Both the position numbers and the translations under genes were made by a program. A stretch of 64,000 bases of DNA from assembly GCF_000305785.2 (NCBI RefSeq), contig NC_018868.3, forward strand, positions 4,138,270 to 4,202,269, in the 5' to 3' direction. Each line of letters opens with the position of its first letter. Position 1 is the stretch's first letter. Shown here piece after piece: positions 1-64,000 of this stretch. A model generated the notes under the pieces. The model saw only the letters and a program-made list of their open reading frames with translations, was not told the origin of the DNA and did not search any database. Source of the DNA: Simiduia agarivorans SA1 = DSM 21679 (lineage in GTDB: Bacteria; Pseudomonadota; Gammaproteobacteria; Pseudomonadales; Cellvibrionaceae).

Positions 1-50
1 TGCGCTTCTATCTCAGCTCTGATCTGGGCTTTGGTTTTTAGCGGTTTCAT
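1..50 (-). CDS. Possible 5' end of a gene leaving the left edge
   Basis: On the minus strand an ATG at 50-48 opens a frame that stays open to the window edge and encodes a charged N-terminus beginning MKPLKTKAQIRAEIEA. Lys/Glu-rich helices of this type begin many small nucleic-acid-associated proteins of gammaproteobacteria, for example SutA-like proteins, but 16 residues are too few to name a family. No clear Shine-Dalgarno sequence precedes the ATG. The call rests only on the open frame and the plausible amino-acid composition. Confidence 0.35.
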   Translation of the reverse strand, partial: MKPLKTKAQIRAEIEA

Positions 51-208
51 GCTGGGTGACAGGGAGAATGAGTACTAAAGTAGTCGGGCAATCTGCTAGA
101 TTAGCCCAATGCCGGTGTGTCGTACAGCATGGGGCGCCGCGAGACGCTGATTTGCGGTTGCAATGGCGCCACGATTGGCAGGCCGGAAACAATAACAGGA
201 GGGTGCAA

Positions 209-598
209 ATGACAGGTATTAATTGGGTGGCATGGGGTGCGGCCACGCTCAGTTGTTTTGTGTTGGGTGGCATCTGGTACGGCCCCTTGTTCGGTCGTGC
301 CTGGATGGCGCTGGTGGGTATTTCGGAGCAGGCGATTCAGCAGGCCAATATGGCTAAAATCTACGGCACGACATTTGTGTTGCAGGCGGCGGCCGCGTTT
401 ATGTTAGCGCAGGCCATGGGCCCCGATGCGCATTGGCTGTTGGGATTGCACTGGGGCTTGATGGCCGGCGTCTGGGTGGCCATTGCATTCGGTGTGGGTT
501 ATCTGTTCGAGCAGCGCCCGTTTAAACTGTGGGCCATCAATGCCGGTTACAACCTGTGCAGTTTTGCCGTAATGGGAACAATTTTAGGCGCCTGGTAA
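209..598 (+). CDS. DUF1761 family small membrane protein
   Basis: A 129-residue integral membrane protein with about four hydrophobic helices and the GGIWYGPLFG element typical of DUF1761 proteins near residues 18-27. The start at 209 is chosen because a strong AGGAGGG ribosome-binding site lies at 197-203; the longer frame that begins at 56 has no such site and a non-hydrophobic, low-quality extension. The family has no established function. It stands alone upstream of an acetyltransferase gene with its own start signals. Confidence 0.8.
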   Translation: MTGINWVAWGAATLSCFVLGGIWYGPLFGRAWMALVGISEQAIQQANMAKIYGTTFVLQAAAAFMLAQAMGPDAHWLLGLHWGLMAGVWVAIAFGVGYLFEQRPFKLWAINAGYNLCSFAVMGTILGAW

Positions 599-638
599 TC
601 AGCCTGGCGCGGATTCAGACACTACTAAGGATGGATAC

Positions 639-1070
639 GTGATCAAGTTAGCCACAACCGACAGTGAGATTCAGGGTTGCTTCCCGGTCATGGCGCAATT
701 ACGCCCGCACCTGCTGGCAAACCGCTTTCTCGCAACTGTGCGGCAAATGCAGAAAGAGGGCTACCTGTTGGCGATGCTGCAAGCCGACAGCGGCGTGGCG
801 GCAGTGGCCGGCTTTCGGGTTGCCACCAATTTGCACCTGGGGCGCTATCTTTATGTGGATGATCTGGTCACAGACCAGACCAGGCGCTCGCAAGGCTACG
901 GCGAGGAAATACTTGCCTGGCTGGAAGCCTATGCCCGCGTTCAGGGCTGTGCCTATCTGCACCTCGACAGTGGCACCCAGCGGGCGCAGGCCCATAAATT
1001 CTATTTTGCCCAGGGCATGACCATCAGCAGCTACCATTTCCTGAAGCCATTGGTACAACAACCCGATTGA
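639..1070 (+). CDS. GNAT family N-acetyltransferase
   Basis: A 143-residue GNAT-fold acetyltransferase expected to transfer an acetyl group from acetyl-CoA to an unidentified amine. The acetyl-CoA pyrophosphate-binding loop is visible as RRSQGYG at residues 82-88, preceded by the YVDDLVT strand and followed by the YLHLDSGTQRAQAHKFY region that ends in the usual F-Y-x-x-x-G-M motif. The start is a GTG at 639 with TAAGGA 8-14 bases upstream; the ATG at 631 is closed by a stop after three codons. The substrate cannot be inferred from context. Confidence 0.85.
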   Translation: MIKLATTDSEIQGCFPVMAQLRPHLLANRFLATVRQMQKEGYLLAMLQADSGVAAVAGFRVATNLHLGRYLYVDDLVTDQTRRSQGYGEEILAWLEAYARVQGCAYLHLDSGTQRAQAHKFYFAQGMTISSYHFLKPLVQQPD

Positions 1071-1150
1071 TGGCATTTGCACCAACGGCGAGTTGCCCCA
1101 TCCCGCCGCTATTGGGATAATGCCGCCTTTTGCCCGGGGCATACTTTCTG

Positions 1151-2614
1151 ATGAATTTTACTTGGCGACATTGCCTGCATTCGCCGCTTGCCACGCCGGT
1201 TATTCTGGCGTTGTTTGCGGTGGTTCATCTTTTGGTGGCGCCCTTGTCCGGTCTGGGTGTGGACGAGGCCCATTATGCGCTGTATGGGCGCTTCCCGGAT
1301 TGGAGTTATTTTGATCATCCGCCCATGGTGGGCTGGATTCATTGGCTGTTCCTGCATGGCGGCGACTCCGCTTTTTGGGTCCGGCTGCCGGCACTGGTCC
1401 TGTGGCTGTGTATCTTCTGGCAACTGAAGTACCTCACTCAGGCGCTGTATCACTCGGTTGCCACCGCCAATCTGGCCGTGTTGCTGGCCGCCAGCGCGCC
1501 CCTGGTGCAGGTGCTCGGCTTCGGTCTGGTGCCGGATACGCCACTCATTTTGTGCGCGTTGCTGTTGGCGCGGCTGGTGCTGGCCATCGACCAGAGCAAT
1601 GGTGCACGACTTACGCACTGGTTGCTGTTGGGCGTTTTGCTGGGCCTTGCCGGTCTCAGTAAATACACTGCGGTATTTTCGGCGCTGGCATTGTTGTGGG
1701 TCTTGTCCAGCTACCGGCGGTTTGCCTGGCTGGCGAGTCCCGGGCCCTGGTTGGCGGTGGTCGTTGCCGCGGTTGTGGTTGCGCCGGTATTTTGGTGGAA
1801 CTGGACGCACGATTGGGTGTCTTTTGAATACCAGTTCAATCACGGTGCCAAAGGCGAGTGGCAGGGCGCCAAGAGTCTGCGCTATGCCGTCATCTTACTG
1901 TTGTCCTATGGACCCCTGTGGGTATTTGCCGCGTTAGCGGGTGCCCGCACCTTGCCTGCAACCGGCGCCATCGCGGCCAGTTTTTTACGGGTGTCGGCAT
2001 TGCTGTTGCTGATCACTGCGCTGTGGTCTGCTGGCAATGGCGAGGATCTGCCCCATTGGACAGCCATGGCCTGGGTCCTGTTGGCGCCATTTGCCGCTGC
2101 CCGGTTACGGTCTGTGTCAGCGGCTGGCGCAAAGCTGCTGGTGGGATTGGGTGCGGTCTACCTGGTGCTGGTCAACGGCGTACTGTGGTTGTTGCTGATT
2201 GCGCCGCCACTGGCGTCGGAACCAAAACTGGCGCCTGCAGTGCGGGATTTGCACGGCTGGGAGCCTGCGGCGCAGCGCCTGCTGGATTTGCGCGACAGTC
2301 GGGCGCCGGGTGCCCAGCTGTGGGTACGGAATTGGACGGAAGGCAGCCGGATGGCCTGGTACACCCAAATGCCCGTGCGGGTTTTGTCGGACAAAACCAG
2401 TCAGTTCTCGCTCTGGTGGGGCGAGCCTGTGGCGCCAGCGATTCTGGTGCGCGCGGAAAAACGCATGCCGCGGGATACCACCCTGAAAATACCGGAGCAC
2501 CTCGATTGCAGGCTGATCGATACGCTGGATTTTAAAATGCAGGCGGTGACGGTGAATGTTTATCTTTATTACTTGTGTGCCACAGCACCCGCCAATGAGG
2601 AATTGAACCCATGA
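1151..2614 (+). CDS. ArnT/PMT-like (GT39/GT83) membrane glycosyltransferase
   Basis: A polytopic membrane protein of about 487 residues. After the first helix it carries the acidic GVDEAHYALYG motif (Asp38, Glu39) followed by a YFDHPPM loop, the signature of dolichol/undecaprenyl-phosphate-sugar transferases of the PMT/ArnT superfamily. Members move a sugar from an undecaprenyl-phosphate carrier to a periplasmic acceptor such as lipid A or protein. A TTG 21 bases further upstream would add seven residues; the ATG is preferred. It overlaps the next gene (stop and start share ATGA), so it is almost certainly translationally coupled to the PAP2-GtrA fusion. Acceptor and sugar are unknown. Confidence 0.8.
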   Translation: MNFTWRHCLHSPLATPVILALFAVVHLLVAPLSGLGVDEAHYALYGRFPDWSYFDHPPMVGWIHWLFLHGGDSAFWVRLPALVLWLCIFWQLKYLTQALYHSVATANLAVLLAASAPLVQVLGFGLVPDTPLILCALLLARLVLAIDQSNGARLTHWLLLGVLLGLAGLSKYTAVFSALALLWVLSSYRRFAWLASPGPWLAVVVAAVVVAPVFWWNWTHDWVSFEYQFNHGAKGEWQGAKSLRYAVILLLSYGPLWVFAALAGARTLPATGAIAASFLRVSALLLLITALWSAGNGEDLPHWTAMAWVLLAPFAAARLRSVSAAGAKLLVGLGAVYLVLVNGVLWLLLIAPPLASEPKLAPAVRDLHGWEPAAQRLLDLRDSRAPGAQLWVRNWTEGSRMAWYTQMPVRVLSDKTSQFSLWWGEPVAPAILVRAEKRMPRDTTLKIPEHLDCRLIDTLDFKMQAVTVNVYLYYLCATAPANEELNP

Positions 2615-3897
2615 CGGCCATGCTCCAAGCCCAGCCCAACCCGGGCAACTTGTTCGGGCTTTTGTCTGCGCCCAGTGTGCCCGAGCACCGGCCAGGGTTG
2701 GAAAACTGCCTGTTGGCGCTGGCAGTGGTGGCCATGGCAGCCGGCTTTGCGCTGTTCAGCGTAGAGAGCTGGAATCAGGCATTGTTTCTGTCTATCAATC
2801 AGGCCTTCAGCGGGTTGACCCCTGATCAGCGCGCGCTGCTCACGGTGCTGGGCGATGGCTCGGTGGCTGCCTGTCTCGCCATCGGGGTGTTTATCCGCAA
2901 CCCGCGCGCATTGGCGTACATTTTCCTGGCGGCCGTATTGGCCGGCATTCTGATTCAGGTGCCCAAACACTGGTTTGATGCTGCCCGGCCGCCGGCGGTT
3001 TTGGATATGGCGCTGTTTGATGTGGTGGGCAAGGCATACAAATCCAACAGTTTTCCTTCCGGCCACAGTGGCACCGCCTGGTTAGCGGCGGCGTTGGTGG
3101 CGCTGTCTATTCGTCAGCGTCTGGTGACGCTGGGCGTGTTGGGTCTGGGGGCGCTGGGCGCGTTGTCGCGCATTATGGTGGGCGTGCACTGGCCTGCCGA
3201 TGTGATGGCCGGCAGCAGCATTGGTATTTTCGTGGCGGTGTTCATTTATCGCCAGTTTGCCGGTCGGCCGGTGGAAATTGCCCGCTGGGGGCAATGGCTG
3301 CTGGCGGTATTGCTATTGTTGGTGAGCGTGAACGGATTTCTGCACAACACCGGCTACGAACAGTACCAGGGGGTGACGGCGTTTCGTTGGATTGCGTCCG
3401 GTCTGGCGGCCGGCGCAGCATTGTTTCTGTTTGCGCAATTGCTTTGGCCTGTGGCGGAATGGGTGGCGCAGCGGTTGTTCAAGGAATCTGCCAGTCGCGC
3501 GCTGTCGCGGGTATTCAAATTTGGCATGGTGGGTGGCAGCGGCTTTGTGGTGGATATGACGCTTTACGCCTTGTTTTACAGCTGGCTTGGCATGAACTTA
3601 CTGGTGGCGCGCTCCATCGCCTATTGGCTGACCTCGAGCTGGAACTGGTACCTGAACCGGGTGTTTACCTTCAAGGATGCGGATAACGATCGCAAACGCG
3701 TGCAGTGGGCCAAGTACCTGCTGATGTGTCTGATCAGCTTTGTCCCCAGTATGGGCACATTCTACGGGCTGACGACCAGCGTGCCATTTTTCGCCGAACA
3801 CAGCCAGTTGGCGCTTATTCTAGGGGTTATTGCGGGCGCGCTGTTTAATTATGTGGTTGCCGGTTTTTTGATTTTTAAAGTTTACGGCAAAGATTAA
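2611..3897 (+). CDS. PAP2 phosphatase-GtrA flippase fusion protein
   Basis: A 428-residue membrane protein with two recognisable halves. Residues about 35-215 form a PAP2 lipid-phosphate phosphatase: motif 1 runs K119 to P127 (ending ARPP), motif 2 is FPSGH (148-152), and motif 3 has SR at 186-187 with His193 and Asp197. Residues about 300-425 form a GtrA domain with FGMVGGSGFVVD and WNWYLNRVFTF, the family thought to flip undecaprenyl-phosphate sugars. Four nucleotides overlap the upstream PMT-like transferase, and a GT9 gene follows. The inferred role is carrier flipping plus dephosphorylation or recycling for periplasmic glycosylation. All PAP2 catalytic residues are present. The fusion is unusual, since the two activities are normally separate genes. 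Confidence 0.85.
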   Translation: MTAMLQAQPNPGNLFGLLSAPSVPEHRPGLENCLLALAVVAMAAGFALFSVESWNQALFLSINQAFSGLTPDQRALLTVLGDGSVAACLAIGVFIRNPRALAYIFLAAVLAGILIQVPKHWFDAARPPAVLDMALFDVVGKAYKSNSFPSGHSGTAWLAAALVALSIRQRLVTLGVLGLGALGALSRIMVGVHWPADVMAGSSIGIFVAVFIYRQFAGRPVEIARWGQWLLAVLLLLVSVNGFLHNTGYEQYQGVTAFRWIASGLAAGAALFLFAQLLWPVAEWVAQRLFKESASRALSRVFKFGMVGGSGFVVDMTLYALFYSWLGMNLLVARSIAYWLTSSWNWYLNRVFTFKDADNDRKRVQWAKYLLMCLISFVPSMGTFYGLTTSVPFFAEHSQLALILGVIAGALFNYVVAGFLIFKVYGKD

Positions 3898-3927
3898 TTT
3901 GCTGATCAACACAAGAGAGCGTAACAA

Positions 3928-5151
3928 ATGAAAGTGGATACCATGCGCAAGATTGACCGCTATGCGGGCATTCCATTGTGCTTTGTGTTGTCGGTGTGGT
4001 TTAGTCTGTGGCAGCTGATATTTCGCCCGGCCAAAAAAGCGGCGAAAAATGTCCTGTTTCTTGAGCTGTCCGAAATGGGCAGTGCCATTATTGCAGACCC
4101 GGCATTGCGCTACGTGAAAGAGCAGCCAGGCGCCCAGGTGTTTTTTGCTATCTTCAAGAAAAACGTGGGCAGCTTGCATCTGTTGAATACCATTCCGGAA
4201 AAAAATCTGTTCACCTTCCGTGAGGACAATTTATTCACGCTGGTGTGGGATACGCTGCGCTTCATGGTGTGGTGCCGTCGCAACGACATCGATACCGTGA
4301 TTGATATGGAGATGTTTTCCCGTGTGTCGGCCTTGCTGTCGCGGGTGACCGGCGCAGTCAATCTGATTGGTTTTGTGGCCTATCACAGCGAAGGCTTGTA
4401 CCGGGGTAATTTTCTCACCCGGCCGGTGGTTTACAACGCGCATCAGCATATCGCCAAAAATTTCATGGCCCTGTCGCACACCGCGATGATGCAGGAAGAG
4501 CAGTTACCTTTCTGCAAGTCGCTGATTCGCGACGAGGATATTGTGCTGGCCCAGGCACCACGGGATGAACAGGCCATCGCGCGCATCCACGCGACCTTGC
4601 AGTCGCTGAGCCCGGATTATCAACCGGGCCAGCGCGTGGTGCTGATCAACCCGAACGCCAGCGACCTGTTGCCACAACGCCGCTGGCCGGCCGAGCATTT
4701 CCAGGCAGTGATCGAAAACCTGCTGGCACGCTACGACGACATATTGATCGTCATTACCGGCGCGCCGGGTGAATTTGCCGGTGCAGAAGCATTGAAGAAC
4801 GCGGTGGATCATCCGCGCTGTGTAAACAGTGCCGGCAAGTTTGCCTTCAAAGAATTGGTGCCGCTGTATTTTGTGGCCGACATGATGCTCACCAACGATT
4901 CCGGCCCCGGGCATTTCTCGGCGGTGACGCCACTGCGTACCTTTGTCATTTTCGGACCGGAAACGCCGGCGCTCTACAGTTCACTGGGTAATTCCACGGC
5001 GCTTTACCTGGGGCTGGCGTGTTCTCCCTGCGTCAGTGCCGCCAATCACCGCAAGACCGATTGTGTTGATAATCGCTGCGTGAAAGATTTGTTGCCGGCG
5101 CAGGCGCTGGCAGCGATTCATCCCCATCTCGATCGGATAGCGGCTCAATAA
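3928..5151 (+). CDS. Glycosyltransferase family 9 (heptosyltransferase-like)
   Basis: A 407-residue protein with the GT-B layout of ADP-heptose:LPS heptosyltransferases. An N-terminal hydrophobic segment (about residues 15-30) is followed by the [13 protein letters not shown] strand-loop equivalent to the start of WaaF/WaaC proteins. The C-terminal half contains [28 protein letters not shown] and the donor-site region [24 protein letters not shown] with the typical D-S-G-x-x-H pattern. A cysteine-rich [15 protein letters not shown] segment near the C-terminus is also common in these proteins. It lies 30 bases after the PAP2-GtrA gene and probably belongs to the same LPS or envelope-glycan unit. 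The membrane anchor is atypical for WaaF. Confidence 0.85.
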
Positions 5152-5162
5152 GGAGTACTTCC

Positions 5163-5546
5163 ATGCGCTTTCTTCACACCATGTTACGCGTTGGCGACCT
5201 GCAGGCATCCATCCGTTTCTATACCGACGTCATGGGAATGCGTTTGCTGCGCCAGAAAGATTACCCGGACGGCAAATTCACGCTGGCATTTCTGGGCTAC
5301 GGCGAAGAAAGCGACACCACGGTGCTGGAGTTGACCCACAATTGGGATACGGCCAGCTATGAATTGGGTAACGGTTTCGGCCACCTCGCTATCGCCGTCG
5401 ATGATGTCTACGCGGCCTGTGAAAAAATCCGCGCCGCCGGTGGCAAAATCGTGCGCGAGCCGGGCCCCATGAAACACGGTACGACCATTCTGGCCTTTGT
5501 TGAGGACCCGGATGGGTACAAGCTCGAACTGCTGTCGGAAAAGTAA
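5163..5546 (+). CDS. gloA: Lactoylglutathione lyase (glyoxalase I)
   Basis: A 127-residue single-module glyoxalase I, which isomerises the methylglyoxal-glutathione hemithioacetal to S-lactoylglutathione in the cytoplasm. The sequence has the expected metal ligands in order: a His in the opening [10 protein letters not shown], a Glu in VLELTHNW, a His in [11 protein letters not shown] and a Glu in YKLELL at the C-terminus. The length matches the bacterial nickel-type enzymes. The ATG has AAGGAG 8 bases upstream. It follows the GT9 gene by 11 bases and is closed by a strong terminator, so it may end that transcript. Confidence 0.95.
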
Positions 5547-5562
5547 GTCGATTGTGTGATGC

Positions 5563-5590
5563 AAGCCGGTTGGGAACCAACCGGCTTTTT
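5563..5590 (+). terminator. Rho-independent terminator after gloA
   Basis: AGCCGGTTGG and CCAACCGGCT form a perfect 10-bp stem around a GAA loop, followed by a run of T. It separates gloA from the cyclic-nucleotide-binding gene. Confidence 0.9.
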
Positions 5591-5747
5591 TTATGTCTGA
5601 GCTATGACGTTGTTGTGTCATCTGCGCGATTGCGGATTGAACACAACCCACACTGAATCGGCCAAGGGGGATCACCCGTTGACATGTTTTGATGCTGGCA
5701 CCCTGCGCGATTGGCGCTCCGATGGTCATCGTGGCCACACACGGTAT

Positions 5748-6218
5748 ATGGCGGGCTATGTCCAGCCCCGGGTGAAGGACGCGGCGTTGTTCGGTGGTAT
5801 TGACGAGTCGGACATGCCGGCCCTGCTGGGCTATTGTTATCTGCGAACCTTGCGCCCAGGCGACGCGGTATACCGCACGGGAGATTTGCCTGCAGCGATA
5901 TACCTGGTGCTCAGTGGTCGCGTTGAGTTGCGCCTGGAGTCGCCTTTCGGGCAGGTGGTGAAAGAATCATTGGCGCTGGGCTCTAGCTTTGGCGATGTGG
6001 CGTTGTTGGGTGTTCAGCCCCATTCAGATGCGGCCTTTTGTGTGGAGGCCGGCGAAGTGCTGGCCTTGTCTGTACAAGCATTCGCACAGTTGAACCGGGA
6101 TAATCCCGCGCTGTTCACCCACCTGTTGCTCAATCTTTCCCGCGATGTCAGTCGCCGCCTCATGCGCCACGATCAGGACTACACTGAGTGGGTCGGGGCC
6201 CGCAGTTCCATCAGCTGA
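5748..6218 (+). CDS. Cyclic nucleotide-binding (Crp-type sensor) domain protein
   Basis: A protein of about 156 residues that is almost entirely a cNMP-binding beta-roll. It shows [27 protein letters not shown], the phosphate-binding-cassette-like stretch [11 protein letters not shown] and a C-terminal helix with [16 protein letters not shown]. No helix-turn-helix follows, so it is a stand-alone sensor rather than a Crp-type regulator. The start is uncertain: an upstream ATG at 5604 would add 48 poorly conserved residues, and neither has a clear ribosome-binding site. The canonical arginine of the cAMP site is not evident, so ligand binding is unproven. It precedes a SulP transporter gene. 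Confidence 0.75.
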
Positions 6219-6225
6219 TCAATTC

Positions 6226-6254
6226 TTGGTCTGATAACACCTATCTGTTAGTAT
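6226..6254 (+). promoter_or_regulatory. Predicted sigma-70 promoter of the SulP gene
   Basis: A TTGGTC -35 element (6226-6231) and TAGTAT -10 element (6249-6254) are separated by 17 bases. This places transcription start near 6261, about 23 bases before the ATG at 6284. Assigned by eye only. Confidence 0.5.
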
Positions 6255-6283
6255 GCGCGCCCTTTAAACGCATTGGGGTACGC

Positions 6284-7846
6284 ATGTTTAATCTCATCAA
6301 TGGGGCCGAGTCCAACGTCAAAAACGACATTCTGTCGGGCACGACCGTGGCACTGGCCTTGGTGCCAGAGGCGGTGGCCTTTGCATTTGTGGCGGGTGTC
6401 GAACCCATGGTGGGGCTTTATGCGGCCTTTATGATGGGCCTGCTGACCGCCGTATTCGGCGGCCGGCCGGGTATGATTTCAGGCGCGACCGGCGCCACCG
6501 CGGTGGTGATGATCAGCCTGGTGGCCGAACACGGCGTGCAATACCTGTTTGCCATGGTGGTGTTGGCCGGTGTGCTGCAGATCACCGCCGGTGTCTGCCG
6601 GCTGGGCAAGTTTATCCGCATGGTGCCGTACCCTGTGATGCTGGGTTTTGTGAATGGCCTGGCCATTGTGATTTTCCTGGCGCAAATGGGCCAATTCATG
6701 TTGCGCGGTGCCGATGGCGAGATGCACTGGCTGCAGGGCGAGATGCTCTACACCATGGGCATCCTGATTGCGATCACCATGGCGATCATGCACTTCCTGC
6801 CCAAAATTACCCAAGCCGTACCCGCCGGTCTGGTGGCCATTATTGCGGTCACCCTGGCGGTACTGGGACTGGATCTGGAAGCGCGCACGGTCATTGATTT
6901 TGTGCGCGACATGCTGCCACCGGAACAAGCGGCCACCGCCACACTCAAAGGTGAGTTGCCGAGTTTTGCGATTCCCGCCGTGCCATTCACCTGGGAGACG
7001 CTGGCGATTATTTTCCCTTACGCTGCCATCATTGCCGCCATCGGTCTGATTGAATCCCTGCTGACGCTGTCGCTGATCGATGAAATCACCGATACCCGTG
7101 GCAACAGCAACCGCGAGTGCGTGGGCCAGGGCATTGCCAACACCGTTAATGGCTTCTTCGGCGGCATGGGCGGCTGCGCCATGATCGGCCAGAGCATGAT
7201 CAATATTAATTCCGGTGGGCGCGGGCGCTTGTCCGGTATCACCGCAGCTGTGGTGTTGCTGGCGTTCATTCTGTTCGGCGCCAAATACATCGAAATGATT
7301 CCGCTGGCGGCGTTGGTGGGCATCATGTTCATGGTGGTGCTGGGCACGTTTGAATGGTCGAGTTTCCGGATCATCAAAAAAATTCCGCGTTCCGATGCAC
7401 TGATCCTGATTCTGGTGTCGGGTGTGACCGTGGCATTTGATCTGGCGATTGCGGTGATTGTGGGCGTTATCGTGTCGGCACTGGTATTCGCCTGGCAGCA
7501 CGCCAAGCACATCAATGTGGTCACCTATCTGGACGATCAGGGCTACAAAGTCTACGAATTGCGCGGTCCTATTTTCTTCGGCTCGGTGGCCAACTTCAAA
7601 GAGCTGTTCGACCCGCACAATGACCCGGAGCACGTGGTGATTGAATTCCAGCGCTCGCGTGTGGCCGACCACTCTGCACTGGAGGCCATCGACAGTCTGG
7701 CCGACAAATACCGCGCGCAGGGCAAAACGTTGCATTTGCGGCATTTGTCGAAAGACTGCGTATCACTATTGCGGCGCGCGGGCGACCTGGTGGAGGTCAA
7801 TCTGCTGGAAGACCCGAATTATCGCGTGGCCGTTGATCACACCTGA
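6284..7846 (+). CDS. SulP family inorganic anion transporter
   Basis: A 520-residue SLC26/SulP permease. The N-terminal part is a 14-helix-type membrane domain with the family motif [23 protein letters not shown] near residues 23-45. The C-terminal region from about residue 410 is a cytoplasmic STAS domain ([15 protein letters not shown] and [15 protein letters not shown]). SulP proteins exchange or symport sulfate, bicarbonate or dicarboxylates; the substrate cannot be read here. The ATG at 6284 is favoured over a further-upstream frame extension because a plausible promoter ends at 6254. It follows the cNMP-binding gene and is closed by a terminator. Confidence 0.92.
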
Positions 7847-7863
7847 TCGCAGATTGCGTTATC

Positions 7864-7891
7864 AAAAGCCGGCGTAAACGCCGGCTTTTTT
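7864..7891 (+). terminator. Rho-independent terminator after the SulP gene
   Basis: AAAAGCCGGCG and CGCCGGCTTTT form an 11-bp stem around TAAA, with a T-run on the + strand side. The symmetry means it could also work on the minus strand. Confidence 0.9.
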
Positions 7892-7967
7892 GTATCTGCC
7901 GTGTTTGCTGCTTGATTTATGGTTTTATCCCCACGCATAGTGAGCCGTCAATCCTAGGAGAATGCCC

Positions 7968-8609
7968 ATGCCACCGATAGAAGTGCTTGTGAGTTTTACC
8001 TTTGCTGCGCTGCTGCTGAATTTATCGCCCGGGCCGAGCAATCTGTATGTGATGGCGCGGTCGCTGGCACAGGGGCCTGAGGCCGGCTTCGTGGCGGCTG
8101 CGGGTTTAGCTGCGGGCAGTTTGGTGCATGTGTTGGCGGCGAGCGTGGGCCTGGCTGCCGTATTTTTATATGCGCCGGTGTTGTTTACAGCGGTGAAGCT
8201 GGTGGGTGCCGCGTATCTGTTGTATCTGGGCGTGCAGTATTTACGCAGCCAGCCCGACCTGTCGGTGGGGCAGTCGGCAAAGCGCAGCAATGGCCGGATT
8301 TTCCGCGAGAGTTTCCTGGTCGAGGCCACGAACCCCAAGACCGCACTGTTCTTTTTGGCACTGTTGCCGCAATTTGCCGACGCGAGCTACGGCCCGCTGG
8401 GGCCACAGTTGCTGGTGTTGGGATTGATTGTCACCCTGTCCGCTGTGCCCTGTGACATCATCGTCGCCTTGGGCGCAAGCCGCGTGCGCCGCTGGCTGGC
8501 CGCGCATCCGCGCGCGCCGTTGATTCAGGAGCGGGTGTCCGGTGGCATTCTGGTGGCGTTGGCCATGTTTATCGTAGGCGAGGAGGCAGTAGCACAATGG
8601 CAATCATGA
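7968..8609 (+). CDS. LysE/RhtB family amino-acid exporter
   Basis: A 213-residue inner-membrane exporter of the LysE/RhtB superfamily with about six helices. The N-terminal family motif LLNLSPGPSNLYVMARSLAQG is present near residues 17-37, along with the FLVEATNPKTALFFLALLPQF segment in the middle. Members export amino acids, homoserine lactones or related small solutes; the substrate is not assignable. The second ATG (7968) is chosen because AGGAG lies at 7956-7960; the first ATG at 7962 would be only one base from it. It overlaps the start of the following M20 peptidase gene by 13 bases, so the two may be coupled, with peptidase products a possible substrate. Confidence 0.85.
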   Translation: MPPIEVLVSFTFAALLLNLSPGPSNLYVMARSLAQGPEAGFVAAAGLAAGSLVHVLAASVGLAAVFLYAPVLFTAVKLVGAAYLLYLGVQYLRSQPDLSVGQSAKRSNGRIFRESFLVEATNPKTALFFLALLPQFADASYGPLGPQLLVLGLIVTLSAVPCDIIVALGASRVRRWLAAHPRAPLIQERVSGGILVALAMFIVGEEAVAQWQS

Positions 8610-9910
8610 AATGGCTGGGGTTGGCCGCACTGTGTGGGTGCAGTTTAGCGGTACAGGCGGGACTCACTGCGGTGGAGCGTACATTGCAGGCATCGGTGGA
8701 CGCGATTGAACCGCAATACCTCGCCCTGCTGGAACGGGTGGTCAATATTAACAGCGGCACCCACAACCACGCGGGTGTGAAAGCCGTCGCCGATGAGTTT
8801 GTGCCCGCCTTTGAAGCCCTGGGCTTTACCACGCAATGGCACGATGGCAGTGCGTTTAACCGCGCCGGACATCTGTTGGCCCGGCGCGGCAAACAAGGCC
8901 CGAAAATATTATTGATCGGCCATCTGGATACCGTGTTTGCGCCACAGGACAAATTCCAGCGCTGGCAGCCGTTGGCCGATGGTCGGGTCAAGGGGCCGGG
9001 CATTACCGACATGAAGGGCGGCAATGTGGTGATGCTGATGGCATTGCACGCGTTGCAGGATGCGGGGGTGTTGGACCAATTGCAGATTCAGGTGGTGCTG
9101 ACCGGCGATGAAGAAGCCCGGGGGGAGCCCATCGAATTGGCTGTGGCGCCGCTACTGGCCGCGGGTGATTGGGCCGATGTAGCGCTGGGTTTCGAAGACG
9201 GTGATTCAGACCCGGCCACCGCAGTGATCGCCCGCCGGGGTTCTGCCAGCTGGCGCCTGGAGGTCAGCGGTAAACCGGCGCACTCCTCACAGGTGTTCCG
9301 CGAAGATGTGGGCTTTGGCGCTGTGTACGAAATGGCGCGGGTACTGAACGCATTCCGCACGGAATTGAGTGACCAGCCGTTGCTGACCTATAACCCGGGC
9401 TTTGTGCTGGCCGGCACCGACGTGGAAGAAACCGCCGCCAGCCGCGGGCGGGCATTCGGCAAAGCCAATGTAATCGCGGCCACGGCGCTGGTAGAAGGGG
9501 ACTTACGGGCCATATCACCGGCCAGCCAGACCGCCGCATGGGCGCGCATGCAGGCCATTGCCAGTGCCAGCCTGCCGCACACCAAGTCAGTATTTACTTA
9601 CCAGGAGCGCTATCCGCCAATGGCCCCAACCCCCGGCAACGAAGCGTTGCTGGCACTATACAGTCAGGCCAGTGAAGATCTCGGTCACGGTGTGGTGGTG
9701 GCGGTGGATCCGCGTCGCGCCGGTGCGGCAGATATTTCCTTTGTCGCCGGCCGGGTGGCAATGGCATTGGACGGCCTGGGCCTGATGGGCGAGGGCGGCC
9801 ATACCCCGGATGAAATCGCCAACATGGCAACGCTCAGAAGCCAGAGCCAGCGCGCGGCACTGCTCATGTACCGGCTGTCGCAGCGTCAGAATAGTGCGAA
9901 TGCACATTAA
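8597..9910 (+). CDS. M20 family metallopeptidase (carboxypeptidase G2-like), exported
   Basis: A 437-residue di-zinc hydrolase of the M20/ArgE/CPG2 family. It begins with a signal peptide (hydrophobic segment ending LAVQAG at about residue 22), so it acts in the periplasm. Metal and catalytic residues are visible: His and Asp in LLIGHLDTVF, the bridging Asp in GPGITDMKGGN, the Glu pair in LTGDEEARGEP, and the C-terminal His in GEGGHTPDE. A dimerisation domain with RRGSASWRLEVSGKPAHSS lies between. Two in-frame ATGs (8597 and 8606) are possible. The family cleaves C-terminal glutamate or other acylated amino acids; the exact substrate is not known. Confidence 0.88.
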   Translation: MAIMKWLGLAALCGCSLAVQAGLTAVERTLQASVDAIEPQYLALLERVVNINSGTHNHAGVKAVADEFVPAFEALGFTTQWHDGSAFNRAGHLLARRGKQGPKILLIGHLDTVFAPQDKFQRWQPLADGRVKGPGITDMKGGNVVMLMALHALQDAGVLDQLQIQVVLTGDEEARGEPIELAVAPLLAAGDWADVALGFEDGDSDPATAVIARRGSASWRLEVSGKPAHSSQVFREDVGFGAVYEMARVLNAFRTELSDQPLLTYNPGFVLAGTDVEETAASRGRAFGKANVIAATALVEGDLRAISPASQTAAWARMQAIASASLPHTKSVFTYQERYPPMAPTPGNEALLALYSQASEDLGHGVVVAVDPRRAGAADISFVAGRVAMALDGLGLMGEGGHTPDEIANMATLRSQSQRAALLMYRLSQRQNSANAH

Positions 9911-9916
9911 TTGGCG

Positions 9917-9945
9917 TTTACTGTGCATATGCACTGTGGTAGGCT
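9917..9945 (+). promoter_or_regulatory. Possible autoregulated promoter of the Xre-RES pair
   Basis: A perfect 12-bp palindrome, GTGCATATGCAC (9923-9934), lies between a weak -35 (TTTACT, 9917-9922) and a weak -10 (TAGGCT, 9940-9945) spaced by 17 bases. The start of the antitoxin gene is about 60 bases downstream. Toxin-antitoxin operons are commonly repressed through such palindromes, but binding is inferred only. Confidence 0.35.
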
Positions 9946-10006
9946 GGGTTTAATGGGTTGGGTAGTGATTGACCAGCCCTTAACCCCTGCAACAGCGAGG
10001 TGATCT

Positions 10007-10378
10007 GTGTCGGCATTGCAGATGAATCAACCGGACCCGGCCAGTGTGTTGTGTAAAGCATTGCACAATACCCAGGAGTCGCTGGGTTTAACCCAGGAGG
10101 AAACCGGCAAAATTATCGGTAAAGACCGCACTACCGTGGGCCGGTTATTTGAACGCGGACAGCTGTCTCCGCACACAAAAGAAGGCGAGCTGGCGTTGTT
10201 GCTGGTGCGCCTTTATCGCAGTTTGTACGCCATGCTCGGTGGCAGCCAGAGTCAGATGCAGCACTGGCTGAATACGCCCAATCAGCATCTGGGGCAAACG
10301 CCGCGGGCTTTGTTAGTCACTGTTCAGGGCCTGGTGGAAGTGGTGAATTACCTCGATGCCATGCGCGGGCGCCTCTAG
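10007..10378 (+). CDS. Xre/MbcA/ParS-type antitoxin of a RES toxin-antitoxin pair
   Basis: A 123-residue protein with an N-terminal helix-turn-helix (LGLTQEETGKIIGKDRTTVGRL, about residues 25-46) and a C-terminal DUF2384/MbcA-ParS-type toxin-binding domain (LNTPNQHLGQTPRALL, residues about 86-101, ending in a LDAMRGRL helix). The start is a GTG at 10007, with GAGG 7 bases upstream. The gene lies 42 bases before a RES-domain toxin gene, the standard order for these systems. The protein is expected to neutralise the toxin by covering its active site and to repress the operon. Confidence 0.88.
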   Translation: MSALQMNQPDPASVLCKALHNTQESLGLTQEETGKIIGKDRTTVGRLFERGQLSPHTKEGELALLLVRLYRSLYAMLGGSQSQMQHWLNTPNQHLGQTPRALLVTVQGLVEVVNYLDAMRGRL

Positions 10379-10420
10379 CCGGCGGCTGGCCTCACCCGAG
10401 ACCCATAATAAGGAATTGAT

Positions 10421-11173
10421 ATGTCGCTATGGACTGCGCTCAATGGCGTGGATCGCATTCAGCCTCTGACCGTTGAACTGGTGCGGGTGGTCGAGTCCCA
10501 GGAGCAGATTGCCACCCTGAGCCTGGTGGATAATCTGGAAGAGCAGGCGGTGCTCGAGTCATTGTTGGAAGCGGTCAAACCGGCGGGTGCGCCGCAAGGT
10601 TTGCATTATCTGCTTTCAAGCCCCTTCCGCTATCCCCCGCTGGCCTGGGGCAGCCGCTTTGGACGCCGGCACGAGCCCTCCCTGTTTTATGGGTCCCTGA
10701 ATATTGAAACCGCATTGGTGGAATGTGCGTTCTATCGGCTGGTATTTCTCGATGGCATGGCCGACCCATTCAGCCGTGCGGTGGTGTCGCAACACACCAG
10801 CTTCAGGGTGCGTGGGCACGGTCAGCGGGGCGTGAATCTGGCGTTGCATCCGTTCAGTGAGCATGAACCGCTGTTGCGGTCGCCGGTGGACTACAGTGGG
10901 ACCCAGGCTCTGGGCACCGACATGCGTGCGGCTTCGGTGGAGCTGGTGGTGTATTTGTCGGCCCGGGATCAACGGCCCAATGCGCTTAACGTGGGTATCT
11001 TCAGTCCCGATGTGCTGAAGGCGAGCCAGCCTGGGCAATTCCAGAACTGGACCTGTTACGCCACGCGGGAAAGCGTGCGCTATGTGGCTGCGCCCGGCGT
11101 CAAAGGGCGGGAGTCATTCAGTTTCGAGCGGGGCAAATTTGAAGTGGAAGGCCGGCTGCCTGTGCCGGCCTGA
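10421..11173 (+). CDS. RES domain toxin (NAD-degrading)
   Basis: A 250-residue RES-domain protein. Known RES toxins fold like ADP-ribosyltransferases and deplete NAD+. The core motifs are visible: an Arg in SSPFRYPPLAWGSRFG, the FYGSLNIETALVECAFYRL stretch carrying the conserved Glu, and a late Ser-containing loop. The protein is slightly longer than compact RES toxins (about 150-230 residues). AAGGA lies 8 bases upstream of the ATG. The gene pairs with the Xre/MbcA-type antitoxin just upstream, so together they form a type II toxin-antitoxin module. Confidence 0.88.
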   Translation: MSLWTALNGVDRIQPLTVELVRVVESQEQIATLSLVDNLEEQAVLESLLEAVKPAGAPQGLHYLLSSPFRYPPLAWGSRFGRRHEPSLFYGSLNIETALVECAFYRLVFLDGMADPFSRAVVSQHTSFRVRGHGQRGVNLALHPFSEHEPLLRSPVDYSGTQALGTDMRAASVELVVYLSARDQRPNALNVGIFSPDVLKASQPGQFQNWTCYATRESVRYVAAPGVKGRESFSFERGKFEVEGRLPVPA

Positions 11174-11213
11174 TAGCGTGGTCCCACATTGCCCTGCAAT
11201 GTAGGTGGCCGGT

Positions 11214-11570
11214 TCAGATCAGCCAGGTGGTCACGTTGTCCATTTCGCGGTTCTCGCCAATCGCCTTCAGGCCCTTGACGCAGCGAATGATGTACCACAC
11301 CAGCAAAGCCAGCATCAGCAATACGCCCAGTCCCATCAGTGGCATGGTAACCAGCGCAATCACGCCGTACAGCAGGCTGATCCAGAAGGTCCGGATCTGA
11401 AAACGGTAGTGGTTATTGAGCACACCTTCGTCGCCGTTCTTGTTCACGTACGCCATGATGACGCCAACAATACCGGTGATGCCCACCAGAATAGAGGCCA
11501 AGTACAGAATATAAATAAGCTTTACGCTACCAGCGTCGCCACTGGTGGATACGGGCGCAGAATCGTTCAT
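11214..11570 (-). CDS. DUF4870-like small membrane protein
   Basis: A 118-residue membrane protein with about three helices: YILYLASILVGITGIVGVIMAYV (about 20-42), FWISLLYGVIALVTMPLMGLG and LLMLALLVWYIIRCVKGLKAI. The HYRFQIRTFWISLLY junction and the C-terminal RCVKGL segment are characteristic of DUF4870/Tic20-like proteins. AAGGAG precedes the ATG by 7 bases. Function is unknown. It is convergent with the RES toxin gene and downstream of the YfiR-like gene on the same strand, with a gap of about 50 bases. Confidence 0.8.
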   Translation of the reverse strand: MNDSAPVSTSGDAGSVKLIYILYLASILVGITGIVGVIMAYVNKNGDEGVLNNHYRFQIRTFWISLLYGVIALVTMPLMGLGVLLMLALLVWYIIRCVKGLKAIGENREMDNVTTWLI

Positions 11571-11621
11571 GCGAGCTCCTTGTTGAGTTGTTATGTCCAG
11601 ACCGGTATGTACCGACGGCGC

Positions 11622-12125
11622 TCAGTAAATCACATCTGAAATCTCGAGTACAGACGGGTCCCACTGCAGGTTGAGTTGGCGCGAAGCAGGCATGTTGATG
11701 GTGATGGCGGGCAAGCCCTGATCATCGTAGATCAGCACCGTGACATCTTTCACATTGCCGTTGTGAAACGGCGTCATGGAAATGGCACCCAGCTGGTTCG
11801 CCCGGGCAACAAATTCTGGCAGTTTGTTTTGACTGTTAATGTAAACCAGATCGGGTCTGGTGCCCGCCGGCAGATCGGTATGAACCGCGCGCAGTGTGCT
11901 GCGGCCAATGGTTTTGCCCACACGTTTTTCCAGTACCCTGGCCAGCGCGGGATCATTGATGATCCAAATGCTGATGTCCTTTTCGTCTTGCAGGCGGGCT
12001 TCCAGCGACGCCAGTTTGAGGATGATGGCAGCAGTGAGTTGGCTGGGTAGCGGCTTGGCCTGCACGCCGGAGGCGAGTAGCAGGGCAAACAGTGCCAGTG
12101 CGAAGCGTTTCAGATGCGGCAACAT
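11622..12125 (-). CDS. YfiR family (DUF4154) periplasmic protein
   Basis: A 167-residue secreted protein. A signal peptide (LKRFALALFALLLASGVQA, residues about 4-22) precedes a domain matching the YfiR/DUF4154 pattern: an early helix LTAAIILKLASLE, ISIWIINDPALARVLE, TRPDLVYINSQNK and a C-terminal ITINMPASRQLNLQWDPSVLEIS. YfiR of Pseudomonas represses an inner-membrane diguanylate cyclase from the periplasm; this homologue has no cyclase beside it. The start at 12125 follows GGAG and overlaps the end of the TonB receptor gene, so the two are translationally coupled. It probably relays an outer-membrane or periplasmic state to the divergent hybrid kinase. Confidence 0.82.
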   Translation of the reverse strand: MLPHLKRFALALFALLLASGVQAKPLPSQLTAAIILKLASLEARLQDEKDISIWIINDPALARVLEKRVGKTIGRSTLRAVHTDLPAGTRPDLVYINSQNKLPEFVARANQLGAISMTPFHNGNVKDVTVLIYDDQGLPAITINMPASRQLNLQWDPSVLEISDVIY

Positions 12126-12126
12126 A

Positions 12127-14484
12127 TTACAGCTCCGCACCAAGGTAAAAGGTCAGCACCGGCTTCTTCACCTGAGGAATCAGGGAATTCTGGAAGCCGT
12201 CGGTATCCACGGCGAAATCATCGCCGGTGGCGGCACCCTCGACCCCCGGGTGCAGGTAGTCGCTGCCGGTCAGATTTTCGATCTTAAGCCCGAGACGGAA
12301 GTTACCCGCGTCGTACAAAAGATGAGCGTCCAGCTTGAAATAACTGGGTGCCTGCCGGTTCTGCTCGCGCAAGGGGTTCTGATCTGCGCGCAAGGGGTTT
12401 TCCGAAAACAGATTGCGTGCCGCTATCCAATTGCCGCGGAGGTTAACACTGGTGTTTTCAGCGATCGGTAAATTAATGATGGCCGTGATCTTGTGTGGCG
12501 CTATGTCGCCCTGTTCGGCTCGGCGACTGTCCCATTCGCCGGTGGCGTTATTGTATTGTTGGTCCGCCGTGGCGCGGGTGAAGGTGTAATAAAGATTGCC
12601 GGTAATGGCCGGCAACCCGGCCAGTGGATTCTGAACCGTGGCGCTGCCGCGGTATTCGAACCCATATACATCCCGTCCACCCACGTTCTGCGCGCCGGCG
12701 ATAGCATCTTTGTATTGCGCACGGAACAGCGACATGTCGTGCAGGAAAAGCTCGCTTTGGTGAATGGCGATAAATTCCAGATTGCGGGCCTTTTCCGGTC
12801 GGAGCGACATATTAGCTGCTCGACCGCTGAAATCGCCATACAGATCCTTGGGTGAAGGCTCCTGAAACGCTTCACCGTACACCAGTTTAAAACTGGTATC
12901 CGGGCGCCAGTGATAAATGGTGGCCAGGCGCGGATTTACGTCGGTGCCGTATTCACTGTTGCGATCCCAGCGCAGGCCCAGGTTAAAACGCAGATCCTGC
13001 CAGTCGTAAATGGCCTGAATGAATGCGCCGGTATCCGTGGTGTCAATGCGGTTGTATTCGGGCAACCCGCGTTTGGGCACGGACGGCGACAGCGGCGTGT
13101 AGTTATCGGAATTGATCGCATCCGCCTGGCGCACCCCGCTGCCATCGGAGGAGATGCCGTCGATGGAATCGGGGCCCTGCGCAGGGCAGACACCCAGTCC
13201 GTCGAAATAATTACAGATCATGTAAATTTTGGAGAGGCGTTTGCGCTCGTACTTTATCCCGCCGGTAAGATTCAATTGCTCCGACCATTGGTGGCTCAAC
13301 AGTTGCTCAAACCGCCAGCCCGTGCTGAAACTGTTCCACTCGGTGAGACTGACTGCGCCGGCAAAAGATTCAGCCCAGTCGCCGCCCACGCGGCTTTCGC
13401 GGTAGGTGAGATCGGTGCGCAATGCGGTTTGTGCGTTGAACGGATGCAGGTAGCGGGCAAAGCCCTGAGTAGACTCCGAAATCCAGTGTGCATTGGGTTG
13501 GCCATCGGCAAAACTGTAGTAGGGGCCATAACCCTCGTCGGTTTTCCAATGGTTGGCGCCCACCGACAAATTGCCGTGGTGCAGCTCGCCAAATACGCTG
13601 TAGTTTTCCGAGGGGTCGCGGTATTCGCCCAGAGGCTGACCCCTCACCCGCTCATCGCTCGTTACCTGTCCGTCGACATTGATGTCACCTGCGGGGCTCG
13701 GGCGACCGGTAATGGAATCTGTGCCGGCGCCAATCCCGGCGCCCCAAATGTCCGGGTCGCGCAATAGCGCCGGGTTGGTAAAGCCCCAGTCGCTGTAGTC
13801 TTCGATGGGGGCTTCGTCGCTGGTAAAGGCGCGGCCGCCCAGACTGAAACTGAGATCGCCCTGGCGCCCCAGCAGGGTCAGGTCCAGCGCCTGCGTCTGG
13901 TAACTGCCCCGGCTGACTTCCACATTGAGCTTAGTGGTGCCGTCTTCCACCGCGGCACCCTGCCGGGTGATGATATTGATTACGCCGAGAAACGCGTTCG
14001 GGCCATACACGGCACCGGAGGGGCCGTACAGGACTTCGACCCGCTCAATCAGCGTAATGGGGTACTGGCGCGACAGGTGGGCGGTATGGTTCCACAAATT
14101 ATTGTCCACCCGTCCGTTCACCAACAGCAGCGTGCGCTGGGTCCAGGGGGTACGATAGCCGCGCTGATAGGCCACCAGCTGCTCGGTACCATTGGTGACA
14201 ATATTGTCGAAACCCGGCAAATCCTGGACGATGTCATCCAGGCTGTCGTAGCCCCGCTGCCGGATAGTGTCCGCATCCACGATAACCATGGCGCCGGGCA
14301 GGTCGCGCACGGATTCGGGCTGAGCGGAGCCGGTCAGGCTGTCCATATGCAGGCTGGTGCGCTGGTTCAGCAGCTGTTCGAGCGACAAACTGTCCAGGTC
14401 GTTGCTGGCCTGAGCCAGTGCCAAAGTGGGTGTCAGGGTCGCCAACAGCGCGAGCGGAAATATCCCGCTGAATACATGGGTCAT
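12127..14484 (-). CDS. TonB-dependent outer-membrane receptor
   Basis: A 785-residue outer-membrane receptor. A signal peptide (residues 1-25, ending LALAQ) is followed by a plug domain (about 50-160: SVRDLPGAMVIVDADTIRQRG and the YGPSGAVYGPNAFLGVINIIT motif) and a 22-strand-type barrel ending in an aromatic-rich strand with LTFYLGAEL. The plug motif is close to that of colicin I/vitamin B12-type receptors. The ligand is unknown. It is co-transcribed with the YfiR-like gene and divergent from a hybrid kinase gene 90 bases away, suggesting a regulatory rather than purely transport role. Confidence 0.9.
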   Translation of the reverse strand: MTHVFSGIFPLALLATLTPTLALAQASNDLDSLSLEQLLNQRTSLHMDSLTGSAQPESVRDLPGAMVIVDADTIRQRGYDSLDDIVQDLPGFDNIVTNGTEQLVAYQRGYRTPWTQRTLLLVNGRVDNNLWNHTAHLSRQYPITLIERVEVLYGPSGAVYGPNAFLGVINIITRQGAAVEDGTTKLNVEVSRGSYQTQALDLTLLGRQGDLSFSLGGRAFTSDEAPIEDYSDWGFTNPALLRDPDIWGAGIGAGTDSITGRPSPAGDINVDGQVTSDERVRGQPLGEYRDPSENYSVFGELHHGNLSVGANHWKTDEGYGPYYSFADGQPNAHWISESTQGFARYLHPFNAQTALRTDLTYRESRVGGDWAESFAGAVSLTEWNSFSTGWRFEQLLSHQWSEQLNLTGGIKYERKRLSKIYMICNYFDGLGVCPAQGPDSIDGISSDGSGVRQADAINSDNYTPLSPSVPKRGLPEYNRIDTTDTGAFIQAIYDWQDLRFNLGLRWDRNSEYGTDVNPRLATIYHWRPDTSFKLVYGEAFQEPSPKDLYGDFSGRAANMSLRPEKARNLEFIAIHQSELFLHDMSLFRAQYKDAIAGAQNVGGRDVYGFEYRGSATVQNPLAGLPAITGNLYYTFTRATADQQYNNATGEWDSRRAEQGDIAPHKITAIINLPIAENTSVNLRGNWIAARNLFSENPLRADQNPLREQNRQAPSYFKLDAHLLYDAGNFRLGLKIENLTGSDYLHPGVEGAATGDDFAVDTDGFQNSLIPQVKKPVLTFYLGAEL

Positions 14485-14574
14485 GGGGGTAAATCTGGCC
14501 TGTATCTACTAATCTCTCAGTGTAGACCCTGTGATTGGCAATTACCGGGCCATTAACCAAGCGTACGGATATCA

Positions 14575-17500
14575 ATGAGCAATACCGTTCCCAGCCCTGT
14601 CCCTGCAAGTCTGAAGAGCATCAGTCGCGCCAGCGCGGGTCTGGCGGTTGCGGCGGTAACCCTGGTGGTGCCGTTAGTGGTGGTGGTGGTGCTCTACATT
14701 GACGGCCTTAACGCCGATATGCGCTTGCTGGCAAAACAGCAGAGCAGTATCCGGGTCATGCGGCAGTTTGTGGCGTTGCAAGTCAACCTGAGCGATGAAT
14801 ACTACAGCCGCTTCTATCCCGCCACAGAATCCATGCAAACCTTCGCCGAAGGCGATGCGTCGGCCGGTGCACTGGCGCGGCACGAGCCTGAACCAGATGC
14901 TCTGTTGATGACGCAACTCGATGCCATGGATCGCGAGCTGGGCCGCTATTTTGGTACGGATTTTCGCAGCTGGCCGGAACTCAAACAGCGTTTCATCGGC
15001 GTGTGGAGCAACAAGGCTTGGTCTGAGCAACTGGCCCAGATAGAAGGCTTGTTTGAACCCGGGCGGGAGTTTGTTGAATTTCTGTTGTTGGCCTCGAATC
15101 TTGAGTTGTCGCAATCAGAGCACCTGCGGCTAAGCGCACACCTTCTGTTCGGCGACCTGGGCCATGCTAAAAGTGAAATCTTTGCGGTGGCAGAGCATCT
15201 GGCGCAAGCGTCGCTGGATCACGGTGGTGTCTGGACCGAAACCGAATTCAAATTGATGAGCGAGCGGCTTGATCAGATCCGGGTCGTGCCGGTGAGTGAA
15301 CGCCAGCGGGCGCTGCTGATTGAGCAAGTAGGTGTTCCTGATGCCTATCTGGACTGGATTGTAGAGTCCTCGGGTTTAATAGAAGAGATGTCCCGCCTGA
15401 GGGAAAAGAAACGCCGGCTGATGTTTATTCAGGCAATGACAGACGATGGCCTCGACATGGGGCTGGCACTGGAGGTTGAAGCGATTCGCGGCGAAGTCTG
15501 GGATCTTGTTTCCAGCATAAATCGCTTGCAAATAGTGCTCGCCAACAATCTGGATGTAATTCTGCAACAGCAATACGATCAGGCCTATCAGTGGCGAATG
15601 CTGACGTTGGTATTGGTGGTTGCATTGATCGTATTTTCTATTCTTCTGGGCCTCTACATCGTCAGGAATATCCGGCTCACACAAATACACCTCGGTCGGC
15701 AGAATCTTCAGTTGGAGGCCAAGGTGGTGGCCCGAACCGAAGAAATCGAGCAAGCCAAAAACGAAGCCGAGCAGCTCAATAAAATACTGGGCAAACAAAC
15801 GCAGATTTCCACCGAGCTGGCGCGCAAAGCCGAACAGGCCAGCAATGCGAAAAGCATGTTTCTCGCGTCCATGAGCCACGAGATACGTACCCCGCTTAAC
15901 GCAGTGCTGGGCGGAGCTGCCATATTGGCCAAATCATCGCTGAATCAACGCCAGCGCGACATCCTGCAATTGATTACCCAGTCGGGTAAAACGCTGCTTG
16001 AACTCATCAACGAAATTCTCGATTTTTCTAAAATCGAAGCCGGTCAATTGGAACTTGAAACCATCGCATTTGATCTGGAGCAGCTGGTATTGGATATCGT
16101 TTCGATGTTCTCCCTGAAAGCCAGGGAAAATAATATCCGGCTCACCTACGTGGTGGATGTGGCGTGCGAGGGGCAATGGCTGGGTGACCCCTTGCGGGTC
16201 AAACAAATTCTCATGAACCTGATCAGTAATGCGGTGAAGTTCACGTCGGTGGGGAAAATTTCGGTACGCGTGCAGTTGGATGCGGTCGGCCAATTAAAAA
16301 TCAGCGTGGCCGATACAGGCATTGGCATTAAAAGTGACCAGTTATCCCAGTTGTTTGAAGCCTTTGTTCAAAGTGACAGCTCAACCACGCGCAAATACGG
16401 TGGGACCGGTCTTGGCCTGTCCATCAGCCGCAAGCTGGCACAGATGCATGGTGGGGATATCTCGGTAGTCAGCACCTTTGGCAGAGGCTCGACGTTTGTG
16501 GTGAAACTGCCGCTGTTGCGCGCCGGTGAGAAAACCCTGTTCGACCCGATCAATGATTATAAAATCCTGCTGCTCAGTGAAAATGAAGAACTGCAGAATC
16601 AGATGTGCCAGTGGTATGGCGACCTGAAACGTCTGGACGATGTGGAATCGTTTTCGCACTGCATTGATAACCTCGCGGTCAATGACAGCGCGTTGGTGGT
16701 TGTGGCCGATTCGGGTACGTTGGTGAAGTACTACCAGCAATGGACGTCGCAGCTGGAAAAGCGGAAATTGTCCCGGCTGAAATATCCATGGGTGCTGTTG
16801 TTTGATCAGTCGGCGCTCGACTGCGACACTTCGGAACTGTTATCGCATCAGTTGCGCGAGCTGGGCGCCAGTGTGCAATTGCCGCTGCTGAGCCCCGGGG
16901 CGCTTATCCGGAAAGCTGTGATGGAGGCGTTGAACAGCAAAGGTCGGGAAATGCTCGACTGGACTGACTCCCAAACAACCGGGCAGGGGATGGCATTCAG
17001 TGGCCGGGTATTACTGGTTGAGGATGTGTTATTCAATCAGGTGGTCGCCCGGGAAATGCTGGAGTCTATGGGGCTGGAGGTGGTGATAGTGGACAATGGC
17101 GCGGAAGCCATCGCCTTTATTAAGCAGTATTACGAATTGCCGCCAAAAAACCGTGAAACCATCCGGCTGATACTGATGGATCTCCATATGCCGTTGATGA
17201 ATGGCCTGGAAGCCACCAAGCGCATCCGGGCCATGGAGCGGGACGCGCGCTTACCTGCGATGCCCATCGTGGCGCTCACCGCTGATGTCCTGAAAGAAAC
17301 CCAGCTCGACATTGTCGAAGCGGGTATGGATGGGTTATTGCCCAAACCGTTTGAGGAAGAAGATCTTATCCGCGTGTTGTCGACGCATCTGCCCGGCAAG
17401 GAAAGTCTGCGCCACCCATCCCACGCGCGGCCAGACGTGGTTGCTGAGCCGGCCGTGAGCGCAGAACCGGCGGAGCCACAAAGTAAACCAACCGTTCAGG

Positions 17501-17850
17501 TGCTGAACACCGATGCGCTGCTCAAGCGTGTGCGCGGGCGAGAGGATCGGGCGCGAGATCTGGCAAAATCCTTCCTGAACCAGTTGGCCGGTTTTGGCGA
17601 AAAAATTCAGGCCGATATCCAGGCCCGGGATTTCTCGCAGTTGGTGTTTAATGCTCACACGGTCAAAGGTTCTGCAGGAAATTTGGGTGCCGATGTGTTG
17701 TACCAGATTTCCTCCGAGCTTGAAAAACTGGCGCGGCAGGCCGAAGCATCGGCAGACGACCAGGTGCAGGCCCAAATCGAAGAGCGCAATCAAGCGTTCG
17801 TGCAGGCCACCCGTCAGTTGCAGGTGGCGCTGGAAGCGTTTCTGGCCTGA
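14575..17850 (+). CDS. Hybrid sensor histidine kinase with REC and HPt domains
   Basis: A 1091-residue BarA/TorS-like hybrid kinase. Two membrane helices (about 20-43 and 341-364) bracket a helical periplasmic sensor of about 300 residues. A coiled coil (about 375-425) leads to the HisKA domain with phospho-acceptor His435 in [10 protein letters not shown], then a HATPase domain with N, G1 ([10 protein letters not shown]) and G2 (GTGLGLSI) boxes. A degenerate receiver-like region (about 660-785) follows, then a full receiver with Asp869 in LMDLHMP, and an HPt domain with His1028 in AHTVKGSAG. It is divergent from the TonB receptor/YfiR operon. No dedicated response regulator is adjacent. Confidence 0.93.
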
Positions 17851-17861
17851 TCCCGGATCAT

Positions 17862-19358
17862 TTATCCCTCGGCAAATACCAGCGTGGCCGCAATTGCGGC
17901 CTGCCAGCGAGCCAGCAATTGATCCCGGTCTGCACCGGCTGCGGCGGGCGCAAATTGGGTTCCCGGGTTGGCGGGAGAGCCGGTGTCCGACAAATCGCAC
18001 CAACCCAGTTGATGGGCAGCAAGACGGGCCGCGCCCAAGACGGTGGATTCCTGCCAGTCTGGCCGGAACAGCGGAGTTTGGGTAATCCACGCCAGCTGCT
18101 CGACAAACCACTCATTGGCCGTCATGCCGCCGTCGATTTTTAATACGTCCATGCGTTGACCATCCGCCTTGATCGCCTGCAACAGATCAAACACCTGCAG
18201 TGCAATGGATTGCAGGCAGGCATAAGCCAGTTGTGCCGGGCCCGTACTCAGTTCCATGCCAAAAATTGCCGCGCGGGCATCGGCGCGCCAGTGCGGTGCG
18301 CCCAGCCCGGTAAAGGCGGGCACCATCATCACGCCATGATCTGACTTGATCGATTGCACCAGCGCTTCGGTATCGGCGGAGCGATTAATGATTTTCAAAC
18401 CATCCCGCAACCACTGTACCGCTGAGCCGGCAATAAACACCGAACCTTCCAGTGCGTAGTGCACTTGGTTATCCAGCCGGTAGGCGAGGGTGGTGAGCAG
18501 GCGGTTATCCGACGTGACGGCCCTGTTGCCAGTATTGAGCATCAAAAACGCGCCGGTACCAAAGGTACACTTGGCCTGGCCGGCAGCGAGGCATTGCTGG
18601 CCAATAGTGGCGGCCTGCTGGTCGCCGGCCACGCCCAGAACAGGCACCGATACGCCCAACAGGGCCGGGTCGGTGTGACCGAAGTCGGCGGCACTATCCA
18701 AAACCTGGGGCAGCATTGCGGCGGGAATATCAAACAGTTCGAGCAGATCTTTATCCCACGTCTGGGTGTGAATATTGAACAGTTGCGTGCGGCTGGCATT
18801 GGTGGCATCGGTGGCATGGCGCTGGCCGCCGGTCAGCTGCCAGAGCAACCAGCAATCCACGGTGCCAAAGGCCAGTTCGCCGCGCTCGGCGCGCGCGCGA
18901 GCGTCGGGAACCGTGTCCAACAGCCAGCGGATTTTGGAGCCGGAAAAATAAGGGTCGATGGGCAGGCCGGTTTTTTCTCTGATGAGCGCATCGCGTTTTT
19001 GTGCGCGAAGCGCCGCACAGAATGCGTGCGTGCGCCGGTCCTGCCAGACAATGGCCGGGGCAATGGGCTCGCCGGTTTGCCTGTCCCAGACGATGGTGGT
19101 TTCCCGTTGATTGGTAATGCCAATGGCTTTTACCCGGTGCAGGGTGTCGGGTGTCAGTAACTGGCGGCAACAGTTCAACACGGTATGCCAGATGTCCATG
19201 GCATCCTGCTCCACCCAGCCCGGGTTGGGGTAGGCTTGGGCAAAGGCTTCCTGGGCCTGGTTGATGGCGCGCAACTGCTGGTCAAACAATACCGCCCGCG
19301 AACTGGTGGTGCCCTGGTCGATGGCCAATATCAGGGGTGAGGCTGTGTCTGGGCTCAT
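17862..19358 (-). CDS. glpK: Glycerol kinase
   Basis: A 498-residue FGGY-family kinase that phosphorylates glycerol to glycerol-3-phosphate. The N-terminal AIDQGTTSSRAVLFD (about residues 12-26), WVEQDAMDIW, ITNQRETT and the GVAGDQQAATIGQQC motif identify glycerol kinase rather than another sugar kinase. Length is as expected (about 500). The start at 19358 places the ATP-binding motif in the usual position; a longer upstream frame is unconserved in character. It is divergent from transaldolase and convergent with the hybrid kinase, with no glpF or glpD nearby. Confidence 0.95.
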   Translation of the reverse strand: MSPDTASPLILAIDQGTTSSRAVLFDQQLRAINQAQEAFAQAYPNPGWVEQDAMDIWHTVLNCCRQLLTPDTLHRVKAIGITNQRETTIVWDRQTGEPIAPAIVWQDRRTHAFCAALRAQKRDALIREKTGLPIDPYFSGSKIRWLLDTVPDARARAERGELAFGTVDCWLLWQLTGGQRHATDATNASRTQLFNIHTQTWDKDLLELFDIPAAMLPQVLDSAADFGHTDPALLGVSVPVLGVAGDQQAATIGQQCLAAGQAKCTFGTGAFLMLNTGNRAVTSDNRLLTTLAYRLDNQVHYALEGSVFIAGSAVQWLRDGLKIINRSADTEALVQSIKSDHGVMMVPAFTGLGAPHWRADARAAIFGMELSTGPAQLAYACLQSIALQVFDLLQAIKADGQRMDVLKIDGGMTANEWFVEQLAWITQTPLFRPDWQESTVLGAARLAAHQLGWCDLSDTGSPANPGTQFAPAAAGADRDQLLARWQAAIAATLVFAEG

Positions 19359-19475
19359 GGTGCGGTCTGACGTCCTGTGCAAAATTAATCTCAAATGTAA
19401 CCTTTGATGCAAGACCCTGTCACCCCTGCGTATCATAGGGGGATATTCAAAAGACACGTCACAGGATAAAGACCC

Positions 19476-20405
19476 ATGAGCACGCCTTCCGTATTGGCTC
19501 AATTGCGCGACATGACCACGGTGGTAGCCGATACCGGTGAACTTGCTGCCATCAAGCAGTTCAAACCCATGGATGCCACCACCAATCCGAGCCTGGTGCT
19601 GGCGGCAGCGCAATTACCCGAATACCAGCCACTGGTGCAACAGGCCCTGGCCGAATCGGCGGGCGATATGGCGGCAGCGGTGGATTATCTGGCGGTGGCT
19701 ATTGGCGCTGAAATTGTGCGCGAAATTCCGGGCCGTATTTCTACTGAAGTGGATGCCCGTTTGTCCTTTGATACTGACGCGATGATCAGCAAAGCGCGCG
19801 CATTGATCGCCGCCTATCAGGCCCGTGGCGTCGAAAAAGACCGGGTGCTGATCAAAATAGCCGCCACCTGGGAAGGTATTAAAGCGGCGGAGCAACTGGA
19901 GCGCGAAGGCATTAACTGTAACCTCACCTTGCTGTTCAGTTTTGCGCAGGCCGTGGCGTGCGCCGAAGCAGGCGTGTATCTGATTTCGCCGTTTGTAGGC
20001 CGTATCTATGATTGGTACAAGGCCGCGGGCGAAACCCCGGCAACACCGCAGGATGATCGCGGTGTGCAATCGGTTAAACGCATTTATCAATACTATAAGG
20101 CGCACGGCTACAGCACCGTAGTGATGGGCGCCAGTTTCAGAAATACAGACCAGATTAAAGCATTGGCCGGTTGTGATCGTTTGACCATCAGCCCGGCCTT
20201 GCTCACAGAGTTGGAGCGAGAACTGCAACCCCTGGTGCGCGAACTTAACCCGGATGTGAAACAACCCGAGCCCAAAATCACGCTCGATGAAAAACGCTTC
20301 CGCTGGTTACACAATGAAGATGCCATGGCGACAGAAAAGCTCGCCGAAGGTATCCGTAAGTTCGCGCAGGACCAGGAAAAACTGGAACGCTTGCTGCTGG
20401 CGTAA
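19476..20405 (+). CDS. tal: Transaldolase
   Basis: A 309-residue TalB-type transaldolase of the non-oxidative pentose-phosphate pathway, which transfers dihydroxyacetone units from sedoheptulose-7-phosphate to glyceraldehyde-3-phosphate. Seen in the sequence: [15 protein letters not shown] at residues about 29-43, the EVDARLSFD segment, the Schiff-base lysine in [11 protein letters not shown], and [11 protein letters not shown]. The start follows CAGGATAAAG. It is close to the following FAH-family gene (25-base gap), probably in one transcript. Confidence 0.95.
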
Positions 20406-20430
20406 CGCTAGCAGTATCAGGAGCGAACAC

Positions 20431-21207
20431 ATGCAAGTAGAACCCCTGGCAATTGAACTTTGCCAGCGCCGGCTCGCGGGCGCAAAAAGTACTCCCTTGA
20501 TAAACGGCCCTGAAACCTTGGAACAGGGCATGGCATTACAGCAGGCCTGCATTGTGTGCATGAAGGCGGCAGGCTACCGCCAAATCGGCTGGAAGTGCGC
20601 CATGCCGCCGCAGGATAAATGGGTATTCGGCCCGCTCTACGACGCCGAAACCTTTCAGGGCGAGGGCGAGATCGATGCCCGCATTATTCCCGAGCGCGGC
20701 ATTGCCCGTATCGAGCCCGAACTCATTTTCACCCTGAAAACCGATCTGCCTGCCCGCGGCACGCCTTGGTCGCAGGCCGAGGTGGATGCGGCCATTGGCG
20801 AAGCCCACATGGCCATCGAATTAATCGGTACCCGGTTCGAAGACCCAAGCCAATGTGTGTTTCCCGCCATGCTGGCTGACGGTGTATCGAACCAGGGCTT
20901 GGTGATTGGTCCGCGCGTGGATCTCGCGGCGGCACTGGCAGCCCGCACATTACAGATTCAGATTGAGGGCGCCGCCGATGCCGTACTCAGTTACGACGGC
21001 CAGCATCCCTCGGGATTGCCCACCGAGCCGTTGGCCTGGTTTGCCAATTTCCTGAACACGCACGGGCGTGGTTTGCAGGCGGGTGAGAAAATTATTACCG
21101 GCACTTACGCCGGTGTTTTGGAAGTGCCACTCCATCGATCGCTGCGCATGGCCTATGCCGGGTTGGGTGAAATGGCGTTCCGGTTTTCACCCCGGCAAGA
21201 CGGTTAA
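20431..21207 (+). CDS. FAH/MhpD family hydratase-decarboxylase-like enzyme
   Basis: A 258-residue protein of the fumarylacetoacetate hydrolase superfamily, closest in layout to 2-oxopent-4-enoate hydratase and 4-oxalocrotonate decarboxylase. The metal-binding region is visible as ARIEPELIFTL (E-x-E), with AHMAIELIGTRF following and the C-terminal GEKIITGTYAGVLEVP loop. The ATG at 20431 has CAGGAG 8 bases upstream; the frame extends further upstream but overlaps transaldolase. No other meta-cleavage genes are nearby, so the substrate is uncertain. Confidence 0.8.
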   Translation: MQVEPLAIELCQRRLAGAKSTPLINGPETLEQGMALQQACIVCMKAAGYRQIGWKCAMPPQDKWVFGPLYDAETFQGEGEIDARIIPERGIARIEPELIFTLKTDLPARGTPWSQAEVDAAIGEAHMAIELIGTRFEDPSQCVFPAMLADGVSNQGLVIGPRVDLAAALAARTLQIQIEGAADAVLSYDGQHPSGLPTEPLAWFANFLNTHGRGLQAGEKIITGTYAGVLEVPLHRSLRMAYAGLGEMAFRFSPRQDG

Positions 21208-21244
21208 ACTGAATAATTATTCGTTTAAAATCAATTGCTTGTGA

Positions 21245-21273
21245 TTGCCCCCACCCAAGGTGGGGGCTACAAT
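21245..21273 (+). promoter_or_regulatory. Predicted nspC promoter with an inverted repeat in the spacer
   Basis: TTGCCC (21245-21250) and TACAAT (21268-21273) are 17 bases apart. The -35/spacer region is a perfect 9-bp inverted repeat, GCCCCCACC-CAA-GGTGGGGGC (21247-21267). The arrangement could be an operator in the promoter spacer, or alternatively a terminator of the upstream gene, but there is no T-run after the stem. Confidence 0.45.
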
Positions 21274-21301
21274 CGCGCCTCGATTTTTTCCGGGTGCGGC
21301 C

Positions 21302-22417
21302 ATGCAAAACCAGTCTGATTTCCCCACGCCTTATTACCTGATTGACGAGACCAAGCTCGCCCGCAATATGGCGCTGATCGATCAGGTCCAGCGCGAGAGC
21401 GGTGCCAAATGCCTGCTGGCGCTCAAATGTTTTGCCACCTGGCCGGTGTTTGAGCTGATGAGCCAGACCATGGCCGGCACCACGTCTTCCAGCCTGTACG
21501 AAGTGAAACTCGGGCGCGATAAATTTCCCGGCGAAACCCATGCCTACAGCGTGGCCTGGAGTGAGCAGGAAATGGCCGAAGTGCTGGCTAATTCTGACAA
21601 AATTATTTTCAATTCCCTGTCCCAGCTGGCGCGTTTTGAACAGCAATCGCGCGGTCATAACCGGGGCCTGCGGGTCAATCCGAAAGTGTCCAGCTCCAGT
21701 TTCAGCCTGGCCGATCCGGCCCGGCCCTTCAGCCGCCTGGGTGAAAGTGATCCAGACAAAATCGCCGCGGTGATCCACCAGATCTCCGGTTTCATGTTTC
21801 ACAATAATTGTGAAAACGGCGACTTCCCCTTATTCAGCCAGATGCTTGCGCACATCGAACAAACCTACGGCGAGCTTTTGCATCAGGTGGAGTGGGTGAG
21901 CCTGGGCGGCGGTATTCACTTTACCGGCGAGGGATACCCAATTGCGGATTTCTGCGCACGACTGAAACAGTTTGCAGACACCTACGGCGTGCAGGTGTAT
22001 CTGGAGCCGGGTGAAGCCGCCATCACCAACACCGCCAGCCTGGAAGTATCGGTGCTGGATGTGGTGGAAAATGACAAGACCCTGGCCATTGTGGATTCCT
22101 CCATCGAAGCCCACATGCTGGACTTACTGATCTACCGGTTGGACGCCAAGTTGCCCGCCACGGGCTCGGTGCCGGTGATGGTGTGTGGCAAATCCTGCCT
22201 GGCGGGCGATATTTTTGGCGAATTCCAGTTTGCCGAAAAACCCAACGTGGGCGACCGCCTGAGCATTCAGGACGTGGCCGGTTACACCATGGTCAAGAAA
22301 AACTGGTTTAACGGTGTGTCCATGCCTGCCATTGTGGTGCAGCGCCTTAACGGTAAGCGTGAGCGGGTGCAGGCGTTCAATTATCAGGATTATCTGGCCG
22401 GATTCGGCAATCAATAA
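21302..22417 (+). CDS. nspC: Carboxynorspermidine decarboxylase
   Basis: A 371-residue PLP enzyme of the alanine racemase/group IV decarboxylase fold that converts carboxynorspermidine or carboxyspermidine to norspermidine or spermidine. The PLP lysine lies in CLLALKCFATW (about residue 44), with SLGGGIHFTG and YLEPGEAAI forming the phosphate and product-binding loops. The C-terminal VCGKSCLAGDIFGE carries the catalytic Cys of the partner subunit. The start at 21302 matches the family N-terminus (FPTPYYLIDETKL). It precedes the carboxynorspermidine dehydrogenase gene by about 105 bases, forming the alternative polyamine pathway used by many marine bacteria. Confidence 0.95.
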   Translation: MQNQSDFPTPYYLIDETKLARNMALIDQVQRESGAKCLLALKCFATWPVFELMSQTMAGTTSSSLYEVKLGRDKFPGETHAYSVAWSEQEMAEVLANSDKIIFNSLSQLARFEQQSRGHNRGLRVNPKVSSSSFSLADPARPFSRLGESDPDKIAAVIHQISGFMFHNNCENGDFPLFSQMLAHIEQTYGELLHQVEWVSLGGGIHFTGEGYPIADFCARLKQFADTYGVQVYLEPGEAAITNTASLEVSVLDVVENDKTLAIVDSSIEAHMLDLLIYRLDAKLPATGSVPVMVCGKSCLAGDIFGEFQFAEKPNVGDRLSIQDVAGYTMVKKNWFNGVSMPAIVVQRLNGKRERVQAFNYQDYLAGFGNQ

Positions 22418-22426
22418 ATTTATTAC

Positions 22427-22474
22427 ATCAATGAGTGGGTCATTGATGGCGTGAGAGCAAAGCGGGCAACCCGC
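22427..22474 (+). promoter_or_regulatory. Two hairpins between nspC and the dehydrogenase gene
   Basis: ATCAATGA-GTGGG-TCATTGAT (22427-22447) is a perfect 8-bp stem, followed by a short GCGGG-CAA-CCCGC stem (22462-22474). Neither has a T-run, so they are more likely transcript processing or leader structures than terminators. Confidence 0.35.
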
Positions 22475-22522
22475 CCGATCAGCTGCCCACAAGGTGGCGA
22501 GCGTAACGAGAGGTAAAGTGAA

Positions 22523-23764
22523 GTGGCAAAGAAAAATCTACTGATTATTGGTGCCGGTGGTGTGGCCAATGTGGTGGCACACAAATGTGCACAGCACAAC
22601 GACCGCCTGGGCGATATTCATATTGCCTCGCGCAATATCCAGCGCTGCGAATCGATTATCGACAGCATCAACCGCAAGCAGAATCTGAAGCAGCCGGGCC
22701 TGCTCAAAGCCCATGCCATTGATGCGCTCGATACCAACGCGCTGATTACGCTGATTAACGAGCTGGGTGTGAGCATGGTGCTCAATCTGGGCTCGGCGTT
22801 TGTGAACCAGAGTGTACTGCACGCCTGTATTGAAACCGGTGTGGCCTATCTGGATACCGCCATTCACGAAGACCCGGCCAAAGTGTGTGAAACCCCGCCC
22901 TGGTACGCCAACTACGAATGGAAATCCAAGCAAGCCTGCGAAGCCAAAGGCGTTACCGCCATTCTGGGCGCGGGCTTCGATCCGGGTGTGGTCAATGCCT
23001 ATGCGCGCCTGGCCGCCGATACCCTGTTTGATTCACTGGAGTCCATCGATATTCTCGATGTCAACGCCGGTTCGCACGGCAAATACTTTGCCACCAACTT
23101 CGATCCGGAAATTAATTTCCGCGAGTTCACAGGCCAAGTGTGGACCTGGCAAAACCGCGAGTGGGTGTCGAACCAGATGTTTGAGGTCAAACTCACGCGC
23201 GACTTCCCGGTGGTGGGCGAGCAATCCCTCTACCTCACCGGCCACGATGAAATCCACTCCATAAGCCAGAATCTGGACGTGCCTAACGTGCGCTTCTGGA
23301 TGGGCTTTGGCGAACACTACATCAACGTGTTCACCGTGCTGAAAAATCTGGGCCTGTTGAGCGAGCAGCCGGTGCCCACTGCCGAAGGCCAGACAGTGGT
23401 GCCGCTCAAGGTGGTGAAAGCCGTATTGCCCGATCCCTCATCTCTGGCGCCCGAATACACCGGCAAAACCTGCATTGGTGATCTGATCAAAGGCACCAAA
23501 GACGGTGAGCCCAAAGAGGTGTTTATCTACAACATCTGCGACCACGCGGAAAACTATGCCGAAGTGGAAAGCCAGGCCATTTCCTACACCGCCGGCGTGC
23601 CTGCCGCGGCCGCCGCGCTGCTGATCGCCGATGGTACCTGGGATGTGGGCCGGATGGTCAACGTGGAAGAGTTGCCGGCAGAACCCTTCCTCAAGACCCT
23701 GGCCGAGCTGGGGCTCTCTACCCGCATTCAGGATGCAGAGGGCGACCGGGCGCTGTTTGCGTGA
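22523..23764 (+). CDS. Carboxynorspermidine dehydrogenase (saccharopine dehydrogenase family)
   Basis: A 413-residue NADPH-dependent enzyme of the Lys1/saccharopine dehydrogenase superfamily that condenses aspartate semialdehyde with a diamine to give carboxy(nor)spermidine. The Rossmann motif [17 protein letters not shown] is at residues about 6-22, followed by [12 protein letters not shown]. Further family segments are [16 protein letters not shown] and [16 protein letters not shown]. The GTG start at 22523 follows GAGAGG by 8 bases. Its place directly downstream of nspC supports the polyamine assignment over lysine metabolism. Confidence 0.93.
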
Positions 23765-23858
23765 GCCTGAGGGGCGGTGTCAGCCGCCCCCAATTCCATT
23801 ATTGTTTGTCTACACTGGTACCCACCTGTATCATCCCCCGCTTTTTAGGCCCGTCCTC

Positions 23859-25163
23859 ATGTCCATCACTTTCGACCAGCTCGGTCTGTGCGCCCCCATC
23901 CTTAAAGCCGTTGCCGAGCAGGGTTACACCACGCCATCGCCCATTCAGGCGCAGGCCATTCCGGCCGTGCTCAAGGGGCAGGACGTGATGGCCGCGGCCC
24001 AGACCGGTACCGGCAAGACCGCCGGCTTTACCTTGCCGATTCTGGAGCGGTTGCAATCCATGCAACGCGCGGCCAGTAATCACGTGAAAGTACTGGTGCT
24101 CACGCCTACGCGCGAGCTGGCGGCGCAGATCGAAGACAACGTCAAACTCTACAGCGCCCATCTGCCCGTGCGCAGTACCGTGGTATTTGGCGGGGTAGGC
24201 ATCAACCCGCAGATGATGCGCCTGCGCAAGGGCGTGGAAATCCTCGTGGCCACCCCCGGCCGCCTGCTGGATCTACACAGCCAGAATGCGGTGAAGTTCA
24301 ATCAGCTGGAAATTCTGGTGCTGGACGAAGCCGACCGCATGCTCGACATGGGCTTTATCCACGACATCAAGCGCATCCTGAAACTGCTGCCGGACCGCCG
24401 CCAGAACCTGCTGTTCTCGGCCACCTTTTCCGACGAAATCCGCGCGCTCGCCAAGGGCCTGGTGCACAACCCGCTGGAAATCGACATAGCGCCGCGCAAC
24501 ACCACGGTAGAAACCGTGACCCAGTGGCTATCGCCGGTGGATAAAAAACAGAAGCCGGCGCTGCTGATTCACCTGATCAAAGAGCACAACTGGCACCAGG
24601 TGCTGGTGTTTTCCCGCACCAAGCACGGCGCCAACAAACTCGCCAAACAACTGGAAGATGCCGGCCTTGAAGCCGCTGCCATTCATGGCAACAAAAGCCA
24701 GAATGCCCGCACCAAAGCCCTGGCGGATTTCAAAGCCAACAAGATCCGCGTACTGGTGGCCACCGACATCGCCGCGCGCGGTATCGATATCGACCAACTG
24801 CCGCAGGTGGTGAACGTGGACCTGCCCAATGTGCCGGAAGACTATGTACACCGCATCGGCCGCACCGGTCGCGCGGGCGCCGAGGGGCAGGCGGTGTCAT
24901 TGGTGTGTGCGGATGAACTGAAAGAACTCAAGCAGATTGAGCGGCTCACCAAACAGGTGATCGAGCGCAAACTGGTGCCGGGCTTCGAGCCGGTGAATCC
25001 CTTGCCCGTGACCCAACTCGATACCCGGCCCATTAAGCCCAACCGGCCGAAAAAGCCCAAGTCTGAGCACCACGACGGCAACCGCGGCGGCTCCGCCAAA
25101 AAAATGGGCGACCAACCCAAACCCCGTCGCCGCCGCCGTCCGCCGGCAAACCGCACCGCCTAA
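23859..25163 (+). CDS. rhlE: DEAD-box ATP-dependent RNA helicase, RhlE type
   Basis: A 434-residue DEAD-box helicase. Q motif ([14 protein letters not shown]... [10 protein letters not shown]), Walker A AQTGTGKT, motif Ia [14 protein letters not shown] in [16 protein letters not shown] in [12 protein letters not shown], and motif [12 protein letters not shown] are all visible, followed by a basic C-terminal tail ([11 protein letters not shown] and a final KPRRRRRPP stretch) typical of RhlE. RhlE proteins remodel structured RNA in ribosome assembly and RNA decay. The start at 23859 is chosen because the Q motif begins soon after; a longer frame overlaps the upstream gene. Confidence 0.93.
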
Positions 25164-25169
25164 AAGCAT

Positions 25170-25240
25170 GGGGCCAGACCCCTTGGTACTTTTGGCTCAT
25201 CGCAAAGCGATGGGCCAAAAGTATGGGGGAGTCTGACCCC
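25170..25240. repeat. REP/RAYT-type long hairpin with GGGGTCAGAC ends
   Basis: A near-perfect 71-bp imperfect palindrome lies between rhlE and the following minus-strand gene. The outer arms read GGGGCCAGACCCC and its partner GGGGGAGTCTGACCCC, and the inner stem is TACTTTTGGCTCATCGC paired with GCGATGGGCCAAAAGTA around AAA. The GGGGTCAGA end motif resembles REP elements mobilised by RAYT (TnpA-REP) transposases. It also lies where a bidirectional terminator would be useful. Confidence 0.65.
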
Positions 25241-25243
25241 GGT

Positions 25244-25786
25244 CTACGCGCTTTTGCGCACGCTTTCGTCGTATTTCTTGCTGAGGATGTCGTAGAACTG
25301 TTCGCGCAGTTTGTACACGTCCTGTTTGAGATTGGCGATTTCCTGGCTGGAGATGTCGCTGCGGCCCACGTAGACCTGCTTGCGGAACACGGCAATCTGG
25401 GCGCCGAACAAGCGCAGGTTTTTCTCCAGGCCCTTTTCGCCAATCAATAGCAGGTTGGCTTCGGCGTCGGCCATGCGCCGGAATTCGCGCACCAGCTCCT
25501 CGTTAATTTGTTCCAGTTCCATGCGCCGGGCCTGGGGCCAGCGGGTGCCGAAGCGGATGGATTCAATCGCCAGTGCCGAATATTTGGCGAAGGCATGGGA
25601 CACATTGCCCATTTGCTGGCTCACCTGCTCGTACACCTTCAGCTTGCGCTGGGCGGTCAGGCCGTCGGGCGATTGGGGTTCGGGCCGCCGCTTTTGCGCC
25701 AGCCACAGGCCCAGCGCCAGCAGCACGGCGCCGGCGGCAAATTTGGCCAGGGTGTCCACCAGGGACCAAAGGGTTGGCATATCCAT
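25244..25786 (-). CDS. Hypothetical single-pass membrane protein with coiled-coil tail
   Basis: A 180-residue protein of unrecognised family. One N-terminal membrane helix (about residues 10-32, LAKFAAGAVLLALGLWLAQKRR) is followed by a long, charged, mostly helical cytoplasmic region (QRKLKVYEQVSQQMGNVSHAFAK and LKQDVYKLREQFYDILSKK). The start at 25786 has GAGGTC just upstream; a longer frame to 25840 lacks a signal. Its neighbours are RhlE (convergent) and a small DUF3820 gene upstream on the same strand. No function is assigned. Confidence 0.7.
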   Translation of the reverse strand: MDMPTLWSLVDTLAKFAAGAVLLALGLWLAQKRRPEPQSPDGLTAQRKLKVYEQVSQQMGNVSHAFAKYSALAIESIRFGTRWPQARRMELEQINEELVREFRRMADAEANLLLIGEKGLEKNLRLFGAQIAVFRKQVYVGRSDISSQEIANLKQDVYKLREQFYDILSKKYDESVRKSA

Positions 25787-25889
25787 GATTGACCTCATTG
25801 AAACGGGCGCCAATAAATTGACGCATGCAACAGTGTTCACAGAGGTTTTGCAAAGCGCGGGCCAAGCGGGCAGAGGGCGGGCGTTTTAT

Positions 25890-26141
25890 TCAGGCGCGGG
25901 GGTTGAAGGTGTTCACACCGCCGCGCAGAGGTTCCAGTATGGGTTCCAGGCCGTTGACCTTGATCTCGTGGGCCAGCGCCAGCAGTTCGCCCAGCTTGCC
26001 CTTGGGGAAACCCTGCTGGGCAAACCACACCAGATAGGGTTCGGGTAGGTCGGCCAGCATCCGGCCCTGGTATTTGCCGAACGGCATGGCGGTACTGACC
26101 AGTAGTTTCAGGTATTCGGGCGGGAAGGGGTAATCCATCAA
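25890..26141 (-). CDS. DUF3820 family small protein
   Basis: An 83-residue soluble protein with the DUF3820 signature MPFGKYQGRMLADLPEPYLVWFA (about residues 19-41) and a C-terminal helical part. Proteins of this family have been called putative quorum-sensing-regulated virulence factors or found fused to exonuclease-like domains; the molecular role is unknown. The ATG overlaps the stop of the SUI1-like gene upstream (ATG-TGA type), so it is part of a three-gene minus-strand operon. Confidence 0.8.
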   Translation of the reverse strand: MMDYPFPPEYLKLLVSTAMPFGKYQGRMLADLPEPYLVWFAQQGFPKGKLGELLALAHEIKVNGLEPILEPLRGGVNTFNPRA

Positions 26142-26461
26142 CCGCCCGCCAGTTTGACGGTATAACCGCGCGCTTCCAGTGCAGCCTTGAGCTTGTCCCG
26201 CACATCGCCCTGGATCTCAATGTCCCAGTCTTTGACCGAGCCACCGGTGCCGCACAGCTGCTTCAGTTCCTTGGCCAGTTTTTTCAGCCCGGCCGCGTCC
26301 AGACCGGTGCCAGACACCACACTTACAGCCTTGCCACCGCGACCCTTGGTGGATTTGAAAATCCGCACTACGCCGTCGCCTTCGGGCGGGGTGAGGCTGG
26401 GTTTATCCTCGGCAATGCGGCCCTGATCGGTGGAGTAGACCAAGCGGGAGTTTTTACTCAT
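26138..26461 (-). CDS. YciH/SUI1-like translation factor
   Basis: A 107-residue protein of the eIF1/SUI1 family (YciH). The core is visible as VVRIFKSTKGRGGKAVSVVSG and LKKLAKELKQLCGTGGSVKDWDIEIQGD, containing the conserved GTGG and D-x-I-x-x-Q-G-D motifs. In Escherichia coli YciH acts at translation initiation under stress. The start at 26461 matches the family N-terminus (MSKNSRLVYSTDQG) and overlaps the upstream zinc-ribbon gene by 8 bases, showing tight coupling. Confidence 0.92.
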   Translation of the reverse strand: MSKNSRLVYSTDQGRIAEDKPSLTPPEGDGVVRIFKSTKGRGGKAVSVVSGTGLDAAGLKKLAKELKQLCGTGGSVKDWDIEIQGDVRDKLKAALEARGYTVKLAGG

Positions 26462-26795
26462 CGGCCTGATCCTCTTCAAAGGCTTCCGCTTTTTGCAGTT
26501 TCTGAAACCAGGCACCGGTCAGAATCAGCGCCACGCCCAAGCCAAACAGGATAAACGGGTTCAGGTTAAGCCAGCCGTACAGGTAGAACAGCGGCGCCAG
26601 AATCACGGCAATGAACAGGCCGCTGCTGATCATGGTTTCGGCTTTTTCCGGCAGGGCAATGGGCTTCTGGCAATGGGGGCAGTGCACGGTTTCGCGCGCC
26701 AGGTAAGCTTTTAACTGGCCGCCGTCATTGAGTTCCTGTTTGGTGACAGGGGTTTGGCACCAGGGGCAGCGCAGGCGCGAGAGTATCAAAGACAT
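26454..26795 (-). CDS. Zinc-ribbon membrane protein of unknown function
   Basis: A 113-residue protein with an N-terminal zinc ribbon formed by CPWC (residues about 10-13) and CPHC (about 39-42), then two membrane helices (ISSGLFIAVILAPLFYLYGW and PFILFGLGVALILTGAWF) and an acidic tail (EAFEEDQADE). No family name is recognised. It is first in the three-gene operon with the SUI1-like and DUF3820 genes, and divergent from a potassium channel gene. Confidence 0.75.
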   Translation of the reverse strand: MSLILSRLRCPWCQTPVTKQELNDGGQLKAYLARETVHCPHCQKPIALPEKAETMISSGLFIAVILAPLFYLYGWLNLNPFILFGLGVALILTGAWFQKLQKAEAFEEDQADE

Positions 26796-26845
26796 AACAT
26801 CACCGGTATGATGGTTTGCCGCTATTTTAATGACATTGCGAACAG

Positions 26846-27724
26846 ATGGAACCTCAAAATAACAACAGCTTCAAGTTCCGCATGGCCCAGATTATTTTCG
26901 GCTACGAAACGCCGGCGGGCCGCGCCTTCGATATCGCCCTGATCTGGCTGATTCTCGCCAGCGTGCTGGTGATGATGATCGATTCGGTCAACGGCCTGGA
27001 TGCGCAATTGCGCTGGGCGTTGAAGGCGGCGGAATGGGCCTTCACCCTGATTTTTACGGTCGAATACGGCCTGCGCATTTACGTGGCGCCCAATCGTTGG
27101 GCCTACGTTCGCAGCTTTTATGGGTTGGTGGATTTGTTGTCAATTCTGCCCACTTACCTCGGGCTCTTTTTCGGCGATCTGAATTACCTGCTCACCATTC
27201 GTTTACTGCGGGTGCTGCGGATTTTCCGCATCCTCAAATTGGCGCGCTACCTGTCGGAAGCGAATGTCCTCATGCGCTCCATGATCATGGCGCGGCGCAA
27301 AATCCTGGTGTTTTTCAGTTCAGTGCTGGTGCTCACCACGATATTCGGTTCACTGATGTATGTGGTAGAAGGGCCAGAGAACGGTTTTACCAGTATCCCC
27401 AAATCCATCTACTGGGCCATTGTGAGCATTACCACCGTGGGCTATGGCGATATCACCCCGCACACCAATATGGGCCAATTGCTGGCCGCGCTGGTCATGC
27501 TCACCGGTTACAGCATCATCGCCATTCCCACCGGCATTTTCACCGCCGAACTGGTGCAGGAAGTGAATCGCGCGCGCAGCTCGCGCCTGTGCGGCGACTG
27601 CAATCGCCCGGGCCATGAAAGCGACGCGCGTTACTGCCGGTTTTGCGGTCACTCGCTCAGCGATACCGCCGCAGAAGACACAGCGCCGGACGCCTCAGCG
27701 CAAAAGAATACTGACGGCCACTAG
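26846..27724 (+). CDS. Voltage-gated-type potassium channel with C-terminal zinc ribbon
   Basis: A 292-residue six-helix ion channel of the Kv/KvAP type. An S4-like segment with regularly spaced arginines lies at 119-134 (RLLRVLRIFRILKLAR), and the selectivity filter TTVGYGD is at 196-202. After S6 the tail carries a small zinc-binding module: Cys249-x2-Cys252 and Cys264-x2-Cys267. This zinc ribbon is not part of the basic channel fold and may link gating to metal or redox state. The gene overlaps the convergent LysE-type gene by 30 bases. Confidence 0.9.
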   Translation: MEPQNNNSFKFRMAQIIFGYETPAGRAFDIALIWLILASVLVMMIDSVNGLDAQLRWALKAAEWAFTLIFTVEYGLRIYVAPNRWAYVRSFYGLVDLLSILPTYLGLFFGDLNYLLTIRLLRVLRIFRILKLARYLSEANVLMRSMIMARRKILVFFSSVLVLTTIFGSLMYVVEGPENGFTSIPKSIYWAIVSITTVGYGDITPHTNMGQLLAALVMLTGYSIIAIPTGIFTAELVQEVNRARSSRLCGDCNRPGHESDARYCRFCGHSLSDTAAEDTAPDASAQKNTDGH

Positions 27725-28297
27725 CGCGATCAACACGGCAAATACGCGGTTAATGAATTGCTGGTGCCGCTGCAAAAACAGCAGCACCGGGCCCGCAGCA
27801 ATGCCCCAGGCCACCAGCAAATACCAAAGCGTATCGATGGCGCCGGCGGTAAAGGCCAGAATCAGTTTTTCGGTCAGTGCCGCATTGGCATCCACAAACT
27901 GACTGAACAGCGCCAGAAAAAAGACCGCCATTTTCGGATTCAGCGCCGCAATCAACAGCCCGCTATTGAAGCCGCCGCGCGCCGAGCCTTTTTCCGGCGT
28001 GGATGTCGCACCCGGCTTGGCGGTGAACGCCTTGAACGCCAGCCACAGCAAGAACAGGGCGCCGGCGTATTTGATCACCAGAAACAGGGTGGGGGACTGA
28101 GCAATCACCAGTGCCAGGCCCAAAACAGTCAGCAACGCATACAAAGTCACGCCCAGGCCGTGGCCAATGGCCGTGGCAATGCCGGCCATGCGCCCGTGAT
28201 TAATGGTGTTGTTCATTACCACCGCCAGGCTCGGACCCGGCGACATGGCGCCCAGCGCGCAAATCCCTGCCACAGAAAGCCACGTTGCTAAAACCAT
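27695..28297 (-). CDS. LysE/RhtB family exporter
   Basis: A 200-residue six-helix exporter of the LysE/RhtB superfamily with the motif ICALGAMSPGPSLAVVMNNT (residues about 12-31) and the LIAALNPKMAVFFLALFSQF segment. The start at 28297 (MVLATWLSV) places the first helix correctly; the longer frame adds unconserved residues. The last ten codons overlap the end of the potassium channel gene on the other strand. It is a paralogue of the exporter at 7968-8609; its substrate is unknown. Confidence 0.85.
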   Translation of the reverse strand: MVLATWLSVAGICALGAMSPGPSLAVVMNNTINHGRMAGIATAIGHGLGVTLYALLTVLGLALVIAQSPTLFLVIKYAGALFLLWLAFKAFTAKPGATSTPEKGSARGGFNSGLLIAALNPKMAVFFLALFSQFVDANAALTEKLILAFTAGAIDTLWYLLVAWGIAAGPVLLFLQRHQQFINRVFAVLIALVAVSILLR

Positions 28298-28411
28298 TGT
28301 GCTGCTCACAGTCTTGTTCAGAAGGCCCGCCAGTATGCCCGCAAAACCGGGTTTGCCCAAGCGTGGAGAGATCGGGGTAAAATGCCGGTTTTATTTGCAC
28401 CGGACGTTTTC

Positions 28412-29572
28412 ATGACCGCATTTCCACGCCAGGGCCAGGTAGACCCCGCCTTTGCGCCGCTGGCCGACCGCTTCGACCAGTTAATCAGTCAAACCCCGCA
28501 GGGCGCAGCCCTGTGTGTGTACCAGTCCGGGCGCCCGGTGGTGAATATCTGGGCCGGTGCGCGCGACAAAGCAGCCACCCAGCCCTGGCAGGAAACCACC
28601 CAGGTAAACATTTTTTCCGCCGGCAAGCCCCTGGTGGCCGTGGCTGTGTTGCGTCTGGTGGCCGAGGGCAAGCTGACACTGGATGCGCCGGTGGCGCACT
28701 ATTGGCCGGCCTTTGCCGCCGGCGGCAAAGCCGGAATCACCGTCCGCCAGGTGTTGAGCCACCGGAGTGGTTTGTGTGCATTCCATGGGCGCGTGCCGGA
28801 TGCCGCGATTTTTGATCCTGAACAGGTGCGCGCTTTATTGGAGCAGGAATCGCCCTGGTGGGTGCCGGGTAGCGATCAGGGCTATTCCCCGATCCTGTAC
28901 GGCTGGATTCTGGCCGAGCTGGTGCGCCGGGTCACGGGCACCGGCTTTAACGACTGGTTTCAGCAACACATCGGCGTGCATCTGGATGGCGCTGTGGATT
29001 TTGGCGTACCGGCAGAACGCCAGAGCCTGTTGGCCGACGTCGCCGCCATGAAAGGCGCCAAAGCCGAGGCCGGCGTCATCCGTTTGGGGCAGGCCATGAA
29101 AGCCGACGCACAGGGCGTGGTGAACAAGGCCTTCACCAATCCCATGAGCCTGATGGTGGGCACTAATGGCAATGCCTGGCGCTCGGCAGAAATTCCGGCA
29201 GCCAATGGCCATGCCTCCGCGCGCGCGTTGGCGTCGGCCTATGATCAATTACTGCGCGATGACGTATTACTGCCCGCCAGCGTGCGCGAATTGTGTTGGC
29301 AGTTGCAAAGCGAAGCGGACGATCGCATTTTGCAAACGCCCATGCGGTTTTCCTGCGGGTTTATGTTGTCGCAAGCGGGCGAAGACAAGGCCCTGGGGGT
29401 GAACCACCAAAGCTTTGGTCATGCCGGCGCGGGCGGCTGCCTGGGCTTTGCCGACCCGGTGGCGGGCATCAGCTACGCGTTTGTGTCCAATCAGATGGCG
29501 CAGAGTTTATTGATCGATGCCCGCAACCGCGCGCTGATCGATTGTTTGTATCAGGAATGTTTGGAGGGCTGA
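28412..29572 (+). CDS. Serine hydrolase, beta-lactamase/EstB family
   Basis: A protein of about 386 residues with the class C beta-lactamase fold. The catalytic S-x-x-K is visible in IFSAGKPLVAVAVLRLV (Ser-Ala-Gly-Lys), the helix VAHYWPAFAAGGKAGITVRQVLSHRSGL follows, and SDQGYSPILYGWILAELV contains the equivalent of the Tyr motif. A late HAGAGGCLGFADP loop replaces the KTG box. Such enzymes are usually esterases (EstB-like) or amidases rather than true beta-lactamases. No signal peptide is seen, so it is probably cytoplasmic. An ATG ten codons upstream (28382) is an alternative start. Confidence 0.85.
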   Translation: MTAFPRQGQVDPAFAPLADRFDQLISQTPQGAALCVYQSGRPVVNIWAGARDKAATQPWQETTQVNIFSAGKPLVAVAVLRLVAEGKLTLDAPVAHYWPAFAAGGKAGITVRQVLSHRSGLCAFHGRVPDAAIFDPEQVRALLEQESPWWVPGSDQGYSPILYGWILAELVRRVTGTGFNDWFQQHIGVHLDGAVDFGVPAERQSLLADVAAMKGAKAEAGVIRLGQAMKADAQGVVNKAFTNPMSLMVGTNGNAWRSAEIPAANGHASARALASAYDQLLRDDVLLPASVRELCWQLQSEADDRILQTPMRFSCGFMLSQAGEDKALGVNHQSFGHAGAGGCLGFADPVAGISYAFVSNQMAQSLLIDARNRALIDCLYQECLEG

Positions 29573-29574
29573 GC

Positions 29575-29799
29575 ATGCAAGAATTAGAACGTGCGATTGA
29601 GCGAATCGATGAACTGGAAGTGCGGCTGACCTTTCAGGAAGACCTGATTCAGGAACTCAATCAGGTCATCAGTTCACAGGACAGCCTGCTGATAAAACTG
29701 CAGGAGCAAATGCGCCTGTTATTGGAAAAACACCGGGAGTTGGAATTCCGCCTCTCCGACGATGGCGAGACCCCCGACGAGCGACCACCGCACTATTGA
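29575..29799 (+). CDS. slyX: SlyX family protein
   Basis: A 74-residue coiled-coil protein with the SlyX pattern of paired heptads: ELERAIERIDELEVRLTFQ and LIQELNQVISSQDSLLIKL, followed by a short RPPHY C-terminus shared by SlyX proteins. The function is unknown despite its wide distribution. The ATG at 29575 follows GGAGGGCTGAGC and lies two bases after the hydrolase stop, so the two are co-transcribed. Confidence 0.92.
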   Translation: MQELERAIERIDELEVRLTFQEDLIQELNQVISSQDSLLIKLQEQMRLLLEKHRELEFRLSDDGETPDERPPHY

Positions 29800-29902
29800 T
29801 TGCCCCGGCATGAGCGCGTTCGCAAAGAACGCAGATAAATCAATGATTGCGCCCGCAACTGCTAGACTTTGAGCAGATTTTGCGCGGAGCCGCATCTTAC
29901 GG

Positions 29903-32731
29903 ATGAAAGCCATAGCGAAGGGCGCGGCGTCAGAAACTGCATTTTTGGCGCCGCCCGCCACACCGACCACTGGTATGGGCGTCCCCTGGTTTTGGGACTG
30001 CGGGGCTGATCGGCTCACAGTTGGCGCCAGATTCAACAAATTTTCTTCAGACAGGCAACGGCCGGCGCGCATGGTGGATTTGCTGGCATGCTTTAGCGGC
30101 GTCGATCGCCAGGCGTTTGCCGATCAGCTCGCAGCCCTGGCGTCGCAACCGGGCAGTTATCGTGAACAATTATTAACAGATTACCGGCGCCAGCCGGTGC
30201 TGCTCTCTGCCGAGTGCGTCAGCCAAGGTCTGGTGATGGGGCAATTGGTGCCCGCCCAACAATTCATGGGCACAGAACTCGAATCGTTTGTGTTGGCCAT
30301 GCATCAGCCCGCCTGTCTTTGGGACTATGATCTGGGCCTGGTGGCGTGCAATACCGGTTTTGAAGCGCTCACCGGCTGGAACGAACGCCAGCTCAGAAAA
30401 TTATCCGGCACCGAAAATATTTTAACCTGCGGCATGGCCGTCGCCATCGAGCCCGATCACCACCGGTTGTGCGAACAACTGAAAGCCGGGCAGGCAGTGG
30501 TGGCGGAAGTGCAGCTCGAGCTGGCGGCGCGGCCGGTACGCATGCGTTATACACCGCTCAAGATGGGACCGGGCCGGTCGGATCTGTTGTTGCTTGAATG
30601 CATTTCCATTGATGCCGCCGATGGCCAGCCACGCGAACTCCGGCAGCTGATCGATCAGATTCAGGACATTATTCTGTACCTCGATCAATGGGGCGAAGTC
30701 AAAGTCGCCAATCGGTGTGCGCGCGAATTTTTTGCCGGCGCAGAACCCCTCGGGCAAAACCTGATTGAACTGTTCGAAGGCAATGCCGACCTGCTGCCCT
30801 TGCACCGGGACGTTCTTTCGGTGGTGAGGCATAACCGCCCCCGCCTGGATGAAAAGCTCAGTGTTCAGTTTCGCAATAAACGCTACTGGTTCGATGTAGA
30901 CCAGGTGCCCACCAGCGACACCCTCTCTGGCGCCGTGGACGGGGTGCTTTTGGTGTTGCGGGATATCAGCGAAAGTGTGCACGTGAATCGCCAGCTGCTG
31001 GAGAGTGAGCACCGGTATCAGGCGTTTATTTCAAATTGCATGGATGGCATCTGGTGCTGCCAGATTGATCCGCCTGTTGCGGTCAATCTGCCCGTTGAGC
31101 AGCAAGTGGACTTATTGGCGCAGCGCGCCGTGTTTACCGAATGCAACCAACAGATGGCGGTGTTGCGCGAGCGCCGTGCACCCTCGGATTTACTCGGGGA
31201 AAAAGTATTTGATCAGGGTCTGGGTGTGCACCGGGCCACTGTGCGCGAATTTGTACAGTCTGATTACCAGTTGGTAGAGGCGCCCAGTTTCCGCCATATG
31301 GAAGATGGTCGCCGGCTGGAATTGACGGTCAGTACCATTGGCATTGTCGAACAGGGGCAGCTGGTGCACGTGTGGGGTATTACCCGCGATGTCACCGAAC
31401 GCTACCACGCCATGGCCCGCATGGAGTACCAGGCACACCACGATTCGCTCACCGGCCTGCCCAACCGTCATGCCTTGTACAAAACCATTCGCACCACATT
31501 GGATGAACGCGCGCCGGAACAGGCCATGGCGCTGCTGCTCATTGATCTCAATCGCTTCAAAGACCTGAACGATGCATTGGGGCATCAGGTGGGCGACAGC
31601 CTGTTAAAACAAGTGGGCCCGCGCTTGCGCGAAGAATTATCGGAAAGTGACGCCTTTATCGCGCGCTTAGGCGGTGACGAATTTGCGATTTTCTTACCGG
31701 CCATCCGCAACCCGCAGCAGGCGGTGGTGGCCGCGCACCGCGTCCTGGACGCCATCAAGCAACCCTATAACATCGACGGTTTCCACACTGAAATGGGTGC
31801 GGCCGTCGGTATCGCCCTGCGCTCTGCGCAGGCCAATGACGTCAGCCATCTGATGCGCTACGCCGATGTAGCCATGTATCAGGCCAAGTCCGAGTATTCG
31901 GGCGTGGTGGTGTATTCCGCCGCCAAAGACCCGAATCAGGGCTTACGTTTTTCACTCATCAGTGAGCTGCGCCGCGCGATTCGCGAACAGGAACTGCTGC
32001 TGAACTTCCAGCCAAAAATCGAATTGCAATCGCGCCGGGTACACGGCTTTGAGGCACTGGTGCGATGGCAACATCCCACCCAGGGCTTCATTCCGCCGGC
32101 AGAATTCATTCCCATGGCTGAAGCCACCGACGTGATCCATCCACTGACCGAATGGGTACTGGAGCAAAGCATCCGGCAGTGCAAGCAATGGCATGCGCAA
32201 AACTTTTTTGTCACCGTTGCAGTCAACCTGAGCGCGCGCAACCTGCTGGATGAAAAACTGCCCCATAAAGTGACCCAACTGTTGGAAAAATACCAGCTGC
32301 CCGCCGTCGCGCTGGAGCTGGAGATTACCGAAAGTGCCATTGTGCTGGACCCGGACCGTGCGCTGATGATTCTGAATCAGCTGAGCGAGCAGGGCGTCAG
32401 AATCTCCATCGACGATTTCGGCACCGGCTATTCGTCTCTGGCGTATTTGAAAAAGCTGCCGGTTAACGCGCTGAAAATTGACCGCTCGTTCGTGATGGAC
32501 ATGCTCACAGACCGGCAGGACGAAGTCATCGTGAAATCCACCGTCAACCTCGCCCACAACCTGGGCCTGCACGTGGTGGCCGAAGGCGTAGAAAACGAAC
32601 GGACTTTACAGGCCTTGGCCGCACTGGGTTGCAACCAGGCTCAGGGTTATCACCTGGGGCGGCCCATGCCAGAAGGGCAGGTGCTGGATTGGTTTCGCGC
32701 CTCGCCCTGGAAGGCGGATGCTCAGAGTTGA
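29903..32731 (+). CDS. PAS-GGDEF-EAL bifunctional c-di-GMP protein
   Basis: A 942-residue cytoplasmic protein with PAS-type sensor regions, a GGDEF domain and an EAL domain. The cyclase motif is intact (GGDEF, 590-594, in RLGGDEFAIFLP), as is the phosphodiesterase motif (EAL at 717-719 in GFEALVRW) together with NLSARN, LEITESAIV, DDFGTGYSSL and EGVENE further on. No allosteric RxxD site is found five residues before GGDEF. The N-terminal 500 residues contain at least two PAS-like domains (about 145-250 and 255-370) and a third near 370-500. No transmembrane segment is visible. Confidence 0.92.
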   Translation: MKAIAKGAASETAFLAPPATPTTGMGVPWFWDCGADRLTVGARFNKFSSDRQRPARMVDLLACFSGVDRQAFADQLAALASQPGSYREQLLTDYRRQPVLLSAECVSQGLVMGQLVPAQQFMGTELESFVLAMHQPACLWDYDLGLVACNTGFEALTGWNERQLRKLSGTENILTCGMAVAIEPDHHRLCEQLKAGQAVVAEVQLELAARPVRMRYTPLKMGPGRSDLLLLECISIDAADGQPRELRQLIDQIQDIILYLDQWGEVKVANRCAREFFAGAEPLGQNLIELFEGNADLLPLHRDVLSVVRHNRPRLDEKLSVQFRNKRYWFDVDQVPTSDTLSGAVDGVLLVLRDISESVHVNRQLLESEHRYQAFISNCMDGIWCCQIDPPVAVNLPVEQQVDLLAQRAVFTECNQQMAVLRERRAPSDLLGEKVFDQGLGVHRATVREFVQSDYQLVEAPSFRHMEDGRRLELTVSTIGIVEQGQLVHVWGITRDVTERYHAMARMEYQAHHDSLTGLPNRHALYKTIRTTLDERAPEQAMALLLIDLNRFKDLNDALGHQVGDSLLKQVGPRLREELSESDAFIARLGGDEFAIFLPAIRNPQQAVVAAHRVLDAIKQPYNIDGFHTEMGAAVGIALRSAQANDVSHLMRYADVAMYQAKSEYSGVVVYSAAKDPNQGLRFSLISELRRAIREQELLLNFQPKIELQSRRVHGFEALVRWQHPTQGFIPPAEFIPMAEATDVIHPLTEWVLEQSIRQCKQWHAQNFFVTVAVNLSARNLLDEKLPHKVTQLLEKYQLPAVALELEITESAIVLDPDRALMILNQLSEQGVRISIDDFGTGYSSLAYLKKLPVNALKIDRSFVMDMLTDRQDEVIVKSTVNLAHNLGLHVVAEGVENERTLQALAALGCNQAQGYHLGRPMPEGQVLDWFRASPWKADAQS

Positions 32732-32840
32732 ATGCAGGACGGGGGGCTGTGGGCGTGCTAATACCCGCTGTATACGGAAGCGTGATTTTTTAACACTGAC
32801 CACTCGCTAACCGGCCAGAAATGTATGCCAACGCGATTTC

Positions 32841-33353
32841 CTATTCAGGCCCTGTAGCCGCAAACGCCGCATGATAGGTCACTTCCCCTTGCGCGTAACA
32901 ACCGTTAAACGCGATGGCCTGGAAGTATTCCGGTGGAACGCCTGGCAAGGTCAGCCCTTCAATCACAGAAAAACCAAAGCGTTGGTAAAACGCCGGGTCA
33001 CCAAGCAGCACGCAGCCATTCGCCTGCAAATCCCTTAGCGCTGCCAGAGCTGCTTGCATTAAGCGGGTGCCTACTCCTTGTCCCTGTGCATCGGGTGTGA
33101 CGGAAATCGGCCCAAGACCAAACCAACAGTCTGACCCATCAGATACCGCCACCGGCGACACTGCCACATGCCCGATAATCGCGCCCGCTTGCTCGGCAAC
33201 CAGCGAAAGGGTCAATGCGCCGGCATCCCTTAAAGCCTCAACGATGAACTGCTCGGTGTGGTCCGTATGCGGTGCATGGAGAAATGCCGCCACGGTAACC
33301 GCGCGAATGCGCTCAATGTCGTCGGGTGTTTCGTTTCGAATGGAAAGAGGCAT
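32841..33353 (-). CDS. GNAT family N-acetyltransferase (YhbS-like)
   Basis: A 170-residue GNAT acetyltransferase. The acetyl-CoA loop is QGQGVGTRLMQAAL (about residues 95-108), preceded by GLGPISVTPDA. The later VLLGDPAFYQRFGFSV motif is characteristic of the YhbS/COG3153 subgroup. The start at 33353 is supported by GGAG 7-10 bases upstream; the longer frame to 33416 has no ribosome-binding site. Substrate unknown. Confidence 0.9.
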   Translation of the reverse strand: MPLSIRNETPDDIERIRAVTVAAFLHAPHTDHTEQFIVEALRDAGALTLSLVAEQAGAIIGHVAVSPVAVSDGSDCWFGLGPISVTPDAQGQGVGTRLMQAALAALRDLQANGCVLLGDPAFYQRFGFSVIEGLTLPGVPPEYFQAIAFNGCYAQGEVTYHAAFAATGPE

Positions 33354-33439
33354 TGGGGATCTCCTTTGGCGGGAGTGGAATAAAGCCTTATAAAGGCCAG
33401 GGAGAGGATTGAACAATATCCATTGCGCTACAGACTAAT

Positions 33440-34579
33440 TTAATCGGCCCCTTTCGCCATGCTGAAATAGATGACGGCTGTTTTTCCATTGCCGTTGGCA
33501 ATAATAATGTCACTCAGCCCGTCATCGTTCAGATCGTCCAGCGCAATGCCCCAGGGGTTAGGAATGTCGCTGTGCTTGAAGCTATAGGTTTGCAGTGCGG
33601 CCTTTCCTCCGATGACTAAGACTACTTCTCCGCTCCAGCTGCTGACCAGTAGGTCATCGATTTTGTCGCCGTTCACATCCCCTATGGCGATTTGCTTGGC
33701 GCCACTGGCAGTTTTGATCAGTGTCTTTTTCGACGTTATAAAGGTTCCTTGCCCGTCGCCTGGGATTACGGTCAGGGAATCTCTGTTGGTCGCTGCAACC
33801 ACGTCGGGATTACCGTCGCCGTTCATGTCTGCCAGCGCAATGGCAAAGGGCGGCTCGGATTGGTTTAAGGTGGTTAAGGAGAATGCCATATCGGCCCCGG
33901 CATTTATCGCTATACCAATGTTGGCCTCATTGGGTGTCACGATATCCGGCGCACCATCACCATTAATATCGTCTACGGCAAATCCGCGATAGGGGTCTCC
34001 GCCAACGTCGACCCGAGTGCCCGGTAGCGCGAACTGCCCGTCCAACAGACCCGGGATGACCAGCACACTATCGTCATCCCGGCTATCGACAATCAGGTCA
34101 GCGACCCGGTCTCCATTTATATCCTTCAGCAGTACCGCGTGAGGGTGAGGTTTGATTCCCAGCTTCATGGGCGATTCGGGCGCAGGGGTGAAATTGCCTT
34201 TGCCGTCGCCTAGCAGCAAGGTGATATAGGACGTCTCGTGATTAGCGATGGCGATATCCAGATATCCATCGGAATCAACGTCTGCTATCGCCATGTCTGT
34301 GGGGCTTTCTCCTGCAGAAAAAGACCCTGTTCTTGTTAACTGGTTGTGTGCATTGTTGAGGTAAACAAAGATCTGATTGTCTGAATAGCTGGCGATAACA
34401 AGATCCTGCTTGCCATCCGCATTAAAGTCGCCAGTTGACACAGATGGCTGGCCAGCTGCAATGGCGAATACTGTGGGTGAATACCGGATTTCGCCTACAT
34501 CGAAAGGCGATGATAGCGCCGAACCACTTATTGCAGATGCCAATACCGAAGAAATAACCAACGTCCAACTGTTTTTCAT
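33440..34579 (-). CDS. Secreted FG-GAP/VCBS repeat protein
   Basis: A 379-residue exported protein. A signal peptide (residues 1-23, ending SALSS) precedes about seven FG-GAP repeats, each with a calcium-binding D-x-N/D-x-D-G-x-x-D loop, for example DFNADGKQDLVIA, DVDSDGYLDIAIA, DINGDRVADLIV, DINGDGAPDIV and DMNGDGNPDVVAA. Such repeats form a seven-blade propeller like integrin alpha subunits. The role is unknown, possibly adhesion or carbohydrate contact. It stands at the left border of the AT-rich island. Confidence 0.88.
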   Translation of the reverse strand: MKNSWTLVISSVLASAISGSALSSPFDVGEIRYSPTVFAIAAGQPSVSTGDFNADGKQDLVIASYSDNQIFVYLNNAHNQLTRTGSFSAGESPTDMAIADVDSDGYLDIAIANHETSYITLLLGDGKGNFTPAPESPMKLGIKPHPHAVLLKDINGDRVADLIVDSRDDDSVLVIPGLLDGQFALPGTRVDVGGDPYRGFAVDDINGDGAPDIVTPNEANIGIAINAGADMAFSLTTLNQSEPPFAIALADMNGDGNPDVVAATNRDSLTVIPGDGQGTFITSKKTLIKTASGAKQIAIGDVNGDKIDDLLVSSWSGEVVLVIGGKAALQTYSFKHSDIPNPWGIALDDLNDDGLSDIIIANGNGKTAVIYFSMAKGAD

Positions 34580-34731
34580 GACCTATCCTGGATATGGGCT
34601 GCTGTCTGTCACCGATGGTCTATTTTCGGTGCAAAGATTGTATCAGATGCCAAGGCTTACAAAAGTTGCCGGCGCGCAGGGTTGATATTGCCTAACGTCT
34701 TTCAGGTTACATCCTGCTCACTTCCGTCAGA

Positions 34732-35208
34732 TTAATTCACTTCGGTCCCTTTAAAGGTGTCGCCACAGTCTGGGTAATATTTTATTTTCGGCGCGTTAAA
34801 TTTTTTTGATGTTATGCATAGATAGTGTCTTGCTGATGAGCTTTCTTTTTCTTTAATCAGCCATTTGAATATTTTTGACGATTCGTCAAGATCTCTTTTT
34901 GTTCCAATTCCTAGCTGAAGCATTTTTGCAATCTGCTCGTAAGCAATCAGGTATCCATGATTCGCAGCTCTAGAAAATAAAACATAAGCAGTGTCGTAGT
35001 CTCGTTCTACACATATACCCATGTAATGCATAAAAGCAGCGCGTAATGTGTTCTCTGGGTTGTCTTCGTTGACGCCGTCATAGATTGCTTTGATTTTATT
35101 GCAATCCATTTCTTCCAGATCCTGAAGGAAGTTCTCTACCTCTTCTGATTTTATGGGTTGGCTGCTAAAACAGAGATATATAATTGCTAGAATAGTTAGC
35201 CAATTCAT
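34732..35208 (-). CDS. Sel1-like repeat protein, exported
   Basis: A 158-residue protein with a signal peptide (residues about 1-21) and one to two Sel1-type repeats: LRAAFMHYMGICVERDYDTAYVLFSRAANHG and a following unit up to GTKRDLDESSKIFKWLI, where the A-x-x-L/M-x-x-G and A-A-x-x-G pattern of the tetratricopeptide-like family is visible. The gene is AT-rich and unlike its neighbours in codon use, as are the ATPase and small genes upstream, so it probably arrived with the island. It has four cysteines, of which two could form a disulfide in the periplasm. Confidence 0.7.
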   Translation of the reverse strand: MNWLTILAIIYLCFSSQPIKSEEVENFLQDLEEMDCNKIKAIYDGVNEDNPENTLRAAFMHYMGICVERDYDTAYVLFSRAANHGYLIAYEQIAKMLQLGIGTKRDLDESSKIFKWLIKEKESSSARHYLCITSKKFNAPKIKYYPDCGDTFKGTEVN

Positions 35209-35555
35209 ATATATTCAGCCTATTTACTGATAAATGGGTTGATAGGATGATCTAGGTGTCATAATTCTTATCTGACCCCAATTGTTCGTCGAGTTGTATC
35301 TCTGGCGTGCCACTGTTTCAATAATTTAACTTCAGCTGCACTATATTTTTTTGAGCTAGCCATGAGCTCAGTTTTTAGCCCTGTTAAATGCCATTAAAAA
35401 CTCTGTTATCATTAAAGAGTAAATTGTCCTGATTTTTCAAAATAATTCAAAAAAATACTGTGGTCATTTTACTAAATTGAAATTTTATGGTCTTGAATTA
35501 AGTAATCTGTTTACGGAATTTCCGTAATTCTTATCTGGCCCCAATTATTAATTCT
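35209..35555. other. AT-rich intergenic stretch with paired REP-like half sites
   Basis: No gene is seen in this roughly 350-bp AT-rich stretch. It holds two near-identical direct repeats, AATTCTTATCTG(A/G)CCCCAATT, at 35263-35283 and 35526-35546, matching 20 of 21 bases and related to the GGGGTCAGA ends of REP-type elements. A TTACGGAA-T-TTCCGTAA palindrome (35511-35527) overlaps the second copy. Confidence 0.6.
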
Positions 35556-37127
35556 TTAGCTTTCTAGTACTTCACGATGGAATACGATTCGGCGAATGCT
35601 TCGCTTATCGTCGAAGGGGACGATGATGTCTGGTTCTTCGCGTTCAAAAAGATCCAGCTCTGGCTCTTTTGACGTCCCAAGTAGGTCTACATATGTCCCA
35701 TAATCAACCGAGTAAATGTTGTACCTTACGCCAGGATTATCCTTGTCTGCATATCCCCGCTGCATATGGTGGATGACGCGTGCATCAAAAAGTCGTTGAA
35801 CAACCGGATGGCGCTCTAGTTCGCGTGGCAGTAGAAAGGATCGTGCTCGCCTTTTTCCAATGACATCGTCGATAATTCTTCGTAAAACTTCTTGAAGTTC
35901 GTCGTCGAGGTATTGTGCCTTGTCTTGTTCGAACCATTGGCGAGCACTGTCAACAACTGCGGCCTTATCAATCGAGTCTCGTCCTCTGCGTTGAGAGTCA
36001 AAAAAAGCTTTAGTGAAAATATTGATTAAGTCACGGACTACGCCCTCGCAAGCTCGCGCTAACTCGGCGCATGTGGCTCTCTCCGTGAAAAGGCGCGACG
36101 CCAGTTGGCGGCCTGAATGAACGCCGTACTGTGTACCTAAATAGCCTTCTTCAAGCTCGCTAGATAAATGTCTAAACAATACATCGGCATACACGTCTGT
36201 AATTTGTTCCGGATTTCTATCGAATACGTAATAGTCGTCTAGATCGGGCGCGGTGGCAATATCTGCACCCAATTCGAATCCAATAAGGCCTGTATTCGTA
36301 TGATTGGAAAATCTACATCGGTATTCAAGTGCTGATATCTTCATTGTCGCTTCGTTCAAAGGGAGTACCCCTCTTTTTAGAAACTCAGCAAGATAAGGTT
36401 GTACGTCAGCGGGAAGTGAGGACCATTCATCAACGAGAATCACTAAGTTTGTCTCGGCTAATTCCAAAACTCTTTTCAAATTTCGATACAGCTCCGGAAA
36501 GATGATTTTGTCGTCGGTATCTACCGTGTACTCAGCATTCTGGCGATCGACTACTTCTTGCGATTTCCTGCCGCCTAGGTTCGTATTTGTTCCAAATGAA
36601 TGTCCTGATAGCGAGATCTGGGCTGAGTGTTCTGAATTCACTGTCTTTGCATCTGATACTTCAGTTTCAACTCGACTTGCTCGAAGTGTTGTCAACGGTT
36701 CAGTAATAAGTGATACCAAGTGGTCTGCTTCTTCAAGTGCTTCGTTTGCTTGTTCGCTTGGGAATTCAATAATGTGTTCCAGTAATGAGTGATGAATGAC
36801 TAGTAGTAGGTCGCGAAAAAGCGCCAAGCAGCGCCGAGCCATGGGTAGTGATCCATCTGCAAATTGTGTGGTACTTCCAAGTGTACGACAATCAATGTAG
36901 ACAACAGTTGAATCTTCGTCATCAAGGAATCTTTTCTCTAGTACCTTCATGACGTGAGTTTTTCCAGTTCCTCTTCTTCCGTAAAAGATTTGATGATTTC
37001 GATTGTGTAGTTGGGGAAGCAAGCCTATATCAACATATGTATTTACGAGTTTTGCAGTATCAGTTTGTCGTTCTGAGCGCTGCATAATCCTAGACGCAGC
37101 AGCTTGTAGTTTAGGGTCTTGTATCAC
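35556..37127 (-). CDS. ORC/CDC6-like AAA ATPase
   Basis: A 523-residue P-loop ATPase related to the ORC-CDC6 family AAA ATPases. Walker A is GRRGTGKT (50-57) and Walker B is LVILVDEWSS with Asp233-Glu234. Between them lies an unusual polar stretch (about 150-205) rich in Ser, Thr, Asn and Glu with no recognised fold. The C-terminal third includes a possible winged-helix region (LPRELERHPVVQRLFDARVIHHMQRG) and an acidic tail. The GTG start is preceded by GAGGGAAT. It is not next to a replication origin or plasmid gene, so a defence, mobile-element or regulatory role is possible but unproven. Confidence 0.75.
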   Translation of the reverse strand: MIQDPKLQAAASRIMQRSERQTDTAKLVNTYVDIGLLPQLHNRNHQIFYGRRGTGKTHVMKVLEKRFLDDEDSTVVYIDCRTLGSTTQFADGSLPMARRCLALFRDLLLVIHHSLLEHIIEFPSEQANEALEEADHLVSLITEPLTTLRASRVETEVSDAKTVNSEHSAQISLSGHSFGTNTNLGGRKSQEVVDRQNAEYTVDTDDKIIFPELYRNLKRVLELAETNLVILVDEWSSLPADVQPYLAEFLKRGVLPLNEATMKISALEYRCRFSNHTNTGLIGFELGADIATAPDLDDYYVFDRNPEQITDVYADVLFRHLSSELEEGYLGTQYGVHSGRQLASRLFTERATCAELARACEGVVRDLINIFTKAFFDSQRRGRDSIDKAAVVDSARQWFEQDKAQYLDDELQEVLRRIIDDVIGKRRARSFLLPRELERHPVVQRLFDARVIHHMQRGYADKDNPGVRYNIYSVDYGTYVDLLGTSKEPELDLFEREEPDIIVPFDDKRSIRRIVFHREVLES

Positions 37128-37338
37128 TTTATTCCCTCTCGCTATATTTTACATTTCGGGCTGTAAGCGGGCACCGATTTTTAAGTACATATAAATAGGT
37201 TGAAAATTATTGTATCCAGTTCGAAGCTATTGGGCGGTCTACTTAATTGAGTTTAAAGGGTTTTAATTAAGTATGCAGTCCCTTGGATTGACTAAGCCTG
37301 TTGCGTATTTTCACAGGCTCTCTTATTTATTTATCGAT

Positions 37339-37716
37339 TCAAACCAAAAACTCAACCGGATCTTTAGACTTAAAATCTCGCTTACGCATAATCGTAATTG
37401 CGATAATTTCCCGGTTGTCGAAGCCTGATGGATCTCTGGTTAGTTCAACAGCACACGGAATATTAATGTCGGTCTTTGTACACCTGACATTAAACGTATC
37501 CTGATGTTTAAGCTTGATTAGTTTACTAAGGTAAACCGTGGTAAGGCGGTTAAAGATGCTGTGTAACTCGGTAATGCTTATGTTGGGGATGTTTCTGGGG
37601 TGGTTCATTCGGTCTTTGACGAAGTGAACGGACATTTTGAATTTCAAGCGTTCTTTTGAAAAACGCTCGTTAAGTATGCTCTCCAGCATTGTGATTTCAT
37701 CGAGTGCAATACCCAT
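37339..37716 (-). CDS. Hypothetical protein in the AT-rich island
   Basis: A 125-residue soluble protein with no recognised family. It has an N-terminal helix (LDEITMLESILNERFSKERLKF) followed by alternating strands, including ILPCAVEL-like and REIIAITIMRKRDF segments. Its ATG overlaps the stop of the small gene upstream by one base (TAATG) and GGGAGAG lies just upstream, so the pair is an operon. The C-terminal RKRDFKSKDPVEFLV end is reminiscent of small phage proteins, but this is only an impression. Confidence 0.6.
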   Translation of the reverse strand: MGIALDEITMLESILNERFSKERLKFKMSVHFVKDRMNHPRNIPNISITELHSIFNRLTTVYLSKLIKLKHQDTFNVRCTKTDINIPCAVELTRDPSGFDNREIIAITIMRKRDFKSKDPVEFLV

Positions 37717-37934
37717 TATTTCTCTCCCTGAAAATTTTGGTACAGCGCAGCTAATTTGGTATTCAGTTCTTCGGTTGTGTGCGCGATGACTGACCCGGCA
37801 GGTTGTGACTCTTGTAACGTGCCTATACGAACCTCAAACTCTTCATTATCAAAAGAGTCAATGAAGATAGATGTTCCAGTTTCTTCGTCAATGAAAGAGG
37901 CGAAATTATCCTCTATCGACATATTGAAATTCAC
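37716..37934 (-). CDS. Small acidic hypothetical protein in the AT-rich island
   Basis: A 72-residue acidic protein with no recognised family. The sequence is rich in Asp, Glu, Phe and Ile (FASFIDEETGTSIFIDSFDNEEFEV) and ends in a helix (ELNTKLAALYQNF). The GTG start at 37934 is supported by AAGGAG seven bases upstream; an internal ATG is less well placed. It is first in a two-gene operon and its base composition matches the adjacent ATPase gene. A small acidic first gene resembles antitoxin or anti-restriction arrangements, but there is no direct evidence. Confidence 0.6.
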   Translation of the reverse strand: MNFNMSIEDNFASFIDEETGTSIFIDSFDNEEFEVRIGTLQESQPAGSVIAHTTEELNTKLAALYQNFQGEK

Positions 37935-38192
37935 GGTGATCTCCTTCTCGTGTGATTTGCTGGCAAGTCCCTGCGCAATCAGGCTTGGGCGTTTGGATTT
38001 GCGAAGGTCTCAATAGTTAACCAAGTCGCATTATTCGTCAATATAGGACTTCAGTGCTTTTTGGATTTCTAAAAACCCTGCAAAGCGAAGGGAGATAATG
38101 TTTGATGTGTAGTGGGACAGCGCACAAAGCAAAAGGCTACAGAAACAACCGTAAGATAGTTGTCGCGGAAACCAGCACCCAACGTCCTTCCC

Positions 38193-38368
38193 CAACCACC
38201 CCCTGCCTTTTGCAAAGGCCAGGGATGGCCGATTAGCGCCTCAGTATATGGGTGGAGTGAGCGTTTTTAGCCAAGCACTGCTTGGCGCTCACGGAACGCC
38301 GCCAAGTTCACTTGGTGGCCGGGCCCGGAGGGTAATGTGGCGCGGCAAAAGGTAGGGGGTGGTTGGGG
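38193..38368. repeat. Inverted-repeat element with internal hairpins
   Basis: Terminal inverted repeats of 24 bp (38193-38216 and 38345-38368, one mismatch) begin CCCCAACCACCCCCT and enclose hairpins GTGAGCG...CGCTCAC, GCCAAGCA-C-TGCTTGGC and a GCCACCAAGT-type palindrome. No coding capacity. It resembles a MITE or a structured REP-type element; TTGTCGCGGAAA occurs just outside both ends (near 38158 and 38395). Confidence 0.55.
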
Positions 38369-38641
38369 CATGGTGGGGTGATTGGGTTGAGAGTTTGTCG
38401 CGGAAATAATTTAGTTGGCGTTTAGAGTTGTTTTGGTGGCGTTTAAATCTTTTTCTTGGGTGGGATGGGTTGTTGGGGTTGGGTGGTTGGTCTGCCGGTT
38501 CAGTGAGGGCAGTTCATAGGGGAGATGGGTGGTGGCTGGGGGTATTCGCGCAAAGGATCGGATGGCCGACTCTGCGTTCCCACAGGAGTGGTTTTTGTTT
38601 GGGTTGGGTGGTGGCTGAGGGAATTCGCGCAAGGGATTGCG

Positions 38642-38753
38642 CTCCCACAATGGGTTGCTCCCACAGGGTTGTGCTCCCACAGGGTTGTGCTCCCACAGGG
38701 TTGTGCTCCTACAATGGGTTGCTCCCACAGGTTTGCACTCCCACCAATGGTGG
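38642..38753 (+). repeat. Seven-unit 16-bp tandem repeat array
   Basis: Seven consecutive 16-base units fit the period exactly, with the core CTCCCACAGGGTTGTG repeated identically three times at 38658-38705 and flanked by diverged copies (CTCCCACAATGGGTTG and similar). The unit resembles the GCTCCCACA repeats common in Pseudomonas-type genomes. It lies immediately before the argS terminator. Confidence 0.75.
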
Positions 38754-38759
38754 GCCCAA

Positions 38760-38787
38760 CAAAAAGCCCGGCGTTGCCGGGCGTTTG
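38760..38787 (-). terminator. Rho-independent terminator of argS
   Basis: On the minus strand, GCCCGGCAACGCCGGGC forms a stem with a short loop and is followed by TTTTT. It lies directly after the argS stop. Confidence 0.85.
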
Positions 38788-38789
38788 GG

Positions 38790-40523
38790 TTACATCTGTT
38801 CGCTGACTTCGATGCCGAGTACCGAGAGGCCGAGGGCGAGGGTGTCGGCTACGGTGCTGGCGAGGCGGAGGCGGCTGTCGCGTACGGCGGGGTCTACGCC
38901 GTCTTTGAGGATCGGGCAGGCTTCGTAGAAACTCATGAACTGGCTGGCCAGTTCGTATAAATAAGTACACAACACATGCGGCAAGGCTTCGGCCCCCATG
39001 TGATCGAACGCCTCCGGCAGCTGCAATACCTTTAACGCCAATGCCTGCTCCTGTGCCTCTGCAATCACAATCGGTGCGTCTGCATTGAAGTCGCCGGCTT
39101 TGCGGAAAATACTTTTAATGCGCGTGTAGGCGTATTGCAGGTAGGGTGCCGTGTTGCCTTCGAACGCCAGCATCGCATCCCAGTTGAACACGTAATCGTT
39201 GGTGCGGGTTTTGGACAGGTCTGCGTATTTCACCGCGCCAATGCCCACCTTGCGGCCCACCTCGCGGATCAGCTCGTCGCCCAGCTCCGGGTTCTTATCT
39301 GCCACCAGTTGCGTGGCGCGCTCAATCGCCTCGTCCAACAGTTCCGCCAGTTTGACCGTGCCGCCGGAACGGGTTTTGAATGGCTTGCCGTCGGCGCCCA
39401 TCATGGTGCCGAAGGCATGGTGTTCCAGGCTCACCGCATCCGTCACATAGCCGGCCTTGCGCGAGAGCGTGAACACCTGCTGCATGTGCAGCGACTGGCG
39501 GGCATCAATAAAGTACATGATGCGGTCGGCGTTCAATTGGCCCACCCGGTAGCGCATGGCGGCCAGATCGGTGGTGGCGTAAAGGTAACCGCCGCCCTGT
39601 TTCTGAATGATCATCACCGACGGGTTGCCTTCTTTATCTTTCATTTCATCCAGAAAACACACCACCGCGCCCTGGTCCTGCTGGGCAATGCCGCGATCGA
39701 GTAAGTCTTTTACCAGCACCGGCAGGTCGGCGTTGTAGGCGCTTTCGCCCATCACATCTTTGCGCGTGAGGGTCACGTTCAGAGTTTTGTAGTTGTCTTC
39801 GCCGTGCTTGAGGGAGATATCCTTGAACTGCTCCCACAGTGTCAGGATGCGTTCGTCGCCGCCTTGCAGCTTCACCACATAGTCGCGCGCTTTCTGGGCG
39901 AAGGCTTCATCGTCATCAAAATGCTTTTTCGCCTGTTGGTAAAACACCTCCAGGTCTTTCAGCGCAAAGGCCGCGCCTTCGTTCGCGGCCAGGTGCTCTT
40001 CCAGTTCCGCAATCAGCATGCCGAACTGGGTGCCCCAATCGCCCACGTGGTTCTGGCGGATCACCTTATGGCCCTGGAATTCCAGCAGGCGCGCCAGTGA
40101 ATCACCAATGATGGTGGAGCGGATGTGGCCCACGTGCATTTCTTTGGCGAGGTTGGGGGCGGAGTAATCCACCACCACCGTCTGTGGTGCTTCTACCGGC
40201 GCCAGGCCCAGGCGGCTGTCACCGGCCAGTGCCTGGGTCTGGGCTGCCAGCCATTCGGGGTTCAGGTGAATATTAATGAAGCCGGGGCCGGCAATTTCCA
40301 CCTGGCTGGCCATGCCGTCCAGCGCCAGTGCATCCACAATCTGCCCGGCCAGCGCGCGCGGGTTGGTGCCCATGCGCTTGGCCGCGCCCATGGCGCCGTT
40401 GATCTGGTAGTCGCCAAAGCCGGCCTTTTTTGCCGGTGCCACGGCGGGCGGGCAATCGGCGGGAATGCCAACGGCAGACATGGCGGCTTGGGCTTTTTGG
40501 GTCAACAGGGCGCGGATATTCAT
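38790..40523 (-). CDS. argS: Arginyl-tRNA synthetase
   Basis: A 577-residue class I aminoacyl-tRNA synthetase that charges tRNA-Arg. The HIGH-type motif is [19 protein letters not shown] (near residue 130), preceded by the [11 protein letters not shown] signature. The KMSKS equivalent is degenerate, as normal for ArgRS ([11 protein letters not shown]). The C-terminal anticodon-binding DALR domain ends [19 protein letters not shown]. The start at 40523 gives the expected [11 protein letters not shown]-terminus. It is divergent from aminopeptidase P. Confidence 0.97.
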
Positions 40524-40654
40524 AGGCTTGGGGCGGAATCGGTCAATAAGGAGGGCGAATTTTAGCGGCACGGGGGGTAGATGCAAGGCTGCCTTTGTGT
40601 GACGGGGGCATTTATTCGTTACACTGGCGAATTATGTATTAAACAGGTGTAGCT

Positions 40655-42466
40655 ATGTCCCAGAGCAGGACCCAAAGCAACGTGATCCAGACCCGCCTGG
40701 ACGCCGTGCGCAAATCCCTCAAAGCCGCCGGTGTACAGGCCTATATCCAACCCCGGGCCGACGAATACCTGGGTGAGTATGTGCCGGCGTACAACGAGCG
40801 CCTGCTCTGGTTGTCGGGTTTTACCGGCTCGGCCGGCTACGCCGTGGTGCTGGAGCAGGGCGCGGGTATCTTCACCGATGGCCGCTACACCATTCAGGTG
40901 CGCAATCAGGCACCGGCGGATTGCTTCAGCTATGAAAGCCTCACCGATACCGACCTGGCCGACTGGCTGGCGGATCAACTGCCCAAGGGCGCCGCGCTCG
41001 GTTACGACCCGCGCATGCACACCGCCACCTGGGCCCGCGCCACGGCAGCCGCACTCACCAAGCGCGGCCTGAGCCTGGTGCCCCTGAATACCAACCCGGT
41101 GGATGCCAACTGGCACGACCGGCCCGCGCCCGAGGCCAATCCGGTGACCCTGTTCAGCCATGCTTCGGCCGGTGCTACCAGTGTGGAAAAGCGCCAGCGC
41201 ATCGGCAAACTGCTCACGCGTGAAGGCGTGGACGTGGCCATGATCACCGCGCCCGATTCCATTGCGTGGCTGCTGAACCTGCGCGGGCAGGACATTCCCT
41301 GTATGCCGGTGGTGCTGGGTTCGGCCCTGTTGTACGCCAATGGCGATCTGATTTTCTTTACCGACCTGAAAAAAATAGTCCCCGGCGCCGCCGCCCATGT
41401 GGGCGAGGGTGTGAGTTTTAGGGCCGAAGCCGAACTGGCCTCAGCCATTGGCCAGCTGCGCGGCTTGTCTGTGTTAGCCGACCCGGAGCAAAGCAATGCC
41501 TGGTGCATTCAGCAGGCCAGCGCCGCCGGCGCCAAGGTGGTGGAGGGCGCCGACCCGGTGGCCATTCCCAAAGCCGCCAAGAATGAGGCCGAACTGGCCG
41601 GCATGCGCGAGGCCCATTTGCGCGACGGCGTGGCCGTGTGCCGGTTCCTGGCCTGGCTGGATGCGGAAGTGGACGCCGGCCGTTTTCACGACGAAGCGGC
41701 CCTGGCCGACCAGCTCCTGCGCTTCCGCAAACAATTGCCCGAATTCCGCGATTCCAGTTTCGATACCATTTCTGCCGCCGGTGCCAACGCCGCCATGTGC
41801 CACTACAACCACCTGAATGGCACGCCGGCCCTGTTGCCGAACAACAGTTTGTATCTGGTGGATTCCGGCGCCCAGTACCCGGACGGCACCACCGATATCA
41901 CCCGCACCGTCGCCATTGGCGAGGTGACCGAAGACATGCAGCGCATGGTGACGCTGGTGCTCAAGGGCCACATTGCGCTCGATACCGCGCGCTTTCCCAA
42001 GGGTACCTGCGGCCAGCAACTGGATGCGCTGGCGCGCCAGTTTTTGTGGGCCGAAGGCTTCGATTACGATCACGGCACCGGGCATGGCGTTGGCCATTTC
42101 CTGAGCGTGCACGAAGGCCCGCAACGGATTTCCAAAGCCGCCAGCCGGGTGCCATTAATGCCCGGCATGGTGTGCTCCAACGAGCCGGGGTACTACCGAG
42201 ACCACGCTTTTGGTATCCGCCTGGAAAACCTGGTGGCGGTGCGCCCCTGTGCGGCCCTGGCCGGCGCCGAGCGCGAGATTTATGAATTCGAAGCGCTGAC
42301 CATGGTGCCCATGGATACCCGCCTGTTCCTGACGTCGTTAATGACCGATGCAGAGATCCAATGGGTGAATGATTACCACCAGCGCGTGCGTGCCGCCATG
42401 GCGCCGCGCCTGCAGGGGGATGAGGCCACCCTGGCCTGGTTGGAACGGGCCACCCGGCCCTTGTGA
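40655..42466 (+). CDS. Xaa-Pro aminopeptidase (M24B family, long form)
   Basis: A 603-residue aminopeptidase P of the long, eukaryote-like type with two N-terminal creatinase-like domains (about 10-300) and a C-terminal pita-bread M24 domain. Metal and catalytic ligands are visible: Asp in YLVDSGAQYPDGTTDITRT, His in DHGTGHGVGHFLSVHEGP, and Glu in MVCSNEPGYYRDHAFGIRLENL. It removes N-terminal residues next to proline. The ATG follows an AACAGGTGTAG region. Confidence 0.93.
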   Translation: MSQSRTQSNVIQTRLDAVRKSLKAAGVQAYIQPRADEYLGEYVPAYNERLLWLSGFTGSAGYAVVLEQGAGIFTDGRYTIQVRNQAPADCFSYESLTDTDLADWLADQLPKGAALGYDPRMHTATWARATAAALTKRGLSLVPLNTNPVDANWHDRPAPEANPVTLFSHASAGATSVEKRQRIGKLLTREGVDVAMITAPDSIAWLLNLRGQDIPCMPVVLGSALLYANGDLIFFTDLKKIVPGAAAHVGEGVSFRAEAELASAIGQLRGLSVLADPEQSNAWCIQQASAAGAKVVEGADPVAIPKAAKNEAELAGMREAHLRDGVAVCRFLAWLDAEVDAGRFHDEAALADQLLRFRKQLPEFRDSSFDTISAAGANAAMCHYNHLNGTPALLPNNSLYLVDSGAQYPDGTTDITRTVAIGEVTEDMQRMVTLVLKGHIALDTARFPKGTCGQQLDALARQFLWAEGFDYDHGTGHGVGHFLSVHEGPQRISKAASRVPLMPGMVCSNEPGYYRDHAFGIRLENLVAVRPCAALAGAEREIYEFEALTMVPMDTRLFLTSLMTDAEIQWVNDYHQRVRAAMAPRLQGDEATLAWLERATRPL

Positions 42467-42576
42467 GCGGCGTGTGGTATTGCCTCAGCCAGGCGCCAGC
42501 CTGTGAGGTGATACCGCGCAAAATTTCTGCCCTATGCCATACTGAACCTAATCTCAGTTACAGGCGCAAGCGTTAG

Positions 42577-43593
42577 GTGCATATTCTTATTTGCGATGAC
42601 TCGGGCATGGCCCGCAAGCAGGCTGCCCGCTCCCTGCCGGCGGGGCTGGCCAGCAGTGTGGCATTTGCTGAACACGGTGCCGCCGCACTCGAGCATCTTT
42701 CCGCGAATCGCGTGGACCTGCTGTTGCTCGATCTCACCATGCCGGTGATGGACGGCTACGAAACGCTGGCCGCCATCCGCGAACGCCAGATTGAATGCGG
42801 CATTGTAGTGATTTCAGGCGACATTCAGCCCCGGGCCCGGGAAAAAGTCATGAGTCTTGGCGCGCTCGACTTCATTCAAAAGCCCATCGATACTGAAAAA
42901 CTGCACAACACCTTGCGCGACTACGGTTTTATCGGCGCCGATGAACCCGTCGACGCGGCACCTGCGCCCGCGCAAGCACCGGCGGCCAGCGTGGTGGTGG
43001 AAACGCCCACCGTGTCCTCGCTGGAAAGCCTGCAGGAAGTGGCCAACATCGCCATGGGCGACGCCGCCGCAAAACTGGCGCAACTTTTAGGTACCTTCAT
43101 ACAACTGCCCATTCCCAACGTGGCCTGGCTTACGCCGGCAGAACTCGAAATGGCCCTGGGTGTGTTTCAGCTCGGCGGCCAGACCGTGGTCAGCCAGGGG
43201 TTTGTGTCCCGCGGCATGGCCGGGGAGGCCTTGCTCTATGCCGACCGCGACGGCGTAACCGGTTTACGCCGGGTGATGGCAGAGTACAAGTCACTTGAGC
43301 TCGCCAATCAGGCGCCGATTCTCGACGCCGCCTCGGTATTGATTGGTGCCTTCCTGTCCCGCTTTGGCCATGAAATTGATCTGAGTTTCAGCAAAAGTCA
43401 GCCGGTGCTATTGGCTGAAAATATTATGGGCAGTGATTATGTGTACAACTCTGCCGTGGACAATGTGTTGATGGTGGAAATTCCCTACGTGTTTTCCGAG
43501 CGCGATTTCGGTTGTGACCTGATGATTCTTTTACCCAAAGCCAGCGGCGAGCGGTTGTTGGATAGGGTGTCGCTGTTGTTGGAGGACGGCTGA
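42577..43593 (+). CDS. Response regulator with CheC-like phosphatase domain
   Basis: A 338-residue two-domain protein. An N-terminal receiver has the acidic pocket CDDSG and phospho-acceptor Asp52 in LLLLDLTMPVMDGYETL. After a Pro/Ala linker (about 125-150) a CheC/CheX/FliY-type domain carries LQEVANIAMGDAAAKLAQLLG with the Glu and Asn of the phosphatase motif. The GTG start follows TTAG; the stop overlaps the next gene's ATG, so the protein is coupled to a diguanylate cyclase. It may dephosphorylate CheY-like proteins or be an adaptor. No chemotaxis genes adjoin it. Confidence 0.85.
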   Translation: MHILICDDSGMARKQAARSLPAGLASSVAFAEHGAAALEHLSANRVDLLLLDLTMPVMDGYETLAAIRERQIECGIVVISGDIQPRAREKVMSLGALDFIQKPIDTEKLHNTLRDYGFIGADEPVDAAPAPAQAPAASVVVETPTVSSLESLQEVANIAMGDAAAKLAQLLGTFIQLPIPNVAWLTPAELEMALGVFQLGGQTVVSQGFVSRGMAGEALLYADRDGVTGLRRVMAEYKSLELANQAPILDAASVLIGAFLSRFGHEIDLSFSKSQPVLLAENIMGSDYVYNSAVDNVLMVEIPYVFSERDFGCDLMILLPKASGERLLDRVSLLLEDG

Positions 43594-44546
43594 TGGATAT
43601 GCGCGAAGTCCATTGGCTGATGGACATGGTCACCCACATTGATCTGGGCCTGGTGGTGTTCGACCGCAAGGGCAAAATTGCTGTGTGGAACCACTTTATG
43701 GAAAACCATTCCGGTTTCAGTTCCACCGAAATGCGCGACCAGTGTTTGTTTGAAGTCTATCCGCAGTTGAAGGAAGAGTGGTTTCAACGGGAGCTGGATG
43801 CGGTATTGCTGTTGGAAAACGAAGTGTTCATTACCTGGGAGCAGGTGCCGCACTTGTTGCCCTTTGCCGCCTACCGGCCGATTACCGCGAAAGCCCATTT
43901 CATGTACCAGAACATCGTGTTGCGTGCCATCCGCAACGCCAGCGGCGACGCCGAGCTGGTATCCATGACCCTGTACGATGTCACCGACATCGCCACCAAC
44001 AAGCTGGAATTGGAAACCGCCAACAATGAACTGGCGATCTTAAGCCGCACCGACCGGCTCACCGGACTCTACAACCGGGGCTTCTGGCAAGAGCAGCTGG
44101 AGCAAAGCTGGTCGTTACATCAGCGCTATGGCCGCACCTACAGTCTGGTGATTTTTGACATCGACCATTTCAAAAAAATCAACGATACCTATGGCCACCA
44201 GGCCGGTGATGAAGTGATTCGTCAGGTGTCGGGCGTCACCCGCGACTGTGCGCGCGACAGCGATTGTGTGGGCCGTTACGGGGGTGAGGAATTCACCGTG
44301 ATTCTGCCGCACACCGATAAAGCCGGTGCGGAAATTTTTGCCGAGCGCTTGCGCAAACAGGTGGAAGCGCTGGCGGTCAGCCATGAAGAGCACACTATCC
44401 GCTTTACCATCAGCTTGGGCGTGGCGGAAATCGACAAACGTTACGGCGATGAAGTGCATTGGCTGGAAGCAGCCGACCAGGCGCTGTATCAAAGCAAACA
44501 CGGCGGCCGCAATCAGGTTTCTCTGGCGCCGGCGTTGACCGACTGA
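43593..44546 (+). CDS. PAS-GGDEF diguanylate cyclase
   Basis: A 317-residue diguanylate cyclase with an N-terminal PAS domain (about 10-130) and a C-terminal GGDEF domain. The active-site loop is GGEEF at 230-234 in GRYGGEEFTVILP, and the allosteric product-inhibition site RDSD (221-224) lies exactly five residues before it, so both catalysis and feedback inhibition are likely. No membrane segments. Its ATG overlaps the stop of the REC-CheC gene, making a two-gene signalling unit. Confidence 0.93.
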   Translation: MDMREVHWLMDMVTHIDLGLVVFDRKGKIAVWNHFMENHSGFSSTEMRDQCLFEVYPQLKEEWFQRELDAVLLLENEVFITWEQVPHLLPFAAYRPITAKAHFMYQNIVLRAIRNASGDAELVSMTLYDVTDIATNKLELETANNELAILSRTDRLTGLYNRGFWQEQLEQSWSLHQRYGRTYSLVIFDIDHFKKINDTYGHQAGDEVIRQVSGVTRDCARDSDCVGRYGGEEFTVILPHTDKAGAEIFAERLRKQVEALAVSHEEHTIRFTISLGVAEIDKRYGDEVHWLEAADQALYQSKHGGRNQVSLAPALTD

Positions 44547-44548
44547 TT

Positions 44549-45106
44549 TCACAGCCGGATCAGATCACCTTCCACCACCCAACGCTGATCCGGGTTGGCA
44601 CTGGCTCCGGTAAACGGATAGCAGGTGACCAACACCACCTTGTCCGCGTGTTGGCGCGCCAATGGTTCAGCGTGAATATCCACGGCGCCCACCCGACTCA
44701 CCTGGTAGCGATACCAGCGCCCATCCAGCCCCTGAATCGAAAACGCCTGGCCGGTTTGCAGGTGTTGCAGGTCGGCAAAATGGGTATCCCGGTGACCGCC
44801 CACCACACTGTAGCCCTGGCCGAGCGGATCGCTGCCTTCCACCAGGCCCGGGCCAAACGCCAGCGCATTGCCCTGGCCGCCGTTTAACACCATGAGTTCA
44901 CGGCCGTTGGGCAGCGCGAGTTTTGCCACCGGGTAGGTGTCGGCCCAGGCCCAGGGCCGCACGGCCTGGCCCTGGCTGGCCAGGCTGCTGGCCCAGGCCT
45001 CGGCGATCAACACCTGGGCCAGCCAGGCTTTGGCGTGAATCCAGCCGGCCTGGCTGAAGCTGATCAGTGCGCACGCGCAGCACAGGGCGATGGCCAGTTT
45101 ACGCAT
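44549..45106 (-). CDS. Class GN sortase
   Basis: A 185-residue membrane-anchored transpeptidase of the class GN sortase family, the single dedicated sortase of the proteobacterial Pds systems. An N-terminal helix (about 4-25) anchors it in the inner membrane. The catalytic triad is visible: His105 in VVGGHRDTHF, Cys162 in VLVTCYPF and Arg175 in NPDQRWVVEGD. The gene overlaps the end of its predicted substrate gene by 8 bases and is co-transcribed with it. It is expected to attach the VIT/VWA protein to an acceptor near the cell surface. Confidence 0.93.
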   Translation of the reverse strand: MRKLAIALCCACALISFSQAGWIHAKAWLAQVLIAEAWASSLASQGQAVRPWAWADTYPVAKLALPNGRELMVLNGGQGNALAFGPGLVEGSDPLGQGYSVVGGHRDTHFADLQHLQTGQAFSIQGLDGRWYRYQVSRVGAVDIHAEPLARQHADKVVLVTCYPFTGASANPDQRWVVEGDLIRL

Positions 45107-47243
45107 GGCGACGTCTCCGCAATAAGCCGGCCATCAGCAGCGAAAGGCAGCCGGCAATCAACCATAAGGGCGCCGGGGTGGCCGTGCGCGGGTAGGCGAG
45201 GGTGGGCGTACCGGCGGGCAGCGTGTTGGCCACGGCGGTTTTGCTGAGCGCCTGATCCATTGGGCGCACCGGGGTTTCTTCCACCGCCACAAAACTGGTG
45301 TAGGGCGACAGCAACTGATGGGTCAGGGCAATGGGCAGCACTTCGTTGCGCACCTCTTCGCGGGATTTACCGGTGACCAGCTGATCCAGCAGTGCGTCGA
45401 TTTTGGCTCTGGCCCAGAGAGTGGCCACGCCTTTGCTTGCAGCACCGGGTTGATTGGGCGTGAGTGTCAGCGTGGTGCGCCAGTCGCCCGCCTGCGAACG
45501 GCCAGACACCGCGATGGTTTGCCCCACAAACGGGCCTCTGAGCCGGGCCGCCACCAGCAGGGGTTGGTGGGCGTAAAGATCGGGCAAACGCGCGGGCCAT
45601 TGTTCAACCTCAACCGCCTGCGGCCAGTCGATTTTTACCTGCGTGAGCGCCGCGCTTTCGAGCTTGTCGAACAGTTGCTTCATTTTCTGGTTGACTTCAT
45701 TTACGTCGCCAATCTGGACAAAATCCCCGCGCCCGAATTGCGCCGCCTTGCGCATGAAAAATCCGTTCGGGGCCGAGCCAATGCCCACGGTAAACAAACG
45801 GGTTGCGCCGAGTTTGTGATGAATCAGGCTGAGCAATTCCTGTTCGTTGCCCACGCTGCCGTCGGTAATGAACACCAGCTGCTGCAACCACAGTTCAGAC
45901 GCCGGTTGATTGAGTGCCGCTTCCAGCGCCGGTTTCATTTCAGTGCCGCCACTGGCTTGTAAGTTGCGCACAAAATCGTGCGCGCGCGCCAGATTCTGGC
46001 TGCTGGCGGGCACCGATGCCGGGAACACCTGGGAGTAGACCGAATTGAATTCGATCACGTTGAACCGATCCGACGGTTGCAGGCGGGCAAGCGCCAGTTG
46101 CAGGCTGGATTTGGCCTGCTCGATGCTCGGGCCCGACATGGAACCGGAGGTGTCGATGATAAAGGTCACATCGCGGGGTAAGTTGCTGGTGTGAGGGCTC
46201 TGGCCCGGCAGCAGCATCAGGTAGCCGTAATTTTCTCCCTCGACCATTTCGGTAAAAAACGCCGCTTTCGGTGCAGCACCTACCACCGGGGTCCAGTGCA
46301 ATTCGAAATCCCGATCCATCGCCACCTGCGGTTCGCGGGTGGTGATGTGGTGGTATTCGCCCTGTTTGTGCAAATCGATTTCGTGATAGCTGGCGGCGAT
46401 ATTCGACAGCGGCAACCCGGCCTGCAATCTGACCCGAAGGGTGATCGGGTTGATCAGCCCGGGGCTGTGCGCGCTGTGGCGTTGCGGCGGGGTAATTTTA
46501 TCGGCATCGGGCACTTGCGTGGTGGGGCGGGCCCAGCCGAAATAATCGGTGGTCATGGCGTCGGGCAGTGTGGGTTCGGCCGGCGTTTCTGATTCGGGCA
46601 GGCTTGCCGATACGCCCATCAGCGGCTGGCCCGGAATATAACGCGGGGTGAGGGTGGTGGGCAGGCGCCAGCTGAAACGGCCGGCCCGGTAATCCACCGG
46701 TTGGGTGATTTCCAGTTTGATGGCGACGGTTTCACCCGGCGCCAGATTCGCCACTTTCTGGGTGAACAGGTTGGGCCGTTGTTGTTCGGTCAGCGCGGCC
46801 CGTTTGCCGGCTTTTACGGCGGCCTGGTAGATTTTTCTGGCTTCCTGTTTTTCCCGGATGGTAGCCACAATGCGTTTTTCGCCAATGTGCATTTCCATGC
46901 GGTTAACGGCCGAGGTTTCGTTCAACGGGAAGGTGTAAGTGGCTTCCTGCCATTGGTCCGAATCGTTGCGGAATTGCTGGGTCAGGCGGATGCGGGCGAT
47001 CAGCCCGGTGATGTCCACGTCGGCCTCGGACTCGAGGTGGGTGGCCGCGTGCCCGGAGGCAAAATGCAATTCGCCGCTGTGACTGGCCGGCATTTCTGCG
47101 CGCGCCACGTCGGACAAAATCAGCCCGAGCATCACCAGCGTGCAGGTGAGCACACAGCCCACCCAATGGCGTTGCAGCCAGCCGGGTTTTGGGGGTTGTT
47201 CCAGAATCAGGTGGCGGGGGATTTTCCGGGGCTTGAAACACAT
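45099..47243 (-). CDS. Pds sortase target protein (VIT and VWA domains)
   Basis: A 714-residue exported protein. An N-terminal membrane/signal segment (about 28-48) is followed by a VIT domain (about 55-185) and a VWA domain with the MIDAS motif DTSGSMSG at 364-371, then about 150 residues of further strands. The C-terminus is a sorting signal: AYPRTATPAP, a hydrophobic helix and RRRRHA. Inter-alpha-trypsin-inhibitor-type VIT/VWA proteins are the known substrates of class GN sortases. The start at 47243 has AAGGAG seven bases upstream; a longer frame starts further up without one. The sortase gene overlaps its 3' end. Confidence 0.93.
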   Translation of the reverse strand: MCFKPRKIPRHLILEQPPKPGWLQRHWVGCVLTCTLVMLGLILSDVARAEMPASHSGELHFASGHAATHLESEADVDITGLIARIRLTQQFRNDSDQWQEATYTFPLNETSAVNRMEMHIGEKRIVATIREKQEARKIYQAAVKAGKRAALTEQQRPNLFTQKVANLAPGETVAIKLEITQPVDYRAGRFSWRLPTTLTPRYIPGQPLMGVSASLPESETPAEPTLPDAMTTDYFGWARPTTQVPDADKITPPQRHSAHSPGLINPITLRVRLQAGLPLSNIAASYHEIDLHKQGEYHHITTREPQVAMDRDFELHWTPVVGAAPKAAFFTEMVEGENYGYLMLLPGQSPHTSNLPRDVTFIIDTSGSMSGPSIEQAKSSLQLALARLQPSDRFNVIEFNSVYSQVFPASVPASSQNLARAHDFVRNLQASGGTEMKPALEAALNQPASELWLQQLVFITDGSVGNEQELLSLIHHKLGATRLFTVGIGSAPNGFFMRKAAQFGRGDFVQIGDVNEVNQKMKQLFDKLESAALTQVKIDWPQAVEVEQWPARLPDLYAHQPLLVAARLRGPFVGQTIAVSGRSQAGDWRTTLTLTPNQPGAASKGVATLWARAKIDALLDQLVTGKSREEVRNEVLPIALTHQLLSPYTSFVAVEETPVRPMDQALSKTAVANTLPAGTPTLAYPRTATPAPLWLIAGCLSLLMAGLLRRRRHA

Positions 47244-47320
47244 GGCTGAACTCCTTGCTGATAATCGCAGTGATTTGATGAGCACACTGTGGCGCAGGAA
47301 GTGGGTGTCAGCGGGTCAGC

Positions 47321-47360
47321 AATGTGGCTGGGCGGTGATCAATTGTGGCGAAATGTGGCA
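47321..47360 (-). promoter_or_regulatory. Candidate PdsR boxes upstream of the sortase target gene
   Basis: On the minus strand, TGCCACATTT and CGCCACAATT are tandem 10-mers (47351-47360 and 47341-47350) with a third related copy (AGCCACATT) at 47321-47330. The same tandem box occurs before pdsO in the same orientation relative to transcription, so both Pds transcripts share it. The spacing of 10 bases suits an OmpR/PhoB-type dimer. Confidence 0.5.
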
Positions 47361-47443
47361 ATGGCCATGAAAGCAGGCACGGGCACAAAAACTGGTTACA
47401 ATGACCGCGAACAGAAAAGCCCAAGTAGAAGGAGCAGGCGCGG

Positions 47444-48136
47444 ATGGCACGCCATATTGCAGTGGTTGAAGACGAAGCGGATCTGGCCGCCAACAGCGAA
47501 GCCGCGTTCCGGCGCGCGGGTTTTCAGGTGAGCGTGTACAGCTCGCGGCCCGAAGCGTTAAAGGCGTTTCGGGAGCGTTTGCCGGACCTGGCCATTATCG
47601 ATGTGGGGCTGGGCGCGGAATATGAGGGCGGATTTGATTTGTGCCGCGAGCTGCGCAGCATGTCGGCCACCTTGCCGATTATTTTTCTGACTGCGCGCGA
47701 CAGCGATTTTGATGTGGTCTCCGGGCTGCGCCTGGGGGCAGACGATTACCTCACCAAGGATATTTCCCAACCGCACATGCTGGCGCGGGTGAATGCCTTG
47801 TTCCGTCGGCTGGACGCGCTGGCGTCGGTCTCGGGTGCCGGCGATTGCCTGCAGCGCGGGCCGCTGACCCTGGACATGGACCGGATGGCCGCGCACTGGC
47901 ACGATCAGGTGCTGGATCTGACGGTAACCGAGCTCTGGATTCTGGCGGCACTGGTGAAGCATCCGGGTCATGTGAAAAGCCGCCAACAATTAATGGATGC
48001 CGCCAACGTGGTGCTGGATGACAATACCATCACCTCGCACATCAAACGCATCCGCAAAAAATTCCAGGAATTTGACCCTGCGTTTAACGCCATTAAAACC
48101 GCCTATGGCATGGGCTATCGCTGGGAGCTGAGTTGA
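47444..48136 (+). CDS. pdsR: Pds sortase system response regulator
   Basis: A 230-residue OmpR/PhoB-type regulator. The receiver has the acidic pair at residues 10-12 (VVEDEAD), phospho-acceptor Asp53 in LAIIDVGLG, and the conserved Lys in DDYLTKD. The C-terminal winged helix (about 130-228) contains LTVTELWILAALVKHPGHVKSRQQLMDAA and the YGMGYRWELS end. In the proteobacterial dedicated sortase system it is expected to control the sortase target and PdsO. The ATG follows AGGAGCAGGCG; the stop overlaps pdsS. Confidence 0.93.
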   Translation: MARHIAVVEDEADLAANSEAAFRRAGFQVSVYSSRPEALKAFRERLPDLAIIDVGLGAEYEGGFDLCRELRSMSATLPIIFLTARDSDFDVVSGLRLGADDYLTKDISQPHMLARVNALFRRLDALASVSGAGDCLQRGPLTLDMDRMAAHWHDQVLDLTVTELWILAALVKHPGHVKSRQQLMDAANVVLDDNTITSHIKRIRKKFQEFDPAFNAIKTAYGMGYRWELS

Positions 48137-50124
48137 GTCTGCGCCGCCAGTTAATTTTATTGAGTTTGTTGGCGCTGGTGTTGCCCTGGGCCGGCTTGCA
48201 GTTTTTTGCCCAGATCAATCAGGTGCAGCGCGACAGCCAGATGCAGGCGTTGGGCCTGGGCAGCCAGGCGGTGGCCCGTGTCATCAGCGCCAGTGGCGAC
48301 CTGTTGGCGGCCATGACCCAGCAGTTGCCGCGGCCTGCACAGTCGCCCCTGTATGCCTATCCCGTCAACGCCGCGCCGATTGTGGATGGCTACGACGACG
48401 AATGGCGTTATTACCCCTTTCCCTCCACGCCACTGGGTGACGGCCGGGCCAATGTGCAGATTGCCGATGCCCTGGGCGACTGGTTTGTGTTTGTCAGGGT
48501 CAACAGCGCCCGGGTGGACTACCACAATCCGGGCCGGCATCCGGCCGCCAGCGGTGATCACCTGCGCCTGCTCGGGCGCGACAATCGGGGCCAGGTAAAA
48601 GAATACTGGGTTTCAGCCAGTGCGCCCGGCAAAGCCCAGATGTACCGGCGCCAGGCGCGCCAGCAGTTTGCCCCCGAACATCGCTTCACGGCCTATTGGC
48701 AGGAGCGCGCCGGTGGTTATCAACTGGAATTGCGTTTGCCCAAATCTTTGTTCGGCCATTTTTTATTGGTGCAGGTGGCCGATGCCGGCGGCGTGGTGGC
48801 TGCCAGCCAGGCCGGCGAGGATGTACCGCCGCTGATGGCGCAGTTGCCGCAGTTGAATAAACAGCTCGCGGTATTCAGCTCGGATCAACTGCGGTTGCTG
48901 TTGGTGTCGGTAGACGGCTGGCTGTTGGCGCAAGGCGGCCGGGCGCTGCCACTGGCGGAAGAGCCGGATTACGGGCAACCGGATGAGGCCGGTGCCTACG
49001 CCTGGATTTTGCAACGCTTATTGCCGCAAACCCGGCTCGCGCCCTGGCGCGATGCGGCGGTGCAGGGGCGGTTGATTCCGCCCCCGGAGGCAAGCCACTG
49101 GTATCAGGCCGATGACACCGTTTTGGGCCAGCATTGGCAACCGGTGTATGCCGGCGATCAATTGGCCGGTTATCTGGTGGCCGAGCAACAGGCGGAAACC
49201 GAAAGCAATGCCACTACCCAGGCCTTGTGGAAATTGCTGGGTTACAGCCTGTTGGCCATGGCCGTCATTGCCATGGCCTTGTTGGGCTTTGCCAGTTGGT
49301 TGAGTTTCCGGGTCCGGCGTTTGAGCCGCGCGGTGCGCGCGGCGGTGGACGATCAGGGCCAGCTCGCCACCCGTTTGCCGGAGCAGACCCGTGCAGACGA
49401 GCTGGGCGACCTGAGCCGCGACATTGGCGGCTTGTTGGCGCGCATCAAAGAATACAATGATTATCTGAGAAGCCTGGCGTCAAAACTCTCGCACGAATTG
49501 CGCACGCCGTTGGCCGTGGTGAAAAGCTCGCTGGAAAATCTGGCGCAGGAAAGCGACCCAGGGCAAATCACTTTGTATCAACAGCGGGCTCTGGCCGGCA
49601 GCGAACGCCTGAGTGCCATTCTCAATGCCATGAGTGCGGCCTCGCGCCTGGAGGCCGCCTTGCCACAGGCGGAACTGGAGCCCCTGGTGCTGAATGATTT
49701 TCTGCGTGAACTGGCGGGGGCTTACTCGGACAGTTTCAACCGGCCCATCAATGTGAGCCTGCCGGAACTTACGTTGAATGCAGAGGTTGCGCCCGATTTA
49801 CTGGTGCAATTATTCGATAAGTTAGTGGAAAACGCCTGCGATTTTTGTCCGCTAGAGGGCGAAATCACGTTACTGCTGCGCCTGAGCGACAGCGGTATTG
49901 TCCTCGGTGTTAGCAATGACGGCCCCTTGTTGCCCGAACACATGCAGCACCAATTGTTCGATTCACTGGTATCCGTGCGCGAAAGCGCGGAGCAGGGGTC
50001 GCACCTGGGGCTGGGACTGTATCTGGTGCGATTGATTGCCCACTACCACGGCGGTATTGCCCGTGCCGCCAACCGCGCCGATGGCTCCGGGGTGGAAATG
50101 ACGGTGCTGCTCAAACGCACATAA
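48133..50124 (+). CDS. pdsS: Pds sortase system histidine kinase
   Basis: A 663-residue sensor kinase. Membrane helices lie near residues 5-25 and about 370-395, enclosing a large periplasmic sensor of about 340 residues that includes an AAPIVDGYDDEWRYYPFP module resembling CBM9-type carbohydrate-binding domains. A HAMP region follows, then HisKA with His454 in KLSHELRTPLAVV and a HATPase domain (DNACDFCPL-like N box and GLGLYLV). The start is a TTG overlapping the pdsR stop, so translation is coupled. It is the partner of PdsR. Confidence 0.92.
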   Translation: MSLRRQLILLSLLALVLPWAGLQFFAQINQVQRDSQMQALGLGSQAVARVISASGDLLAAMTQQLPRPAQSPLYAYPVNAAPIVDGYDDEWRYYPFPSTPLGDGRANVQIADALGDWFVFVRVNSARVDYHNPGRHPAASGDHLRLLGRDNRGQVKEYWVSASAPGKAQMYRRQARQQFAPEHRFTAYWQERAGGYQLELRLPKSLFGHFLLVQVADAGGVVAASQAGEDVPPLMAQLPQLNKQLAVFSSDQLRLLLVSVDGWLLAQGGRALPLAEEPDYGQPDEAGAYAWILQRLLPQTRLAPWRDAAVQGRLIPPPEASHWYQADDTVLGQHWQPVYAGDQLAGYLVAEQQAETESNATTQALWKLLGYSLLAMAVIAMALLGFASWLSFRVRRLSRAVRAAVDDQGQLATRLPEQTRADELGDLSRDIGGLLARIKEYNDYLRSLASKLSHELRTPLAVVKSSLENLAQESDPGQITLYQQRALAGSERLSAILNAMSAASRLEAALPQAELEPLVLNDFLRELAGAYSDSFNRPINVSLPELTLNAEVAPDLLVQLFDKLVENACDFCPLEGEITLLLRLSDSGIVLGVSNDGPLLPEHMQHQLFDSLVSVRESAEQGSHLGLGLYLVRLIAHYHGGIARAANRADGSGVEMTVLLKRT

Positions 50125-50131
50125 AGTGCCC

Positions 50132-50151
50132 CGCCACAATTCGCCATAATT
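50132..50151 (+). promoter_or_regulatory. Candidate PdsR boxes upstream of pdsO
   Basis: CGCCACAATT and CGCCATAATT form a tandem 10-mer repeat 114 bases before the pdsO ATG. One arm is identical to CGCCACAATT upstream of the sortase target gene. The repeat would suit a response-regulator dimer. Functional proof is lacking. Confidence 0.5.
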
Positions 50152-50210
50152 CATCGGTAACCCGCCTTTTTTCATCGATTCTCCCGCCTGTTTCTGTTGG
50201 TTAACTACTC

Positions 50211-50237
50211 ATCAAGGAAAGCGAACACACTTCCTTG
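50211..50237 (+). promoter_or_regulatory. Leader hairpin before pdsO
   Basis: TCAAGGAA and TTCCTTGA form a perfect 8-bp stem around an 11-base loop in the 5' region of pdsO, 28 bases before its ATG. It may modulate translation; there is no T-run. Confidence 0.35.
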
Positions 50238-50264
50238 AAACCAACTCACACAGGAAACAATGTC

Positions 50265-50978
50265 ATGAAAAAAGTTATCGCAACCGCCATCGCACTGACC
50301 ACTCTCGCCGCCGCTTCTGTAACACCGCAAGCGCAGGCCGCCGAGTACACCGAACTTAAACAAGGTACAGCATTCACTACCGGGAGCCTGGTAGGTGCCA
50401 TCGCCGGTGGCCCCATCGGGATGTTTGTGGGCGCACTGGCAGGCATTTACGTGGCCGAACAAATCGAACAGGTGGACAACCAGGAGGATCTCACCGTGGC
50501 ACTTGCGCAATCACAAAAACACGCCGAACTGCTGAGCATGGAATTGGCCGCCCGCAACGAGACGCTGGCCACACAAGAGCAGTTGATGTCGCAACTGGAG
50601 ACTCTGGCTTTGGACAAATTACAGCTGCAGGTGATGTTCCACACCGGCTCCGATCAGCTCACCGAGCAGGGCGCCGACCAGATTGCGGCGCTGGCGAATT
50701 TCCTCGCCAACAACGATGACCTGTTCATTCAGCTCAAAGGCCACACCGATCCGCGCGGTACCGATGAATACAACAACGTGCTGTCCCAGTACCGCGCCAA
50801 GGCAGTGCAGCAGGCGCTGGAGGCGGCCGGCATCGACGGCGATCGCATCGCCGTGAGTGCCTACGGTTCCGATCAGTCCCGCGCACGCAAAGGGGATCTG
50901 GAGGCTTACGCTCTGGAACGCCGTGTGGATATCCAGATTCTGTCGCCCGCCCGCGATGCGGTGGTCATGGGTCACTGA
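50265..50978 (+). CDS. pdsO: Sortase-associated OmpA-like protein
   Basis: A 237-residue exported protein. A signal peptide (about 1-25, ending PQAQAAE) is followed by a glycine-zipper-like hydrophobic segment (SLVGAIAGGPIGMFVGALAGIYV, about 40-62), a short coiled coil (about 66-115) and an OmpA-type peptidoglycan-binding domain (LTEQGADQIAALANFLANN, the IQLKGHTDPRGTDEYN motif and the RKGDLEAYALERRVDI end). It is the conserved companion of the Pds sortase. The start at 50265 is preceded by AGGAAAC. It has no sorting signal itself. Confidence 0.93.
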   Translation: MKKVIATAIALTTLAAASVTPQAQAAEYTELKQGTAFTTGSLVGAIAGGPIGMFVGALAGIYVAEQIEQVDNQEDLTVALAQSQKHAELLSMELAARNETLATQEQLMSQLETLALDKLQLQVMFHTGSDQLTEQGADQIAALANFLANNDDLFIQLKGHTDPRGTDEYNNVLSQYRAKAVQQALEAAGIDGDRIAVSAYGSDQSRARKGDLEAYALERRVDIQILSPARDAVVMGH

Positions 50979-51134
50979 ACACTTCCTGTGTAAGGGTTTG
51001 GCAGGATGCCGGGCATCATCACCCCGGCCAATGCAGGGAAGCAGCGGGCGGGGACCAGGTGTTAAATAAAGGAGGAGTGAAGCTTTTGCGTAATCAACCG
51101 ACCGATTAGGTCAACTGTGCTGCCACACAGTCTT

Positions 51135-51158
51135 GCCCGCACTTGTGCGGGCTTTTTT
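51135..51158 (+). terminator. Rho-independent terminator after pdsO
   Basis: GCCCGC-ACTTGT-GCGGGC stem-loop followed by TTTTTT, about 160 bases after the pdsO stop. Confidence 0.88.
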
Positions 51159-51208
51159 GTTGGCGCTCACACCCTTGGGTAAGGCTTTGCCGGTTATTTA
51201 TCCGGCCA

Positions 51209-51275
51209 GGGGCGCCCGGCTAGGGGCGCCCGGCCAGGGGCGCCCAGCAAAGGGGCGCCCAGCAAAGGGGCGCCC
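51209..51275. repeat. Five GGGGCGCCC palindromic repeats
   Basis: GGGGCGCCC occurs at 51209, 51223, 51237, 51252 and 51267, i.e. with 14-15-base spacing, ending 13 bases before the predicted ffs -35. Each unit contains the 8-bp palindrome GGGCGCCC. They may be an upstream activating or nucleoid-protein-binding region, or a simple tandem expansion. Confidence 0.7.
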
Positions 51276-51288
51276 CTGGCCGAGCGCC

Positions 51289-51317
51289 TTGCAATGGGGC
51301 GCCGATTTCCCCATAAT
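51289..51317 (+). promoter_or_regulatory. Predicted promoter of the SRP RNA gene
   Basis: TTGCAA (51289-51294) and CATAAT (51312-51317) are separated by 17 bases, with a GC-rich discriminator, about 15 bases before the RNA. Confidence 0.65.
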
Positions 51318-51331
51318 GCGCCGCTCGTTAT

Positions 51332-51443
<112 letters not shown>

Positions 51444-51536
51444 ACCCAATCCCCGCGTTACCCCCATTTTTTTCCGGTTCTGCCTCCCTCATTCGTTTTG
51501 CTCACTCGCGTAAAATGAAACTGATTGGGACTTCCG

Positions 51537-53980
51537 ATGTTGCGAATTGCTGTTGTAGGCCTGCTGTTGGGCTTAAGTTGTTCATTTTCTGTACAAGCTG
51601 CCATTTCTCAGACCAAAGGCGATTTCGAAGACAAATTCCGCCAGCTGGATGAAGTGCTGCCCACACCCAATGTCTACCGTGCGGCCACCGGTGAGCCCGG
51701 CCCCAGTACTGGCAGCAGGAAGTGGACTACAAGATCGATGTTCGCCTGAACGAAGCCAAGCGTCGGCTGGACGCCAGCCAGACCATCACTTACACCAATC
51801 ATTCCCCGCACACGCTCAAGTATCTGTGGCTGCAGCTGGACCAGAACCGCTTCCGGTTGGATTCCATGGCCGAAACCACGCTGACCTTTGGCGGCATTGG
51901 CAACCGCGGCCCGTCTACCCGCTCTGCCACGCCGGAGTTGCCGGCCGGCATCAGTCTGGCGGAACTGCGCCGTCAGCAGTGGTTGGCCGACCACGAGGTG
52001 GGTTACACCATCAGCAATGTGAAAACTGCACAAGGGGTAGCTCTGCGCACCACCACCGTGGGCACCAATTTCCGCATCGACCTCGATAAACCGTTAAAGT
52101 CCGGCGAAGCCGTCACCTTCAGCATGGATTTCGCGTTTAACATCGTGGAAGAAGATGCGGTGTCGGCGCGCTCGGGCTATGAGCATTTTCCCGATGACCC
52201 ACGCAAGGGTGGCAATGACATTTTCCTGCTGGCCCAGTGGTTCCCGCGCTTGCATGCGTTCACCGATTACGAAGCCTGGACCAATAAAGAGTTTCTGGGG
52301 CGCGGTGAGTTCACACTCGAATTCGGCGATTACGAAGTCAACCTGACGGTGCCGGCCGATCACATTGTGTCGGCCACCGGCGAGCTGCAGAATCCGGAGC
52401 AGGTGCTGACCAAAACCCAGCGCGAGCGCCTGGAAAAGGCCCGTACTGCCAAGCGCCCGGTGTTTATTGTGACCCAGGAAGAAGCGGAAAAAGCCGAAAA
52501 ATCCGCCACCAAAAAAACCAAAACCTGGCAGTTCAAAGCCGAAAAGGTGCGCGATTTTGCCTGGGCCTCCTCGCGTAAGTTCATGTGGGATGCGCGCGGT
52601 TACCAGCAGGGCGGCGATGTGATGCCCGTGGTTATGGCCATGTCGTTCTATCCGAAAGAGGGTGGTGACCTGTGGAAAAAATATTCCACCGAGTCGGTCA
52701 TTCACACCATGGAGGTCTACTCGCGCTTCTCGTTTGATTACCCTTATCCGGTGGCGCAGAGCGTGAATGGGCCGGTGGGTGGCATGGAATACCCCATGAT
52801 CACTTTCAATGGTCCGCGCACCACCTTGCACGAAGACGGCACCCGCACCTGGACCCAGGCGGAAAAACGCTTCCTGATTGGTGTGGTGATCCACGAGATC
52901 GGCCACATCTATTTCCCCATGATCGTGAATTCCGACGAGCGCCAATGGACCTGGATGGACGAAGGCCTGAACAGCTTTCTCGACGGCGTGGCCGGACGCG
53001 AATGGGACCCGGAAATGCCCTGGGGCGTGGAGCCGCGCGATATCGTGGATTACATGAAGTCCGATATTCAGGTACCGATCATGACCCAGTCGGATTCGGT
53101 CTTGCGTTTGGGCCCCAACGCTTACACCAAACCGGCGGCGGCGTTGAATATCCTGCGCGAAGTGATTCTGGGCCGCGAATTGTTTGATTACGCGTTCAAG
53201 GAATTTTCTGTGCGCTGGCAGTACAAGCGCCCGACACCTGCCGACTTCTTCCGCACCATGGAAGAGGCCTCCGGTGTGGATCTGGATTGGTTCTGGCGTG
53301 GCTGGTTTTACAGCACCGATCACGTGGACATTTCACTCGATAAGGTGTGGCAGCTGCGGCTGGACACGAAAAACCCCGATGTGGATTTCAAGCGCCGCCG
53401 TCTGGAAGAGGCCGACAAGCCTCAGCCGCTGTTTGAGAAGCGCGAGCGCGATGCCGGCAATAAAACCTGGCTGGAGCGCAACAAGGATATCCGCGATTTC
53501 TACGATGAAAACGATCGCTTCACGGTGACCAATAAAGAACGCAACGCTTACAAACAGCTGTTGGAAGATCTGGAGCCCTGGGAGCGCGAGGTGTTGGAGC
53601 GCGCGGTGAAAGAAGACAAGCATTACTACGTGATGGATTTCAGCAATCTGGGTGGTTTGGTGATGCCGATTCTGCTGGAACTGACCTATAAGGATGGCAG
53701 CGTGGAAGAGCGCTACATTCCGGCAGAGATCTGGCGTCGTTCACCTAAGGCGGTATCCAAGCTGATTGTGACCGACAAAGAACTGGTGCAGGTGGTGGTG
53801 GACCCGCGTTGGGAAACCGCCGACGTGGACAATGAAAACAACCATTACCCCCGTCGCATCATCAAGTCGCGCATCGAAGCTTATAAAGATGAGGAGCGTA
53901 CTGATCCCGTGTATCGCGACATCATGCACGACATCACCACCAAAGAAGAAAAACCCAAGCCCGGGTTCCATAAAAAATGA
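51537..53980 (+). pseudogene. M1 family metallopeptidase, frameshifted near its N-terminus
   Basis: A secreted zinc metallopeptidase of the M1 family, about 814 residues if one base is restored. The signal peptide and first 55 residues (51537-51700) are in one frame; the rest, from PQYWQQEVDYKID, is in another. The break is in a CCCC run at 51701-51704, where one extra C restores the frame. The active site is intact: HEIGH followed 18 residues later by Glu in WMDEGLN. The downstream DUF6702 gene overlaps the stop. The change could be a sequencing error, a phase-variable tract or a real inactivation; the body of the gene shows no other damage. Confidence 0.8.
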
Positions 53981-54468
53981 TCCGGGGCGTGCTGTTATTG
54001 GTTTGCGCGTTGTGGGCCTGCGTCGGGCAGGCCCACCAGATGAAGGCGGCAATGACCAAGGTGCTGTTCAATGCGCGCACCGGCAATGTGGAAGTGATGC
54101 ACCGTTTCTATGTGCACGATGCCGAGCATGCGCTCAGCCAGATTGCGGGCAAGCAGGTTCATTTGTTGGATGATGCAGCGGCGCAACAGCAGTTTGGTCG
54201 GTATGTGGCTTCGCACTTCGCTATGGGCTATGCGCGTGAACAGGCGCAATCCTTCAGTTACGTGGGGCAGGAGTTGGAAGGCAAGTTTATCTGGGTGTAC
54301 CAGGAGCTGCCGGTGCCCGATGCCGCCCCCGCGCAACTGTGGTTCCGCCACACCGCGTTGCAGGATTTCTGGCCAGAGCAGATGAACCAGATCAATGTGG
54401 AAGGCCTGGGGCCGGTCCGTTCCCTGCAGCTCACGCGCGAAAGCGGCTGGCAAAGCCTGCAATACTGA
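53977..54468 (+). CDS. DUF6702 family exported protein
   Basis: A 163-residue protein with a signal peptide (residues 1-19, ending VGQAHQ) and a domain of strands containing VEVMHRFYVHDAEHAL and FIWVYQELPV. It matches the DUF6702 pattern, small exported proteins found next to M1-type peptidases. The ATG overlaps the peptidase stop (ATGA), showing coupling. Its role is unknown, possibly a chaperone or cofactor-binding partner of the peptidase. Confidence 0.8.
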   Translation: MIRGVLLLVCALWACVGQAHQMKAAMTKVLFNARTGNVEVMHRFYVHDAEHALSQIAGKQVHLLDDAAAQQQFGRYVASHFAMGYAREQAQSFSYVGQELEGKFIWVYQELPVPDAAPAQLWFRHTALQDFWPEQMNQINVEGLGPVRSLQLTRESGWQSLQY

Positions 54469-54514
54469 GATACCGGTAAATTTCCATCCCCTCGCGGCTC
54501 TGTTAATCTTGTGA

Positions 54515-54785
54515 TTAACAGGCTGTTGAAAAACCCCTGGTATGCTCAGCGAGACCTGAAGCGTGCAGATGTTGTGGTTTATCTCGACGCACAGGGTGGT
54601 TCCCTTTGCTAGAGATAAAGCGCAGCAGATGTGCGCTTCAGGCCTCGCCCTACGGGGCTTTCAGGCTGGTCCGTACTTGTCGTTGCCGCTTTTCGGTGGG
54701 TGGACACACACTTTCAAAACGGCGCCTAAATTACGAACCAGCCTGTAAGCCTGAGCATGCAAGGAGTTTTTCAACAGTCTGTTAA
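54515..54785. mobile_element. MITE-like element with 22-bp terminal inverted repeats
   Basis: Terminal inverted repeats of about 22 bp begin TTAACAG(G/A)CTGTTGAAA at both ends and match at 20 of 22 positions. The 271-bp element has no coding capacity. TTAA at both ends could be a target-site duplication or part of the repeat. CAGGCTGTTGAAAAA-type ends occur in several DDE-transposase IS families, so a non-autonomous derivative is likely. The element ends within one base of the Shine-Dalgarno sequence of the following regulator gene. Confidence 0.75.
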
Positions 54786-54798
54786 GGAGCCGTGCGTT

Positions 54799-55533
54799 AT
54801 GAATTTCCCTTTGTTCGATCCGCCCCCCGAAGGGGTGGCGCCTTTGCAACCCAGGACCAAGAAAGATCAGCTGGCGCAAAAGCTGCTGGAAATGATCTAT
54901 CAGGGTCTGCTGCGCCACAACGATACATTGCCCAGCGAGCGCGACCTGGCCGCCATGTTTTCGGTCAGCCGGGAAACGGTGCGCGCGGCGCTGGCGTCAT
55001 TGGCAGAGCAGGGCTTGCTGGCGGTCAGTCATGGGGCAAAAACCCGGGTGCTGCGCTCGGAAACCCAATTGCAGACCTGCGCCCGTCTGATGCCGGCGTT
55101 ACACAGTCTGGACATCGGCCGCTATGCCATTGAGCAGGTGTTTGAAACGCGCCAGTTGATTGAATCGCACATTGTGCGTCTGGCGGCGGCGCGGGTCACT
55201 CCACAAGACATTGAGGCACTGCAGCGCATGCTGGATCAGCAGGCGCAGCTGTTCTCGGAAGTCATCCACTTCCAGCTGGCCGATAAAGCGTTTCATCAAA
55301 AGCTGGCGGACATCGCCGGCAATCCGTTATTGGCGCGTTATGCAGAAGAACTCTATGCCTACGGTCTGTTTTTCCGCCGCGAGCTGTTGGAAGGGGCCTG
55401 TTTGGTGGAAGACAGTTACCGCGAGCACCAGCAGATTGTTGCGGCCATTGCCAGTGGCGATGGAGATCAGGCGGCGGCTGCCATGGTTCAGCATCTGGAC
55501 AGCGTATTGGCTCTGTCTGCCGCTGAGCGCTAA
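54799..55533 (+). CDS. FadR/GntR family transcriptional regulator
   Basis: A 244-residue regulator with a GntR winged helix (about 28-95: LPSERDLAAMFSVSRETVRAALASLAEQGLL) and a C-terminal FCD ligand-binding domain (about 105-240) containing VFETRQLIESHIVRLAA, FHQKLADIAGNPLLARYAEELYAYG and YREHQQIVAAIASGDGDQAAAAM. The His residues of the metal site are present. The AAGGAG at 54784-54789 sets the start at 54799. A MITE-like insertion sits directly upstream, so the native promoter has been displaced or replaced. The target genes are unknown. Confidence 0.9.
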   Translation: MNFPLFDPPPEGVAPLQPRTKKDQLAQKLLEMIYQGLLRHNDTLPSERDLAAMFSVSRETVRAALASLAEQGLLAVSHGAKTRVLRSETQLQTCARLMPALHSLDIGRYAIEQVFETRQLIESHIVRLAAARVTPQDIEALQRMLDQQAQLFSEVIHFQLADKAFHQKLADIAGNPLLARYAEELYAYGLFFRRELLEGACLVEDSYREHQQIVAAIASGDGDQAAAAMVQHLDSVLALSAAER

Positions 55534-55615
55534 CCACTCGACGCAAGCGGTTGCGGCCTGAGTAGCCCGGTGCGTCATTGCTTCTACTCTGTCATACCCC
55601 AAGGGAGGGAACCGT

Positions 55616-57448
55616 ATGAAACACTGGTTGATCGCAGCCGCTTGTGCCCTGATGGTGGCATGTGCCGGCACAGACCCCAAACCCGCTGCCGTGGATGAAG
55701 CCACCCGCGCGCAGGAAACCGCAAAATTGAACGCCTGGTTCGACGCTCAGTTCAAACAAGACCTCGAGCGTTTTCCTACCTATAAAACCTATCTGGGCAT
55801 GATTGATGACCTGGATGCCTATGGCCGCTGGAATGACCCCAGCGAGCAGGCTGAGCTGGCAAATATCGAGATCACCAAACAACGGCTGGCAGAAATGCGC
55901 GAGCGTTTCGACGTGAATACGCTGACGCCGGCGGCGCAGGTGTCCTACCGGTTTGCGGAATTTACGGCCACCAATGGGCTGGCATTGTCTGAGTACCGCA
56001 ACAGCGGTTATGTGTTTACCCAGTTCTTTGGCCCCCATACCGATATGAGCACCATGCTCATCGGCTATCAGCGGGTGGACAATGCCGATCACGCCAATGC
56101 TTACATCCGGCGTCTGGAAAGCTACGGCGATGTGCTCAACGTGGAGATCGATAAAGCCGTGGTGCGGGCGAAGCAGGGCGTATTGCCGCCGGCGTTTGCC
56201 TACCCGGTGGTGATTGAAACCTCACGCGGTCTGATTACCGGTGCGCCTTTCGATAACAGTGGTGAAGATTCGCCCCTGTGGGCGGATTTTGTGGCGAAAG
56301 TAGACAAGCTGGAATTGCCCGAAGCTGACAAAGCCGAGCTGAAAACCCGCGCCCGTACCGCGCTGGTGTCGGGTGTGAAGCCCGCCTATGACCGTTTGAT
56401 TGCGGTGATGGAACAGCACCAGAAAATTACGCCCGCCGATGACGGTGTGTGGAAACTGAAAGACGGCGCCAACTACTATCAGGCCCAGTTACAGAACTAC
56501 ACCACGCGCGATGACATGACTGCCGAGCAGATTCACCAGCTGGGTCTGGACGAGGTGGCGCGCATCCACGACGAAATGCGCGCAATCATGAAGCAGGTGA
56601 AATTCGACGGCAGCTTGCTGGAATTTTTTACCCACCTGCGCGAATCGGATCAATTTTATTATGCCAATACCGAGGCCGGTCGTGCCCGTTACCTGGCCGA
56701 AGCCACCGCCTTCATTGACAACCTGATGGCGAAAGCGCCCGACTATTTCGGTACCTTGCCAAAAGCGGCGCTTGAAGTGCGTGCGGTAGAACCCTATCGC
56801 ATCGAAACCGCCACCGGTGCCTTCTATGAGCCCGGTGCATTGGATGGCAGCCGCCCCGGTGCCTACTACGTGAATATGAGTGACATGAAAGAGTTGCCCG
56901 TGTACCAGATGGAGACCCTGGCGTATCACGAAGGCGCACCCGGTCATCACTTCCAGAGCAGCATTGCCCAGGAACTCACCGACGTGCCCATGTTCCAGAA
57001 ACTCACCTGGTACTCCGCCTACGGCGAAGGCTGGGCTTTGTATGCAGAAAAAATGGGCAAGGATATGGGCTTCTTCACCGATCCCTATCAGGACTTCGGT
57101 CGCCTGAGCTACGAAGTATTCCGCGCGGCCCGTTTGGTGGTGGACACCGGCATTCATCACAAGCGCTGGACCGAACAACAGGCGCGCGACTACATGATGC
57201 AGAACACGCCCATGACCGAAGGCGACATCCGCGACGAAATCCGCCGCTATATTGTCTGGCCGGGCCAGGCGGTTTCGTACAAAGTCGGCATGCTGACGAT
57301 TCTGGAGTTGCGGGATCGGGCGCAGGCGGAATTAGGTGATAAGTTTGATTATCGCGAGTTTCACGATGTGGTGTTGAAGAATGGTTCTGTGCCGCTGAGT
57401 TTGTTGGGTGAGTTAGTGGATGATTGGGTTGCCCGGAAGAAGGGGTGA
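55616..57448 (+). CDS. DUF885 family lipoprotein, putative metallohydrolase
   Basis: A 610-residue lipoprotein of the DUF885 family. A lipobox (LMVAC, cysteine near residue 16) shows export and lipid anchoring. The conserved zinc motif HEGAPGHHFQSSIAQEL lies about two-thirds along, preceded by YQMETLAYHE and followed by GEGWALYAEKMG and a late YIVWPGQAVSYKVG. DUF885 proteins are predicted metallopeptidases with an HExxxH-like motif. Length is typical (about 600). The ATG follows AGGGAGGGAAC. Confidence 0.85.
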   Translation: MKHWLIAAACALMVACAGTDPKPAAVDEATRAQETAKLNAWFDAQFKQDLERFPTYKTYLGMIDDLDAYGRWNDPSEQAELANIEITKQRLAEMRERFDVNTLTPAAQVSYRFAEFTATNGLALSEYRNSGYVFTQFFGPHTDMSTMLIGYQRVDNADHANAYIRRLESYGDVLNVEIDKAVVRAKQGVLPPAFAYPVVIETSRGLITGAPFDNSGEDSPLWADFVAKVDKLELPEADKAELKTRARTALVSGVKPAYDRLIAVMEQHQKITPADDGVWKLKDGANYYQAQLQNYTTRDDMTAEQIHQLGLDEVARIHDEMRAIMKQVKFDGSLLEFFTHLRESDQFYYANTEAGRARYLAEATAFIDNLMAKAPDYFGTLPKAALEVRAVEPYRIETATGAFYEPGALDGSRPGAYYVNMSDMKELPVYQMETLAYHEGAPGHHFQSSIAQELTDVPMFQKLTWYSAYGEGWALYAEKMGKDMGFFTDPYQDFGRLSYEVFRAARLVVDTGIHHKRWTEQQARDYMMQNTPMTEGDIRDEIRRYIVWPGQAVSYKVGMLTILELRDRAQAELGDKFDYREFHDVVLKNGSVPLSLLGELVDDWVARKKG

Positions 57449-57458
57449 TTTGAGTTAA

Positions 57459-58293
57459 ACGAAGTTTGTGCAGGTTTTCGCAAATGGATTGCGCTTAACC
57501 TGCCAATAAATGTTTTGGTTGGGGCTTAAAGCTGCGTTGAGTGTTAGGCCCTCGCCAAACGTGCCTTTAGATAGATTTATTTATTCTGGAGGTTGTTCAT
57601 TTTCTTTGTTTGGCCAAAGAAAACGAACCAAAAGAAAGGCCACCCCGCTTCCGCGCCCTTCGGGTTCGTTCGCTCCGGGCAATTTCAGGGGGTCGCCGGC
57701 GACCGCCATCCATGGCGGAACGCCGCTCAAATGGCCTTCCCTGGCCATTTGTACCCCCTGAAATCGCCCTCCGCTCACCGCTACAGAAGGGGCCCCAAGA
57801 GCGGGTGCCAGATTCGATTGCAGCAAATCTATCTTCCGCTATCAATGATCCGAAAGACTGAGATGTCTGGGAGTTGGATGTCGTAGCAAAACCTTTCCCA
57901 TCACAACTCAAACCTAATAGCAGAAAAAGTTTAAGGTATCAGGCTTCCAGAACGGTCGCTTTTCGGGGCCCCTTACGTAGCGGCCAATTCTAAGTGCGTT
58001 TTTCGGGGGCAAATGGCCAAGGAAGGCCATTTGAGCGACGTTCTGCCAGGATGGCTGTCGGCGCGACCCCGAAAAACGCGCTTAAAATTGGAAACGAGCG
58101 CAGTCGGGGTGGCCTTTCTTTTGGTTCGTTTTCTTTGGACAAACAAAGAAAATGAACAACCTCCCGAACAATACAAAATTAACTATTCGCACGTTGGGTG
58201 AAGATCTGCTTCTCAATAGACACGCAGCAGGGTTCGATCCAACTATTGGCAGCTTAAACGCATTCCATTTGCGAAAACCTGCACAAACTTCGT
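57459..58293. repeat. 835-bp inverted-repeat element (two inverted copies of a repeat)
   Basis: Both ends read ACGAAGTTTGTGCAGGTTTT in opposite orientation, and similarity continues inward for about 350 bases per arm, including GGTTGTTCATTTTCTTTGTTT and CAAATGGCCTTCC. The arms are diverged and separated by about 140 bases. Internal open frames translate the repeat itself (for example PKKTNQKKGH) and are judged non-coding. The whole region could fold as a long cruciform or RNA stem, or represent two insertions of a repeat family. Confidence 0.75.
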
Positions 58294-58314
58294 ATAAGAA
58301 AATCTCAACGCCCA

Positions 58315-58345
58315 AAAACAAAAAACCCCGCCAATCGGCAGGGTT
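58315..58345 (-). terminator. Rho-independent terminator of the HU gene
   Basis: On the minus strand an ACCCTGCCGATTGGCGGGG stem-loop is followed by TTTTTTG, about 60 bases after the HU-type gene stop. Confidence 0.8.
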
Positions 58346-58399
58346 CTCTGTTCTATCCAAACGCCCTCAACGGGCATTCAGCATCAAAGCGAAGCGCTA

Positions 58400-58825
58400 T
58401 CAGCCCGCCATTTCCTTCATCTTCTTCAGAGGACGGATCTTAACGGTGATGCTGGCGGGTTTGGCTTTGAAGGTGGTCTCTTCACCAGTGAAGGGGTTGA
58501 TACCCTTGCGTGCTTTTTTGGCAGGCTTCTTCACAGTGTTGATCTTCATCAGGCCGGGCAGTACGAACTCGCCGCAGGCTTTTTTCTTGATGTGAGCTTC
58601 GATCACATTGCTCAGCTCGTCCAGTACAGCAGTGACCTGCTTCTTAGACAGCTCGGTAGTTTCGGCAATGTGGGTCAGGATCTGGGTTTTGTTGAAACGC
58701 TCGCCGACCGCTTTCAGTGCAACGGGCTTTTTGGCTGCTGGCTTCGCTGCGGCCTTGGGGGCAGCTTTCTTGGCAGCGGCTTTTTTAGCGGGGGCTTTTT
58801 TTGCTGGGGCTTTTTTGGCGGCCAT
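58400..58825 (-). CDS. HU family DNA-binding protein with histone-H1-like tail
   Basis: A 141-residue nucleoid protein. Residues 1-40 are a Lys/Ala/Pro repeat (AAKKAPAKK and similar) resembling histone H1 and AlgP tails. A complete HU/IHF domain follows (about 45-138): FNKTQILTHIAETTELSKKQV, VIEAHIKKKACGEFVLPGLMKI and KKPAKKARKGINPFTGEETTFKAKPA. The tail is expected to increase DNA compaction or protein contacts. It is a single gene with its own terminator, far from other chromatin genes. Confidence 0.93.
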   Translation of the reverse strand: MAAKKAPAKKAPAKKAAAKKAAPKAAAKPAAKKPVALKAVGERFNKTQILTHIAETTELSKKQVTAVLDELSNVIEAHIKKKACGEFVLPGLMKINTVKKPAKKARKGINPFTGEETTFKAKPASITVKIRPLKKMKEMAG

Positions 58826-59050
58826 GCATCATTCCTTTGTTGGAAGTTGGTTTTATAAAAGGGTAAGCGGCCTGAGCCGGCCGGGTTGGTCGACTCTTGA
58901 CCACTGCAGCGGACTGCAGTGCTCTGAAGGTGAAAAAAGCCTTGTTTTATAGGCTGAAACGCTCCTTCATGCGCTTGGACACTATATATAAAGCATTAGT
59001 CCGGGCTGGGCAATAAGCGCGGACCAAAAAAGCACAAAAAAGCCGGAAAT

Positions 59051-60166
59051 TCAGCTGTGGGTGTTTGGTGCTGGTGGTTTCTGGCGAGGTCGGACCACGT
59101 CGTTAAATGTATCTACCCAGTGTTGGTTGAACAGGCTGCCGGCGTGACGATTGATTTCCAGAATGGCGCGGATCAACGGGCGCTGGGGTAAGTTGACGTG
59201 GGCGCGGCTGTTAATGCAGGCGTCAAACGTATCGACAATGGCCAGGATTTTGGCGCCTTCACAGGTGTGTTCGTCGGTGAGCCCCATCGGGTAGCCCTCG
59301 CCGTTGGCGCGCTCATGGTGTTCCAGCACCATGCGGGCGGCATCGGACCAGTGCCCCAGGCTGTTCAGCAATGCGCTGCCTGCCCGGGTGTGTTCTTCCA
59401 GTTGTTGTCGCTCGTGGGCGGTATAGCGCTCTGGTTTATGCAACAACGACAGCGGCAGGAATGCCATGGCAAAGTCGTGCATATACACCGCTGCCAGTAG
59501 CTGGGTCGGGTCTACCGGCTGGCCCGCGTGCTTGTTCATTGCCAGAGCCAGCAAGGCGATGCGCCGGGTTCTGCCGTGCCAGTAGGGTGAGCGTTGATCC
59601 ACTGCCGCCAGCAGAGACTCCATAAAATTCAGGTCGGCGTGGGTGTCTATCTTGAACTGCTGTAGTTGTGTCCGGGGCTCGCTGTTGGCTTTCGGGTCCA
59701 GCAGTGGCAGTACCTTGCCAATCAGTCCGGGTCGGTCGGATTCGCTGGCCAACGCAATGGCGCTGATGTCGGCACAGAGTTGCTGCATGGTGTCCGGCAT
59801 GATCAGATCGGGGTTGCCGGCCAGACGGGATTGTACCCACTGATGGGTGTGATCCATGGCCGCCAGAATCAGGTCGCTCAACAGGTCGTTGTAACGGATC
59901 TGACCTTTGCGCAAGGGCTCGAGAATGTCCTCCACTGACTGTAGCAGGGGGGTGATATCCGCCAGGCCGATATAGATGAGGTTGCCCTTGATGGTGTGCA
60001 CCCGCCGGAACAGGTCGTTGAGCAGGGCGTCGTCCTCCGGTGCATGTTCCAGCTTCAGCAGCAGGGACTCCGAGGCCTGGTAGGCATCTTCGAAGTCAGC
60101 AAAGAAGTCTGTGATGGTCTCAGCGTCGGGGTTGCTGTAGGCGTCTTTGAAATCAGTCACTGCCAT
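59051..60166 (-). CDS. HPt-HD-GYP domain protein
   Basis: A 371-residue protein joining an N-terminal HPt phosphotransfer domain (about 15-110, phospho-acceptor His57 in RRVHTIKGN) to a C-terminal HD-GYP-type domain (about 175-350). HD-GYP signatures are His197, His230-Asp231, His259, His283-His284 and GYP (291-293 in GEGYP); the following Lys of the HDxGK motif is replaced (HDFAMAF). The metal ligands are largely kept, so phosphodiesterase activity on c-di-GMP is possible. The ATG follows a GAGG-containing leader. HPt fusion to HD-GYP is uncommon and suggests regulation by a kinase. Confidence 0.85.
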   Translation of the reverse strand: MAVTDFKDAYSNPDAETITDFFADFEDAYQASESLLLKLEHAPEDDALLNDLFRRVHTIKGNLIYIGLADITPLLQSVEDILEPLRKGQIRYNDLLSDLILAAMDHTHQWVQSRLAGNPDLIMPDTMQQLCADISAIALASESDRPGLIGKVLPLLDPKANSEPRTQLQQFKIDTHADLNFMESLLAAVDQRSPYWHGRTRRIALLALAMNKHAGQPVDPTQLLAAVYMHDFAMAFLPLSLLHKPERYTAHERQQLEEHTRAGSALLNSLGHWSDAARMVLEHHERANGEGYPMGLTDEHTCEGAKILAIVDTFDACINSRAHVNLPQRPLIRAILEINRHAGSLFNQHWVDTFNDVVRPRQKPPAPNTHS

Positions 60167-60325
60167 GTCGGGCTCCTCAGCCTGTGAGCTTTGAGCATAG
60201 CAGCCAATGGTGGTTTATCCGGCGCGGGGCACAGGCTATAATCGCCCGTTTTTTACGGATAGCCGCCCTGATTGGCGCTGTCCGGGTCCGTTTGATGTTG
60301 ATTCAGGGTATGAGAGGTCCGGTTT

Positions 60326-60595
60326 ATGCCCATATATGAATATGTTTGCCAGTCTTGCGGTCACGACCATGAGGCTCTGCAGAAGTTGAGCGATGCGCCC
60401 CTTACCGATTGCCCCGCCTGTCAGGCGCCGGCATTGGTCAAGCAAATATCGGCGGCAGGCTTCCGCCTGAAGGGTGGCGGCTGGTACGAGACAGACTTCA
60501 AGCGCTCCGGTACCAAGAAGAACCTGGCTGGTGACAGCTGTGGCACCCAGAGTGCGGGTGGTTGCGGCAGTTGCCCTGCCACCACAAATTCATAA
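60326..60595 (+). CDS. FmdB-type zinc-ribbon protein
   Basis: An 89-residue protein with the FmdB/CxxC zinc-ribbon pattern: MPIYEYVCQSCGHDHEAL (Cys-x2-Cys) and LTDCPACQAPALVKQISAAGFRLKGGG. The C-terminus is rich in Ser, Gly and Cys (SAGGCGSCPATT). The family is usually found just upstream of aspS, as here, 25 bases apart, and is thought to be a putative regulatory protein of unknown target. The ATG follows GAGAGG. Confidence 0.92.
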   Translation: MPIYEYVCQSCGHDHEALQKLSDAPLTDCPACQAPALVKQISAAGFRLKGGGWYETDFKRSGTKKNLAGDSCGTQSAGGCGSCPATTNS

Positions 60596-60620
60596 ATTCA
60601 GAGATAACAGGTAATTGATT

Positions 60621-62393
60621 ATGCGCACCGACTACTGTGGCGCCCTTAATGCTTCTTTTATTGACCGCGAAGTGACCTTGTGCGGCTGGGTTGATCGTCG
60701 CCGTGACCACGGTGGCGTGATATTCCTGGATCTGCGCGACCGCGATGGCATTGTGCAGGTGGTGTTCGACCCGGATTCGGCCAATTTTGCCCTGGCCGAC
60801 AAGGTGCGCAGCGAATACGTGTTGAAGGTTAAAGGCCGCGTGCGTGCGCGCTCTGAAGCCACCGTTAATCCGAAAATGGCCACCGGCGAGGTGGAGGTGT
60901 ACGGCCTGGAACTGGAAATCCTCAACACCGCTGAAACCCCACCCTTCCAGCTGGATTCCCACGTAGCGGTAGGCGAGGACGTGCGCCTCAAGTACCGTTA
61001 TATCGATCTGCGCCGGCAGGAAATGCAGCACAACTTGCGCTTCCGCTCGAAAGTGACCACCGCGATCCGCAATTACCTGGATGGCCAGGGCTTCCTGGAT
61101 ATCGAAACCCCGATCCTGACCCGTGCCACGCCCGAAGGCGCGCGCGACTATCTGGTGCCTTCGCGTACCCACGACGGCAAGTTCTTCGCGCTGCCCCAGT
61201 CGCCCCAGCTGTTCAAGCAGCTGCTGATGGTGTCCGGCTTTGATCGCTACTACCAGGTGGCCAAGTGCTTCCGCGATGAAGACCTGCGCGCCGACCGCCA
61301 GCCCGAATTCACCCAGATCGATATCGAGACCTCGTTCATGAACGAAGCTCAGATCATGGGCATTGCCGAAGGCATGGTGAAGGACCTGTTCAAGCACCTG
61401 ATGGACGTGGACCTGGGCGAGTTCCCGCACATGACCTGGCAGGAAGCACAGGACCGTTACGGTTCCGATAAGCCCGATCTGCGCATCCCGCTGGAACTGG
61501 TGGAAATCAAAGACCTGCTGAAAGACATTGAATTCAAAGTCTTCGCCGGCCCGGCCAATGATCCCAAGTGCCGCGTCACCGCACTGAAAGTGCCCGGCGG
61601 TGCGGAAATTTCCCGCAAGCAGATCGACGACTACACCAAGTTCGTGGGCATTTACGGTGCCAAAGGTCTGGCCTGGATCAAGGTCAACGAAATCGAGAAA
61701 GGCGTGGAAGGCCTGCAGTCGCCCATCATCAAATTCCTGGGCGACGACGTGACCATGAAGGTAATGGAGCGTCTGGACGCCAAAAATGGCGACATCGTGT
61801 TCTTCGGCGCCGACACCATCAAAGTGGTATCGGAAGCGTTGGGCGCACTGCGTTGCAAGCTGGGTGCCGACCTCAATCTCTACACCCGTAAGTGGGCACC
61901 TCTGTGGGTGGTGGATTTCCCCATGTTCGAGGAAACCGACGAAGGCGTGGCGGCATTGCACCATCCCTTTACCGCGCCTTCCTGCAGCCCGGAAGAACTG
62001 GAAGCCAACCCGGCCACAGCGCTGTCGCGCGCTTATGACATGGTGCTGAACGGTACCGAGCTGGGCGGTGGGTCTGTGCGTATCCACAACCAGTCCATGC
62101 AGCAGACCGTGTTCAAAATTCTGGGCATCTCCGCGGAAGAACAGCGCGAGAAGTTCGGCTTCCTGTTGGATGCGCTCAAGTTCGGTGCGCCGCCCCACGG
62201 TGGACTGGCCTTTGGCCTGGACCGTCTGATCATGCTGATGACCGACTCCAGCTCCATCCGCGACGTGATTGCGTTCCCGAAAACCCAGACCGCGGCCTGT
62301 GTAATGACAGACGCCCCGGGTGCGGTGGATAACAAGCAGCTGCGCGAGCTGCACATCCGCCTGCGCGAGAAAGAGACCAAAGAAGCGAAGTAA
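60621..62393 (+). CDS. aspS: Aspartyl-tRNA synthetase
   Basis: A 590-residue class II aminoacyl-tRNA synthetase of the bacterial type with an N-terminal OB-fold anticodon domain (about 1-105), a catalytic core and a GAD insertion domain (about 285-420). Motif 2 is [21 protein letters not shown] and motif 3 is [13 protein letters not shown]. The ATG at 60621 gives the standard [11 protein letters not shown]-terminus; a TTG two codons earlier is not used. It charges tRNA-Asp and possibly tRNA-Asn in organisms that lack AsnRS. Upstream is fmdB-type and downstream yebC, a common gammaproteobacterial order. Confidence 0.97.
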
Positions 62394-62406
62394 GCGGGAA
62401 GCGTTC

Positions 62407-63150
<744 letters not shown>

Positions 63151-63209
63151 GGCTTGTCCCGGCCCGGCGGGCATGGGACACTCTGTCAAACCACGATAAA
63201 GACAATTGC

Positions 63210-63725
63210 ATGGCCATTATTCTCGGGATTGACCCGGGCTCCGTCAAAACCGGCTTTGGTATTATCGATACCAGTGCCCGCCAGCCGCGCTACCTCACCA
63301 GTGGCGTGATCAAACTCCCCTCCGGCGAACTGCCACCCCGTCTGAAAGTAATCTTTGATGCCATCAGCCAGATAGTGGGTGAATACCAGCCCGACCAATG
63401 TGCGGTGGAACAGATCTTTGTGGCGAAAAGTGCCGGCAGTGCGCTCAAGCTGGGGCAGGCGCGCGGGGCCGCCATCGTGGCGGCGGTGAATGCCGGATTG
63501 CCGGTGGCAGAGTACGAAGCACGTAAAGTGAAACAATCGGTGGTGGGCAATGGCGGTGCCACTAAAGATCAGGTGCAACACATGGTGATGACCTTGTTGA
63601 AGCTGCCGGCCTGTCCGCAGGAAGATGCGGCTGACGCTCTGGCCGTTGCGCTTTGTCATTACCATTCCCACCACGTTATGCGCACCACTGCCGCGGGCGG
63701 TTTCAGGCGCGGACGCATGGTGTAA
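63210..63725 (+). CDS. ruvC: Holliday junction resolvase RuvC
   Basis: A 171-residue crossover junction endodeoxyribonuclease that resolves Holliday junctions with RuvAB. The RNase-H-like active site is visible as [15 protein letters not shown] with the first Asp, [11 protein letters not shown] with the Glu, and [15 protein letters not shown] with the last two Asp residues. The start at 63210 gives the standard [12 protein letters not shown]-terminus. It is followed by ruvA after 36 bases. Confidence 0.97.
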
Positions 63726-63761
63726 TTTTCATCACAGCACAAATAGCAGGAATATAGGCCG

Positions 63762-64000
63762 ATGATCGGACGAATCACCGGAACCCTGGTCGAGAAGCAG
63801 GCGCCCACCCTCATTGTGGACGTTCAGGGTGTGGGCTACGAAGTACAGGTGCCCATGACCAGCATTTACCAGTTACCCGACACCGGTAAACAGGTGTTAT
63901 TGCACACGCACTTTGCAGTGTCGGAAACGGCGCAACAATTATTCGGCTTTGCTACCCGGGCCGATCGCGACCTGTTCCGCACGCTGATCAAGGTCAATGG
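63762..64000 (+). CDS. ruvA: Holliday junction helicase subunit RuvA, 5' part only
   Basis: The first 79 residues of RuvA, running off the right edge. The N-terminal OB-fold is recognisable ([32 protein letters not shown] and [20 protein letters not shown]). RuvA binds the four-way junction and loads RuvB. The start is conserved in position and the gene follows ruvC in the usual ruvCAB order. Confidence 0.95.

Follow-up and report, generated by a model that had tools for sequence, protein, structure and literature searches.

The window analysed here is a stretch of 64,000 nt (positions 4138270-4202269 of a single-contig genome of 4.30 Mb). It contains a locus in which a class GN sortase and its target protein are encoded on the minus strand and pdsR, pdsS and pdsO on the plus strand (Table 1). 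These genes correspond to the Proteobacterial dedicated sortase (Pds) system (TIGR03784, TIGR03785, TIGR03787, TIGR03788 and TIGR03789), all five being present in one locus and each having its Pds model as the best family. The sortase, the target and the regulator exceed the NCBIfam cut-offs. The kinase PdsS and the OmpA-like protein PdsO score under the cut-offs of their models, yet the Pds models are the best match for both, and PdsO exceeds its cut-off in none of 144 family genomes. The second-best NCBIfam families are CreB for PdsR (177.3 bits) and CreC for PdsS (130.8 bits), both well short of the respective cut-offs of 273 and 356. The open-licence PMC papers searched yielded nothing on an operator or regulon of the Pds system or on PdsO/PdsR regulation, in agreement with the original prediction, which knew of no published operator.

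Table 1. Genes and predicted promoter elements of the Pds locus (window positions; offsets are counted from the start of the box).
Feature	Position	Strand	Basis
Class GN sortase	44549..45106	-	TIGR03784, 190.5 bits, cut-off 158.25
Sortase target protein	45099..47243	-	TIGR03788, 752.6 bits, cut-off 551.65
pdsR, OmpR-type response regulator	47444..48136	+	TIGR03787, 373.9 bits, cut-off 335.7
pdsS, sensor kinase	48133..50124	+	Best family TIGR03785, 495.6 bits, under cut-off 612.2
pdsO, OmpA-like	50265..50978	+	Best family TIGR03789, 125.1 bits, under cut-off 152.2
Strong half-site pair (+0, +10), predicted pdsO operator	50133..50151	+	Sequence, genome scan
pdsO array, further half-sites +20, +31, +53 (ATCGGTAAC, GCCTTTTTT, GCCTGTTTC)	50153..50194	+	Sequence; conserved over many promoters
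pdsO -10 hexamer TTAACT, +68 from box	50201..50206	+	Sequence; offset conserved
Strong half-site pair (+0, +10), predicted sortase-target operator	47341..47359	-	Sequence, genome scan
Target array, further half-sites +20, +31, +42, +53 (last two weak)	47298..47339	-	Sequence; conserved over many promoters
Target promoter, expected -10 position: CACAGT, poor match	47286..47291	-	Sequence
Candidate pdsR -10, TACAAT	47397..47402	+	Sequence

The original prediction held that a tandem 10-bp box precedes both pdsO and the sortase-target gene. Such pairs are indeed found before pdsO (CGCCACAATT/CGCCATAATT, 50132-50151, plus strand) and before the target gene (TGCCACATTT/CGCCACAATT, 47341-47360, minus strand), and an OmpR-type regulator, PdsR, is encoded between them as claimed. 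The orientation relative to the gene that follows is the same at both, and the distances of 113 bp to the pdsO ATG at 50265 and 97 bp to the target ATG at 47243 agree with the predicted 100-115 bases or so. An extra copy announced near 47321 is also real; it is GCCACATTG at 47328-47320 on the minus strand and forms the +31 half-site of the target array described below. A longer GTG start at 47285, listed mechanically for the target gene, would precede the point where the transcript is inferred to begin.

Single 10-mers with at most one mismatch occur in the window at chance level (seven found, 8.34 expected), as they would if the repeat were a chance pair or the neutral duplication of one promoter. 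For the tandem pair, a check against random frequency in the 4.30 Mb genome returned only these two sites (20-mer, at most three mismatches) and no match to the reversed control. A search of the whole genome with GYCAYAWTTNGYCAYAWTT and up to two mismatches gives five sites: two exact ones, which are the Pds boxes, none at one mismatch and three at two. Its reversed control gives four, and no further site in the genome stands out.

Within the genus, the box precedes the target gene and pdsO in all four genomes, and in the three other members it is GCCACAATTNGCCACAATTGATC or near it at both promoters. The eight genus sites gave a first matrix, which was applied to 81 pdsR loci, namely the window and 80 regions out of 109 PdsR-positive family genomes; the family relatives probably include Microbulbifer, Gilvimarinus, Marinimicrobium and Pseudoteredinibacter. 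Where the target gene lies beside pdsR, the box stands between the two in 17 of 18 loci, L083 being the one without. All 21 loci in which pdsO lies immediately upstream of pdsR have their top match before pdsO, some with modest matrix scores (lowest 10.4, L140).

A strict pattern finds 88 sites in 64 of the 144 family genomes, and its reversal finds none. Sixty-three of these sites precede the target gene or pdsO, including genes far from pdsR, and all lie on the strand of the gene; the distance to the start of the model match is 279-422 bp for the target and 113-193 bp for PdsO. The slightly wider strict pattern GCCAYAWTTNRYCAYAWTT gives 135 sites in 91 of the 144 genomes, with one match of the reversed control: 48 before the target gene, 44 before pdsO, 15 (in 14 genomes) before the gene of one unnamed membrane protein and 28 other. 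All 107 sites before these three kinds of gene are on the strand of the gene, often far from pdsR. A search for the tandem pair in other Pds loci had been proposed with the original prediction, and there the box is kept before the target gene and pdsO, in the same orientation, also where these are unlinked from pdsR.

The wider pattern occurs in 90 of 109 family genomes with PdsR versus one of 35 without (Fisher p 2.9e-18), although 20 of the 35 belong to one genus and are thus not independent; the single site in a genome without PdsR lies inside a coding frame. The strict site is absent from 19 of the 109 PdsR-positive genomes, and it precedes the target gene in 48 of the 83 family genomes with a listed target gene.

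Across the Gammaproteobacteria the box is conserved in a looser form, and few genomes without PdsR have it; the weights and thresholds of the generalised half-site were fixed after the genus and family sites had been seen. Of 369 evenly drawn genomes of the class, 58 have a PdsR and 51 a target over the cut-off. The strict pattern with a gap of 1-2 is present in 15 of the 58 genomes with PdsR versus two of the 311 without (Fisher p 1.7e-11; reversed control, two), and some of the 15 are without a recognised target downstream. A further 29 target loci come from 57 class genomes of other families with a target match. A strong box lies upstream on the target's strand in 16 of the 22 loci with PdsR over the cut-off and is missing in six, versus none of the seven without (p 0.001), two of the seven having just 184 and 559 bp of upstream sequence and five being in genomes with a PdsR-like match under the cut-off. 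The box of three of the 16 loci (L256, L262 and L263) is 1.06-1.3 kb upstream, and in the genome of L262 this far box stands directly before pdsO (L289).

Named pdsR loci, 80 of at least 545 and in part overlapping with the family genomes, have a box in 58 cases (60 sites), and their reversed sequence has none. Forty further class pdsR regions were chosen without a target directly beside (one of them, G401, with its PdsR match under the cut-off); 19 of these are boxed, the box leading to pdsO in seven, and a strong box is missing in 21. Within the limits stated for these samples, the presence of the box follows the PdsR gene and not the target gene alone. With the same places conserved over many families and 0-2 reversed-control matches per scan, a chance pair or neutral duplication is judged refuted already by the comparative counts, and its probability is close to nil.

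The 10-mer pair is the distal part of an array of six half-sites. After near-duplicates were dropped (target promoters from 72 to 55, pdsO promoters from 65 to 37), the alignment of 92 promoters has a conserved C at +2, +12, +22, +33, +44 and +55, with steps of 10, 10, 11, 11 and 11, in both groups. In 43 of the 55 target promoters and in 28 of the 37 pdsO promoters, all four of the positions +22, +33, +44 and +55 are C; at least three of them are C in 87 of the 92, compared with 0-8 in seven shifted controls. The array is followed by a -10 hexamer (TTTAAT, TTTACT, TTAAAT) at +68 to +73. TTTAAT is matched in at least four of six positions at +68 in 82 of the 92 promoters, compared with 0-12 at seven shifted offsets.

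OmpR/PhoB-type regulators bind head-to-tail half-sites, and in the class II activation layout such an array spans the -35 region, its end lying some 6 bp ahead of a -10 at constant spacing. Head-to-tail half-sites with a period of 10-11 bp and the array-to-fixed -10 layout are both found over the 92 promoters. The pdsO promoter of the window fits this layout, with GCC at +0, +10, +31 and +53 and a poor half-site at +42 (TCGATTCTC); the target promoter of the window has the array, but its -10 (CACAGT at +68) is poor. At the -10 position of the target promoter, two other genus members read CTAAAT and the third CATAAA.

In small, exploratory sets of other box-preceded genes in relatives, the best -10 offset is +58 for GDPD promoters (TAGACT in four of nine) and +47 for creD (four promoters) and for alpha-2-macroglobulin-type (A2M) genes (three of four matching). 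The offsets +68, +58 and +47 differ by about one helical turn. A clear -10 was not seen in the box-aligned promoters of the unnamed membrane-protein genes.

The boxes are very probably the operator of PdsR. What the analysis shows is where the sites lie, how they are conserved and oriented, that they occur together with pdsR, and that they form an array with a -10 at constant spacing; PdsR as the binder, activation as its effect and an envelope signal as what PdsS senses are inferred. The strong head-to-tail pair, with half-sites of the form (G/A)YCAYAWTT at a period of 10 (11 in some lineages), would nucleate the binding of a PdsR dimer, and weaker half-sites follow every 10-11 bp towards the gene at +20, +31, +42 and +53. 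PdsR, presumably phosphorylated by PdsS upon an envelope signal, would fill the array. Since the bound array would span the -35 region and contact RNA polymerase at the -10 placed at +68, PdsR is expected to recruit the polymerase and to activate the target-sortase operon and pdsO together. The original prediction of an operator co-regulating the sortase, its substrate and PdsO thus gains support from conservation, orientation and the co-occurrence with PdsR, and needs revision in its extent, which is not just 20 bp but about six half-sites up to the -10. With the operator array and the -10 defined to the base, PdsR binding, the regulon and the PdsS signal become directly testable.

PdsR might instead bind the array and repress the genes, for the sign of control is invisible in the sequence and the half-sites span the -35 region. 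Half-sites at the place of the -35 combined with a fixed-spaced -10 (+68, and +58 and +47 in the small sets) are, however, the layout of OmpR/PhoB-type activators, and repression is considered improbable.

A different regulator might also occupy the boxes. The PhoB half-site is TGTCATAWWY, and Pho-box promoters have the same head-to-tail repeats of about one turn, which reach as far as the -35 region and are followed by the -10 at a fixed distance. PhoB is encoded in this genome over the cut-off (346.2 bits, cut-off 296.2), some lineages have TGTCATAATT half-sites or a period of 11, and GDPD genes are among the box targets in relatives. One class site (G341/L284) precedes genes that by eye resemble a PhoU-like protein and a phosphate permease, and may itself be a Pho box. 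In contrast to the Pho box, the half-site of the Pds promoters is GCCAYAATT and not TGTCATAWWY, the first steps are 10 bp and then 11, about six half-sites are present and the occurrence of the array follows PdsR. To our knowledge PhoB is near-universal in the class Gammaproteobacteria, yet box presence splits with PdsR, and the commonest targets of the box are the sortase-target gene and pdsO. The window sites have a GCCAC core and a period of 10; as they show neither a TGTCA core nor a period of 11, and presence is not independent of PdsR, a Pho box is rejected for them. Binding of the boxes by PhoB is thus very unlikely.

The boxes could likewise be cre/blr tags of a CreB orthologue. CreB is the closest named regulator to PdsR after TIGR03787, CreB and CreC being the second-best families of the pair, and the tag and the box have a YCAC core and envelope targets in common, with creD preceded by the box in four genomes of one genus. 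The tag as given in the available excerpt of PMC3660660, TTCACnnnnnnTTCAC, has a spacing and core unlike those of the box; a TTCAC-N6-TTCAC arrangement is absent from both window sites, and the tag is rejected for them. None of six other OmpR-type regulators examined in the genome exceeds the CreB cut-off of 273 bits (best 216.1). It is extremely unlikely that the boxes belong to CreB.

The predicted operator may also serve pdsR itself. Its spacing to the pdsR -10 varies among genomes, and autoregulation of pdsR through the box is possible. The region of the candidate pdsR -10 in the window, GTTACAATG, is conserved across the four genus genomes. The notion that the box belongs to pdsR is weakened by two results. 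Among 42 pdsR loci without an adjacent target gene or pdsO, the first matrix mostly finds nothing close by; L087, L096 and L103 are exceptions, and L088 and L109 match weakly. Among 161 pdsR loci, 60 have the box within 330 bp upstream, at varying distance from the pdsR -10.

The operator had been described as dedicated to the Pds genes. This holds for the window's own genome, where nothing beyond the two Pds sites is conspicuous, but not for relatives, where other envelope genes carry the box. In one genus (Pseudoteredinibacter-type), four of five genomes have it before creD. Of these four proteins, two were scanned and match Pfam CreD with 419 and 425 bits, one of them also NCBIfam CreD (431.6 bits, cut-off 275); the remaining two look similar to them by eye. 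The box also precedes genes of A2M-type proteins, including L425 from the same genus as the window and L293 from another family, as well as of GDPD phosphodiesterases, a polysaccharide deacetylase, a PBP1A-family protein and a DUF3014 protein. The unnamed membrane protein of about 490 aa has no Pfam or NCBIfam match in the two members scanned, and its structure model is of low confidence (pLDDT 69.1, pTM 0.41). Because the targets are envelope genes and PdsR/PdsS are next closest to CreB/CreC, these data suggest that PdsR may be an envelope-maintenance regulator with the sortase as one branch.

In several pdsR loci without a target gene, the box leads to a short ORF with one hydrophobic helix. 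Such ORFs are found in L434 and L438 (related), L446 and L466 (weakly related), L447, L379, L381 and L319, and those of L366 and L314 fall just under the strict hydropathy threshold. A scan of 22 pdsR loci judged to be without a target gene, which represent 19 genomes because L096/L309, L088/L306 and L093/L311 are from the same genomes, found a small helix ORF at the strict threshold in five, compared with 0.05 expected from shuffles; the other named examples are under that threshold or outside the 22 loci. Six pairs were compared, and each has its smallest number of differences at the second codon position, a pattern typical of coding sequence. The +68 hexamer is mostly poor in the small-protein loci, the best being CTCAAT (L351).

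We infer that PdsR would control these small proteins. The reference system for kinase feedback by such a protein is MgrB and PhoQ (PMC8404706). The resemblance is that in some relatives small one-helix membrane proteins are encoded next to the regulator gene and downstream of a box of the regulator type; the window has none. A feedback on the kinase resembling that of MgrB is a guess. Joined with the findings above, it would make PdsRS an ancestral CreBC-like envelope-stress system that recruited a sortase. Where pdsR has no full target gene as its neighbour, boxes of this kind would drive conserved one-helix proteins that feed back on PdsS as MgrB does on PhoQ; the feedback peptide would have its origin, or its equivalent, in the N-terminus of the target. 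This joint reading is tentative and rather improbable. The box-preceded small proteins constitute a separate, testable lead.

One type of small protein, NWLALxALLALGxVWP, is found in eight Steroidobacteraceae-type loci (L339, L341, L345, L351 and L369-L372) and has 32-53 aa in the three measured. The tandem box lies 80-120 bp upstream in seven of the eight and further off in L372; three of the seven boxes are strong (24.1-26.9) and four weaker (17.6-21.5). Some other small proteins appear to be target N-termini reduced to a basic tail and a membrane helix, those to which the box leads in L103 and L096 being target N-termini of 75-76 aa.

In the loci of relatives listed in the table, short open frames with a single helix are transcribed divergently from pdsR, and most of them have ahead of them a PdsR-type box, the tandem of roughly 10-bp half-sites that forms the candidate PdsR operator. 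These frames are likely small proteins missing from the annotation. The box in its strict form also precedes 14 homologues of an unnamed helical membrane protein that share at least 56% identity with the member at L243, while the homologue in the genome of S. agarivorans itself (42%) has no strict box before it. The two members of this protein group that were scanned gave no Pfam or NCBIfam match.

In the family genome G022, a sortase target scores over the model cut-off, yet no PdsR does. The strict pattern scan of the family genomes found no site before this target, and the sole strict site of G022 falls within a coding frame.

Features in the window and in related genomes
Feature	Location	Strand	Remarks
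GC-rich tandem repeat, period 14, 5.1 copies	window 51202-51275		shortly ahead of SRP RNA gene
Bacterial small SRP RNA, RF00169	window 51341-51437	+	74.7 bits vs gathering 40
Peptidase-like gene region	window 51537-53980	+	signal-peptide-like start and long frame
Short single-helix open frames	L434, L438, L441, L446, L466, L447, L339, L341, L345, L351, L369-L372		divergent from pdsR
Helical membrane protein, ~490 aa	L383-L396; own genome C1:3995121-3996452		

The peptidase-like gene looks split: the signal-peptide-like start (ATG at 51537) is out of frame with the long peptidase-like stretch that runs from 51722.
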